The notes beneath the pieces are model-generated. The model worked only from the letters and a program-made list of their open reading frames with translations, ran no database searches and was not told the DNA's origin. Shown here one piece after another: positions 1 through 42,498 of a stretch of DNA of 42,498 nucleotides. Each line of letters starts with the position of its first letter. Within the stretch, counting starts at the first letter, position 1. The stretch comes from Chloroflexota bacterium (GTDB lineage: Bacteria > Chloroflexota > Anaerolineae > DTLA01): contig JACIWU010000021.1 in the NCBI GenBank assembly GCA_014360805.1, forward strand, positions 1 through 42,498. Reading direction: 5' to 3'. A program made the position numbers and the translations under genes.

Positions 1-23
1 TGCTTCAGCGTCGGGCGTAGTAC

Positions 24-53
24 TTCGCGTGGATTCGTGTGATTCGTGGATAG
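24..53 (+). repeat. Dispersed ATTCGTG-family intergenic repeat, copy 1
   Basis: This copy contains the words TTCGCGTGGATTCGTG and GATTCGTGGATAG. The same family recurs in both orientations at 11691, 11831, 18415, 23884, 23995, 40856 and 41028, always between genes. It sits just upstream of the promoter of the first gene. Confidence 0.75.
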
Positions 54-63
54 CCGCCGGCCC

Positions 64-92
64 TTGCGCAAAACGGACTTTTGGAGTACAAT
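64..92 (+). promoter_or_regulatory. Sigma70-like promoter for the 136-357 gene
   Basis: A -35 element TTGCGC (64-69) and a -10 element TACAAT (87-92) are separated by 17 bp. Transcription would start near position 99, giving a short leader before the ATG at 136. Confidence 0.55.
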
Positions 93-135
93 AGAACCGT
101 CGGTAAGGTGCCTGAACAGCATGGAGGTGGGTGCC

Positions 136-357
136 ATGACAGAAGCGAAAGAGAAGGAATTCGTGTTTGAGGACTGGGTGCGCGAGGGCATCCGGGGCAT
201 TCGGCGAAGCCGGAAGACCCTCTTCCCGGAAGAGTTCCACAAGCACATCAGGGCCGCGCGGAAAGAGGCGCTCCTGGCCTACCGCAGTCTCATTGACGCT
301 GCCATTGAGCGCACCGAGGAGACCCCCAGGAAGAGAACCCAGATCAAGGTAGAATAG
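136..357 (+). CDS. Small charged hypothetical protein (73 aa)
   Basis: I do not recognise a family. The product is a short, strongly charged, probably helical and cytosolic protein beginning MTEAKEKEFVFEDWVREG. It has a basic stretch (GIRGIRRSRK), a second Arg/Lys-rich helix (HKHIRAARKEALLAYRS) and a basic C-terminus; no signal peptide or membrane segment is seen. The ATG at 136 is chosen because GGAGGTG lies 6 nt upstream; an in-frame ATG at 121 would overlap that ribosome site. The gene is monocistronic, framed by a promoter at 64-92 and an intrinsic terminator at 407-440, which supports a real transcript. Similar small helical proteins accompany regulators or nucleoid proteins in many bacteria, but no function is assigned here. 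Confidence 0.7.
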   Translation: MTEAKEKEFVFEDWVREGIRGIRRSRKTLFPEEFHKHIRAARKEALLAYRSLIDAAIERTEETPRKRTQIKVE

Positions 358-406
358 CCGAGCGCCCTGGCGCTGACCGCAACGTACATCGCGCCGTTCA
401 TCGGGG

Positions 407-440
407 AGCACACCCTGCGATATGGGTGTGCTTTGCTTTT
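407..440 (+). terminator. Rho-independent terminator
   Basis: A 9-bp perfect stem AGCACACCC/GGGTGTGCT (407-415 with 424-432) has an 8-nt loop and is followed by TTGCTTTT. It lies 50 nt after the stop codon of the 136-357 gene on the same strand. Confidence 0.8.
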
Positions 441-450
441 CCGGGGTACA

Positions 451-550
451 GGACTCGGTTCCGACCTCTGTTGGTCGCGGCAGGGTACAGGTGCAGTGCA
501 CTTCCGGAAGCGCGTCGCTCCTTGCTCACCAACGCAAAGCAGAACCGAGC
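451..550. repeat. Composite inverted-repeat element, copy 1
   Basis: Outer arms CTCGGTTC (454-461) and GAACCGAG (542-549) enclose inner GTTGGT and ACCAAC arms and a central imperfect palindrome around CACTTCCGGAAGCG. Related copies lie at 27174-27237 and 35850-35942. The centre resembles the free palindromes at 11729 and 40952. It fills the gap between the terminator at 440 and the 3' end of rqcH. Confidence 0.7.
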
Positions 551-553
551 CGG

Positions 554-2245
554 CTAGGGCGAGACTTCGGCTGCGTCCTCCGGCAGAGACGCCGGCACTA
601 CAAGCGTCTGCTCATGGGAGTACGTTACCAGGCCGGGCCTACCGCCGGGCATCCGCCGCACATGCTTCCGCAGCGTCCAGTCCACCTGGGCCGACGGCTC
701 GCCCCGCGCGGCCGAGTAGTAGGCCGCCAGTCGCGCCGCGAAGGTCAGCGCAGGCTCCGACACGGCGCGCCCGCCGCCGCGGATGATCACGTGCGCCCCA
801 GCCACCCCGCGCACGTGAAGCCACACATCCTCCGGCGAGGCCATCTTGAACGTAACCTCGTCGTTCTGGCGGCTGTTGCGCCCCACCAGCACCGTGAAAC
901 CGTCTGGCGAGCGGAAGGTCATCGGCCTTGCGGGGCGCGGTCGGGAACGCGGCGTCGGGCGATCGCGGGCATATCCGGCCTCGGCGAGGGCCGCCGCCAC
1001 CTCCTCTATCTCCGGCCGCGACGAGGCAAGCGCCAGGTCGGCGCTCAATTGGGTCAGGTAGGCTTCCTCTGCCGCCAGCGATTCCAGGCGGCGCGGCACT
1101 TCCTCGGATGCGCTGCGCGCTTTGTGGTACGCTTTGAAGTAGCGCTGCGCATTCTCCAAGGGCGTCTCGTCGGGGTTCAAGTCAATGGTCATCTCCTGGC
1201 CGGACAGCCCAGGCAGGGTAACGCGGGTCTGCCCCTTGCGGATTTCGCCCAAGTGGTTGAGCAGAACCTGGCCGCACTCCAGCAGGCGGTTGATCTCGTC
1301 CGGCGACATCGCTTCGCGCTCCAGCGCCTGCCGGCGTCGGGCGAGCGCCTGGGCGGCGTCGGCGAGGAGGCTGCGCACGGACGCCCGCGCCGCCGCATAC
1401 GGGTCGGCCGTCTCCCGGGCGGCGCGGTACGTCTCAATCGCCTGGCTCATGGATAGCGCGGGCTGCCACTCGCCCAGGTGGGTGAGTGCGTAGGGGGCGT
1501 AAGCGACGATGGTTTCGGCCTGGATGCCCACGCTCGGTGCCCAGCGGCCGGTCTCCAGCGGGGCGAACAGGTTGGCGAGTTCACGCAGGATGCGCTGCGG
1601 GTCCGCGCTGCCCGCCCGCGCCAACGCCTCGCGCGCCGCCAGCGGGCTAAGCCCCTGCACCGCGCCCACGAGCGCCCGCTCTGTTGGCATGTCGGCGCGT
1701 TCCCGGAGCAGCCGCGCCAGTCGCTCCTCGCTCCATTCGGGCAGGGGGACTCGGTTCTGCGCGGGCGGGGGCACGTAGGCGCGGTTGGGCAGCACCACCC
1801 GATAGCGATTCACATCCGGCCCCACGCGCTTGACGCATTCCAGAATCACGCCATCGGAGGAGACCAGGACGATGTTGCTATGCTTGCCCATGATCTCGGC
1901 GATGAGGGTGAGGGATTCGCCCGCGCGCTCAAACCGCAGGTGCAGGATGCGCTCCAAGGCGGGCTGATGCACGTCGGCCAGCCGCGCGCCGACCAGGAGT
2001 TTGCGCATCTGGAGCAACAGGGGAGAAGGTGTTTCCGTGCCGCGCCGGGGCTTCTCGGCGGCGAAGTGGACGCGCGGATGGAAGGGCTGTGCCGAGAGCA
2101 CCAGGTCGTGGCGGGCCTGCCCCGCGTACAGTTCCAGGGCCACGGTCAGGGCGTCGGGTTGCACCACGGATTGGACTCGCCCACCCAACGCGCGCGCCCG
2201 AATCTCCTGCACCACGGCCGCCAGCGTGAGCGCGTCAAAGAACAT
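554..2245 (-). CDS. rqcH: RqcH/Rqc2-type NFACT ribosome quality control protein
   Basis: RqcH-type proteins bind stalled 50S subunits carrying peptidyl-tRNA and drive C-terminal alanine tailing that marks the nascent chain for proteolysis; older names are FbpA or fibronectin-binding protein. The 563-aa product has the usual layout: an NFACT-N domain (about 1-230, with EIMGKHSNIVL at 118-128), a middle helical and coiled-coil region (about 270-420), and an NFACT-R/DUF814 domain (about 440-550) with GRNSRQNDEVTFK and PEDVWLHVRGVAGAHVIIRG. The position usually reported as an Asp-Arg pair in NFACT-N reads Glu98-Arg99 here (LERIL). Start MFFDALTLAAVV matches the family N-terminus. The deacetylase gene ends one base upstream of its start, so the two are probably co-transcribed. 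Confidence 0.93.
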   Translation of the reverse strand: MFFDALTLAAVVQEIRARALGGRVQSVVQPDALTVALELYAGQARHDLVLSAQPFHPRVHFAAEKPRRGTETPSPLLLQMRKLLVGARLADVHQPALERILHLRFERAGESLTLIAEIMGKHSNIVLVSSDGVILECVKRVGPDVNRYRVVLPNRAYVPPPAQNRVPLPEWSEERLARLLRERADMPTERALVGAVQGLSPLAAREALARAGSADPQRILRELANLFAPLETGRWAPSVGIQAETIVAYAPYALTHLGEWQPALSMSQAIETYRAARETADPYAAARASVRSLLADAAQALARRRQALEREAMSPDEINRLLECGQVLLNHLGEIRKGQTRVTLPGLSGQEMTIDLNPDETPLENAQRYFKAYHKARSASEEVPRRLESLAAEEAYLTQLSADLALASSRPEIEEVAAALAEAGYARDRPTPRSRPRPARPMTFRSPDGFTVLVGRNSRQNDEVTFKMASPEDVWLHVRGVAGAHVIIRGGGRAVSEPALTFAARLAAYYSAARGEPSAQVDWTLRKHVRRMPGGRPGLVTYSHEQTLVVPASLPEDAAEVSP

Positions 2246-2246
2246 C

Positions 2247-3188
2247 TCACCAATTCCAGGTCAACTTCTGGGCGAATTGCTCCAATGTGTCCGAGCCGCG
2301 AATCCGAACCCGCCGCAGTTGGAACATGCCGTCGGAAGTGTGCGTCGCGCCCGCTTGCGACACCACGGCGCCCCAGAAGTAGGCCGACTTCAGCACGTCC
2401 ACGACGTTCTGGTCGTATTGCCCCGACGGATAGGCGAAGAAGCGGCACGTCTTGCCGGTGCGCTCCTCAATGGCCTCCTTGGAGCCGATCACCTGCCACA
2501 CGATGTAGTCCACCGGCTTGTTGGTGAGGTCGGCATGGGTGTAGGTGTGCGGCTCCATGTCCATGCCCATCTGGCTCATCACCATCACCTGCGGCCAGGT
2601 CAGATAGGCCTCGTCGCCCCGATCAATCGGTTCCGTTACCAGGAAGAACGTCCCCGTGAACCCGTATTTCATCAGCAGCGGGAACGCATACTCAAAGTTG
2701 TCGCGGTATCCGTCGTCAAACGTGAGGATGACGGGCTTGGGGGGCAGCGGGTCGCCCCGTTGCAGGTGGCGGTTCAGGTCGTGCAGGCTGATGGACTGGT
2801 AGCCGTTCTCCTTGAGGTAGCGCAGTTGCTGCTCAAAGGCTGCGGGCGGCACCGACAGGTCGCGGCGGATCGCATCCGCGCCGCGCGGCGGGACGGAGAT
2901 GTAGTGGTACATGAGGATGGGCACGTAGGCGGTGCGGGCGATGCCGTCGGGCGTGGGCCACGGCGTTGGCGTGGGCGTGGGCAAGGGCGTGGCCGTGGGG
3001 ATGGGCGACGGGCACGGCGCGCACGTGGGGGCAGGTGTGGCTGTGGGCGGGGCCTGCGTGGCCGTCGCCGTGGGGGTGGGCCAGGGCGTCGGCGTCGCCG
3101 ACGGTCGGGATGCCGCACTGCAAGAGGCAAGCAGCGTGATGCAAAGGATTGACGCAACCAGCAACCGTCTGTGGGTAGATGACCTCAT
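2247..3188 (-). CDS. Polysaccharide deacetylase lipoprotein (CE4/NodB fold)
   Basis: Predicted secreted, membrane-anchored metal-dependent deacetylase acting on N-acetylated cell-surface or wall polysaccharide. The 313-aa product has a signal peptide with lipobox LASC (Cys23), a Pro/Thr-rich spacer of about 55 residues (27-82, with repeated PTPTP words), then the catalytic domain. CE4 motifs are intact: TFDDG with Asp158 and Asp159 (motif 1, general base and metal ligand), HTYTH with His214 and His218 (motif 2, metal ligands), and FAYPSGQYD (about 251-259, motif 3). ILMYHYIS before motif 1 is typical of the PgaB/IcaB-like branch. The ATG follows GGAGG (cDNA AGGCAGGAGGCC). It lies one base from rqcH on the same strand and diverges from the flippase gene at 3371. 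The substrate cannot be read from sequence. Confidence 0.9.
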   Translation of the reverse strand: MRSSTHRRLLVASILCITLLASCSAASRPSATPTPWPTPTATATQAPPTATPAPTCAPCPSPIPTATPLPTPTPTPWPTPDGIARTAYVPILMYHYISVPPRGADAIRRDLSVPPAAFEQQLRYLKENGYQSISLHDLNRHLQRGDPLPPKPVILTFDDGYRDNFEYAFPLLMKYGFTGTFFLVTEPIDRGDEAYLTWPQVMVMSQMGMDMEPHTYTHADLTNKPVDYIVWQVIGSKEAIEERTGKTCRFFAYPSGQYDQNVVDVLKSAYFWGAVVSQAGATHTSDGMFQLRRVRIRGSDTLEQFAQKLTWNW

Positions 3189-3214
3189 GGCCTCCTGCCT
3201 CCAAGTGGTAGGTG

Positions 3215-3243
3215 AGGGTATCGCAGGCGACGGCTTCTGTCAA
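3215..3243 (-). promoter_or_regulatory. Candidate promoter for the deacetylase-rqcH pair
   Basis: On the minus strand TTGACA (3243-3238) is followed after 17 bp by TACCCT (3220-3215). The -35 is perfect and the -10 weak. It is back to back with the plus-strand promoter at 3271-3299. Confidence 0.4.
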
Positions 3244-3270
3244 ATCGGGCCGTGGCGCGTTCCGGTGCTT

Positions 3271-3299
3271 TTGACACCCGCGTGGCCCGAAGGTAGAAT
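3271..3299 (+). promoter_or_regulatory. Sigma70-like promoter for the flippase-like gene
   Basis: TTGACA (3271-3276), a 17-bp spacer and TAGAAT (3294-3299). Transcription would start near 3306, about 65 nt before the ATG at 3371. Confidence 0.7.
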
Positions 3300-3370
3300 G
3301 CGTCGCTGTTGCGCACCCAAGACGCACGGAGCGCGAGGAGGGAACCATTCGCACCGCGAAGCCGAACCAC

Positions 3371-4363
3371 ATGCGACGAACCATCACGCTGATCCTGGGC
3401 ACGCTGTTGAGCCTGCTGTTCCTGTGGCTGGCCTTCAGGCAGGTGCACCTGCGCGAAGTGTGGAACGCCCTGCGGCAGGCGAACCCGTGGCTGGTGAGCG
3501 CGGCGCTCGGGGCGTTTCTGGCAACGCAGGTGGTGAAAGCCGCCCGCTGGAAGGCGCTGTTCTACCCGGAGCACGGGGCGCGGCGGTTCGGAAAACTGCT
3601 GCGTGTCATCTACATTGGCCAGATGGTCAATGCGGCCGTGCCTGCGCGCCTGGGCGAGATCGCGCGGGCCTACCTGCTGGCGCGGATTGAGGCCATCAGC
3701 GCCGCCTACGCGCTCGGCACCGTGGTGCTTGAAAAGGCGCTGGACAGCCTCATGCTGCTGCTGGTCGTGCTGGTAACGTCAATCTTCATGCCGTTCCCGT
3801 CTTGGGTCAAGGGGTCGTCGCTTGTCGTGAGCGGGGGGATGGTGGCGCTGCTGGCGGCCATGACGGTGCTGTCGCGGTGGGAGAGCCGCCTGCCCGCCTG
3901 GGTGGTGCGGGTGGCCGGGCCGGACTCCTGGCTAGGACGCATGGGGGTGATGGCTGCGCTGCAGCGCGCTGCCTTGAGCCTCCGGCCGCTCAAGAGTTTG
4001 CGGATGAACCTGGTCCTTTGGGGCTGGTCGGCAGGCAATTGGGCGCTCATGATTCTTACCAACCTGCTGGCTTTCTGGGCGTTTGGGCTGCGCCTGCCGT
4101 GGACGGCGGCGCCACTCCTGCTGGCCATCCTGAACATCGGGATCATCGTCCCGTCATCGCCCGGGCGAATCGGGGTGTTCCACTACCTCTGCGTCCTCAC
4201 GTTGGGCCTCTACGGGGTGGATCCCGCGCTGGCGCTGGCCTGCGGGATCGTGCTTCATGCCCTGGTGTACGTTCCCATCTTCGTCCTTGGCGCCTACTTC
4301 CTGTGGCGCGAGAACTACGATTGGTCCAGGCTGGCGGAACTTGCCCCGCTGGAAAACCCGTAG
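3371..4363 (+). CDS. Flippase-like integral membrane protein (LPG synthase TM / UPF0104 family)
   Basis: The 330-aa product is a polytopic membrane protein of the lysylphosphatidylglycerol-synthase TM family (PF03706-like, AglD/MprF flippase-domain relatives). These act as lipid or lipid-linked glycan flippases, or are uncharacterised. Seen: N-terminal TM (TLILGTLLSLLFLWLAF), the family region RVIYIGQMVNAAVPARLGEIARAYLL split over two helices, about seven further hydrophobic segments, and the conserved-looking PSSPGRIGVFHYL near 260-273. It lacks the MprF C-terminal aminoacyl-transferase domain, so lipid aminoacylation is unlikely. The ATG at 3371 has no Shine-Dalgarno; GAGGAGGG at 3335-3342 instead precedes an in-frame ATT at 3347, a possible rare start that would add eight residues. 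Confidence 0.85.
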   Translation: MRRTITLILGTLLSLLFLWLAFRQVHLREVWNALRQANPWLVSAALGAFLATQVVKAARWKALFYPEHGARRFGKLLRVIYIGQMVNAAVPARLGEIARAYLLARIEAISAAYALGTVVLEKALDSLMLLLVVLVTSIFMPFPSWVKGSSLVVSGGMVALLAAMTVLSRWESRLPAWVVRVAGPDSWLGRMGVMAALQRAALSLRPLKSLRMNLVLWGWSAGNWALMILTNLLAFWAFGLRLPWTAAPLLLAILNIGIIVPSSPGRIGVFHYLCVLTLGLYGVDPALALACGIVLHALVYVPIFVLGAYFLWRENYDWSRLAELAPLENP

Positions 4364-4549
4364 GGCCTCGGGATTCAGCGGCGCGCCCTCGCATGACGGG
4401 TATCCGCAAACTTCGGGACCGCGTCCTGGCCGATGGTAGTGTATCTTGTTCGGTGGGAATTGCGCCACCCGGGCTAAAGACGGCGGGTGCAGGTGTGGAG
4501 ACCAGCCTCTGCGCTCGCAATGGGTCGGCGGCACAACGCCAAAACACGT

Positions 4550-4603
4550 AGGGCGGCTTTCCATAGCCGCCGCAAACAGGGGGCAGGCATGGAAACCTGC
4601 CCT
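4550..4603. repeat. Double-hairpin intergenic repeat, copy 1
   Basis: Two adjacent hairpins: GGCGGCT-TTCCAT-AGCCGCC (4552-4571) and GGGCAGG/CCTGCCC (4581-4587 with 4596-4602) around a CATGGAAA-type loop. The same pair occurs inverted at 23925-23981, with partial copies at 11864 and 18594. Both loops carry TTCCAT or its complement ATGGAA. Confidence 0.8.
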
Positions 4604-4629
4604 ACTCAATGCATTTCATGCTGTCGCTC

Positions 4630-4644
4630 ATCGGTCTGACCAAT
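4630..4644. promoter_or_regulatory. Candidate GntR/PdhR-like operator palindrome
   Basis: ATCGGTCTGACCAAT is a 15-bp imperfect palindrome differing at one base from the ATTGGTnnnACCAAT form bound by PdhR-type GntR regulators (recalled consensus). It lies 37 bp upstream of the -35 at 4681. No GntR gene is present in the window. Confidence 0.25.
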
Positions 4645-4680
4645 TTCTACCGAATGTACACTGCCTGGCCGATGGCGAAC

Positions 4681-4708
4681 TTGCCAACCGCGCCCGCTAA
4701 CGTATAAT
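4681..4708 (+). promoter_or_regulatory. Sigma70-like promoter for the P-type ATPase gene
   Basis: TTGCCA (4681-4686), a 16-bp spacer and a perfect TATAAT (4703-4708). It leaves a leader of about 130 nt before the ATG at 4845. Confidence 0.65.
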
Positions 4709-4844
4709 GGGATATGCGCGGCGGGGCTGCCCGCGCCGCCGGAGCGCCGGGGTATGCGAAGAGGCGGCGTCAGCCGTCGCGCAGATCTGCAACCCGCACG
4801 AAACCACAACCGCCCCGCAAGCGAGGGCAACGGGAGTCGGATAG

Positions 4845-7619
4845 ATGACAGCGAATAACGAGACTGCGTGCGAACCCAGCGGCACGCCGATTTGGCATGC
4901 GCAACCCATCGGCGCTGTGGCCGATGCGCTGGGGACAAGCCTCTCCTCGGGCCTGTCGCCTGAAGTGGCGGCGGCCCGCCTCAAGGAGTGCGGGTACAAC
5001 GAACTTTCCGAGAAGCCCCGCCCCAGTTTCTGGAAGCGCCTGTGGGATCAACTCACCAGTTTTCTGGTGATCATCCTCATTGTAGCCAGCCTTATCTCCA
5101 TTTTCATCGGCGAGTACGTGGACGCGGCGGCCATCATGGCCATCGTGGTGCTCAACGCCGTGCTGGGCGTGATCCAGGAGTCCCGCGCCGAGGAGGCGCT
5201 CACGGCCCTGAAGCGCATGGCGGCGCCCGAGGCGCACGTCATCCGCGGGGGGCGGCTCATTACCATCCCCGCCCGAGAGTTGGTGCCCGGCGACCTGGTG
5301 GTGCTGGAGGCGGGCAATTACGTCCCCGCCGACCTGCGCTTGGTGGAGAGCGTCAACCTGCGCATAGACGAGGCTTCGCTCACCGGCGAGTCCACGCCCG
5401 CGGCCAAGCACGCCGAAGTCGTCCTGGACCGGGGCCTGGCGCTCGGCGACCGCGACAACTCGGCCTACATGGGCACTCTGGTAACCTACGGGCGCGGGCG
5501 AGGCATCGTGGTCGCCACGGGCATGCACACGGAAATCGGCCTCATCGCCGACATGATCCAGAGTTTTGAGGAGGAGCCGACGCCGCTCCAAATCAAACTG
5601 GATCAACTGGGGAAGTGGCTGGGCATCGCGGCCCTTGTGGTGTGCGCCATCGTGTTTGGCGTGGGCGTGGCACGGGGCATCCCCCCGCTGACTATGTTCA
5701 TCACCGCCATCAGCCTGGCCATCGCCGCCGTGCCCGAGGGCCTGCCCGCTGTCGTTACCATCTGCCTGGCGCTGGGGTTGCAGCGCATGGTGCGGCGGCA
5801 CGCCCTGCTCCGCAAACTCCCCGCCGTGGAGACGCTGGGCAGCGCCACAACCATCTGCTCCGACAAGACGGGCACGCTCACCAAGAACGAGATGACCGTG
5901 GTGCGCGTCTATAGCGACGGCGAACTCATCACCGTAACCGGCGAGGGGTACGACCCCAGGGGCGAGTTTCGGCAGAACGGGCATGAGGTGGACGTGCGGC
6001 GGCCCGGCGGGGTGCGCGATGTGCTGCTCGCCGCGGCGCTGTGCAACGATTCGCGGCTGGAGACCAGCGGCACCGGTGAGACGGGCCAGCAGACATACCG
6101 CATGGTGGGCGACCCCACCGAGGGCGCGCTGGTTGTGGCCGCGGCCAAGGCCGGGCTTTGGAAAAGCGACCTGGAAGAGCAGTACCCCCGCGTGGCCGAA
6201 ATCCCCTTTGATTCCGACCGCAAGCGCATGACCACCATCCACAAGGACGCCAACGGCTATGTGGCGTTTACCAAGGGCGCTGGCGACATCATCGTCTATC
6301 TCTGCGACACCTACGAGCAGGACGGCCAGGTGTACCCGATGACCGACCAGGCCCGCGAGCGAATCCTGCGCATCCAGGAGCAAATGGCCAGCGACGCCCT
6401 TCGCATCCTCGGCGTGGCCCGCCGGCATTTGGACGCCATCCCGCCCGAAGACCGCATGCACGAAGTGGAGCGGAACATGACGTTCCTGGGCCTCGTGGGC
6501 ATGATAGACCCCGCCCGGGCAGAGGTCAAGGACGCCATCGCATTGGCCCGCAACGCCGGCCTGAAGACGGTGATGATCACCGGCGACCACGACCGCACGG
6601 CCATGGCCATCGCGCGGCAGTTGGACTTGCTCACCCCCGGCCGCCAACTGGTTACCGGCGTGGAACTGGAGCAGATGTCGGACGAGGAACTGTCGGAGAT
6701 CGTGAACGAGATTGACGTCTTCGCCCGTGTCTCCCCACATCACAAGGTGCGCATTGTGGAGGCCCTCAAGAATCGGGGGCACATTGTCGCCATGACCGGC
6801 GACGGCGTGAATGACGCGCCGGCCCTCAAGCGCGCGGACATCGGCGTGGCCATGGGCATCACCGGCACCGACGTCTCCAAAGAGACCGCCGACATGGTGC
6901 TCACCGACGACAACTACGCCAGCATCGTAGCGGCCATAGAGGAAGGCCGCATCATCTACTCCAACATCCGCAAGTTCGTGTACTACCTTCTCTCGTGCAA
7001 CGTGGGCGAAATCCTCGTGGTCTTCCTGGCGACCATCTTCAACTGGGGGCTGCCCCTGAGTGCGATTCAACTGCTCGTGCTCAACCTGGTTACCGACGGC
7101 GCCCCAGCCCTGGCGCTGGGCCTGGAGAAGGGCGATCCGGACATCATGGACCGCCCGCCGCGCCCCGTCAACGAGCCCATCATCAACCGTCCGATGGTCA
7201 TCGGGATCATCACCCAGAGCATCGCCATTGCCGCCGCCACGCTGGCTGCGTTCCTCATCGGGCGCATGTGGTTTGGCGGCACCGAAGTCCACGCACGCAC
7301 GATGGCATTCGCAACCCTCAGCATCTCGGAACTGCTCCGCGCCTACACGTCTCGCTCCGAGCGGCACCCGCTGATCTCCATTGGCATCTGGAGCAACCGC
7401 TTCATGCAGTGGGCCGTGCTGGCGTCGTTGGCGATCATCATGCTCATCATCTACGTGCCGTTCCTGGATCCGATATTTGACACCACGTTCCTGACCCTGC
7501 GCGAATGGGAGGTCATCCTGCCACTGGTGTTTGTCCCGGCCATCGTGGCCGAACTCACCAAGTGGGTGTGGCGGCGGCTGGATCAGCGACGCAAGTCGGC
7601 GTCTCCATCGCCGGCATAG
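4845..7619 (+). CDS. Calcium-transporting P-type ATPase (P2A, SERCA-like)
   Basis: ATP-driven cation export pump of the inner membrane, 924 aa. Present in order: cation ATPase N-domain (about 17-85), M1-M2, actuator domain with TGES (180-183), M4 with PEGLP (297-301), phosphorylation site DKTGT (Asp340), nucleotide-binding domain, hinge TGDGVND (651-657), and M5-M10. Calcium-site residues known from SERCA are matched: Glu298 (E309), Asn719 and Glu722 in NVGE (N768, E771), Asn747, Thr750 and Asp751 in NLVTDG (N796, T799, D800), and a Glu829 in a possible E908 position. This supports Ca2+ over Na+ or K+, possibly with two sites, though Mn2+ cannot be excluded. The stop is 26 nt before the degenerate kinase gene, so co-transcription with the signalling cassette is plausible. 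The ATG was chosen as the first in-frame start after the promoter. Confidence 0.93.
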   Translation: MTANNETACEPSGTPIWHAQPIGAVADALGTSLSSGLSPEVAAARLKECGYNELSEKPRPSFWKRLWDQLTSFLVIILIVASLISIFIGEYVDAAAIMAIVVLNAVLGVIQESRAEEALTALKRMAAPEAHVIRGGRLITIPARELVPGDLVVLEAGNYVPADLRLVESVNLRIDEASLTGESTPAAKHAEVVLDRGLALGDRDNSAYMGTLVTYGRGRGIVVATGMHTEIGLIADMIQSFEEEPTPLQIKLDQLGKWLGIAALVVCAIVFGVGVARGIPPLTMFITAISLAIAAVPEGLPAVVTICLALGLQRMVRRHALLRKLPAVETLGSATTICSDKTGTLTKNEMTVVRVYSDGELITVTGEGYDPRGEFRQNGHEVDVRRPGGVRDVLLAAALCNDSRLETSGTGETGQQTYRMVGDPTEGALVVAAAKAGLWKSDLEEQYPRVAEIPFDSDRKRMTTIHKDANGYVAFTKGAGDIIVYLCDTYEQDGQVYPMTDQARERILRIQEQMASDALRILGVARRHLDAIPPEDRMHEVERNMTFLGLVGMIDPARAEVKDAIALARNAGLKTVMITGDHDRTAMAIARQLDLLTPGRQLVTGVELEQMSDEELSEIVNEIDVFARVSPHHKVRIVEALKNRGHIVAMTGDGVNDAPALKRADIGVAMGITGTDVSKETADMVLTDDNYASIVAAIEEGRIIYSNIRKFVYYLLSCNVGEILVVFLATIFNWGLPLSAIQLLVLNLVTDGAPALALGLEKGDPDIMDRPPRPVNEPIINRPMVIGIITQSIAIAAATLAAFLIGRMWFGGTEVHARTMAFATLSISELLRAYTSRSERHPLISIGIWSNRFMQWAVLASLAIIMLIIYVPFLDPIFDTTFLTLREWEVILPLVFVPAIVAELTKWVWRRLDQRRKSASPSPA

Positions 7620-7645
7620 CCCTCAGAGAGGTAAGCGGTAGAGCC

Positions 7646-8383
7646 ATGGAACCATACGACGACACAGCAGAGCACGAGCGGTTCCTTCGTTGGGCGCAAC
7701 TCACCTGCGCGGGCGAAGTTGCCGCCATGGTCGCCCACGACATCAACAACGCGGTAACCGGCGTCATGAGTTACACCGAACTGGCGCAGATGGATCTCCC
7801 CTCCTGGAGCGAGGCAGGGGCCTACCTGCAGAAATCCCTGGATCAGGCCAAGCGCATCAGCAATCTGGCCAACCACTTGCTGATGATCTCGCACGAAGCC
7901 GCGTATGTCCCGGTCAGCGAGGATATCCGTGTCAGTTTGGAAGCGGCGTGCGCGCTGGTGCAGCGGCGGTTGGAGAAGGATGGCATTGCCTTTGAGCGTC
8001 GCCTGGACATCGCCGATGCGCGCGTCGTCGCGGACAGCGCCCGACTTCTGCTCACGTGGCTCGGGCTGATCCTGGCGGCGCGCTCTGGGCTGCTCCAGTC
8101 GCCGGCCGAGTCGTTCCGTGCGCTGCGGGTTAGCGCGGAGCCGATGCGCCTCGGGGAGAACGCTGCCGTCCGCGTGGTGGTGGATGCCTGCGCCGATGCC
8201 TCGCCCCCCGCCTGGTTCATGGGGCAACTCCGTCGGGCGGAGACCGACGGCGCGCCGCTGTGCCGCGAGGCGATGCTGTACGCCGCGGCAAGGGCGCACG
8301 TTGCCCGTCTGGGCGGCACCCTGGACCTTCGTCCGACCGATGGCGGGTTCGCGTTTGAGGTGAAGTTGCCGTTGAGCGCTTGA
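7646..8383 (+). CDS. Degenerate histidine kinase / candidate histidine phosphotransferase
   Basis: The 245-aa product has a clear DHp phosphoacceptor motif, MVAHDINNAVTGVMSYTEL (His31), of the HDFNN type found in hybrid kinases. The ATPase part is degenerate: the N-box position reads RLLLTWLGLILAARSG with no Asn, no DxGxG is recognisable (VVVDACADASPPAW), and only a late GGTLDLRPTDGG resembles a G2 region. There is no sensor or membrane segment. Such a layout is known for ChpT-type phosphotransferases, which keep the dimeric His helix but cannot bind ATP; this assignment is inference. It is translationally close to two receiver-bearing proteins (next start 11 nt downstream), natural partners for phosphotransfer. 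The ATG at 7646 gives a start just before the acidic helix preceding the His motif; the ribosome site is weak. Confidence 0.75.
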   Translation: MEPYDDTAEHERFLRWAQLTCAGEVAAMVAHDINNAVTGVMSYTELAQMDLPSWSEAGAYLQKSLDQAKRISNLANHLLMISHEAAYVPVSEDIRVSLEAACALVQRRLEKDGIAFERRLDIADARVVADSARLLLTWLGLILAARSGLLQSPAESFRALRVSAEPMRLGENAAVRVVVDACADASPPAWFMGQLRRAETDGAPLCREAMLYAAARAHVARLGGTLDLRPTDGGFAFEVKLPLSA

Positions 8384-8394
8384 GGTGTGCAGTC

Positions 8395-10458
8395 GTGAAG
8401 CGTATTCTGGTCGTGGACGATGAGGAAAGCATCCGAATTACGCTGTCCACCATCCTCACCAGAGAGGGCTACACGGTTCAGGCTGTGGGCAGTTTTGACG
8501 AGGTTACGCAGATTCTCCCTTCCTTCCCCCCCGACACCATCATTCTGGACGTGCTCCTTCCCAAAGTCAGCGGCCTGGACATCCTCAAGTACCTCAAAGA
8601 GCAAGGCGTGGACGCCCCCGTGATCATTATCACCGGCGCGCCCGACATTCAAAGCGCGCGCGAAAGCCTCCGACACGGCGCCTACGATTACATCGCCAAA
8701 CCCTTCACCCTGGACATCCTGCGCCAGTCGGTCAGTCGCGCCATCAAAGAGAAAGAACTCCTGGACGCGCGGCGTGAACTGGAGGAACAGAAACGCCGCT
8801 ACCAGGAAGACCTGGAGCGCCAGGTTCGGGAGCGCACCGCCGAACTCCAGCGGCGCAACGCCGAACTGGCGGCGCTGAACCGCCTGGGCGCCATCCTCGC
8901 CGAATCGCTGTCGCTAGAGGATACGCTCCAGGGGGCATTGGCGGAACTGGTCGCGGCAGTGAGGTCGCCCCTGGGGGCCGTCTATCTCCTGCGCGACGGC
9001 TCGTTGTGGCCTGCTGCGGTGGTGGCCCAGAACAAGGCCGTGGCCGACCTGTGGCCGCCGTCTCTGGATGCGTCCGTGCTGGAAATCTCCGCGCCGGGGC
9101 CTGCGCGGGCGGCGCTGGAGGTGCTGCCCGACGACCTGCGCAAGGCTGTGGTGGCCGCGGGCGCGGACTCGGCATGGCTCACCGGCCTCATCAGCAAGGC
9201 CGAGGCGGAGGGCGTGCTGATCATCGCCGGCGGCGCTGAGGAGCCGGATGCGTCGCTCCTCTCGGCCTCTGCGCGCCAGATCGCCGTGGCGGTGCAGAAC
9301 GCAAAACTGTTTGAGGAATCGGTAACCCGCCGCCAGCACACCGAAGCCATCATCCAGAACATGGCCGACGGCGTCCTCGTACTGGACAGGCAGGACCGCA
9401 TCTCGGTGTGCAATCCCGCCTTGCGCAATATCCTGAACATCCTGCACGAAGACCTGCTGGGCCGCAGCATCCACGACTTTCGCGGATTGCCCGACCCTGG
9501 GTTGGCCGCGCTCTGGGAAATCGGCGCACCGTCCGCGGATCTGCTGGAGCAGTTGCAGGCTATGGCCTCCAACGACGCGGACGCCACAGGTTTGCCCGCG
9601 GTGGTGCGGAGAGAGGTCAGCCTGTCGGCCCCCCTGAACCGCGTGGTCATGGTCTACACCACGCAATTGCAGGACTTGGCCCACAACCCCTTGGGGCAGG
9701 TGCGCCTGGTGCGGGACATCACCCGCGAGCGCGAACTGGAGCGCATGAAGTCTGATTTTGTCTCTATCGTCTCGCACGAGTTGCGCACTCCCCTGTTCTA
9801 CATCAAGGGGTTCATAGAACTGCTCCTGCACGGCAAAGCCGAGGACCCCAAGGTCCGTACCGAGTTCTTGACCATTATCCGCGACCAGACGGATCACCTG
9901 ACCAAATTGGTGGAAGACATCCTGGACACATCCAAGTTGGAGCAGGGGAATTTCCTGCTCAAGCGCGAGCGCGTTCCCGTGGAGGACCTGATTCGGCAGG
10001 CGGTGGCCGATGCCGAGGGGATGGCTGCCAATGCCGGCGTGGCGTTGCGCGTGGAGATCGCGGAGCCGCTGCCGGAGGTCATCGGGGATTTCGTGCGGCT
10101 GAAGCAGGTGATGGCGAACCTGATCAGCAACGCGATCAAGTTCAGCAAATCGGGCGGTGCGGCCATCGTTCGCGGCTTGCCCAAGCCGGGAGAGGTCTGG
10201 GTACAGGTGGAGGATCAGGGGGCAGGCATCCCTTCCCAAAGCCTGCCTCACGTCTTTGACAAATTCTTCCAGGCCGAGCCCTCGCAAACCCGTTCCTCGG
10301 GCGGCGCGGGTCTGGGCCTGTACATCGCGAAGCAGATCATTGAGCATCTTGGCGGCCGCATCTGGGCCGAGAGCGAACTGGGCAAGGGTAGCACGTTCAC
10401 CTTTGCCCTGCCGGTACAGGAAGACCCCGCCGACGACGGCGACGCGAAAGGCTCGTGA
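8395..10458 (+). CDS. Receiver-GAF-PAS-histidine kinase
   Basis: Soluble multi-domain kinase of 687 aa. Order: receiver domain (1-120) with acidic pocket Asp8-Asp9, phosphoacceptor Asp52 (IILDVLLPK) and KPF; coiled coil (about 115-170); GAF-like domain (about 172-310); PAS domain (about 320-440, MADGVLVLDRQDRISVCNPA); HisKA with SHELRTP (His461); HATPase with N-box NLISNAIKFS, G1 DQGAGIP, F-box FDKFFQ and G2 GGAGLGLYIAKQ. All catalytic motifs are intact. No membrane segment is seen, so it reads a cytosolic cue or is driven through its receiver. The GTG at 8395 is chosen because GAGGTG lies 7 nt upstream and the product then starts VKRILVVDDE. It lies 11 nt after the degenerate kinase and 13 nt before the receiver-TadZ gene. 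Confidence 0.92.
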   Translation: MKRILVVDDEESIRITLSTILTREGYTVQAVGSFDEVTQILPSFPPDTIILDVLLPKVSGLDILKYLKEQGVDAPVIIITGAPDIQSARESLRHGAYDYIAKPFTLDILRQSVSRAIKEKELLDARRELEEQKRRYQEDLERQVRERTAELQRRNAELAALNRLGAILAESLSLEDTLQGALAELVAAVRSPLGAVYLLRDGSLWPAAVVAQNKAVADLWPPSLDASVLEISAPGPARAALEVLPDDLRKAVVAAGADSAWLTGLISKAEAEGVLIIAGGAEEPDASLLSASARQIAVAVQNAKLFEESVTRRQHTEAIIQNMADGVLVLDRQDRISVCNPALRNILNILHEDLLGRSIHDFRGLPDPGLAALWEIGAPSADLLEQLQAMASNDADATGLPAVVRREVSLSAPLNRVVMVYTTQLQDLAHNPLGQVRLVRDITRERELERMKSDFVSIVSHELRTPLFYIKGFIELLLHGKAEDPKVRTEFLTIIRDQTDHLTKLVEDILDTSKLEQGNFLLKRERVPVEDLIRQAVADAEGMAANAGVALRVEIAEPLPEVIGDFVRLKQVMANLISNAIKFSKSGGAAIVRGLPKPGEVWVQVEDQGAGIPSQSLPHVFDKFFQAEPSQTRSSGGAGLGLYIAKQIIEHLGGRIWAESELGKGSTFTFALPVQEDPADDGDAKGS

Positions 10459-10471
10459 GGAGGATGACCAG

Positions 10472-11608
10472 ATGGCCAAGCGGATTCTTGTGGTAGATGA
10501 TGACCCCACCGCGCTTCGGCTGATCGGTTACAGCCTGCAACAGGAAGGATACGATGTCCTGACGGCTGCCAGCGGGCTGGACGGCCTGGCCCAAGCGCGC
10601 CAGTTGCACCCGGACCTCGTTATTCTGGACATCATGATGCCGGACCTGGACGGATTTGAGGTCTGCCGCAGGTTGCGGGCCGACCCCGTAACGCGCAGGC
10701 TGCCCGTGCTCATGCTGACGGCCAAGGGCCAGGTGGCGGACAAGGTGGCCGGGTTCCGCGCGGGCGCCGACGACTACCTGGTGAAGCCGGCTGACCCGAG
10801 CGAACTGGTGGCGCGCGTCGCGGCGCTCCTTGCCCGCGCTTCCTACGCCGAGGCGCGGGAGGCGCGGGTGTTCGCCTTCGTAGGCGCAAAAGGCGGTGTC
10901 GGCACGACGACGGCAGCGGTGAATGCAGCGGTCCTCCTGGCCAAGGGCGGCCACAACGTTGTGCTGGCCGAGTTTCGCACTACGTTCGGAACGGCGTGTC
11001 TACAGTTGAACATTCGGCCGCGCGTGTCGCTGGGGCGCCTGTTCCGCGAGCGCGACACCCGCACCGGGCGGGAGATCATTGGCGCGTTGATGTCGCACGC
11101 CAGCGGGTTGAAGGTCCTGGCCGGCCCCCAGCAGCCGGAAGAGTACCTGGAACTGACGCCAGCAATGGTTTCCTCCACCCTGGACGCGCTGCGCCATTCT
11201 TCGGAGATGGTGGTGTTGGACCTGCCGGTGTCCTTCTCGCCTGCGTGGCGCGAGGCGGTGGAGCGCAGCGATTTCGTCGCGCTGGTTACGGAGCAGGATC
11301 CCACATCCCTGGCTGCCGCCAAGATGCTGCTGATTCTGCTCAAAGGGTTTGGGGTTGCTCCCAGCAACATCGGGGCGCTCATTGTCCATCGCGCGCGCGC
11401 ATCCACGGAGATGTCGGCGCTGCAGATTTCCAACTTCCTGGAACTGGGCCTCTTGGGGGTGATTCCTAGCGCGCCGGAGGAATGCGCCAGCGCCGCGCGC
11501 CTGGGCAGCCCGGTCGTGCTGGCCCAGCCGACGGCCAGCGTCTCGCAGGCGTTCGCCCAGGTGGCCGAGCGGCTCGCCGCCGAGCCGGTCATCCTCCAGC
11601 AGTTCTGA
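10472..11608 (+). CDS. Receiver domain fused to CpaE/TadZ-like ParA-family ATPase
   Basis: The 378-aa product joins a canonical receiver (1-122; Asp9-Asp11 pocket, phosphoacceptor Asp53 in VILDIMMPD, KPAD with Lys105) to a MinD/ParA-like domain of the CpaE/TadZ type (about 130-370). CpaE/TadZ proteins place pili secretion machinery, chiefly Flp/Tad pili, at cell poles or foci. The deviant Walker A reads GAKGGVGTTT (138-147): the signature Lys140 is kept but the P-loop Lys is replaced by Thr, as in other CpaE-like proteins. The usual Walker A' DxD reads EFRTTFG. Walker B-like VVLDLP is present. The receiver keeps all catalytic residues, whereas many CpaE receivers are degenerate. GAGGAGG precedes the ATG at 10472. 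No tad, cpa or flp gene lies in the window, so the controlled machine is unknown. Confidence 0.88.
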   Translation: MAKRILVVDDDPTALRLIGYSLQQEGYDVLTAASGLDGLAQARQLHPDLVILDIMMPDLDGFEVCRRLRADPVTRRLPVLMLTAKGQVADKVAGFRAGADDYLVKPADPSELVARVAALLARASYAEAREARVFAFVGAKGGVGTTTAAVNAAVLLAKGGHNVVLAEFRTTFGTACLQLNIRPRVSLGRLFRERDTRTGREIIGALMSHASGLKVLAGPQQPEEYLELTPAMVSSTLDALRHSSEMVVLDLPVSFSPAWREAVERSDFVALVTEQDPTSLAAAKMLLILLKGFGVAPSNIGALIVHRARASTEMSALQISNFLELGLLGVIPSAPEECASAARLGSPVVLAQPTASVSQAFAQVAERLAAEPVILQQF

Positions 11609-11610
11609 CC

Positions 11611-11625
11611 CTGCGCCCCGCGCAG
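11611..11625 (+). terminator. GC hairpin after the signalling cassette
   Basis: CTGCGC-CCC-GCGCAG begins two bases after the stop codon at 11608. There is no U-tract, so it may only stabilise or mark the 3' end. Confidence 0.3.
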
Positions 11626-11690
11626 CGATCCGGTTCCAGGTGTCGGCGTCCGTCATGCGAGGGGCGAAGCCGCGAAGTGAACTCGCGCCT

Positions 11691-11722
11691 ATTCGCGTAG
11701 ATTCGTGTTATTTGTGGATAGG
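11691..11722 (+). repeat. ATTCGTG-family intergenic repeat, copy 2
   Basis: Words ATTCGCGTAGATTCGTG and TTATTTGTGGATAG, same orientation as the copy at 24-53. It is followed within 7 bp by the palindrome at 11729. Confidence 0.8.
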
Positions 11723-11728
11723 TTATGC

Positions 11729-11753
11729 GCGACGCACCTCGGAGGTGCGTCGC
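11729..11753. repeat. 25-nt GCGACGCAC palindrome, copy 1
   Basis: Perfect 12-bp arms GCGACGCACCTC and GAGGTGCGTCGC around one central G. A near copy lies at 40952-40976, and related sequence forms the core of the composite elements at 451, 18641 and 35850. No T-tract follows, so it is not an intrinsic terminator. Confidence 0.8.
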
Positions 11754-11830
11754 ACGTCAGGTGTGGCGCGGGCCGGGGTCATCCACGGATGACTCGTCGG
11801 AATAGCCGCCGGGGACTACGCCCTGTTGTA

Positions 11831-11860
11831 TATTCGCGCAGATTCGCGTTATTCGCGGTT
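11831..11860 (+). repeat. ATTCGTG-family intergenic repeat, copy 3
   Basis: Words ATTCGCGCAGATTCGCG and TTATTCGCGG. It directly abuts the half double-hairpin element at 11864. Confidence 0.75.
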
Positions 11861-11863
11861 ACA

Positions 11864-11889
11864 GGGGGCAGGTATGGGAACCTGCCCTA
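11864..11889. repeat. Half copy of the double-hairpin repeat
   Basis: GGGCAGGT/ACCTGCCC arms (11866-11873 with 11880-11887) around ATGGGA. This matches the second hairpin of the element at 4550; the GGCGGCT hairpin is missing. Confidence 0.75.
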
Positions 11890-12030
11890 CGCTCCCTTTG
11901 TGTCTTTGCGTCTCCGTGTGGGATATTGTTCTCACACAAAGGCGCAAAGACACAAAGGGGTAAAGGCACGGAGAAAACCTCTTTGTGCCTTGGTGTCTCC
12001 GTGTGGGATACTTTTCTTACACAAAGAGTA
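11889..12030. repeat. Tandem ACAAAG/CTTTGTG repeat with long hairpin
   Basis: Two direct units of about 84-nt period, each with GTCTCCGTGTGGGATA and ending ACACAAAG (11910-11940 and 11995-12024). Within unit 1 perfect 17-bp arms CCCTTTGTGTCTTTGCG (11894-11910) and CGCAAAGACACAAAGGG (11943-11959) form a long hairpin. The array ends 23 bp before the phnC -35 element. Confidence 0.75.
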
Positions 12031-12052
12031 GGGGCGCAGAGCGGCCATCGTG

Positions 12053-12081
12053 TTGCGGGCCGTGCCAAAATGGTGTATTAT
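12053..12081 (+). promoter_or_regulatory. Sigma70-like promoter for the phnC operon
   Basis: TTGCGG (12053-12058), a 17-bp spacer and TATTAT (12076-12081). Transcription from about 12088 excludes the in-frame ATG at 12070 and supports the GTG start at 12127. Confidence 0.5.
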
Positions 12082-12126
12082 CCGATAGCAGCAGCCGATT
12101 CTCGGATTCCTTTCCAGGAGGGGCAT

Positions 12127-12885
12127 GTGCTTGAAATCCAGCACCTGACAAAAATCTACGAAGACGGAACCCGTGCGCTTCACGACGTCAGTTTCACCGT
12201 CAAGGACGGCGAATTCGTCATCCTGATCGGCCTGAGCGGGTCCGGAAAGTCCACGCTGTTGCGCTGCATCAATCGCCTGGTGGAGCCTACCAGCGGCAAG
12301 GTCATCTGGAACGGGGTGGACATCACGGCGGCTTCGCCGAAAGAACTGCGGGAGATTCGCCGCAACATCGGCATGATCTTCCAGCAATTCAACCTGGTCA
12401 AGCGATCCTCGGTGATGACCAACGTGCTGTCGGGCCGCCTGGGCTACGTGAATACGTGGGCCAGCATCCTGGGGCAGTTCAGCAGGGAGGACCGCCAGCG
12501 CGCCCTGGCGAGCCTGGAACGCGTGGGCATCAGCGAGAAGGCGTACAACCGCGCCGATTCGTTGAGCGGGGGCCAGCAGCAGCGTGTGGGCATCGCGCGC
12601 GCCCTCATGCAGGCGCCCAAACTCATGCTGGCCGACGAACCGGTGGCCAGCCTGGACCCCGCCACCTCGCACTCGGTGCTCAAGTACCTGGAGCAACTCA
12701 ACAAGGAGGACGGCATTACCGTCCTGTGCAGTCTCCATTTTCTGAGCCTGGCGCGCCGCTACGGTTCGCGCATCATCGCCCTCAAGGCCGGGGAGATCGT
12801 CTTTGACGGCCTGCCCAAAGACATTGACCACCAACGCTTCCAGGAAATCTACGGCGAAGAGGCCATAGAAGTGGAGATCGCCTGA
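12127..12885 (+). CDS. phnC: Phosphonate-type ABC transporter ATP-binding protein
   Basis: ATPase of a PhnCDE-type importer for phosphonates or related phosphorus compounds; it works on the inner face of the membrane with the PhnE-like permease encoded next. The 252-aa product carries Walker A GLSGSGKST, a Q-loop (GMIFQQFNLVKR), signature LSGGQQQR, Walker B LMLADEP, a D-loop (SLDP) and an H-loop His in CSLHFLSLA, where PhnC proteins have a similar SLH. Insert LSGRLGYVNTWASILGQFS is typical of PhnC. The GTG at 12127 is chosen because AGGAGG (12116-12121) lies 5 nt upstream, the length fits the family, and the predicted transcript starts after the alternative ATG at 12070. The permease starts 28 nt after its stop. 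Confidence 0.9.
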   Translation: MLEIQHLTKIYEDGTRALHDVSFTVKDGEFVILIGLSGSGKSTLLRCINRLVEPTSGKVIWNGVDITAASPKELREIRRNIGMIFQQFNLVKRSSVMTNVLSGRLGYVNTWASILGQFSREDRQRALASLERVGISEKAYNRADSLSGGQQQRVGIARALMQAPKLMLADEPVASLDPATSHSVLKYLEQLNKEDGITVLCSLHFLSLARRYGSRIIALKAGEIVFDGLPKDIDHQRFQEIYGEEAIEVEIA

Positions 12886-12913
12886 TGTCCATTCTCGCAC
12901 GGGGAGAGCAACG

Positions 12914-14641
12914 ATGAGCGAAAACCAGAACGAGGTCCTGCGTCGCGGCGACAAGATCATCGTCACGCGTGGCGTCAGCCGATTCAGGGTGGCCCGGCAT
13001 CGCCTGACCGGACTTCTCACCGATGTTTTGGCCCTCTGCTATTTGTACGCATCCGTTCGGCTGTTGGTGCTCCAGTTGCCGAAGTACAAGGAAGCCGTGA
13101 AAGCAAGCACGGGCCAGCCCGTGCTGTACGTGCCGTGGGCCATCGTCATTTCGGTTGCGATTGTGGTGGCCCTCTTCTGGGGCAGCCTGGGGCGGTCGCT
13201 CGGCGGGCGTGTGGGTAACATTGAGTACAGCCGAAACGGGAGCAAGGAGGTATCCCTTTTCAGGCGGCTGCTCCACGCCCTGTTGAACGCCGTCGGCATG
13301 GTCCCCGCGTACATCGCACTGTGGTGGCTGCATACCCACAACCCCCGCTTTGAAACGTGGACGCTGGTAACGCTGCCGCTGCTGGTGCTGTTCCTATGGG
13401 CGCTGGTGGACCCCAAGGGGCGCACCCTGGTTGACCGGATTGCGGGGGTTGAAGTCTCCTTGCCGGAATACCGCCAGGTGGTGGATCTCCGGGTGCGGCC
13501 CCGCCCGTGGTACACCCGCTCGTGGGGCGCGGTGGCGCTGGCCATACTCATCCTCTCCTACACCACCGGCTGGGTGATCACCAAGATTGACTTGGACGCC
13601 CTGGTGCGGGACGCGCCTCGGGCCAAGCCCCTGTTTGTGGATCTGGTTACGCCGGACTTGTTTGAGCGGACGCCCACCGACCAGATCGCCCGCGCCAAGT
13701 ATCAGATTCCCTGCTCGGGCACACCGCCCGCTCCGTCCGAGGTGGTGCCAGGCAAGCCCAGCCTCATCATCACGCGCGGCGGGACCTGCGGCGAGCGCGG
13801 CGACCTCATCGCCATTCGGGGCGAGAACTTCGCGCCCAACGCCAAGGGTCTTTTGTTCTGGGTGGATCCCATCGGGATGAAGGATCGTATCCGCGGTATC
13901 CAGACCGACGCCGACGGGAAGTTTGAGTACACCTTCAACGTGCCCAACGCGCGTGGCACCGACTACGAAATCCACGAAGTGGAAGCGGTCATCTCGGTGC
14001 CTGCCGGGCCCTGGAGGGCGACGGTAACCCTCCGCATGGTCATTGACAAGATGATTGAGACCATATTCCTGGCGCTGATGGCTACCACGCTGGGCGTCAT
14101 CATCGCCATCCCCATCAGTTTCCTGAGCGCGCGCAACTTGATGATCCACAATCCCATCAGCGCGACCATCTACTACATCACGCGCACCGTCATGAACATC
14201 ATGCGCTCCATTGAGCCGCTCATCTGGGCGCTGATTTTCGTCGTGTGGGTGGGCATCGGCCCGTTCGCGGGCGTGCTTGCCCTTACGCTGCACACCGTCG
14301 CGGCTCTGGCCAAGTTGTACTCCGAGGCGATTGAAAGCATAGACCCTGGCCCGATTGAGGCGGTTACCGCCACCGGCGCAGACCGTGTCCAGACCATCGC
14401 CTATGCCGTTGTACCGCAGATGATCCCGCCGTTCATCGCATTCACCATCTACCGCTGGGACATCAACGTGCGCATGAGCACGGTCATCGGGTTGGTGGGC
14501 GGCGGCGGTATCGGCTTCCTGCTGATCCAGTGGATCAACCTGCTCCAGTATCGGCAGGCGGCCACGGCGGTCTGGGCTATTGCCCTGGTCGTGGCCATCA
14601 TGGACTACGTGAGCGCCATCGTGCGCGAAAGACTGGTCTGA
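12914..14641 (+). CDS. phnE: PhnE-family permease with RDD-like N-terminal domain and extracytoplasmic insert
   Basis: Membrane permease of the phosphonate-type importer, 575 aa against about 270 for ordinary PhnE. Residues 1-190 form an extra domain with three or four hydrophobic segments and an RDD-family-like end (LVDPKGRTLVDRIAGVEV). TM1 of PhnE lies near 203-222. An insert follows (about 225-375) whose centre, LIITRGGTCGERGDLIAIRGENFAPNAKG through DADGKFEYTFNVP, looks like an IPT/TIG or Ig-like beta-sandwich. The canonical permease core (about 376-575) has the EAA loop EAIESIDPGPIEAVTATGAD (471-490) and VGLVGGGGIGFLL-like ends typical of PhnE. GGGGAGAG precedes the ATG. No PhnD binding protein is encoded nearby, so the insert may take part in ligand capture; that is inference. 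Confidence 0.88.
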   Translation: MSENQNEVLRRGDKIIVTRGVSRFRVARHRLTGLLTDVLALCYLYASVRLLVLQLPKYKEAVKASTGQPVLYVPWAIVISVAIVVALFWGSLGRSLGGRVGNIEYSRNGSKEVSLFRRLLHALLNAVGMVPAYIALWWLHTHNPRFETWTLVTLPLLVLFLWALVDPKGRTLVDRIAGVEVSLPEYRQVVDLRVRPRPWYTRSWGAVALAILILSYTTGWVITKIDLDALVRDAPRAKPLFVDLVTPDLFERTPTDQIARAKYQIPCSGTPPAPSEVVPGKPSLIITRGGTCGERGDLIAIRGENFAPNAKGLLFWVDPIGMKDRIRGIQTDADGKFEYTFNVPNARGTDYEIHEVEAVISVPAGPWRATVTLRMVIDKMIETIFLALMATTLGVIIAIPISFLSARNLMIHNPISATIYYITRTVMNIMRSIEPLIWALIFVVWVGIGPFAGVLALTLHTVAALAKLYSEAIESIDPGPIEAVTATGADRVQTIAYAVVPQMIPPFIAFTIYRWDINVRMSTVIGLVGGGGIGFLLIQWINLLQYRQAATAVWAIALVVAIMDYVSAIVRERLV

Positions 14642-14677
14642 TCCCTGGGCGTTGCCCGGGCTTCACGGAGGGAAACG

Positions 14678-15154
14678 ATGAACCTGCTCAAGCGCAAGTT
14701 GCCGGAACCTGTATCCGCCTGGATGCTCCTGGCGTGCGCGGTGATCCTTGCGGCGCTCCTGGCGGGCAGTCTGGGCAGCGCGGGGGCCTCCATGCTGTTC
14801 CAGTCGCCCATCTCGCCCCCAGGGCCAAGCCCCACCGACACGCCCGTGGTTACGGAGGAGCCGACTGTAGTCCGCACGCCGACCGTCATCTACGTGGAGC
14901 CGACGCCGTTCCCCACGCCTGGGGAATTGCCGCCGGCGCTGCCCACAACGCCGGGCCAGCCCACAGTCCCGCCACCTCCGACGCCGGAGTTGCCGACGTT
15001 CACGCCGGTGCCCATCACCCCGGCCCCAACCGTCGCCCCACAGCCCACCGCCGGAGGCCCCACGCCCGTGCTGTGGATCATCGTCGGGCTGGTGATCGTC
15101 GGGCTGTTCGTCGTGATCGCGATCTCGCCCAAGAAGCCCAACGCGGAAGAATAG
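14678..15154 (+). CDS. Pro/Thr-rich protein with N- and C-terminal membrane segments
   Basis: No family recognised. The 158-aa product has an N-terminal TM or signal anchor (AWMLLACAVILAALLAGSLG), a central extracytoplasmic Pro/Thr-rich stretch of about 90 residues (40-130) with repeated TPTP, PTPEL and TPVP words, and a C-terminal TM (VLWIIVGLVIVGLFVVIAI) followed by a short KKPNAEE tail. This looks like a wall-spanning spacer anchored at both ends, or an uncleaved signal plus C-terminal anchor. GGAGG lies 5-6 nt before the ATG at 14678, and the gene starts 36 nt after phnE, so it may belong to the transporter operon. It is followed by a strong hairpin at 15179-15209. A role with the transporter is inferred from position only. 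Confidence 0.75.
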   Translation: MNLLKRKLPEPVSAWMLLACAVILAALLAGSLGSAGASMLFQSPISPPGPSPTDTPVVTEEPTVVRTPTVIYVEPTPFPTPGELPPALPTTPGQPTVPPPPTPELPTFTPVPITPAPTVAPQPTAGGPTPVLWIIVGLVIVGLFVVIAISPKKPNAEE

Positions 15155-15178
15155 CCTCGCTGCGCGGCGAATCTCCAA

Positions 15179-15209
15179 CCAGAGCGCGCCGACCGAAGGC
15201 GCGCTCTGG
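15179..15209 (+). terminator. Strong 12-bp hairpin after the phnCE operon
   Basis: Perfect stem CCAGAGCGCGCC/GGCGCGCTCTGG with loop GACCGAA, 24 nt after the stop at 15154. It has no U-tract, but position and stability fit a transcription terminator or 3' stabiliser. Confidence 0.6.
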
Positions 15210-15227
15210 CGCATGTGAGCCAGAACG

Positions 15228-16676
15228 GTGGCGCGAACGGCGCGTTTCTCAAGAAGCGGGAGCCTGTGGCTGGCGGCGCTGACCATCGCCGCCTTTGCCG
15301 TCCGCATGGCGCGCATTGGGTTCCAAAGCCTGTGGCGCGACGAGGCGGATGCCATCCGCTTCGCCACGCAGCCCATCGGCGGCCTGGCCCGCATGTTCCT
15401 CACGCCGGGCGAGAACGGCCCGCTCTACTACCTGGCCCTCCGCCCCTGGCTGGCGTGGTTCGGCGAAGGCGAGGTCGCCCTGCGCGCGTTCTCCGCGGTG
15501 GCCGGCGCGGCGCTTGTCCCGCTCATGTTCCACCTGGGGGCGCGGCTGTTCGGCCGTCGGGTGGGGTGGCTGGCTGCGGGCCTGACCGCCGTGGCCCCTT
15601 ACGCGGTGTGGTATTCCCAAGAGGGCAAGATGTACGCCTGGGTGGCGCTCCTGGCGGCGGGCAGTTTCGCCCTGCTGTGGTGGGGCCTGGAGGGCGGCCC
15701 CTGGTGGGCCTGGGCAGGGTACGTGCTCCTCACGACCGCCTCGCTGTTCGTCCACTATCTGGCCGTCTTGCTGATTCCGACGTTCGCGCTGGTTTTTCTC
15801 GCCGGGCTGCGGCGGTGGAGGCCCCGATTGAAGGCGTATGCGGCGAGTCTGGCGGTGGTGGGCGTGCCCTGCCTGGCGTTCGCCGCCTGGCAGGTGCCCG
15901 CGCTCCTGTCCGGGTTCCGCACGGGCCATCCCTTCGTGCCCTTGAGCCAGGCGGTGGCGAGCGTCGTGTTCGGCTTCAGCGAGGGCGTGCGACCGCTGGA
16001 CTTGTTCTGGGCGCTGGTGCCGTTCCTGCTGTGTCTGCTGGCGGCGTGGGGATTCTCGCGTTCGGCGGCTGCGGACGGCGACTCATCGCGGTTGCCGGTT
16101 CTCGCCTGCACGCTGTGGTGGGCCGTGCCCTTCGCCCTGCTGTTTGGCATTTCGCTTCGGTCGCCGCTGTTCGTAGAACGGTATCTCATCACCACGCTGC
16201 CGGCGTTCCTGCTGCTGGTGGCGACGGGGTTGGACGCTCTGCTGCGCCGCGCCCGTTGGCTGGGGGTCGCGGCCGCGGCGGCGATCCTCGTCGTGTCGGC
16301 GCGCGGCGTGTGGGTGCAGGCGACGCAACCCATCAAGCCCGACATGCGCGCCGCCGCGGAGCACGTCTGCCCGCGCCTGTCCGCCGACGATGCCGTCATC
16401 TTCCTCATCCCGCACGTGGGGCCGGTGTTTGCCTACTACTGCGCCCGCGCCTACGAGGGCATCCCCGCGCCCTATGCCAACTCCGGGCAGGACGCCGACA
16501 CCATCGCCCGCGCCCTAAACCAAGCATTGCAGGACAAGCGAAGGGTCTGGCTCGTGGAGTCGGAGGCGCACCTGTGGGACGCGCGGGGGCTGGTGCGCAG
16601 CGCGCTGGCCGAAGGCTGGACGCCGACCGACGACCGGCAGTTCACGCTGGTGCGGGTAACCCGCTACGTTCGCTGA
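15228..16676 (+). CDS. GT39/ArnT-like membrane glycosyltransferase
   Basis: Polytopic inner-membrane glycosyltransferase of the PMT/ArnT (GT39/GT83) superfamily, 482 aa, expected to transfer a sugar from a polyprenyl-phosphate donor to an extracytoplasmic acceptor. Seen: N-terminal TM (LWLAALTIAAFAVRMARI), the first-loop acidic motif SLWRDEADAIRFA (Asp38-Glu39, the usual catalytic DE), NGPLYYLALRPWL (typical of the family), then about ten hydrophobic segments including LALLWWGLEGG and LLLVATGLDALL, and a soluble C-terminal part of about 120 residues. The start is GTG 15228 with only a weak ribosome site (GTGAGCC). It begins 18 nt after the hairpin closing the phnCE operon. Donor and acceptor cannot be inferred; the glycosidase-like lipoprotein downstream suggests surface glycan work. 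Confidence 0.88.
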   Translation: MARTARFSRSGSLWLAALTIAAFAVRMARIGFQSLWRDEADAIRFATQPIGGLARMFLTPGENGPLYYLALRPWLAWFGEGEVALRAFSAVAGAALVPLMFHLGARLFGRRVGWLAAGLTAVAPYAVWYSQEGKMYAWVALLAAGSFALLWWGLEGGPWWAWAGYVLLTTASLFVHYLAVLLIPTFALVFLAGLRRWRPRLKAYAASLAVVGVPCLAFAAWQVPALLSGFRTGHPFVPLSQAVASVVFGFSEGVRPLDLFWALVPFLLCLLAAWGFSRSAAADGDSSRLPVLACTLWWAVPFALLFGISLRSPLFVERYLITTLPAFLLLVATGLDALLRRARWLGVAAAAAILVVSARGVWVQATQPIKPDMRAAAEHVCPRLSADDAVIFLIPHVGPVFAYYCARAYEGIPAPYANSGQDADTIARALNQALQDKRRVWLVESEAHLWDARGLVRSALAEGWTPTDDRQFTLVRVTRYVR

Positions 16677-16745
16677 ATCGTATCGTTATCCGCAACGCGG
16701 GGTTGCAACGAGTAGGTGCGGCCAGTTGCCGCACCGGAAGGATGC

Positions 16746-18368
16746 ATGATGCGAAACTTCATCTGCTCCGCGCTCATCATCCTCTCGCTGCTGCTCGCCG
16801 CATGTGCCGGGCCGGCGCCCAAGGCCACCAAGACGCCGCGCCCGTCGCCCGCGGCCACCGCCATTGCGTCGCCCACGCCGTCGCCCGCAACCGGCGGGTG
16901 CGCGTTCGGCGTGGAGTACATGCTCCCCGGTGGGCTGGCCGCCGCGTATGCGGGACTGGGCGCGGGGTGGGCGCGCTCCAACACCACCACGCAGTTCTCG
17001 TGGGGAACCATAGAGCCGCGAGCGCCCACGGCCGACGGTTCGCATGTCTATGATTGGGGCAACGCCGACCGCATCGTCGCCGAATGGCAGAGCGCCGGAT
17101 TCCGCATCCAGGTTTACACCAACGCCAACAACGCCTGGGCCTCGTCCACAAGGCTTCATCACATCCCCGACCCCCAGTACATGGACGACTACGAGGAGTT
17201 CGTCTTCAACCTGGTGGAGCGGTACGATGGGGACGGCGACCGAGACATGCCCGGCCTGAAGGCGCCCATCCTCCACTACACCGTCGTGGAAGAGTGGACG
17301 GCCTACTTTGAGGGCACGGCGGACGACTACCTGAAGATTCTCGCCGCCGCCCACCGCGCCATCAAGCGGGCCAATTCGGAGGCGCTCGTGGGGCTGGTGG
17401 ACTTCTTCCTGATAGACGTGTTTGACGGCAGTCCATCGCCCGAGGAGATTGAGCGGCGCGCTGCCAAGGACAACCCCCTGCGCCATCCCATGAGCGAGGT
17501 GCGCGAACTGCTGCGCCACCCCGACCTGTTTGAAGTCGTGGAGATTCACTCCCTCGGCGATTACACCGAACTGTACCCGACGGCCGAGTGGCTGCGCGCC
17601 GAGATGCACAATAACGGCTACGAGAAGCCCATCTGGATCGGCGACGCACTGCCCGTTTCGTCGCTCCTCATGGCGCGGGGCGCGCCTGCGCTCCTGCCCA
17701 GCGCCAGGGACGAGGATTTCTACACGCTCGCGCCCATCCGCCCGCAGGATGCGCTGCGCACGCTGGGCTGGCTGGACGCAATACGGGATGCGGCGTCGCC
17801 GAAGCACGACGCGGCCGTGCGGTGGTGGCGGGCACTGCAGGCGCGAGAGGTCGTGAAAAAGACCGTCGTCGCCATCCACGCGGGATACGCCGGCATGAAC
17901 CTGGCGTGGCTGGTGGAAAGCCCGCTGACGCAGACGCCCCGCATGACCGGCAGTTGGGGCTACCAGGGGATGGTGGACGCCCGATTCAACTTCCTCAAGC
18001 AGGCGTGGGAGGTGCAGTCGCCCTGGCCGGTCTTCTACGCCTACCAACTCGCCATCGGCAAACTGTCCGGCTACAGCACAGTGGAGCGGCTGAACCTGGG
18101 CGAAAGTGTCTACGCCTACCGCTTCGCGGTCCGCGGGAGGCCCGTTTACGTCCTGTGGCGCGAGGCGGGGCGGCTGTACTTCCCCGACGAGGCCGAACCC
18201 GCGCCGGTGTCGGTCCGCGTGCCGCTGGACGCCGCGCAGGCGCTGGTTACGCACGTCATCACCGACATCGCGCAGGCGGAGCCGAAGACCGAAAGGCTCG
18301 CCGTGCAGGGCGATGGGCTGTCGCTCCTGCTCGGCTCCACGCCGGTGTTCGTGGAGGCCGAACCGTAG
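16746..18368 (+). CDS. Glycosidase-like TIM-barrel lipoprotein
   Basis: Predicted extracytoplasmic lipoprotein of 540 aa. Lipobox LAAC lies near residue 20, followed by a Pro/Thr-rich spacer (about 24-48). The rest resembles clan GH-A proteins (GH39/GH42-like): WARSNTTTQFSWGTIEP and VYDWGNADRIVAEWQSAGFRIQV look like early barrel strands, and LHYTVVEEWTAYFEG offers a possible acid/base Glu. At the usual nucleophile strand the sequence reads KPIWIGDALPVSS, with no Glu, so it may be non-catalytic or use another residue. A C-terminal beta domain (about 440-540) follows. ATG codons at 16746 and 16749 are both possible after GGAAGG (16736-16741). It follows the GT39 gene by 69 nt. Family-level only; no substrate is claimed. 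Confidence 0.7.
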   Translation: MMRNFICSALIILSLLLAACAGPAPKATKTPRPSPAATAIASPTPSPATGGCAFGVEYMLPGGLAAAYAGLGAGWARSNTTTQFSWGTIEPRAPTADGSHVYDWGNADRIVAEWQSAGFRIQVYTNANNAWASSTRLHHIPDPQYMDDYEEFVFNLVERYDGDGDRDMPGLKAPILHYTVVEEWTAYFEGTADDYLKILAAAHRAIKRANSEALVGLVDFFLIDVFDGSPSPEEIERRAAKDNPLRHPMSEVRELLRHPDLFEVVEIHSLGDYTELYPTAEWLRAEMHNNGYEKPIWIGDALPVSSLLMARGAPALLPSARDEDFYTLAPIRPQDALRTLGWLDAIRDAASPKHDAAVRWWRALQAREVVKKTVVAIHAGYAGMNLAWLVESPLTQTPRMTGSWGYQGMVDARFNFLKQAWEVQSPWPVFYAYQLAIGKLSGYSTVERLNLGESVYAYRFAVRGRPVYVLWREAGRLYFPDEAEPAPVSVRVPLDAAQALVTHVITDIAQAEPKTERLAVQGDGLSLLLGSTPVFVEAEP

Positions 18369-18414
18369 GGCATCGTCCCCACACGGGGCACGAGGGCACA
18401 GAGGGAGCCTCTAT

Positions 18415-18446
18415 CTCCACGAATAACACGAATCTACGCGAATAGG
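18415..18446 (-). repeat. ATTCGTG-family intergenic repeat, copy 4
   Basis: Reverse orientation: CACGAATAACACGAATC then ACGCGAATAGG, the complement of the copy at 11691-11722 with almost identical sequence. Confidence 0.8.
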
Positions 18447-18530
18447 GGTTCTCCGCGTTTGAGCAGGCTTGGTGCTTACTTATCCTGGGAGGACCGAAGC
18501 GGCTCCACTTTCCCTATGAGGAGCGTTCGC

Positions 18531-18590
18531 TGCCTCTCCGCGCGCGGACAGGAAAGGGGAGGGTTCGGGAGGGGTTAGGTGAGGTTAAGC
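18531..18590. repeat. Degenerate CCCTCTCC-type repeat
   Basis: Reads CCTCTCC, a GCGCGCGG palindromic centre, GGAAAGGGGAGGG, then GGGAGGGGTTAGGTGAGG. The order of blocks matches the better copy at 41078-41130. Confidence 0.45.
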
Positions 18591-18593
18591 CCG

Positions 18594-18640
18594 CGGCGGC
18601 TTTCCATAGCCGCCGTAGGCAGGCGGCAGGTATCCAAGTT
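18594..18640. repeat. Double-hairpin repeat, partial copy
   Basis: CGGCGGCT-TTCCAT-AGCCGCCG (18594-18615) is intact. The second hairpin is cut after GGCAGGTATCC and runs into a GCGACGCAC-type element. Confidence 0.7.
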
Positions 18641-18683
18641 GCGACACACTTTCGGAAGCGCGTCGCATCTTGGCCGCCAACAC
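18641..18683. repeat. Partial GCGACGCAC-type element
   Basis: GCGACACACTTTCGG and AAGCGCGTCGC (18641-18666) form an imperfect palindrome. TTGG-CCG-CCAA (18670-18680) corresponds to the inner GTTGGT/ACCAAC arms of the composite element at 451-550. Confidence 0.6.
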
Positions 18684-18753
18684 AAGTTCATACCCCCGTC
18701 CGGTGGGGTGCGCGAGCGACACGGCGATTCGTGCCTGAGTGGCCGTGAGACGA

Positions 18754-19644
18754 TCAGCCCCGGGCGCCCCCACCGCCCGCGCCTTGCAAGAACGCGCGCG
18801 CGGCGTCGCGAATCTGCGCGATGGGCAGCGTGGCGACGGCGCGCAGTGGGCGCTCCCACTCCAAATGCCGGATGAACTCGCGGCCCAGGCAGTGGCCCGT
18901 CTGGCTGCGCCCCTCAATGCTGTACCACGAGCCGAAGAAGTCGCGCACCGCCTCGCCCGAATCCACTCGGCGGAGAAACTCGGCGGCCAGCGTTGCCCGG
19001 CGCGCGGCCCACCACGCCGACGGCGTCGCATCCCCACGTGCGGGCCTGGCCTCGTCGGCGAGAATGGCCTCGGCGCACCGCACGGCGAACCCCTCGCTGT
19101 ACAGCAGGAACAGCGGGTCGCCCTCGTTCGCCGCGGACTCGTCCCACTCGTTCCGCCAGGCCATGTGCGCCAGGTGGCCCAACTCGTGCGCCACGAGCCG
19201 CTCCAGCCCCTCGCGGGTGTGCCACCCCTCTTCGGCGATGTTCTCCAGCCCCAGCAGGCAAGCGGGGCGGCCCTCGTACCGCGTCGCCCAGCCCGCGCCG
19301 CAGCCGATGCCCACGTAGATGACGAAGCGCACGTCAAAGTCCAGGTTCACGGTCGCCTGCGCCCGCTCGTAGACGGCCACGCACACGTGCGGAAGGAGAT
19401 CTCGCGCCGCCTGCATCCACGGCAGGCGTTCGGGCAGGCGGGGGAAGATTCGGTCTGCGGCGATGTCGCGCCAGTCCACGCCTTGCGCCGTGTAGTCGTT
19501 CACCTGCTTGCGCAGGAGTTCGGGGTAGCGGGCCATGTAGTCGGCGCGCCATCGGTCCACCTGGGCCGGCGGCGGGAGATCCGCAGCCGCAACCCAAAAC
19601 CGGAGGAAGTCGTCCCACGTGTCCAGGATGCGGCACGTCGCCAT
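18754..19644 (-). CDS. Predicted gluzincin-type zinc metallopeptidase
   Basis: The 296-aa cytosolic protein has a zinc motif HELGH (His153, Glu154, His157 in RLVAHELGHLAHMAWR) and a third-ligand candidate Glu184 in LLYSEGFAVRCAE, 27 residues on, as in gluzincins and predicted proteases of the DUF2268 kind. No signal peptide or membrane helix is seen; the N-terminal 100 residues are helical and the middle GIGCGAGWATRYEGRPACLLGLENI looks like a beta edge before the active-site helix. It is the last gene of the minus-strand Feo run, starting 18 nt after feoC, so it may be co-transcribed. The ATG at 19644 has weak upstream GGxGG (cDNA CCAGAGGCTACG). Substrate unknown; a peptidase role is motif-based inference. 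Confidence 0.8.
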   Translation of the reverse strand: MATCRILDTWDDFLRFWVAAADLPPPAQVDRWRADYMARYPELLRKQVNDYTAQGVDWRDIAADRIFPRLPERLPWMQAARDLLPHVCVAVYERAQATVNLDFDVRFVIYVGIGCGAGWATRYEGRPACLLGLENIAEEGWHTREGLERLVAHELGHLAHMAWRNEWDESAANEGDPLFLLYSEGFAVRCAEAILADEARPARGDATPSAWWAARRATLAAEFLRRVDSGEAVRDFFGSWYSIEGRSQTGHCLGREFIRHLEWERPLRAVATLPIAQIRDAARAFLQGAGGGGARG

Positions 19645-19662
19645 CGTAGCCTCTGGTGGGGG

Positions 19663-19917
19663 TCAGAGACCCTTGCGGCGCGCCTTGTCGGTGAGCGTCC
19701 AGATGCGCTGGGGGGTGCCGACGGAGCAGACCGACGCGCTGGGACATCCGGCGCACTTCGCCTCGCACCCGCCCGCGGCCGGCTCCAGGTAGCCCAGGCG
19801 CGCCAGGTCGGCCAGCATCCGATCCAGCGTGTCGCGGCTCACACCCAACCCGCGCGCCAGGGTATCGGGGGTATGCGCCCCGCCGCGCGCCAGCAGCCGC
19901 AGAAGGTCTTCCAGCAT
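19663..19917 (-). CDS. feoC: FeoC-like winged-helix protein with four-Cys cluster
   Basis: Small 84-aa protein: an N-terminal winged helix-turn-helix (LLARGGAHTPDTLARGLGVSRDTLDRMLADLARLGYLEP, about 8-46) and a Cys cluster CEAKCAGCPSASVC (Cys51, 55, 58, 64), the spacing seen in FeoC-like regulators that can bind an Fe-S cluster. FeoC is thought to modulate FeoB stability or feo transcription in response to iron or oxygen. The length and layout fit the family. It lies 10 nt after the exonuclease gene on the same strand, in the same run as feoA and feoB, which supports the call; the separation from feoB by xth is unusual. The ATG at 19917 opens the HTH; no strong Shine-Dalgarno is seen, so translational coupling is likely. 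Confidence 0.87.
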   Translation of the reverse strand: MLEDLLRLLARGGAHTPDTLARGLGVSRDTLDRMLADLARLGYLEPAAGGCEAKCAGCPSASVCSVGTPQRIWTLTDKARRKGL

Positions 19918-19927
19918 TCGGCCCGTC

Positions 19928-20704
19928 CTACACGTCAAACTCGGCGACGAGGACCGTGTGATCCGACGGCTTCTCGGCCATGCGCGGCCCCAGGTCAATC
20001 CACGAGGCGGTGCACCGCCGCGCCAGCGGCTCGGTGGCCCAGATGTGATCCACGCGCCAGCCCACGGCCCGCTCCAGCGACCCGCGGATGCGGTAGTCGT
20101 AGTACGTGTACTGACGGGCCTCGCCCGGATGGTGCAGGCGGAACACGTCCACAAACCCCCATTGCCGGATGCGCTCCAGGGCGGCGCGGGCCTCCGGGTG
20201 GAAGTCCACGTGGTCCTTCAGCCGCTTGGGGTCGTACACGTCTATGTCCTCCGGCGCGACGTTGAAGTCGCCCACCCACACGAGCGGCTTGTCGGGCGCG
20301 TAGTGCCGCGCGAAAAAGTCCCGCAGCCTTGCCAGCCAGCGGAGTTTGTACTGGAACTCCGGCGAGTCGGCCGACCGCCCCTGGGGAACGTAGGTGTTCA
20401 CGATGGGAATGCCACCCACGACGGCGCGGAGGAGCCGATGCTCGTCGGGTTCGTCGCCGTCGTCCAGGCCGAAGGCTACCCCTTCGGGCTTCGTGCGGCT
20501 GAACAGCGCCACGCCGCCGTAGGCCTTCTGGCCCTTGAAGACGATGTGATAGCCGGTGTCCGCGAAGGCGTCCAGCGGGAACTCCGAATCCTGCACCTTG
20601 ATTTCCTGGACGGCGAGCACGTCGGGCCGCTCCTTCGCCAGGTAGTCCAGAACTACGGGGATGCGGCTGCGAATGGAGTTGACGTTGAACGTCGCGATCT
20701 TCAT
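19928..20704 (-). CDS. xthA: Exodeoxyribonuclease III
   Basis: AP endonuclease and 3'-5' exonuclease of the EEP fold, 258 aa, typical length. It acts in base excision repair, cutting at abasic sites and cleaning 3' ends. All catalytic motifs are present: TFNVNSIRSR (Asn7), LAVQEIKVQD (Glu34), GDFNVAPEDIDVYDP (Asp146, Asn148), VDHIWAT (Asp219) and PSDHTVLVAEF (Asp248, His249). TYYDYRIRGSLERAVGWRVDH matches the XthA-type DNA-gripping region. It sits between feoB (31 nt upstream) and feoC (10 nt downstream), apparently in the iron operon; repair of Fenton-type damage would make sense of that, but this is inference. The ATG follows GGAGGGTGAA, a good ribosome site. Confidence 0.95.
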   Translation of the reverse strand: MKIATFNVNSIRSRIPVVLDYLAKERPDVLAVQEIKVQDSEFPLDAFADTGYHIVFKGQKAYGGVALFSRTKPEGVAFGLDDGDEPDEHRLLRAVVGGIPIVNTYVPQGRSADSPEFQYKLRWLARLRDFFARHYAPDKPLVWVGDFNVAPEDIDVYDPKRLKDHVDFHPEARAALERIRQWGFVDVFRLHHPGEARQYTYYDYRIRGSLERAVGWRVDHIWATEPLARRCTASWIDLGPRMAEKPSDHTVLVAEFDV

Positions 20705-20735
20705 CTTTCACCCTCCATGCGCGTTCTCGCGCCCA

Positions 20736-22808
20736 TTATACACCCCAGCCCACCAGGCGCGCCAGTTGGTACGCGCCGATGCCCACGGCGAACGAGACGA
20801 CAAACAGCATCCCCACGCTGAGCGCAGTCCACTTCCACGAGCCTGTCTCCTGGCGGATGGTGGCGACCGTGGCCGCGCACGGGATGAAAAGCACCTGCAC
20901 GATGAGAAACGCCAGCGCCGAGGCCGGCGTGAGCAGCGTCGGCAGAACCTGCGCCAGGCCGGTCCCTTCCGCGCCCAGCAGGACGCTCAGGGTGGCGATG
21001 GTGTTCTCCTTGGCCACGAAACTGGTGAGGAGCGCCACCATCATCTGCCAGCCGACGCCCAGGAGCGCCCCCAGCGGGGTGAGGAAGCGCCCCACGGCGG
21101 CCAGGTAACTGGTGTCCACCTGGCCGTGCGGCAACACCGACAGCGCCCACACCACCACGGACACGATGAGGATGATGGTGCCCGCCTTGCGCACGAAGCC
21201 CATCGTCCTCTGCCACACCGACAGGCCGATGGTGCGGGCGTTGGGTTGGTGGTACAGCGGGAGTTCCATGATGAACGCCACGTGCTCGCCGCCCAGCACC
21301 AGTTCGTGCAGCGCAATGCCCACCACCGCGAGCACCACCAGGCTCAACGCGATGAGGCCCCAGGATACCCAGATGGCCGCCGACCCGAAGAAGATGGGCG
21401 CGAGGACGGCCACCACCGCCATTCGCGCCGTGCACGGGACCAGAGGCGCCACCAGGATGGTCAGCAACCGCGCCTTGGGCGAATCCACGATGCGCGCGCC
21501 CATCACGGCGGGGACGTTGCAGCCGAACCCCAGGAACAGCGGCAGGAAACTCTTGCCGTGGAGGCCCATGAGGTGCATGAAGCGGTCCATGACGTAGGCA
21601 GCGCGGGCCATGTAGCCGATGTCCTCCAGCGCGCCCAGCACGGCGAAGAAGATGACGAGTATGGGGAGAAACGTGAGGACCATGCCTGCCCCGCCGATGA
21701 CGCCATCGGCCAGCAGGCCCACAACCCACCACGGGGCGCTCGCCAGGGCAGTCCGAACCCACTCCGCGCCCGCCTGAACCAGGTACGTGTCCAGAAAAGC
21801 CTGAATCGGCGACCCGATGGTATAGGTGAGCCAGAAGATGGCCCCCAGGACGCCCAGCAGGAGGAATAGCCCCCAGAGCGGATGGGTGGCCACCTTGTCT
21901 ATGCGGTCGGTCAGGGTGATCTGGCCGGCCTTGGGCACGGTCAGGGCGGCGCGGGTCATGCGGCGCACCCACTCGTAGCGCCCGCCCGCGATGGCGAGGA
22001 TGGCATCCTCGTGCCTCATGAGCACACGATGCACGCGCTCCCACTGCTCGGGGTTCAGGCGCGCCCGCATCATCTCGGTGATCTCCTCGTCGCCCTCCAG
22101 CATCTTGAGGGCCACCCAGTCTTCGGGATAAGGCTCGGGCACGCTGCCGGCGATGAGGTCCGCGATTTCGGCCAGCACCTGGCGGTGGTCTTCGCGGATG
22201 TCCGGGCGACACACGCCCCGCGGCCCCTCGCGGTACACGCGCAGCACCGTATCCACCAGTTCGCGCACGCCCTGGTTCTTGGAGGCCACCATCGGGACGA
22301 CGGGGAGGCCCAAGGCCGCCTCCAGCACGTGCGGCTCTATGCCGAGGCCCTGCTGCTGGGCCACGTCCACCATGTTCAGGGCCAGGACCACCGGCGCGGG
22401 CAGGCAGAGAATCTCGGAGAGTAGGTACAGGTTGCGTTCCAGCGAGGCCGCGTCGGCCACCATCACCACCACATCGGGACGCTCGCGGATGATGTAGTCG
22501 CGCGTGATGCGCTCCTCCAGCGAGTTCGCCGTCAGGCTGTAGGTCCCCGGCAAGTCCACAATCTGGATGTCCACGCCATCGCAGCGGTGGATGCCCTCCT
22601 TGCGCTCCACCGTCTTGCCCGGCCAGTTGCCCACGTGCTGATTCAGGCCGGTGAGCAGGTTGAACACGGTGGACTTGCCCACGTTGGGCTGGCCCACCAG
22701 GGCAACTCGGACGGTGCAGGCGCCCGCGGGCAGCGATGGGCCGTCGCCCTCGGCGCAGCAACCGAGCACGGATGAAGCCGAGCGCGCGGTTTCATCGGGA
22801 TTCTTCAT
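20736..22808 (-). CDS. feoB: Ferrous iron transporter FeoB
   Basis: Inner-membrane Fe2+ uptake protein with a cytosolic G domain, 690 aa. G motifs: G1 GQPNVGKS (39-46), G3 DLPGTYSL, G4 NMVD. After a helical GDI-like spacer come about ten TM helices with Gate motifs: LGFGCNVPAVMGARI, APLVPCTARMAVVAVL, and late IPCAATVATIRQETGSWKW; these Cys-containing segments are typical. The N-terminal extension before G1 (MKNPDETARS through CC at 17-18) is longer than usual and includes two adjacent Cys. The ATG at 22808 is chosen because GGAG lies about 9 nt upstream; the gene then overlaps feoA by 17 nt, implying translational coupling. An ATG at 22823 is possible. Confidence 0.96.
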   Translation of the reverse strand: MKNPDETARSASSVLGCCAEGDGPSLPAGACTVRVALVGQPNVGKSTVFNLLTGLNQHVGNWPGKTVERKEGIHRCDGVDIQIVDLPGTYSLTANSLEERITRDYIIRERPDVVVMVADAASLERNLYLLSEILCLPAPVVLALNMVDVAQQQGLGIEPHVLEAALGLPVVPMVASKNQGVRELVDTVLRVYREGPRGVCRPDIREDHRQVLAEIADLIAGSVPEPYPEDWVALKMLEGDEEITEMMRARLNPEQWERVHRVLMRHEDAILAIAGGRYEWVRRMTRAALTVPKAGQITLTDRIDKVATHPLWGLFLLLGVLGAIFWLTYTIGSPIQAFLDTYLVQAGAEWVRTALASAPWWVVGLLADGVIGGAGMVLTFLPILVIFFAVLGALEDIGYMARAAYVMDRFMHLMGLHGKSFLPLFLGFGCNVPAVMGARIVDSPKARLLTILVAPLVPCTARMAVVAVLAPIFFGSAAIWVSWGLIALSLVVLAVVGIALHELVLGGEHVAFIMELPLYHQPNARTIGLSVWQRTMGFVRKAGTIILIVSVVVWALSVLPHGQVDTSYLAAVGRFLTPLGALLGVGWQMMVALLTSFVAKENTIATLSVLLGAEGTGLAQVLPTLLTPASALAFLIVQVLFIPCAATVATIRQETGSWKWTALSVGMLFVVSFAVGIGAYQLARLVGWGV

Positions 22809-23097
22809 GCGACTTGTCTCCATTGAGCGTGATCCAAACGCGCTCCGCTTCGCCCCTGCCCAGCGCGATGCGGGTGCCGCGAACAAGCACAATGACCGGC
22901 CCGCGACCGAAGTTCTGCATCATGGTAACGGAAGCGCCAGGGGTAAATCCGAGCGCGGCCATGCGTGTCGTGAACCCGCGCCCCCCCTGGAGTTCGGCGA
23001 CGGTGCCGGTATTCCCGGAAGGCAAGGCGCTCAGCGTGATGCGTTGGTCGGACTTCAGGGCTGCGTCGTGTGCAAGGGTGTGGTTTCTTGTACGCAT
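22792..23097 (-). CDS. feoA: FeoA-like SH3-domain protein
   Basis: Small cytosolic SH3-like protein required with FeoB for Fe2+ uptake, 101 aa. The FeoA fold covers about 20-95: ITLSALPSGNTGTVAEL, GGRGFTTRMAALGFTPGASV and GPVIVLVRGTRIALGRGEAERVWI, with the familiar R-M-A-ALGF-x-PG-A-V pattern. It is longer than the usual 75-85 aa because of an N-terminal tail MRTRNHTLAHDAALKSD. The ATG at 23097 is preferred over an in-frame GTG at 23106 because GAGGTG then lies 6 nt upstream. Its 3' end overlaps feoB and it begins 10 nt after the dtxR stop. Confidence 0.93.
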   Translation of the reverse strand: MRTRNHTLAHDAALKSDQRITLSALPSGNTGTVAELQGGRGFTTRMAALGFTPGASVTMMQNFGRGPVIVLVRGTRIALGRGEAERVWITLNGDKSHEESR

Positions 23098-23107
23098 GAT
23101 GATCACC

Positions 23108-23761
23108 TCACTTCCGGTCTACGAGAATTTGCGAGGCCAGGTTTCTGCCAAGCGCCAGGAGGGCCTCGCCCACGCGAAGGGTCAGGGGGCCGTCAAACGG
23201 CGCAATTTCCTCCACCACGACCGGCGTCCCCGGCCGCAATCCCAGTTCGCTCAGGTAGGTGAGCACGCCAGGCTCCTCCTCGGGCACCTGGAGGACGACG
23301 GCGTGATCGCCCGGCGCCAGATTTGCCAGCGGGAGCCCGCCGCGGCGCGGGACCTGGCCGGCAGCGGTTGGCACCACATGCCCGTGCGGGCAGGTGTCGG
23401 GTTCGCCCAGAAACCGCTCCAGGCGGTCTATCAAACTCGCGGACGACACGTGCTCCAGGCCGCAGGCCGCTTCGTGTGCCTCCTCCCAGGGCATGGCGAG
23501 CACGTCCACGAGGAACCGCTCCCACAGGCGATGCCGACGCAGGACGTTCAGGGCACGCGCCTCGCCCTCGGCGGTTAGGGTTACGCCCTTGTACGGGGCA
23601 TACGCCACAAGACCGTCCCGCTCCAAGCGACGCACCATCTCGTTGGCGGATACGGACGAGACGCCCAGCCGCTCGGCCAGGGCGGGAATGGCCGCCGGCG
23701 AGCCGTCCTGGATGAGTTTGTAGATGGCCTCCAGGTACTCCTCCGCGTTTTGCGACATCAT
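23108..23761 (-). CDS. DtxR/MntR-family metal-dependent repressor
   Basis: Metal-sensing repressor of 217 aa (216 from the second Met). Domains: N-terminal winged helix (about 1-65, ALAERLGVSSVSANEMVRRLERDGLV recognition region), dimerisation and metal domain (about 66-140), and a C-terminal SH3/FeoA-like domain (about 145-216). Metal residues, counted from MSQNAEEY: Glu7 and Glu10 in AEEYLEAI, His76, Glu80, and CGLEHV with Cys99, Glu102 and His103. Cys99 is DtxR/IdeR-like whereas Glu near the start is nearer MntR, so metal choice is not settled; the feo context favours Fe2+. GGAG lies 7 nt before the ATG at 23761. Three ATTAGG half-sites at 23783-23811 just upstream indicate autoregulation of the dtxR-feoAB operon. 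Confidence 0.92.
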   Translation of the reverse strand: MMSQNAEEYLEAIYKLIQDGSPAAIPALAERLGVSSVSANEMVRRLERDGLVAYAPYKGVTLTAEGEARALNVLRRHRLWERFLVDVLAMPWEEAHEAACGLEHVSSASLIDRLERFLGEPDTCPHGHVVPTAAGQVPRRGGLPLANLAPGDHAVVLQVPEEEPGVLTYLSELGLRPGTPVVVEEIAPFDGPLTLRVGEALLALGRNLASQILVDRK

Positions 23762-23782
23762 TTCGGGACTCCGCGAGTGATG

Positions 23783-23811
23783 ATTAGGCAAACCTAATTG
23801 CAAAGATTAGG
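23783..23811. promoter_or_regulatory. DtxR-type operator (three ATTAGG half-sites)
   Basis: ATTAGG-CAAA-CCTAAT (23783-23798) is a 16-bp palindrome close to the core of the DtxR box. Its CCTAAT arm pairs with a further ATTAGG at 23806-23811 across 7 nt. The array lies just downstream of the minus-strand -10, so bound repressor would block initiation of dtxR-feoAB. Confidence 0.8.
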
Positions 23812-23818
23812 ATGGCCT

Positions 23819-23848
23819 ATTATATCATGGGGTGGCGCTTTCTGTCAA
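23819..23848 (-). promoter_or_regulatory. Promoter of the dtxR-feoAB-xth-feoC operon
   Basis: On the minus strand a perfect TTGACA (23848-23843), an 18-bp spacer and a perfect TATAAT (23824-23819). The start point near 23812 abuts the DtxR-type operator. Confidence 0.8.
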
Positions 23849-23883
23849 GATGGTGGGGAGGGGGTAAAGACCCCATGGCCTCT

Positions 23884-23915
23884 ATAACCGCCAATAACGC
23901 TCATCCACGCAAATG
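23884..23915 (-). repeat. ATTCGTG-family intergenic repeat, copy 5
   Basis: Reverse orientation and diverged: ATAACCGCCAATAACGC then TCATCCACGCAAATGG. It abuts the double-hairpin element at 23925. Confidence 0.6.
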
Positions 23916-23924
23916 GGGAACGGT

Positions 23925-23981
23925 AAGGGCAGGTTTCCATACCTGCCCCTCTGCCCCCGGCGGCTGTGGAAAGCCGCCCTA
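23925..23981. repeat. Double-hairpin intergenic repeat, inverted full copy
   Basis: GGGCAGGT-TTCCAT-ACCTGCCC (23927-23948), then GGCGGCT-GTGGAA-AGCCGCC (23959-23978). Read on the minus strand it gives the same hairpin order as the copy at 4550-4603, ending in the same CCTAC/GTAGG edges. Confidence 0.85.
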
Positions 23982-23994
23982 CAGTGAATTTCCC

Positions 23995-24025
23995 ATTCGT
24001 GTGGATTCGTGTTATTCGTGGATGG
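23995..24025 (+). repeat. ATTCGTG-family intergenic repeat, copy 6
   Basis: ATTCGTGTGGATTCGTG then TTATTCGTGGATGG. With copy 5 in the opposite orientation it flanks the double-hairpin element, forming a nested arrangement. Confidence 0.8.
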
Positions 24026-24183
24026 CTCTCTGGGGCGGGGATGGGTGAGGTGAACCCTGCGCGGCCATTCGCACCTTTCGTGTCCCGCTCCCTCGGTGAA
24101 CGAATTGTAACCTGCCGGCGCCGCCAATGTCATCGGATTTTCATCAGGCGCGTGTACAATGGCATAGGCGCGTCGCGCGGCGT

Positions 24184-24212
24184 TTGCCCGCGCCCGCGGT
24201 TCCATGTATACT
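24184..24212 (+). promoter_or_regulatory. Candidate promoter for the DUF362 operon
   Basis: TTGCCC (24184-24189), a 17-bp spacer and TATACT (24207-24212), about 40 nt before the ATG at 24258. Confidence 0.45.
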
Positions 24213-24257
24213 CATACAGAGCACCAAGACCTTTGCAGCATTTGGAGGACAACGAAC

Positions 24258-25469
24258 ATGAGCAACTCGCAATTTCCTGGCCGCGGCAAAGTGGCCGTTT
24301 TACGCACCACTCCCGAGACCGTCCTGGAAGACTACCGCCGCCTGATGCAACTGGCGGGGTTTGAGCAGGCCCTCCCGAAGGACAAAGAGACCCTGCTCAA
24401 AATCAACATCTCCTGGCAGCAGTGGTATCCCGCCTGCTCCACCGCGCCCTGGCAATTGGAAGCCGTCATCCGCACGCTGCTGGACGCCGGCTATCGCGAC
24501 CTCATCGCCGCGCACAACCGCACGGTGGTGGTGGACGCCTACGTGGGCGAGCGCAACAACAAGCACAAACTCGTGGTGGACCGCTACGGCCTGCGCAACG
24601 TCCACCTGTACGAGCCCCAGGTGGAGTGGATCGTGTACGAGCCGAAGACCCCCATGCTGGTGCTGGACAAGGTGTATCCCGACGGCATCAAGATTCCCAA
24701 GATGTTCATTGGGAAGAACATCGTCCACCTGCCCACCGTCAAGACCCACGTGTTCACCACCATCACGGGGGCCATGAAGAACGCCTTTGGCGGGCTGCTG
24801 TCGGAGCGCCGCCACTGGACCCACAGCGTTATCCACGAGACCGTCGTGGACCTCCTGGCCATCCAGCAGGAGATTCACACCGGCATCTTCGCCGTGATGG
24901 ACGGCACGTTCGCCGGCGATGGCCCTGGGCCGCGCGCCATGAACGTCCACGAAAAGAACATCATCCTGGCCTCGGCGGATCAGGTCGCCATTGACGCCAT
25001 ATCCGCCAAGTTGCAGGGGTTTGACCCCATGTCGCTGAAGTTCATCCGCCTGGCCCACGAGCGCGGCCTGGGCGTGGGCGACCCGCGCGAGATAGAGATC
25101 GTCGGCGACGACATCTCGGGCGAGAACTGGCATTTCGTTACGGGCGAGACCTTCGCCAGCCGCGGCCAGAAGATGATCTACCACGGCCCCCTGAAGCCGT
25201 TTGAGAACCTGCTGCTGCGCAGCCCCATCGTGCCCTGGTCCTACATCGCCTCGCGGGCCTACTACGACGGGCTTTGGTACCCTCTGGTGGGGCACAAGCG
25301 GGTCCAGGAGGCGCTCAAGACGCCGTGGGGGCGGCTGTTTGAGCGGTACGGCGACGTCCCTGCGGTAACCGATCCGCTCTACGATCCCAAGAAGGCCGGC
25401 CTGGGACTCGCGGGGCTTGCCGCTGTGTTGGCGGGGCTGGCCATTTGGAGGAAGCGTGGCCGCAAGTGA
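24258..25469 (+). CDS. DUF362 protein with C-terminal membrane anchor
   Basis: The 403-aa product belongs to the DUF362 family (function unknown; some members are fused to ferredoxin domains). The family core is recognisable: TLLKINISWQQWYPACSTAPWQLEAVIRTLLDAGY near 44-78, and IGKNIVHLPTVKTHVFTTITGAMKNAFGG (about 152-180), the conserved lPtvKtH..tGamKN signature. MDGTFAGDGPGPRAMNVHEKNIILASADQVAIDAI is the second conserved block. No CxxC Fe-S motif is seen. The C-terminus ends in a hydrophobic helix (AGLGLAGLAAVLAGLAIW) and a basic RKRGRK tail, suggesting membrane attachment with the bulk in the cytosol. The ATG at 24258 is preceded by TTGGAGGA. It overlaps the PHP gene by 14 nt, so the two are coupled. 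Confidence 0.88.
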   Translation: MSNSQFPGRGKVAVLRTTPETVLEDYRRLMQLAGFEQALPKDKETLLKINISWQQWYPACSTAPWQLEAVIRTLLDAGYRDLIAAHNRTVVVDAYVGERNNKHKLVVDRYGLRNVHLYEPQVEWIVYEPKTPMLVLDKVYPDGIKIPKMFIGKNIVHLPTVKTHVFTTITGAMKNAFGGLLSERRHWTHSVIHETVVDLLAIQQEIHTGIFAVMDGTFAGDGPGPRAMNVHEKNIILASADQVAIDAISAKLQGFDPMSLKFIRLAHERGLGVGDPREIEIVGDDISGENWHFVTGETFASRGQKMIYHGPLKPFENLLLRSPIVPWSYIASRAYYDGLWYPLVGHKRVQEALKTPWGRLFERYGDVPAVTDPLYDPKKAGLGLAGLAAVLAGLAIWRKRGRK

Positions 25470-26121
25470 GATTTGGCGCGCAGACCTCCACCTGCACACG
25501 CACTACTCGCGGGATTGCGCGGTCAGTCCGCGGCGACTGGTGGAGGTCGCCCGCGAGCGCGGCCTTTCGCGCATCGCCGTAACGGACCACAACAGCATAG
25601 AGGGCGCGTTGGAGGCGCAATCCATCGCGCCCGATTTCGTCATCGTCGGCGAGGAGATCAAGACCGACAGCGGCGAATTGCTGGCGTATTTCATCCGAGA
25701 GCGGATTCCCCCCGGCCTTTCGCCCGAGGAGACCATTCGCCGCATCCGCGAGCAGGGCGGCGTCGTTGGCGTGTCGCACCCGCTGGACCAACTGCGCCGT
25801 GAGGCGATGGGGCGCGACGTGCTGGCCCGCGTGCTGCCGCTGATAGATTGCGTGGAGGTTTTCAACGCGCGGGTCGTCCTGCCGGGGGACAATGCGCGGG
25901 CCCAGGCGCTGGCCCGCGAGCGCGGCCTGCCCGGGACAGCGGGAAGCGACGCGCATTCGGTATACGAGGTGGGGCGGGCCTATGTGGAACTGCCGCCCTT
26001 CGCGGGACCTCAAGACTTCCTTGCATCGCTGCGACAGGGCAGGGCGGTGGGGCGACTGTCTTCGCCGCTCGTGCATCTGATCAGCACCGTCAACAAACTG
26101 CGGAGACGGGGCGCGCGCTAG
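25456..26121 (+). CDS. PHP-domain metal-dependent phosphoesterase
   Basis: The 221-aa product is a stand-alone PHP-domain hydrolase, a family that uses two or three metal ions to cleave phosphoesters (nucleotides, histidinol phosphate, nucleic-acid ends). Metal motifs: RADLHLHTHYSRD (His12, His14), VTDHNS (Asp44, His45), GEEIKTDSGELLAYFI, GVSHPLDQLRR, and GSDAHS near 175, all typical of the TrpH/YciV-like branch that includes 5'-3' exoribonucleases and 3',5'-nucleotide phosphatases. The start is GTG 25456, supported by GGAGG at 25447-25451; it overlaps the DUF362 gene by 14 nt. PrsW follows 29 nt later. The substrate is not fixed by sequence. Confidence 0.9.
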   Translation: MAASEIWRADLHLHTHYSRDCAVSPRRLVEVARERGLSRIAVTDHNSIEGALEAQSIAPDFVIVGEEIKTDSGELLAYFIRERIPPGLSPEETIRRIREQGGVVGVSHPLDQLRREAMGRDVLARVLPLIDCVEVFNARVVLPGDNARAQALARERGLPGTAGSDAHSVYEVGRAYVELPPFAGPQDFLASLRQGRAVGRLSSPLVHLISTVNKLRRRGAR

Positions 26122-26150
26122 CCCCGTTCCGCTTTCAAGAGGAGGCGACC

Positions 26151-27146
26151 ATGGCCGCCGAAGTTACAGCAAGCATCCTGGCTGCCGTTGCCCCGACCAT
26201 CGTGTACGTCCTCATCATCTGGTGGTGCGACCGGTACGAGAAGGAGCCGATTCTGCTGCTGGCGGCGGCCTTTATCTGGGGCGCGGTGCCGGCCATCTTG
26301 CTCTCCCTCGGCGCCGAGATCGCATTGGATGCGCCTCTGTCGGCCTACTCCGACCTGGCGCGCGACCTGGCTTCCGCGTCGCTTGTCGCGCCGATTGTGG
26401 AGGAACTCGCCAAGGCCATCGCCCTGTACCTCATCTACCGCCTCTTCCGCGACGAGTTTGACGGCGTGCTGGACGGGGTCATCTACGGCGCGCTCGTGGG
26501 GTTCGGCTTCGCCATGACCGAGAATTTCTTCTACCTGATGCACGAGGCGACCTCCGGGGGCTGGGAGAGTTTCGGCGTGCTGGCGGCGCTGCGCACCATC
26601 GTCTTCGGGCTGAATCACGCGTTCTACACCGCCTTCACGGGGGCGGGGCTTGGCTACGCCCGCAACGCGACCAATCGCCTGGCGAAGGGGGCCGTGCCCG
26701 TGCTGGGGCTGCTGGTGGGGATGGGCTTCCACGCGGTGCACAACCTGGGGGCCACCCTATCGGGCGAGACGCTGGCGGCCATCGGCATCAGCCTCATCGG
26801 GGACGCGGGTGGCGTGCTCATCGTGATCGGCATCCTCGTGCTGGCGCTGCGCCAGGAGCGCCGTTGGATCGCCGAGGAACTGCGCCCCGAAATCGGCATC
26901 CTGCTGACGGTGGACGAGTACCGCATTGCCCAGTCCCCCTTGCGGCGGCTACGGGCGCAGGGCAAGGCCGCGGCCTCCAGGAACCTGGCCCACGGCCGCA
27001 AGGTCGCCAAGTTCTACCGCCTGCTGGCCGAATTGGCCTTCCGCCTCCATCGCTACCGCCACGGGCGCGCCTCGGCCAAAGACCTGCGCGCCATTCCCCG
27101 CCTGCGCGAGCAAATCGCCCACCTCCGCTCTGGGATGGCCTCCTGA
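26151..27146 (+). CDS. PrsW-family intramembrane metalloprotease
   Basis: Polytopic membrane protein of 331 aa. PrsW proteins cut anti-sigma factors within the membrane and belong to the CPBP/Abi-like fold. Motifs present: VEELAKA (Glu84-Glu85, catalytic EExxK-like), DGVIYGALVGFGFAMTENFFYL (Glu124), LNHAFYTAFTG (His156) and GFHAVHNLG (second His). About seven or eight TM segments run from residue 8 to 240. A soluble, basic, helical C-terminal tail of about 90 residues follows (RRLRAQGKAAASRNLAHGRKV through RLREQIAHLRSG), longer than in the founding members. No anti-sigma factor is in the window, so the target is unknown. GGAGG lies 5 nt before the ATG at 26151. Confidence 0.88.
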   Translation: MAAEVTASILAAVAPTIVYVLIIWWCDRYEKEPILLLAAAFIWGAVPAILLSLGAEIALDAPLSAYSDLARDLASASLVAPIVEELAKAIALYLIYRLFRDEFDGVLDGVIYGALVGFGFAMTENFFYLMHEATSGGWESFGVLAALRTIVFGLNHAFYTAFTGAGLGYARNATNRLAKGAVPVLGLLVGMGFHAVHNLGATLSGETLAAIGISLIGDAGGVLIVIGILVLALRQERRWIAEELRPEIGILLTVDEYRIAQSPLRRLRAQGKAAASRNLAHGRKVAKFYRLLAELAFRLHRYRHGRASAKDLRAIPRLREQIAHLRSGMAS

Positions 27147-27173
27147 CTGCAGACAGGCGTTGCGCGAACCCGT

Positions 27174-27237
27174 CTCGGTTCCAAAGTCTGCGGGTCGGGT
27201 GCGTCGCGCCTTGGTCGCCAACGCAAGACGGAACCGA
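27174..27237. repeat. Composite inverted-repeat element, copy 2
   Basis: Outer arms CTCGGTTCC (27174-27182) and GGAACCGA (27230-27237); between them GGTGCGTCGCG and TTGGTCGCCAACGC. It has the same outer arms and inner TTGGT/CCAA words as 451-550 but is shorter. Confidence 0.7.
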
Positions 27238-27255
27238 ATCGCGAACCCATCCCGA

Positions 27256-27284
27256 TTGTCAACACGCGGCCCTGACGGTATAAT
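27256..27284 (+). promoter_or_regulatory. Sigma70-like promoter for the 27317-30216 operon
   Basis: TTGTCA (27256-27261), a 17-bp spacer and a perfect TATAAT (27279-27284). Transcription would start near 27291, 26 nt before the ATG. Confidence 0.75.
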
Positions 27285-27316
27285 GCGCTTGTAGCGCATA
27301 TCCTGGAGGCTTGGTC

Positions 27317-27967
27317 ATGGACATCATCTGGTACGGGCACGCGTGCTTTCGCATCAAAGACCGCACGGCGACGATCATCACCGACCCGTTTGACAAGAGC
27401 ATCGGCCTTTCGCCCACCGGCTTGAAGGGCGATATTGTTACCATCAGCCACCCGCACCCGGGGCATTCCAACGCGAAAGCCGTCAGGGGCAATCCGTTCG
27501 TCGTAGACGGGCCGGGCGAGTACGAAGTCAGCGGCGTCTTCATCACCGGCATCTCGTCGTTCCACGACGCCCGCAACGGACGGGAATACGGCAAGAACAC
27601 CATTTTCGTCTTTGAGATGGAAGGGCTGCGGGTGTGCCATCTGGGGGATTTGGGGCACATTCCCAGCCAGAGCCAGGTGGAGGCCATCGGCGACATCAAC
27701 GTCCTCCTCGTGCCTGTGGGCGGCGGGGCTTCGTTGAAGGCGTCCCAGGCGACCGAGGTGGTGAGCCTGCTGGAGCCGAGCATCGTGATCCCCATGCACT
27801 ACCGCTTGAGCGGGCTGACCATGAAACTGGACCCGGTCGGCAAATTCCTGAAGGAGTTAGGCATCGCGTCGGCGGAGGAGCAGGACGCGCTGAAGGTTTC
27901 GGCCAGCAGCCTGCCCGAGGAGACGCAGGTCGTGCTCCTTCGGCCCAAGTTGGAGAACGGAGACTAG
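27317..27967 (+). CDS. Metallo-beta-lactamase-fold hydrolase (UlaG-like)
   Basis: The 216-aa product belongs to the Lactamase_B_3/UlaG-like branch of the metallo-beta-lactamase fold: MDIIWYGHACFRIKD at the N-terminus, ITDPFD, then the metal motif, HLGDLGHIPS and IPMHYRLSG. The metal motif reads SHPHPGHSN: His45, His47 and His50 of HxHxDH are kept but the Asp is a Gly (Gly49). Other ligand positions (Asp in HLGDLGH, His in MHYR) are kept. Loss of that Asp would weaken the second metal site, so it may be mononuclear or have an altered role. GGAGG lies about 10 nt upstream of the ATG at 27317. The TPR lipoprotein gene starts at the very next base. Confidence 0.85.
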   Translation: MDIIWYGHACFRIKDRTATIITDPFDKSIGLSPTGLKGDIVTISHPHPGHSNAKAVRGNPFVVDGPGEYEVSGVFITGISSFHDARNGREYGKNTIFVFEMEGLRVCHLGDLGHIPSQSQVEAIGDINVLLVPVGGGASLKASQATEVVSLLEPSIVIPMHYRLSGLTMKLDPVGKFLKELGIASAEEQDALKVSASSLPEETQVVLLRPKLENGD

Positions 27968-28606
27968 ATGAACCGGTTGCGCGTTGGGCTTGTGGGGATA
28001 TGCCTGGCGGCGCTGCTGGCGGGGTGCGGCGGGGGCGCGCCAACGGTGGACGTGCCCGCCGTGAAGCAGGAGGCGCAGCAGGCCTACGAGGCGGGCGACT
28101 ATGCCCGCGCGGCAAGCCTGCTCGCCACGGCGGTGGCCGCTGCGCCCAACGACGCCGAGACGCATTTCACGCGGGGCCGCGCCCTTGCCAACTTGGGCGA
28201 TTGGGACGGCGCCGCCGCCGAGTTCCGCGAGGTCATCCGCCTGAACCCCGATGACGCCGACGCGCACTCCAACCTGGGCGGGGTGTACTACGAGCAGGGG
28301 CGTTTTGCCGAGGCGGTGCAGGAGTTCCGCAAGGCCGTGCTCCTGGAACCGAAGGACGCGGTCTTCCACTACAACTTGGGTGCGGCATACGCCCAGCAGA
28401 ATTTGCTGAACGAGGCGCTGGGCGAGTTTCTCGCGGCCCGCCAGTTTGACCCCAACCTGGCCGAGGCATACCTGGGGATGGGTTCCATCTACGCCCTCCA
28501 GGGCAAGACCCAGGAGGCGCGAGAGGCCTTGGAGCGCGTCCTGGAACTCAGCGACAACCCTGCCGTGCGGGCCGAGGCCGAGCGGCAACTTCAAACTTTG
28601 AGGTGA
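27968..28606 (+). CDS. TPR-repeat lipoprotein
   Basis: Predicted extracytoplasmic lipoprotein of 212 aa with lipobox LAGC (Cys20) and about four tetratricopeptide repeats: AQQAYEAGDYARAASLLATAVAAAPND, THFTRGRALANLGDWDGAAAEFREVIRLNPDD, HSNLGGVYYEQGRFAEAVQEFRKAVLLEPKD and FHYNLGAAYAQQNLLNEALGEFLAARQFDP, with a further YLGMGSIYALQGKTQEAREALERVLEL. TPR solenoids mediate protein contacts; the partner is unknown. The gene begins with zero spacing after the lactamase-fold gene and ends 6 nt before the M16 peptidase start, so all are one operon. GGAGA lies inside the preceding gene as its ribosome site. Confidence 0.88.
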   Translation: MNRLRVGLVGICLAALLAGCGGGAPTVDVPAVKQEAQQAYEAGDYARAASLLATAVAAAPNDAETHFTRGRALANLGDWDGAAAEFREVIRLNPDDADAHSNLGGVYYEQGRFAEAVQEFRKAVLLEPKDAVFHYNLGAAYAQQNLLNEALGEFLAARQFDPNLAEAYLGMGSIYALQGKTQEAREALERVLELSDNPAVRAEAERQLQTLR

Positions 28607-28612
28607 ATCCGA

Positions 28613-29905
28613 ATGAAGATAGAGAACGTCGCAGAGACCACGCGGAAGATCACGCTGGACAACGGGCTGCGCATCTTCGTTACCGAGGTGCCCCACACGC
28701 GGGCCATCTCGGTGGGGTTCTTCGTGGCGGTGGGTGCGCGCTACGAAAGCGACCTGATCGCCGGCGCATCCCATCTCATTGAGCACATGATGTTCAAGGG
28801 GAGCCGCAAGCGCCCGACTCCAGGGGCCATATCCCTGGCGCTGGAGTCGGTCGGCGGCATGATGAACGCATCCACCGGCAAGGAACTGACCATCTACTAC
28901 GCTAAGGTCCCCTGCGAACATGGAGACCTGGCGCTGGATGTGCTGGAGGACATGATCCGCTACCCCATCTTTGACCCCGTGGAGTTGGAAAAGGAGCGGA
29001 GGGTCGTCGTGGAGGAAATCCGCATGCTCGTTGACGACCCGCAGAGTTGGTCGCACCTGCTGCTCACGCAGGAGGTGTTTCCGCGCCATCCGCTGGGCCG
29101 CGACATCGCCGGCAGCATTGAGAGCGTGCTGGCGATCCGCCGCGAGGACCTGTTGGACTACATCGCGCAGAACTACGGCGCGCCCAACGTGGTGGTGAGC
29201 GTGGCCGGACGGCTGGACGGGCAGCAGACGGTGGAACGGCTGGCGCGCGCCCTGGAAGACTGGCCTGTGAAGCCCGTGCCCTCCTTCGTCCCCCTGCGCG
29301 GACAGCAGAAGAAGCCGCGCGTGAGGGTGGGCCGCCGCAAGACCGAACAGGCGTATCTCAACATCGCCGTGCGTTCCATCCCGCGCGTGCACCCAGACCG
29401 CTTCAACCTCCTGGTGATGAACGCGGTCATGAGCGAGGGGATGAGTTCGCGCTTGTTCCAAGAGGTGCGCGAAAAGCGCGGCCTGGCCTACAGTGTGGAC
29501 TCGTGGTTTGGCCTGTTCCGCGACGGGGGTATCTGGGGCATTAGCGCGGGCGTGGACCCCAAGCGGCTCACCGAAGCCTACGACGCGATCCTCGGAGAGT
29601 GCGCGCGCATCCGCGAGGAACTCGTGCCGGAAGATGAGTTGACAAAAGCGAAGGAGCAGGTCAAGGGCCGAGTGGTCCTGGGCCTGGAGGACAGTTTCGC
29701 CATTGCCTCGTGGTGGGGCAGGGCCGAGGCCCTCAACGAACCCCTGATGACGGTGGACGAGGTCCTGCAAGCGATAGATAAGGTGGAAGCGGAGGAGGTT
29801 CGGCGACTGGCGGGGCAGTTGATCCAGCCCAGCCGCATGAACGTAACCCTCGTCGGCGCGTTTGGGCCGACGGTGAAGAAAGAACTCCTGGCGCGCCTGG
29901 AGTAG
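28613..29905 (+). CDS. M16-family zinc peptidase (YmxG/PqqL-like)
   Basis: The 430-aa product is a single-unit M16B peptidase like bacterial processing-peptidase homologs. The inverted zinc motif HLIEH is intact (His54, Glu57, His58 in GASHLIEHMMFKG), and the downstream ligand Glu lies in RRVVVEEIRM (about 134-135). The second half carries RKTEQAYLNIAVRSIPRVHPDRF and the typical SRLFQEVREKRGLAYSVDSWF (near 283-303), the R/Y substrate-binding motif. With both parts in one chain it can be active as a homodimer, as known for M16B. No signal peptide, so cytosolic. GAGGTG precedes the ATG at 28613. It follows the TPR gene by 6 nt. Confidence 0.92.
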   Translation: MKIENVAETTRKITLDNGLRIFVTEVPHTRAISVGFFVAVGARYESDLIAGASHLIEHMMFKGSRKRPTPGAISLALESVGGMMNASTGKELTIYYAKVPCEHGDLALDVLEDMIRYPIFDPVELEKERRVVVEEIRMLVDDPQSWSHLLLTQEVFPRHPLGRDIAGSIESVLAIRREDLLDYIAQNYGAPNVVVSVAGRLDGQQTVERLARALEDWPVKPVPSFVPLRGQQKKPRVRVGRRKTEQAYLNIAVRSIPRVHPDRFNLLVMNAVMSEGMSSRLFQEVREKRGLAYSVDSWFGLFRDGGIWGISAGVDPKRLTEAYDAILGECARIREELVPEDELTKAKEQVKGRVVLGLEDSFAIASWWGRAEALNEPLMTVDEVLQAIDKVEAEEVRRLAGQLIQPSRMNVTLVGAFGPTVKKELLARLE

Positions 29906-29913
29906 GGGGAATC

Positions 29914-30216
29914 ATGGCAATCAAAATCCTGATGACGTGGGACATCCGGCCGGACAAGGAAGCCGAGTACTTTGAGTTTGTGTCCAAGGAGTTTGCGCCG
30001 ACGCTGATGCGCCTGGGGGTGCAGCCGACAGAGGCCTGGTACACCGCCTATGGCGACGGCCCGCAGATTCTCACCGGAGCCGTCGCGCCAGACCTGGAGT
30101 CCATGCGCGAGGCGATGAACAGCGAGGAGTGGCGCGATCTGAAGGCCAAACTCCTTCGTCTGGTGGAGAACTACGAGCAGAAGTTCGTGCACGACTCCAG
30201 CCGCTTCCAGTTGTAG
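29914..30216 (+). CDS. Small dimeric alpha-beta barrel-like protein
   Basis: The 100-aa product, MAIKILMTWDIRPDKEAEYFEFVSKEF at its start, has the beta-alpha-beta pattern of ferredoxin-like dimeric alpha-beta barrels (ABM/EthD-like), with a second strand pair (TEAWYTAYGDGPQILTGAV) and a last helix (DLKAKLLRLVENYEQKF). Such small proteins can be monooxygenases, heme-binding or purely structural; no catalytic residue stands out. It ends the operon begun at 27317, 8 nt after the M16 gene, with GGGGGA upstream of the ATG. Function is not assigned. Confidence 0.75.
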   Translation: MAIKILMTWDIRPDKEAEYFEFVSKEFAPTLMRLGVQPTEAWYTAYGDGPQILTGAVAPDLESMREAMNSEEWRDLKAKLLRLVENYEQKFVHDSSRFQL

Positions 30217-30241
30217 ACGGTTGGCGCGCGGGCGTCGCGAG

Positions 30242-30273
30242 CAAAGAAAAAGGCCCCGCTCTTCACGGGGCCT
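30242..30273 (-). terminator. Rho-independent terminator for the FmdB gene
   Basis: On the minus strand AGGCCCCG-TGAAGAG-CGGGGCCT (30273-30251) is followed by TTTTCTTTG. The 8-bp stem and T-tract lie 28 nt after the FmdB stop at 30301. It also lies downstream of the plus-strand operon ending at 30216. Confidence 0.9.
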
Positions 30274-30300
30274 CGCTTGCGCATCAGGAGCCGGGCGGCG

Positions 30301-30594
30301 TCAATCCGCTTTGGCGGTGTCTCCGCTCTTGGCCGACTCGGTGGCCTTCTCGCCGTTCTTGCCGCGGCCGTTGTTGCCGTTGCTCTTGGACTCCCCCGGA
30401 ACGGCGGTGGGTGAGGTCGCGCGGTGATCCGTAACGTAGAACCCCGACCCCTTGAAGATGATGCCCACGGGTTGGAGCACGCGGTGCACGTGCCCGCCGC
30501 AATCTGGACAGGTTTTCAGAGGGTCTTCGGTGATGCGTTGCACGCGCTCAAAGCGGATGCCGCACACATCGCATTCGTACTCGTAGATGGGCAT
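30301..30594 (-). CDS. FmdB-family zinc-ribbon protein with hydrophilic tail
   Basis: The 97-aa product has the FmdB_SSERP domain: MPIYEYECDVCGIRFERVQ and CPDCGGHVHRVLQP, with two CxxC knuckles (Cys8/Cys11 and Cys29/Cys32) forming a zinc ribbon, then the usual GIIFKGSGFYVTD (about 44-56). After that comes a low-complexity tail of about 40 residues, rich in Gly, Asn, Ser and Lys (ESKSNGNNGRGKNGEKATES). FmdB proteins are regulators or metal-binding proteins of unclear role, once linked to formamidase/amidase genes. AGAGAGGTG precedes the ATG. It is monocistronic, with promoter 30663-30691 and terminator 30242-30273. Confidence 0.9.
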   Translation of the reverse strand: MPIYEYECDVCGIRFERVQRITEDPLKTCPDCGGHVHRVLQPVGIIFKGSGFYVTDHRATSPTAVPGESKSNGNNGRGKNGEKATESAKSGDTAKAD

Positions 30595-30662
30595 GCCTGA
30601 ATCACCTCTCTTTCACCTGCGCTGTCGTGCAGTGCGTGTGTATCTATAATTGCCAACAACAC

Positions 30663-30691
30663 AGTATATGCACTTTTCCCGATTTTTGCAA
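30663..30691 (-). promoter_or_regulatory. Candidate promoter for the FmdB gene
   Basis: On the minus strand TTGCAA (30691-30686), a 17-bp spacer and TATACT (30668-30663), in a locally AT-rich stretch. It gives a leader of about 60 nt. Confidence 0.5.
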
Positions 30692-30713
30692 ATTCGGCCC
30701 TCGCCGGGGCGCT

Positions 30714-30742
30714 TTGACGCAGCGGGCGGCGTATGGCACAAT
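30714..30742 (+). promoter_or_regulatory. Candidate promoter for the DUF3887-hydrolase gene
   Basis: TTGACG (30714-30719), a 17-bp spacer and CACAAT (30737-30742). The start point near 30749 would place the hairpin repeat at 30750 at the extreme 5' end of the mRNA. Confidence 0.5.
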
Positions 30743-30749
30743 GATTTTT

Positions 30750-30778
30750 GGACTGCTGAAGCCATGCTTTAGCAGTCC
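30750..30778. repeat. TGCTGAAGC hairpin repeat, copy 1
   Basis: Arms GGACTGCTGAAGC and GCTTTAGCAGTCC around CAT, pairing over 13 positions with one G-T wobble. A sister copy is at 40879-40907. Confidence 0.8.
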
Positions 30779-30795
30779 ATAGGAGGGGTTATGCG

Positions 30796-32151
30796 ATGAG
30801 ACGATGGTGGATGGTTGCTTCGCTTTTGGCTTCGGGGATGCTGCTCCTGGGCGCATGCGCTCCCAAGGCCACGCCCACCCCCGCGCCCACGCCCCCGGTC
30901 GGGGATTTGGAGGCGGCGGCTCGCTACTTCACGACCCTGCTCGGCGATGGCAAATACGCCGAGGCCGCGGCCATGTTTGACACCCAGATGGCGGCGGCGT
31001 TCCCCGTCGCCAAACTCAAGGCCACTTGGGAGGAAGTCATCCGCAATGTGGGCGCGCTCCAGGGCATCAAGGAAGTGCGGCTGACCAGCGAAATGGGCTA
31101 CCGCATTGCCTATGTGGCGTGCGACTTCGCCCGCAACCCGCTGGACATGAAGGTCGTGTTTGACGCCGAGGGGCGCATCGCGGGGCTGTGGTTCGTGCCG
31201 CCGGGAAGCGGGGGCACTTGAAGAGCGCCGGACTACGCTGACCCCGCCGCCTTCGCCGAGACGGGGGTTGCCATCGCCGATGGCGACTGCCCGTTGCCGG
31301 CGACGCTGACCATGCCCAACGGCCCGGGGCCATTCCCCGCCGTCGTGCTGGTTCACGGCTCCGGCCCCAACGACCGGGACGAGTCCATCGGCCCCAACAA
31401 GCCGTTCAAGGATTTGGCGTGGGGCCTGGCCACGAGGGGCGTCGCCGTGCTGCGCTACGAGAAGCGCACGAAGCAGTGCCCAGCGCAGATGATGCAGTCC
31501 ATGTCCACGCTCACGGTCAACGAGGAGGTCGTGAACGATGCGCTGGCGGCGGTGGCGTACCTGCGCGGGGTACCGGCCGTTGACCCCGACAGGGTCTTCA
31601 TCCTGGGGCACAGCCTGGGCGGCACCGTGGCCCCGCGCATTGCCGCGCGCGACCCGCGCCTGGCGGGGCTGATCCTGCTGGCGGCCAGCAATCGGAACCT
31701 GGCCGACCTGATGGTGGAGCAGAACGAATACCTGGCCACGCTGGACGGCACGGTTACGGCCGAGGAGGCCCAGGCGCTGGACCAACTCTGCAAGCAGGTG
31801 GAGCGGGTCAAGGCGCTGGACTTCAAAGAAGGCGAGGTGATCCTGGGCGCGGGCCGGGCGTACTGGGCCGACATCCTGGCCTACGATCCGGTCGCGACCG
31901 CGCGGTCGTTGACGGTGCCCATGCTCATCCTGCAGGGCGAGCGGGACTACCAGGTTACGCGGGTGGACTTCGCGGCGTGGAAAGACGGGCTGGCGGGCCG
32001 GGCCGGGGTGCAGTTCAAGTCCTATCCCGCGCTGAATCATCTGTTCATCGCCGGCAGCGGGCAGCCCAACCCGGGCGAGTACGATGTGCCCGGCAACGTG
32101 GCCCGCGAGGTGGTGGACGACATCGCGGCGTGGATTGCGGGCCTGCCGTAG
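30796..32151 (+). pseudogene. DUF3887-alpha/beta hydrolase lipoprotein gene interrupted by an in-frame TGA
   Basis: Two open frames, 30796-31221 (141 aa) and about 31222-32151, are in the same frame with only the TGA at 31219-31221 between them. The first part is a lipoprotein: lipobox LGAC (Cys21), Pro/Thr linker, and a DUF3887-like domain (ARYFTTLLGDGKYAEAAAMFD, GLWFVPPGSG). After the stop the frame continues RAPDYADPAAFAETGVAIADGD CPLPATLTMPNG, then an alpha/beta hydrolase: VHGSGPNDRDESIGPNKPF, nucleophile motif GHSLGG and a late NHLF His. In relatives I recall these parts as one secreted protein of about 450 aa, and DPAAF-ETGV-I lies in its linker. The hydrolase part alone has no good start (TTG 31294 lacks a ribosome site). 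Nonsense mutation, sequencing error or readthrough are all possible. Confidence 0.8.
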
Positions 32152-32264
32152 GCGCGGCTCATCGCGCCGGCGAGCCTGCGCGAGCGGAGCAGGCATTCGC
32201 AGAGCGGTCGCGCGTTGATCAGCACTCTCACCGACATGACGGTGTTCACTGCCAAGACCGCGGA

Positions 32265-32302
32265 GCGCAGAGGCGGCATGATGTGGGCCTCCGCCTCTGC
32301 GC
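32265..32302. terminator. Strong inverted repeat after the hydrolase gene
   Basis: Perfect 12-bp arms GCGCAGAGGCGG (32265-32276) and CCGCCTCTGCGC (32291-32302) around 14 nt. There is no U-tract. It lies between the hydrolase stop and the ABC operon and could be a terminator or another mobile palindrome. Confidence 0.4.
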
Positions 32303-32364
32303 GCCTCGCAGCGAGTCGGGCGGTAACGTTCGTGAAGTGTCGGTATGCACATGAGGAGGGATGA

Positions 32365-33315
32365 ATGACAGCCATAGTTCAAGTGCGGAATCTTTCCAAG
32401 CGGTACATGCCCGAGAACGTCCTGGCGGTGGACGATGTCTCCTTTGAGATTCAGCAGGGGGAAATCTTCAGCCTGTTGGGGCCGAACGGCGCGGGCAAGA
32501 CTACCACAATCTCGGTGTTGAGTTGCCTGCTCGCCCCCACGGCGGGGGACGCCTTTGTGGCGGGCCATTCGGTCGTCCGCGAGCCGATGGAGGTCAAGCG
32601 CGTCATCGGGGTCGTGCCACAGGAGATCGCCCTGTACAACGTGCTGAGCGCGCGCGAGAACCTGGTGTTCTGGGGGCGCATGTACGGGATGGGCGGCCAG
32701 GAGTTGGCACGGCGCGTGGATCAACTGCTGGAACAGGTGGGGCTGGCCGACAGGGCCAAGTCCAGGGTTGGCACCTTTTCCGGCGGGATGAAGCGCAGGC
32801 TCAACATCGCCGTGGGACTCTTGCACAAGCCGCAGATCGTGTACATGGACGAGCCGACGGTGGGCATAGATCCGCAAAGCCGCCGCAATATCCTGGACAT
32901 GGTCAAGGCGCTCAACCGCGAGGGCATGACGGTGCTCTACACGACCCACTACATGGAAGAGGCGCACGAACTGTCCCATCGGGTGGGAATCATGGATCAC
33001 GGCAAGTTGATCGCGCTGGGCACCCAGAAGGAACTCACCCAAAAGGTGGGCGAGTACGAGACATTGCGCCTGCACCTGGGCGAGGATCAAGATCCGGCGC
33101 CGCTGGCCGAGGCCTTGCGGGCCGTCCCGGGCATCGTCCGGGTCTCCACGACCGACCGCGAGATTGTGCTGATCGTCCCCGAAGCCGAAGACGCCCTGCC
33201 GCCTGCCATCACAAAGGCCAACGAACTGGGCGTGAAGGTGCGCTCGGTGGACATCCAGGAGCCGACCCTGGAAACCGTCTTCTTGCACCTGACGGGCCGG
33301 GCGTTGCGGGATTAG
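32365..33315 (+). CDS. ABC-2-type exporter ATP-binding protein
   Basis: ATPase of an ABC-2 (drug or lipid export type) transporter, 316 aa, working with the two permeases encoded next. Motifs: Walker A GPNGAGKTT, Q-loop VVPQEIALYNVLSARENL, signature FSGGMKRRLNIA, Walker B IVYMDEPTVGIDPQSRR with D-loop, and H-loop His in TTHYMEEAHEL. The C-terminal 90 residues form the extra domain usual for CcmA/DrrA-like exporter ATPases. AGGAGGG ends 4 nt before the ATG at 32365; an out-of-frame ATG sits at 32361. The permease gene starts 9 nt after its stop. The exported substrate is unknown. Confidence 0.94.
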   Translation: MTAIVQVRNLSKRYMPENVLAVDDVSFEIQQGEIFSLLGPNGAGKTTTISVLSCLLAPTAGDAFVAGHSVVREPMEVKRVIGVVPQEIALYNVLSARENLVFWGRMYGMGGQELARRVDQLLEQVGLADRAKSRVGTFSGGMKRRLNIAVGLLHKPQIVYMDEPTVGIDPQSRRNILDMVKALNREGMTVLYTTHYMEEAHELSHRVGIMDHGKLIALGTQKELTQKVGEYETLRLHLGEDQDPAPLAEALRAVPGIVRVSTTDREIVLIVPEAEDALPPAITKANELGVKVRSVDIQEPTLETVFLHLTGRALRD

Positions 33316-33324
33316 GAGGCGACG

Positions 33325-34587
33325 ATGCGGAAGATTCTCAACGTCGCATGGAAAGACCTGGTTACCACATTCCGCGACCCCACGGCGCTCATCGTCATGC
33401 TCGCCGCGCCCTACGCGCTCACGCTCGTCATGGCGTTTGCGTTCGGCGGCTTGAGTGGCGGTGGAGGTGGCCTCAGCGGAATCCCCGTGTTTGTGGTGAA
33501 CTGCGACAAGGGTGAGTTTGGCAGTTTTCTCCAGCAGACGTTCCAGTCGCCGGAGTTGGGCGACCTGCTGGATGTTACGGTAACGACGGACGAAGCGGCG
33601 GCGCGCGCGACGGTGGACGCCGACAAGGCCGCGGCGGTGGTCATCATCCCCGCCGACCTGACAGAAAGCATCGTGCCGTCGGGCCTTGCCAGCGGCGACC
33701 CGTCTGCGCTGGCGAATCGCCCGCAAAGCGTCGTGGAAGTGTACTCCAATCCGGATAGGCCCGTCAGTTCCAGCATCGTGCGCAGCATCGTGGATCAATT
33801 CCTGAGCAGGGTATCGGCCGGCGCGGTGGGCGGACAGGTGGCCGTGGCGCAGTTGATGGCGAACGGTCTCCTTGCGCCGCAGGAGGCGCTGTCCAAGGGG
33901 TTGGAGATCGGGGAGCGGGCCGCCCGCCGGGCTGCGGAAAGCCGCCTGATCGCGATACAGGGCGAGACCGCCGAGAAAGAGTCGCAGGCGGGGTTTGACT
34001 GGCTCACCTACATGGCCCCCAGCATGGCGATCCTGTTCCTGATGTTCACGGTGAGCAACGGTGGCAAAACCCTGCTGGCCGAGCGCGATTGGGGCACGCT
34101 CCCCCGTCTGCTCACAACGCCGACGTCCACCTTTCAGGTGCTGAGCGGCAAGGTGTGCGGCATCTACCTGACCGGCTTGGCCCAGATGGGCATTTTGCTG
34201 GTGGCCAGCAGGCTCATGCTTGGGGTGAAGATGGGCCCCCTCTCGGCGGTGGTGCCGGTAACGTTGGCGCTGGTCGCGGCGGCCACCGGCTGGGCGCTGG
34301 TTTTGGCCGCCTACGCCCGCACGCCAGGCCAGGCCAATCAGATGGGCACCATCCTTTCGCTGGCCTTCGGCGGGCTGGCCGGCAACTTCTTCCCGCGCCA
34401 GGCCCTGCCCCAGTGGATACGCACGGTGTCGCTCATCACGCCCAACGCCTGGGGGTTGGATGCGTTCGGCAAGTTGACGGCGGGCGGGGCACTGGGCGAC
34501 GTGCTCGTGCCCATCGCCGGCCTTCTCGTGTTGGCGGTGGCGTTGTTCCTCGCGGCGTCCGTCCTGTTCCGCCGCCAGTATGCGTGA
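33325..34587 (+). CDS. ABC-2-type permease (subunit 1)
   Basis: The 420-aa membrane protein has the ABC-2 exporter layout: N-terminal TM (TALIVMLAAPYALTLVMAFAFGG), a large extracytoplasmic domain of about 190 residues (about 45-230, IPVFVVNCDKGEFGSFLQQTF, DADKAAAVVIIPADLTESIV), then five TM helices (MAPSMAILFLMFTVSNGGKTLLAERDWGTLPRLL and on). The conserved ERDWGTLPRLLTTP coupling helix contacts the ATPase in this family. AGGAGG lies 5 nt before the ATG at 33325. The second permease follows about 30 nt after its stop and is homologous in layout, so the pair probably forms a heterodimeric pore. Confidence 0.92.
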   Translation: MRKILNVAWKDLVTTFRDPTALIVMLAAPYALTLVMAFAFGGLSGGGGGLSGIPVFVVNCDKGEFGSFLQQTFQSPELGDLLDVTVTTDEAAARATVDADKAAAVVIIPADLTESIVPSGLASGDPSALANRPQSVVEVYSNPDRPVSSSIVRSIVDQFLSRVSAGAVGGQVAVAQLMANGLLAPQEALSKGLEIGERAARRAAESRLIAIQGETAEKESQAGFDWLTYMAPSMAILFLMFTVSNGGKTLLAERDWGTLPRLLTTPTSTFQVLSGKVCGIYLTGLAQMGILLVASRLMLGVKMGPLSAVVPVTLALVAAATGWALVLAAYARTPGQANQMGTILSLAFGGLAGNFFPRQALPQWIRTVSLITPNAWGLDAFGKLTAGGALGDVLVPIAGLLVLAVALFLAASVLFRRQYA

Positions 34588-34617
34588 GTCGGATTGGAGT
34601 CTCGCAGGGAGATGGCA

Positions 34618-35820
34618 ATGCGCAAACTGATTTCTATCGCATGGCTGGACTTCAAGATGGGGTTCGCCGACAAGTCGGAGTGGGTCTTCTTCCTTGTCCT
34701 GCCCGTGATGTTCACGCTCATCCTGGCCGCTACCATGTCGGGCGGGAGTTCTGGCGGCGACAATCGCTACGTGCTGGCGGTCGTGGATGCGGATCGCAGC
34801 GCCTTGTCGGCCCAACTGGCCGAGGCCCTGGCGGCGTCGGATGTGGTACGGCCGGTGCCTAAGGCGCGGGACGAGGCGGACGCCCTGGTCAAGGACGGTA
34901 AAGTTCCCGCGGCCCTAGTCATTCCTGCGGGCTTCGGCGAGGCGCTGATGGCCGGTCGGCCGTCGGCCCTCACGCTGAGCAAAGCGCCGAACGACACACG
35001 CGCCCTTGCCGTGGAGCAGGCCGTGCGCACCGCGGCCGATCGGGTGAGCAACGCCGTCGTCGCGGCCAACGCCAGCGTGGCCGAGGCCGAGAGGGTGCGC
35101 CCCTTCGCCGATGCAACCGCGAAGCAGGCCTATTTTCTGCAAGCGCTGACGATGGCGCAGGAACTGCTGGCCGATCCGCCGGCTCGCGTGGAGACCACGT
35201 ATGCTCCGGAGGTCATCCGTACCAGCGCCAGTCCCGCCGAGCAGTCGTCGGTCGGACAGTTGATCACGTGGGTATCTATCCCCCTCATCGGCATTGCGGG
35301 GATCTTCATTGAGGAGCGGCGGCTGGGGACGCTGCGTCGCCTGCTGGCGATGCCGGTTGCGCGGGCCACCATCCTGGCCGGCAAGATCGGCGGTCGGCTG
35401 ATACACGGCATGGTGCAGATGACGCTGCTCATTCTTTTCGGCGCGCTCATCTTGGGCGTCAACTGGGGGCGGTCGCCGCTGGCGCTGGCGGTGATGATGC
35501 TCGCCTTCGCGCTGGCCTTTGTGGCCTTCGGCGTGCTGGTGGGCACCATCGCCCGAACGCAGAGCCAGGCCAACTGGATGGCCATCAGCAGCGGGATGCT
35601 GATGGCGGCGCTGGGCGGCGCGTGGTGGCCGCTGGAAATCACGCCGAAGGTGTACCAGCAGGTGGTGAGGATATTCCCGACGACGTGGGCGATGAGCGGC
35701 TTCAGCGACATCGTGGTGCGCGGGCAGGGGATCGGCGGCATCCTGCCGGAGGTCGGGGTGCTTCTCGCCTTCGCCGCGGTCTTCTTCGGCGTGGGCCTGT
35801 GGTACTTCCGGTACGAGTAG
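34618..35820 (+). CDS. ABC-2-type permease (subunit 2)
   Basis: The 400-aa membrane protein is a second ABC-2 permease with N-terminal TM (EWVFFLVLPVMFTLILAATM), an extracytoplasmic domain (about 40-210, YVLAVVDADRSALSAQLAEAL), and TM helices including LITWVSIPLIGIAGIFIEERRLGTLRRLLAMPVARATI, whose ERRLGTLRRLL is the counterpart of the coupling helix in subunit 1. It ends VLLAFAAVFFGVGLWYFRYE. The ATG at 34618 is preferred over 34612 because AGGGAG then sits 6 nt upstream. The two permeases differ mostly in their outer domains, which suggests a shared pore with distinct outer binding surfaces. Confidence 0.92.
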   Translation: MRKLISIAWLDFKMGFADKSEWVFFLVLPVMFTLILAATMSGGSSGGDNRYVLAVVDADRSALSAQLAEALAASDVVRPVPKARDEADALVKDGKVPAALVIPAGFGEALMAGRPSALTLSKAPNDTRALAVEQAVRTAADRVSNAVVAANASVAEAERVRPFADATAKQAYFLQALTMAQELLADPPARVETTYAPEVIRTSASPAEQSSVGQLITWVSIPLIGIAGIFIEERRLGTLRRLLAMPVARATILAGKIGGRLIHGMVQMTLLILFGALILGVNWGRSPLALAVMMLAFALAFVAFGVLVGTIARTQSQANWMAISSGMLMAALGGAWWPLEITPKVYQQVVRIFPTTWAMSGFSDIVVRGQGIGGILPEVGVLLAFAAVFFGVGLWYFRYE

Positions 35821-35833
35821 CGGCGCTTCGCCG
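35821..35833 (+). terminator. Short GC hairpin after the ABC-2 operon
   Basis: CGGCG-CTT-CGCCG begins at the base after the stop codon. There is no U-tract, as with the hairpin after 11608. Confidence 0.25.
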
Positions 35834-35849
35834 TCGGCTGTCGCCGCCC

Positions 35850-35942
35850 GACTCGGCTCCAAACTCTGTTGGTCGCGGCATGGGTGCAGGTGCGACGCAC
35901 TTCCGGCAGCGCACCGCGCCTGCACCCCAACGCAATAGAATC
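35850..35942. repeat. Composite inverted-repeat element, copy 3
   Basis: GACTCGGCTCC opens it and CGCAATAGAATCGCG closes it (right arm decayed). Inside: TTGGTCGCGGCATGGG, GTGCGACGCACTTCCGG and CCCCAACGC. It shares the outer arm, inner arms and central palindrome order with 451-550. It lies 20 bp upstream of the promoter at 35962. Confidence 0.7.
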
Positions 35943-35961
35943 GCGCCCGCCGCCCGTCGGA

Positions 35962-35990
35962 TTGACACACCCCATCGGGCATGGTATACT
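35962..35990 (+). promoter_or_regulatory. Strong sigma70-like promoter of the DapA-Fae operon
   Basis: Perfect TTGACA (35962-35967), 17-bp spacer and TATACT (35985-35990). The start near 35997 gives a leader of about 80 nt before the ATG at 36076. No other promoter of this quality is seen before 40845. Confidence 0.8.
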
Positions 35991-36075
35991 GCGCCCGAAC
36001 GTTGCGCTCTCTTCTTCACCTCCGCGGGAATTTGCGGCAAAGAGGCCAGTAAATATTGCGAAGGAGGATTGACAA

Positions 36076-37026
36076 ATGAATATGGATCGCGTCGCCAAGA
36101 TGATGGAGAGGGCGGGCATTCCCGGTCGGGATGCCTACGACCTCCCGTCCAGCCCCAAGCGCTTCCCCGATGGCGCTCACTACCGCATGGAGATTTCCGG
36201 CGTGGAGCGGCCCAACGTGTTGGAGGCGCTTGTTGATGAGATGAACCGGCGCAAGATTCCCATCCACCGGGTCATCTCCGTCGTCATGGGCGCCACGCTC
36301 CTGGACCGCGCGGAACTTCGCGACTTCGCCCAGATTGCCGCCGCGAACCAACTGGAAGTCATCCTGACGCCCGGCCCGCGCGCCGCGTGGGACGTGGGCC
36401 GACAACTGGTTACGCCCGAAGGCGGCCTGTCGGGCTTGCGCTATCGCGGCTCCGACCAACTCCGCTACGTGATCACCGACATCCTCACGTGCATTGAACT
36501 CGGCTTCCGCGGGTTCCTGGTCATTGACGAGGGCCTGCTGTGGCTGCTCAACGAACTGCGCAAGGCCGGCGAAATCCCCAGCGACGTAACGTTCAAGGTC
36601 TCCATCTACGCGGGGCACGCATCGGCAGCGGGCGGCAAGGTGCTCCAGATGCTCGGCGCGGGGACCTTCAACCCCGTGGGCGACTTGAGCCTGCCGCAAC
36701 TGGCCTCCATCCGCCAGGCGGTGGACATTCCGATGGACCTGCACATCTACCTGGCGGAATCCTTCGGCGGGTACAACCGCTTCTACGACGGGGCCGAGAT
36801 GGCGCGGGTCTGCGCGCCCTGCTACTTCAAGATAGAACCCGGGCCTGCCTGCGCCGCCGGGCCGGGGGCGCTGTACAAGCCCTGGACCAGCCCCCAGGCC
36901 CTGGCCGACTTCGCCCGCGAGAAGGTGAAGTACGCGGAGATCATCCACACCCTAATCCAGGAGAACCAGCCCGACCTCATCCTGTCCAAACAGGGCTGCA
37001 AGGGTCTGGCCATACCGAAACCGTAG
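36076..37026 (+). CDS. Uncharacterised TIM-barrel-like protein (peptidase U32-like)
   Basis: The 316-aa cytosolic protein has alternating strands and helices consistent with a (beta/alpha)8 barrel and resembles uncharacterised proteins sometimes filed near peptidase U32; I cannot place it firmly. Striking segments: GAHYRMEISGVERPNVLEALVDEM (about 34-57), LEVILTPGPRAAWDVGRQLV, GFRGFLVIDEGLLWLLNELR, FKVSIYAGHASAAGGKVLQMLGAG, DLHIYLAESFGGYNRFYDGAE and a Cys/Gly/Pro-rich loop CAPCYFKIEPGPACAAGPGALY. C-terminal Lys/Gly motif LSKQGCKGLAIPKP. GGAGG precedes the ATG at 36076. It is the first gene behind the promoter at 35962, 108 nt before the first DapA-Fae gene. It might supply or consume the aldolase substrate, but that is context only. 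Confidence 0.65.
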   Translation: MNMDRVAKMMERAGIPGRDAYDLPSSPKRFPDGAHYRMEISGVERPNVLEALVDEMNRRKIPIHRVISVVMGATLLDRAELRDFAQIAAANQLEVILTPGPRAAWDVGRQLVTPEGGLSGLRYRGSDQLRYVITDILTCIELGFRGFLVIDEGLLWLLNELRKAGEIPSDVTFKVSIYAGHASAAGGKVLQMLGAGTFNPVGDLSLPQLASIRQAVDIPMDLHIYLAESFGGYNRFYDGAEMARVCAPCYFKIEPGPACAAGPGALYKPWTSPQALADFAREKVKYAEIIHTLIQENQPDLILSKQGCKGLAIPKP

Positions 37027-37134
37027 CCTGTCCTATCGTTCCCCGCGGGCGCGCAGAATGCCGGACGCGGCCATCGGGTGGGCCGCCGGTATCCTCTGCG
37101 CGCCGTGCGAGACACCAAAAACGGAGGTTCCCGA

Positions 37135-38562
37135 ATGCCTGCAAAACTGCCGTGGCTGCGGGGCGTCTTCCCCGCGCTGGTAACGCCTTTCACCAAGGAC
37201 GAGGAGGTGGACGAGGCGGCGCTGCGCGCGCTGGTGCGCCACCTGCTGCCCCACGTGGACGGGTTCGTCCCCTGCGGCACCACGGGCGAATTTCCGTACA
37301 TGACCCCCGACGAGCAGAAGCGCGTCATCGCCATCGTCGTGGACGAGGTCGCCGGGCGCAAGCCCATCATCGCCGGCACCAGCGCGGCCGGCACGAAGGA
37401 GACCATCCTCCTGGCGCGCAACGCGAAGGAAGCCGGCGCCAACGCTTGTCTCGTTGTTACGCCTTTCTTCCTTCACCCGTCCGACAAAGGCATCTACCAG
37501 CATTTCTACGACGTGGCGATGGCGGTGGACATCCCCATCATCCTGTACAACATCCCGCAGGTGGTGGACGCTTACCTGCCGCGCAACGTCGTGGAGGACC
37601 TGTCGGACATTCCCAGCATCGTGGGAATCAAGGATTCTTCGGGCAACCTGACCTACACCATGGAGATTCTGGAAATGGTGCAGGGGCGCATAGATGTCTT
37701 CATCGGCCACGACGAGGTGGTGCTGCCGGCCCTGGCTGGCGGGTGCACCGGCATGATTCTGGCCAGCGCCAACGTGTACCCCGAGGTGTGGCAGAAGGTC
37801 TATGCGGCGGTGCAGGAGGGCCGCATAGACGAGGCCCGCGCCCTCCAGCGGAGCGTGCAGAAACTGTCGCGCATCTTCTGTCGCTACGGCGGCGGCCTGG
37901 CCGTGAAGCAGGCGCTGAACATGATGGGGATTCCGGTGGGCAAGGCGCGGCGCCCGCTCAAGGTGGGCGGCAGCCTGACCCACGAGGACCGCGCCGAGAT
38001 TCAACTGGAACTGGAGCGCCTGGGCAAGATCGCCCCCGCGGAAGACCCCTACGCGCCGCCGACGGGGCCTGTCGCCGAACGGTTTGGCGCGTTGGACATC
38101 TCCGCTGAGCAGGTGCGGGCAGAATCGCTGCGAGTGGGCACCGGAGCGGCTGGCGCCGAGCCGGAGAACGCGCAGATAGACCTCATCGCCGGGCCGAAGG
38201 ACGGGATTGTGGGCGAGGTGTTCGCGCTGCAACTCACCTACCCGCGCCACGGCTACGAGGCGCTCACCACCATCCTAGAGCCGAACCTGACCGTGCGGCC
38301 GTCCACGCTCATCGTCCCGACGGCGGAACTCAAGAACCTGCGCCAGGCCAACATGATCTACGGCCCCACCCAGGCCGCGGTGGCCCGCGCCATCGTGGAT
38401 GCCCTAGAAGACGGCACGATTCCCCAGTCGGCCATGGACACGCACGTGATGCTGGTGCAGGCCAGCGTGCACCCCAAAGCCCTGGACCGCCACGCCCTGT
38501 ACCAGGCGGTGCTCGCGGCGGCGGGCGCTGCCATCCGCCAGGCGTTTGGCGCGAACCGATAA
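37135..38562 (+). CDS. DapA-Fae fusion protein 1 (aldolase plus formaldehyde-activating-enzyme-like domain, degenerate)
   Basis: 475 aa in two parts. Residues 1-300: DHDPS/NAL-superfamily barrel with CGTTGEF (47-53), ILYNIP (Tyr138) and GIKDSSG with Schiff-base Lys166. The Tyr-Tyr after TP in DapA is Phe-Phe (111-112), so the Tyr107-like residue is absent; the Arg138-type residue after YNIP is missing too, arguing against dihydrodipicolinate synthesis. Residues about 340-475 resemble Fae (PF08714): AQIDLIAGPKDG, RHGYEALTTILEPNLTVRPSTL, MIYGPTQAAVARAIVDALEDGTIP and VMLVQASVHP. The Fae catalytic His is Gln347 here. GGAGG sits 7 nt before the ATG at 37135. The sister gene begins 12 nt after its stop. 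It may be a non-catalytic or regulatory partner; that is inference. Confidence 0.85.
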   Translation: MPAKLPWLRGVFPALVTPFTKDEEVDEAALRALVRHLLPHVDGFVPCGTTGEFPYMTPDEQKRVIAIVVDEVAGRKPIIAGTSAAGTKETILLARNAKEAGANACLVVTPFFLHPSDKGIYQHFYDVAMAVDIPIILYNIPQVVDAYLPRNVVEDLSDIPSIVGIKDSSGNLTYTMEILEMVQGRIDVFIGHDEVVLPALAGGCTGMILASANVYPEVWQKVYAAVQEGRIDEARALQRSVQKLSRIFCRYGGGLAVKQALNMMGIPVGKARRPLKVGGSLTHEDRAEIQLELERLGKIAPAEDPYAPPTGPVAERFGALDISAEQVRAESLRVGTGAAGAEPENAQIDLIAGPKDGIVGEVFALQLTYPRHGYEALTTILEPNLTVRPSTLIVPTAELKNLRQANMIYGPTQAAVARAIVDALEDGTIPQSAMDTHVMLVQASVHPKALDRHALYQAVLAAAGAAIRQAFGANR

Positions 38563-38574
38563 GGAGAGTCCCCT

Positions 38575-40050
38575 ATGTCAAAGAAACCCGAATGGTTCAA
38601 AGGAATCTTCCCCGCCCTGGTTACGCCCTTCACCAAGGACGACCGGGTGGATGAGGCCGCCTACCGCGAACTCATCCGTTACGTCCTGCCCCACGTGAAC
38701 GGGATCGTTCCCTGCGGCACCACGGGCGAGTTCGTGTACATGCTGGAGGACGAGCGCAAGCGGGCCATTGAGATCGCGCTGGACGAGGTCAACGGGCGCG
38801 TGCCCGTCGTGGCCGGCACGGCCTACCCGTCCACCCGCGAGACCGTCAAGATGACCGCGTGGGCGAGGGACGCCGGCGTTACCGCCGCCCTTGTCGCCGC
38901 GCCCTACTACCTGAAGCCGTCGTTCAACGAGGTGTACGACCACTACGAGGCGCTGAACAAACTGGGCGTGCCGCTCATCCTGTACAACATCCCCCAGTGC
39001 GCCGGCACCCACTACCAGTGGTGGACGACGGAGGGCATGGCGTATCTGGACAACGTGGTGGGTATCAAGGATTCCAGCGGCGATATGCCCTACCTGATGG
39101 CCGTGTTTGAGAAGGTGCGGGGCAAGATCGGCATCTTCACCGGCCACGATGAGATCGTGCCTGCTGCGCTGGCGATGGGGGCCGATGGCGCGATTCTGGC
39201 CAGCGCCAACGTCATCCCCGACGTGTGGCAGACCATCTACAAAGCGGTGCTGTCGGGCGACCTGGCGACGGCCCAGACCCTCATGGCGCGCATCCAGCGG
39301 TTCGTGCGCATCCTGGCCCGCCAGGGTCCGACCCAGGCGGTGAAGGAGGCGCTCCAGTTGTTGGGGCTTCCCATCGGCGATTCGCGCCACCCGATGATGA
39401 AGGGCGACGCCTTCCGCCGGGAGGACTACGAGGAGGTGCGGGGCGTGCTGGAGGAGTTGGGCAAGATTCCGCCGCGCCCCATGACCTACCATCTGTACGC
39501 CGGCGCGCCGGGGGTCCAGGGGCAGTTCCCGAAGCCGCCCGCCGCGCCCTCGGAAGTCCGCGATATGACGCTCCTGGTGGGCGAGGGCTTCGCCGGTCCT
39601 CCGTTCTCGGAACTGGCCCACATTGACCTGCTCATCGGGCGCAGGGACGGCCCGGTGGGCAAAGCCATAGAGCGGGCGCTGGCCGAACCGCGCCCCGGCC
39701 ACGAACTGCGCATCATCTTTGAGCGCCCGCGAACGCTCCTGGTGCCCACCGTAACCGTGAGGACGAAGAAGCAGGCGGAGATGGTGTACGAGCACGCTGC
39801 AGGCGGCGTCGTCATGGCGCTGGAGGCGCTGGTCAAAGACGGCACGCTGCCGGCGGCCCTGCTGGACGACATCGTGCTCATCGCCAACGTCTTCGTCCAT
39901 CCGGGGGCCAGCAACCGGTGGCGGGTGCGCATCAACAACTTTAAGGCGATGAAGGCCGCCACGCGTAAGGCGCTGGAAGGCCGCCCGACGCTGGACGAAC
40001 TGATCGCGGAAAAGGAGTCGGCGCGGCACCCGTTCCGCTACGCGCCGTAG
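38575..40050 (+). CDS. DapA-Fae fusion protein 2 (aldolase plus formaldehyde-activating-enzyme-like domain)
   Basis: 491 aa. Residues 1-300: DHDPS/NAL barrel with CGTTGEF (47-53), Tyr111-Tyr112 kept, ILYNIP (Tyr137) and GIKDSSG with Lys165; again no Arg after YNIP, so aspartate semialdehyde is unlikely as substrate. Residues about 330-491 resemble Fae: TLLVGEGFAGPPFSELAHIDLLIG (His349 in the catalytic position), RPRTLLVPTVTV, IVLIANVFVHPGA, and a tail ESARHPF like the KSATHPF end of methylotroph Fae (from memory). The FGPAQ-type motif is replaced (VYEHAAGGVVMALEALV). Known Fae joins formaldehyde to tetrahydromethanopterin; barrel aldolases of this kind use pyruvate with an aldehyde. A formaldehyde-handling bifunctional enzyme is my inference. 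A nitrilase-family gene starts 10 nt downstream. Confidence 0.87.
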   Translation: MSKKPEWFKGIFPALVTPFTKDDRVDEAAYRELIRYVLPHVNGIVPCGTTGEFVYMLEDERKRAIEIALDEVNGRVPVVAGTAYPSTRETVKMTAWARDAGVTAALVAAPYYLKPSFNEVYDHYEALNKLGVPLILYNIPQCAGTHYQWWTTEGMAYLDNVVGIKDSSGDMPYLMAVFEKVRGKIGIFTGHDEIVPAALAMGADGAILASANVIPDVWQTIYKAVLSGDLATAQTLMARIQRFVRILARQGPTQAVKEALQLLGLPIGDSRHPMMKGDAFRREDYEEVRGVLEELGKIPPRPMTYHLYAGAPGVQGQFPKPPAAPSEVRDMTLLVGEGFAGPPFSELAHIDLLIGRRDGPVGKAIERALAEPRPGHELRIIFERPRTLLVPTVTVRTKKQAEMVYEHAAGGVVMALEALVKDGTLPAALLDDIVLIANVFVHPGASNRWRVRINNFKAMKAATRKALEGRPTLDELIAEKESARHPFRYAP

Positions 40051-40059
40051 GGTGTTGCC

Positions 40060-40845
40060 ATGCGTGCCGTCCGTGTGACCGCAATCCAGATGCACATTGC
40101 GGCGGGCGACCTGGCCGGCAACCGCCGCCGCATGGCCGAACTGACGCGGCGCGCGCTGGACGAGGGGGCGCGCCTGGTGCTGCTGCCGGAGCTTGCCGCC
40201 TGCGGCTACGACTGGCCCCGCCTGGACGCGCTGGCCGAGCCGCTGGACGGCGCAACGACCGAGGCGATGGCGGGCCTGGCCGCCCGCTATCGCGCCTACG
40301 TGGCGTGGGGTATGGCGGAGCGCGAAGGTTCTCGCTTCTACAACACCCTGGCGCTGGCCGGCCCCGACGGGAAACTTCTGGCCCGCTACCGCAAGGCGCA
40401 TCTGATTCCCCTGCTGCGCGAGCCGGACTATTTCACTCCTGGCGATGAGGTCGTCGTTGCGGCGACGGACGTCGGGGTCCTCGGCCTGGCGATTTGCTAC
40501 GACCTGCGCTTCCCCGGCCTGTTCCAGCGCATGGCGGCGCACGGCGCAGAGGTGTTGCTGGTGGGCGCGCAGTGGCCGCAGGCGCGGGCCGAACACTGGC
40601 GCATTCTGACGGTGGCGGCGGCGCTGCAAAGCCTGGCCTTCCTCGTGGGCGCGAATGGGGTGGGCCTTTGCAACGGCGAGGCGCTGGCGGGGCGAACGGT
40701 CGTGGCGTCGCCGTGGGGCGAGCGCGTGGCCGAGGCGGGCGTCGCGGAGGAAATCCTGTGCGCCGACGTGGACCTGGACGATGTGGCCAAGGCGCGGCGA
40801 AAACTGCCCGTCGGCCAGGGGCAGCGGCCGGAGTTGTACCCGTAG
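40060..40845 (+). CDS. Carbon-nitrogen hydrolase (nitrilase superfamily)
   Basis: The 261-aa cytosolic enzyme has the Glu-Lys-Cys triad of the nitrilase superfamily: LLLPELAACGY (Glu44), YRKAHLIP (Lys112) and LAICYDLRFPGLF (Cys146). The length and ICYDLRFPG motif match omega-amidase, Nit-type and other small-amide hydrolases rather than large nitrilases. It is the last gene of the unit starting at 36076, 10 nt after DapA-Fae 2. GCC ATG at 40060 has no strong Shine-Dalgarno; coupling to the preceding stop is likely. The amide substrate is unknown; an amide made or released with the aldolase pathway is possible. Confidence 0.92.
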   Translation: MRAVRVTAIQMHIAAGDLAGNRRRMAELTRRALDEGARLVLLPELAACGYDWPRLDALAEPLDGATTEAMAGLAARYRAYVAWGMAEREGSRFYNTLALAGPDGKLLARYRKAHLIPLLREPDYFTPGDEVVVAATDVGVLGLAICYDLRFPGLFQRMAAHGAEVLLVGAQWPQARAEHWRILTVAAALQSLAFLVGANGVGLCNGEALAGRTVVASPWGERVAEAGVAEEILCADVDLDDVAKARRKLPVGQGQRPELYP

Positions 40846-40855
40846 CGCGGGGGTT

Positions 40856-40880
40856 GTAACCGCGAATAACGCGAATTTGG
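40856..40880 (-). repeat. ATTCGTG-family intergenic repeat, copy 7
   Basis: Reverse orientation, short: TAACCGCGAATAACGCGAAT. It directly abuts the hairpin at 40879. Confidence 0.7.
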
Positions 40881-40907
40881 AATGCTGAAGCCGCGCTTCA
40901 GCATTCC
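40879..40907. repeat. TGCTGAAGC hairpin repeat, copy 2
   Basis: Perfect 13-bp arms GGAATGCTGAAGC and GCTTCAGCATTCC around CGC. It is the same size and core as the hairpin at 30750-30778. Confidence 0.85.
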
Positions 40908-40951
40908 AGATTCCGCTGTGAGGCTCGGTTGCATACTCGGATAGGGAACGT

Positions 40952-40976
40952 GCGACGCACTTCGGAAGTGCATCGC
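40952..40976. repeat. 25-nt GCGACGCAC palindrome, copy 2
   Basis: GCGACGCACTTC-G-GAAGTGCATCGC, with one mismatch between the 12-bp arms. It is a near copy of the palindrome at 11729-11753. Confidence 0.8.
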
Positions 40977-40992
40977 TCGTTGTCTCCCGCCC

Positions 40993-41020
40993 GTCACTGC
41001 GAGCGGAGCGAAGCGATCTT
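40993..41020. repeat. GTCACTGCGAG-type repeat fragment
   Basis: Contains GTCACTGCGAGCGGAGCGAA and then GCGATCTT, a word of the sort found scattered between genes in many bacteria. Only one copy is in this window. Confidence 0.5.
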
Positions 41021-41027
41021 CGGGGTT

Positions 41028-41060
41028 GTAAACGCGAATAACACGAATCGGCACGAATGG
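41028..41060 (-). repeat. ATTCGTG-family intergenic repeat, copy 8
   Basis: Reverse orientation: AACGCGAATAACACGAATCG then GCACGAATGG. Confidence 0.8.
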
Positions 41061-41077
41061 GCATTCCTCATCTGCGT

Positions 41078-41130
41078 GCCCCCTCTTCCCTGCCAGCGGG
41101 GAAAGAGGGGGCTGGGGGGTGATGGGGTAG
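41078..41130. repeat. CCCTCTTCCC-type hairpin repeat
   Basis: Arms GCCCCCTCTT (41078-41087) and AAGAGGGGGC (41103-41112) flank an inner CCC/GGG stem; CTGGGGGGTGATGGGG follows. It resembles the degenerate block at 18531-18590. Confidence 0.7.
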
Positions 41131-41160
41131 GCCCGGCGCGAGCACTCGCCCCTTATGATG

Positions 41161-41189
41161 TTGTCGCGGTCGCCTATGCGCGGTATAAT
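41161..41189 (+). promoter_or_regulatory. Sigma70-like promoter for the aminotransferase gene
   Basis: TTGTCG (41161-41166), a 17-bp spacer and a perfect TATAAT (41184-41189), about 30 nt before the ATG at 41218. Confidence 0.7.
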
Positions 41190-41217
41190 GTTTCCGCACT
41201 GTGCCATTGGAGATGAG

Positions 41218-42492
41218 ATGATGGACATAAACCGCATTCGCGCCGACTTTGAGCCGCTTGCCCGCGAGCGCAACGGCAAGCCGCCGATTTACTTTGACAA
41301 CGGGTGCATGACGCTCCGCCCGCGCCCGGTCATTGACGCCATGTGCGCGTACTACACCCAGTTTCCGGCGTGCGGAGGCGCGGGCCGCAGCCACCACTGG
41401 TTCGCCCAGGAAACCAACGAGCGCGTGGAAGCGGCGCGCGAAAGCATCCGCCGCTTTGTCAACGCGGCGCACTCCGACGAAATCCTCTTCACGCGCAACA
41501 CCACCGAGGGCATCAACCTGGTGGCCCGCACCTTCCCGTTCCAAAAGGGGGACGTTATCCTCACCACGGACAAGGAGCACAACTCCAACCTGGTCCCCTG
41601 GCAATACCTGGCGGCCCGAATCGGCGTGGAGCATCGCGTCGTTCCCGTGCGCCCGGACAACACCTTTGACCTGGACGCGCTGGAATCGGCGCTGAAGGAC
41701 CCGCGCGTGAAACTGGCCGCCTTCGGGCATGTGTCCAACCTGGACGGGGTGGAGATTCCCGCGCAGGAGATCATCCGCATGTGCCACGCGCGCGGGGTCC
41801 AGGTGCTTCTGGATGGCGCGCAGAGCGTGCCGCACCAGCGGGTGGACGTGCAGGCGCTGGGGGTGGATTACCTGGCATTCTCGCTGCACAAGATGTGCGG
41901 CCCCAGCGGCGTAGGCGCGCTGTACGTCCGCCGCGAGCATTTCGCCCGCATGGACAACTTCCTGGTGGGCGGCGACACCATCCGCGACACATGGGTGGAT
42001 CGCCCACCCGACTTCCTGCCCCCGCCCTACAAGTACGAGGCGGGTTTGCAGGACTACGGCGGACGGATAGGCGCGGGCGCGGCGGTGGAATACCTGGAGC
42101 GCCTGGATATGCAGGCCATCCACGAGCACGAGGTGGCCCTGAACCGCTACCTCACCGAGGGCCTGGCGCAGTTTGAGGAACTGGAGATCATCGGCCCGCC
42201 CGAGCCGGAGAAGCGCGGCAGCATCGTCTGCTTCTTCACCAAGAAGCCCGGGCTGGGCCTGCTGGCCGACATGCTGGACGAGCGGAGCAACATCATGGTG
42301 CGCGCGGGCATGTTCTGCGTCAACTCGTGGTTCAACGCCCGTCGCATCAGCCGGAACGTTACCGCGATACGCGTCTCGCTGTACATGTACAACACGCTGG
42401 ACGAGTGCAAGGTCTTCCTGGATACCGTGCGCGTAATCCTTGCAGAACCGATGTTTGAGGGGCTGCCCATACTCCCCGTGCGGGAACCATAA
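41218..42492 (+). CDS. Class V aminotransferase / cysteine desulfurase-like PLP enzyme
   Basis: PLP enzyme of 424 aa in the SufS/CsdA branch of class V aminotransferases; family members take sulfur from cysteine for Fe-S clusters and other sulfur-containing products, or act as selenocysteine lyases or isopenicillin-epimerase-like enzymes. Motifs: IYFDNGCMTLRP near the start, EHNSNLVPW, HVSNLDGVEIP, DGAQSVPH with the cofactor Asp, FSLHKMCGPSGVGALYVR with PLP Lys225, and late MVRAGMFCVNSWF, where Cys367 matches the SufS catalytic Cys although the usual His before it is Phe. ATG codons at 41218 and 41221 are adjacent; GGAG lies upstream of both. Promoter 41161-41189. No sufU, sufB or iscU gene is adjacent within the window, so the acceptor is unknown. 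The reading frame is complete, ending at 42492. Confidence 0.87.
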   Translation: MMDINRIRADFEPLARERNGKPPIYFDNGCMTLRPRPVIDAMCAYYTQFPACGGAGRSHHWFAQETNERVEAARESIRRFVNAAHSDEILFTRNTTEGINLVARTFPFQKGDVILTTDKEHNSNLVPWQYLAARIGVEHRVVPVRPDNTFDLDALESALKDPRVKLAAFGHVSNLDGVEIPAQEIIRMCHARGVQVLLDGAQSVPHQRVDVQALGVDYLAFSLHKMCGPSGVGALYVRREHFARMDNFLVGGDTIRDTWVDRPPDFLPPPYKYEAGLQDYGGRIGAGAAVEYLERLDMQAIHEHEVALNRYLTEGLAQFEELEIIGPPEPEKRGSIVCFFTKKPGLGLLADMLDERSNIMVRAGMFCVNSWFNARRISRNVTAIRVSLYMYNTLDECKVFLDTVRVILAEPMFEGLPILPVREP

Positions 42493-42498
42493 CTGCGC

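Follow-up and report, generated by a model that had tools for sequence, protein, structure and literature searches.

Fae accelerates the condensation of formaldehyde with tetrahydromethanopterin (H4MPT) (PMC8879981), and in the Fae-Hps proteins of archaea (NF009833 / PRK13307) a Fae domain is joined to a formaldehyde-handling TIM-barrel aldolase. The locus described here, from a Chloroflexota bacterium, encodes two adjacent proteins, hereafter copies A and B, in which the partner of the Fae domain is an N-terminal barrel of the DHDPS/NAL family. The window, that is, the whole stretch of 42,498 nucleotides that was analysed, contains the following features in this region:

36076 to 37026, + strand: c6, a 316-aa predicted TIM barrel directly upstream of the fusions (model, conserved adjacency)
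37123 to 37127, + strand: GGAGG, Shine-Dalgarno-like, for copy A (sequence)
37135 to 38562, + strand: copy A, DapA-Fae fusion of 475 aa (ORF, Pfam and NCBIfam profiles)
37156 to 38001, + strand: copy A aldolase (DHDPS/NAL) domain, residues 8-289 (Pfam)
38137 to 38547, + strand: copy A Fae domain, residues 335-471 (Pfam)
38563 to 38566, + strand: GGAG, Shine-Dalgarno-like, for copy B, right behind the copy A stop (sequence)
38575 to 40050, + strand: copy B, DapA-Fae fusion of 491 aa (ORF, Pfam and NCBIfam profiles)
38596 to 39408, + strand: copy B aldolase (DHDPS/NAL) domain, residues 8-278 (Pfam)
39577 to 40035, + strand: copy B Fae domain, residues 335-487 (Pfam)
40060 to 40845, + strand: carbon-nitrogen hydrolase (nitrilase superfamily), 9 nt downstream of copy B (Pfam)

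Copy A extends from an ATG at 37135 to a stop codon at 38560-38562, and copy B from an ATG at 38575 to 40050, in the same reading frame and with 12 nt between them; the two proteins are 44% identical. Both ORFs and the motifs quoted for them in the original prediction are real, and its reading of each protein as a Schiff-base aldolase followed by a Fae domain is confirmed by profile scores far above the cut-offs. The aldolase profile PF00701 scores 237 bits in either copy (E~1e-70; Pfam cut-off 22.1 bits), and the Fae profile PF08714 scores 127.9 bits in copy A and 114.4 bits in copy B (E 1e-33 to 1e-37; cut-off 27 bits). The NCBIfam model one_C_fae (TIGR03126) scores 122.5 and 127.5 bits, respectively, both above its cut-off of 118.05, and a PDB search placed Methylobacterium Fae 1y5y first for both C-terminal domains (E 6e-18 and 6e-20). 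Structural comparison bore out the aldolase half of the prediction: in a single-chain predicted model of both copies, in which the copy A stop was read as glycine (read-through), DHDPS crystal structures were matched with a TM-score of up to 0.95 of the target. The matches listed in this fold search were all DHDPS/NAL proteins, with Fae not among them; the Fae assignment is accordingly based on the sequence comparisons. The same model has confident barrels and good domains with uncertain packing (pTM 0.47), and is consequently of no use as evidence on an A:B interface.

The two-domain architecture, for which the original prediction had proposed a search, is shared in the same frame by dozens of other genomes, so the fusion is no assembly chimera, and the tandem pair itself is conserved elsewhere. 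In a scan of GTDB-representative contigs, full-length or nearly full-length fusions were found in the Chloroflexota classes Anaerolineae and Thermoflexia, and among archaea in Methanomassiliicoccales, other Thermoplasmatota, Bathyarchaeota, Baldrarchaeum, Hermodarchaeota, Thorarchaeota, and Lokiarchaeota. A Fae domain is present in 38 of 298 sampled Anaerolineae genomes, 37 of which carry fusions, the remaining one (G307) encoding a stand-alone, canonical-scoring Fae; 34 of the 37 fusion genomes have two fusion matches. Among 200 genomes sampled from the class of one Thermoplasmata MAG, three contain Fae domains, two in each. The A and B genes overlap at start and stop codons or are separated by a very short gap in most loci, which suggests coupled translation, yet two Anaerolineae genomes have both genes at unlinked positions, 30 kb apart (G038) or on separate contigs (G048). 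Bathyarchaeia and Hermodarchaeia possess a single fusion, and Fae-Hps is encoded as well by those single-fusion archaea that were checked.

Tandem rows were aligned on their own, since adding the single rows led to misalignment. The Fae-domain tree groups the A copies (30 rows, support 100/100) and the B copies (29 rows, 98/92), and separates A, B, Fae-Hps, and single-copy fusions into four groups at the cost of 3 changes, the minimum. In the aldolase-domain tree, the fusions stand apart from the unfused DHDPS relatives sampled (support 100/99). These trees fit a history of one fusion event followed by one duplication into A and B. The single form of Bathyarchaeia and Hermodarchaeia is presumably unduplicated rather than secondarily lost. 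In the aldolase tree, the Chloroflexota A rows are placed beside Methanomassiliicoccales, within Thermoplasmatota (99/93), suggesting transfer of the fusion from archaea to bacteria.

The canonical Fae residues are divided between the two paralogues. Canonical positions were defined as those at least 93% conserved in 16 rows (nine Fae-Hps and seven single-copy fusions). Among them, E8, A18, H19, N131, H161, and P162 are kept by B only, and P55, N56, G82, and P83 by A only, in Asgard and non-Asgard subsets alike; the key motif split holds across 48 A and 44 B copies. In the window, the copy A domain has the EPN loop and GPTQ, carries Gln in place of the canonical His, and is devoid of the FVHP phenylalanine and the C-terminal HPF tail. 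Copy B has AHIDL, NVFVHP, and the ARHPF tail, while its PN loop is deleted and GPxQ is missing. The A-H/Q pattern pointed out in the original prediction proved informative in this respect, with H in copy B and Q in copy A. The canonical His, which we take to be His17 of Methylobacterium extorquens Fae, the FVHP His, and the tail His occur in 44 of 44 B copies; GP occurs in 48 of 48 A copies and PN in most of them. The complete residue set (His, PN loop, GPxQ, FVHP, and HPF tail) is found in a single chain in neither A nor B, while in the single-copy relatives, including those of Bathyarchaeia and Hermodarchaeia, one chain has every canonical motif. A test over independent columns shows no significant complementary loss (both copies keep 9, B alone keeps 19, A alone 10, and neither keeps 12; Fisher p = 0.39), and the argument for complementarity therefore rests on the motif clusters and their consistency across lineages. 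The best reading of this pattern is a Fae-type site that would require both subunits, complemented in an A:B heteromer. In the structure study of M. extorquens Fae, the active site reportedly lies between subunits. Fae is a pentamer, and an odd-membered ring does not fit a strict alternation of A and B, which counts against a shared site. In Thor- and Lokiarchaeota, the Fae domain of copy A is very divergent and may be non-catalytic.

The original prediction had framed the system in terms of simple Fae and tetrahydromethanopterin chemistry, and this framing is supported only in part. The source genome contains no methenyl-H4MPT cyclohydrolase (Mch), and its one RFAP synthase match reaches 22 bits, under the cut-off of 113.5; the folate marker FolD is present. 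An ordinary H4MPT-dependent Fae in this genome was considered and is on this account unlikely, and the division of Fae residues between A and B points the same way. Across 31 fusion genomes of different lineages, Mch was detected in the Thor/Loki genomes and, with few exceptions, in those of Bathyarchaeia, Hermodarchaeia, and Baldrarchaeum; it was absent from all Methanomassiliicoccales and Thermoplasmata genomes and, among the Chloroflexota, present in G003 only. FolD shows a nearly opposite pattern: FolD occurs without Mch in most pair genomes checked from Chloroflexota, Methanomassiliicoccales, and Thermoplasmata, and some Thorarchaeota have both. RFAP synthase exceeded its cut-off in four genomes only and missed many Mch-positive ones, and is thus a weak marker. 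Within Anaerolineae, Mch is absent from 30 of the 37 fusion genomes, and it is nonetheless commoner with fusions (7/37) than in the other sampled members of the class (11/261; Fisher p = 0.003, uncorrected for kinship). A strict link between the pair and H4MPT thus does not hold. MetV-like, MTHFR, and HdrBC-like genes precede the pair on the same strand in two genomes from a single Anaerolineae family, and this putative operon is the most direct link to folate seen; the case for folate draws on gene content and this one operon type.

Beyond c6, no neighbouring gene is shared between lineages. The c6 protein has no Pfam or NCBIfam match, and its predicted model (pLDDT 80) retrieved generic TIM barrels only, at TM-scores of about 0.5 or less. 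It adjoins the fusion in Chloroflexota, some Thermoplasmata, Baldrarchaeum, and Hermodarchaeota loci, its relatives being 65-97% identical to the copy in the window. Searches of Thor/Loki, Bathyarchaeal, and small Methanomassiliicoccales genomes did not recover it, and it is thus no obligatory partner. It may be regarded as a candidate for the next pathway step, outside the core. A paralogue of c6 in the source genome lies beside a creatininase-family gene and an FMN oxidoreductase, and an aldehyde ferredoxin oxidoreductase is located beside related copies of this paralogue; these neighbours pointed to no particular substrate. The carbon-nitrogen hydrolase downstream of copy B is perhaps co-transcribed with the fusions; it is linked to them in the closest relatives only (L003 and L004) and is therefore not core.

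The aldolase site is preserved in both copies, with the Schiff-base Lys166 (GIKDSSG), Tyr138 (YNIP), and Thr49-Thr50 in copy A and an intact catalytic Lys/Tyr/Thr set in copy B. Among 99 fusions, the Schiff-base Lys is retained in 98, the Tyr133 equivalent in all 99, and the Thr44 equivalent in 98, and on this conservation the barrel is probably active. In one Thorarchaeotal B copy, Asn replaces the Schiff-base Lys. Residue 107 of the site is Tyr or Phe, differing between copies and lineages.

Taken together, we favour, at a probability of about one half, a scheme in which A and B would be subunits of one heteromeric aldolase that exchanges formaldehyde with a pterin. Each subunit would combine a class I (lysine Schiff base) pyruvate-type aldolase barrel with a Fae-type domain. 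The pair would have arisen by duplication of a single-chain archaeal aldolase-Fae fusion, after which each copy would have lost part of the Fae residues and kept part of those lost by the other; a working Fae-type site would then probably exist only where the Fae domains of A and B meet. Formaldehyde would pass between the aldolase site and a reduced pterin at the Fae site, as in archaeal Fae-Hps, a parallel already drawn in the original prediction and supported here. The aldolase step would be the addition to, or cleavage from, pyruvate or another 2-oxo acid, with 4-hydroxy-2-oxobutanoate as an example, and the net result would be the exchange of a hydroxymethyl group between a 2-oxo acid and a methylene-pterin, in either direction. 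Addition of pyruvate to formaldehyde is within the capacity of class I 4-hydroxy-2-oxoglutarate aldolase (PMC7918591), and on this ground 4-hydroxy-2-oxobutanoate is a reasonable candidate product and a plausible guess. The carrier would be H4MPT in H4MPT-bearing archaea, and in the source bacterium, where the H4MPT pathway markers are missing, tetrahydrofolate appears likeliest. The full folate version, in which an A:B heteromer with one shared Fae-type site moves one-carbon units between methylene-tetrahydrofolate and a 2-oxo acid and descends from an H4MPT-dependent archaeal ancestor passed to Chloroflexota, is less probable than not, and any named substrate is more doubtful still.

Much the least probable alternative is that the fusions serve as the source genome's DapA (4-hydroxy-tetrahydrodipicolinate synthase, lysine synthesis), with the Fae domain as an incidental extension. 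Although they are the sole DHDPS-family genes in that genome, and copy A (227 bits) lies above the NCBIfam dapA cut-off of 206 bits with copy B (199 bits) just below it, the C-terminal domain of DapB was found in 0 of 25 fusion genomes, the source genome included, against 11 of 14 controls positive in the same search. Moreover, Arg138, which binds aspartate semialdehyde in Escherichia coli DapA, is replaced by Cys, Val, Thr, or Ala in 99 of 99 fusions, copy A included. A lysine-pathway DapA was rejected on these two absences, and the barrel is accordingly most likely another 2-oxo acid aldolase. With Mch, RFAP synthase, and DapB all missing and FolD present, a canonical H4MPT-dependent Fae and a lysine DapA are both unlikely in the source genome. 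A weightier possibility, which nevertheless remains improbable, is that the Fae domains have a non-chemical role in oligomerisation or in formaldehyde or pterin sensing, the protein being a DHDPS/NAL 2-oxo acid aldolase or lyase for some other substrate. This would agree with the incomplete motif set of either copy, with the missing H4MPT pathway marker in the source genome, and with the better preservation of aldolase than of Fae residues; the GHDE motif of the fusions, which resembles the GYDE substrate-binding motif of N-acetylneuraminate lyase, also counts for it. However, two opposed and fixed motif sets are not what simple decay should leave behind, and the B His set and the A GP are invariant across Chloroflexota and several archaeal phyla, with every motif retained in the single-copy relatives.

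Somewhat less probable than a non-chemical Fae domain is that A and B are independent neighbouring enzymes acting on different substrates, the differences between their Fae domains reflecting specialisation. They are indeed old paralogues, are unlinked in two Anaerolineae genomes, vary at aldolase residue 107 by copy and lineage, and show no significant complementarity in the column test. Their association is nevertheless difficult to reconcile with independence, as two matches occur in 34 of 37 Anaerolineae fusion genomes and in all three Fae-bearing Thermoplasmata genomes, and the genes overlap or are adjacent in most loci.

If the heteromeric scheme is correct, the pair would represent a naturally occurring aldolase-Fae module that serves to assimilate C1 units or scavenge formaldehyde independently of the classical H4MPT and RuMP systems, in archaeal and bacterial groups for which most knowledge comes from metagenomes. 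It would likewise provide a candidate enzyme for formaldehyde-folate condensation, an example of one active site divided between paralogues, and a ready-made part for synthetic formaldehyde assimilation via 4-hydroxy-2-oxobutanoate, with the single-copy archaeal form as a built-in control for the evolutionary story. A pairing of Fae with dihydrodipicolinate synthase is not described in the open-access literature searched, and the main text of a survey of archaeal fusions (PMC11237513) does not mention an aldolase-Fae fusion. Within those papers, the earlier remark that no such system had been described holds. The parts are known, while the aldolase-Fae combination and the paralogue split appear to be new. 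Known Fae enzymes serve the methanopterin pathway, and the occurrence of the pair in a genome devoid of that pathway suggests an undescribed route for moving one-carbon units.

Compared with Fae itself (PF08714 / TIGR03126; M. extorquens 1y5y and 1y60), both C-terminal domains are homologous and score above the cut-offs, with the conserved His, FVHP, and HPF tail still present in copy B. The differences are that the fusions carry an aldolase, that the canonical residues are divided over two paralogues, and that the host is devoid of Mch and RFAP synthase. With the DHDPS/NAL aldolases (DapA, NanA, and KDG aldolases), the fusions share the complete barrel and its Schiff-base Lys, Tyr, and Thr; they differ in the loss of DapA Arg138, in their YNIPQ and GHDE signatures, in forming their own clade, and in the Fae domain. 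In the archaeal Fae-Hps, the Fae domain is followed by a C-terminal hexulose-phosphate synthase, whereas the fusions have an N-terminal DHDPS/NAL class I barrel. The Fae-Hps model NF009833 accordingly matches the fusions over the Fae part alone, below its cut-off and with no C-terminal hexulose-6-phosphate synthase domain. Unlike Fae-Hps, most fusion lineages possess an A/B pair.

The Schiff-base lysine of the aldolase site is missing in only one of the 99 DapA-Fae fusions scored for aldolase-site residues, namely the Thorarchaeotal copy B at L029:11387-12859, where Asn takes its place (GMNDSSA). This replacement may stem from an error in sequencing; otherwise, the B barrel concerned would operate without Schiff-base chemistry. 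At the position equivalent to DapA Tyr107, the Chloroflexota fusions (in the window, copy A at 37135-38562 and copy B at 38575-40050) carry mostly Phe in copy A and mostly Tyr in copy B, while the Thor/Loki fusions carry mostly Tyr in A and mostly Phe in B; at a few loci, Phe occupies this position in both copies. Such a Phe/Tyr split possibly reflects a further division of labour between A and B over the barrel dimer.

In several Anaerolineae, the genes c6 (encoding a predicted TIM-barrel protein), A, and B are preceded by a row of indolepyruvate-oxidoreductase-like genes, CTP synthase, and a transaldolase/fructose-6-phosphate-aldolase family gene (loci L129, L132, L133, and L008; partial in L130, L134, and L005). 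The genome that contains the window also encodes a distant c6 paralogue (~39% identical; L100:9903-10817, contig C25), which adjoins a creatininase-family gene and an FMN oxidoreductase, and in related genomes aldehyde ferredoxin oxidoreductase and similar neighbours lie beside relatives of this paralogue. Within the window, positions 28613-29905 encode an M16-family peptidase that scores under the curated cut-offs and resembles YfmF/YfmH, proteins associated with the 5-aminopentanol modification of EF-P.

A stand-alone Fae (243 bits) was detected in one Anaerolineae genome (L118; G307:C6, around 32102-32575), with the methenyl-H4MPT cyclohydrolase Mch on the same contig, and is apparently an ordinary H4MPT-type Fae within Anaerolineae. 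Bathyarchaeal Fae-Hps fusions (Fae joined to hexulose-phosphate synthase; L104, L105, L109, L110, and L111) possess an additional N-terminal stretch of roughly 70-95 residues, which, judged by eye, looks like a helix-turn-helix.
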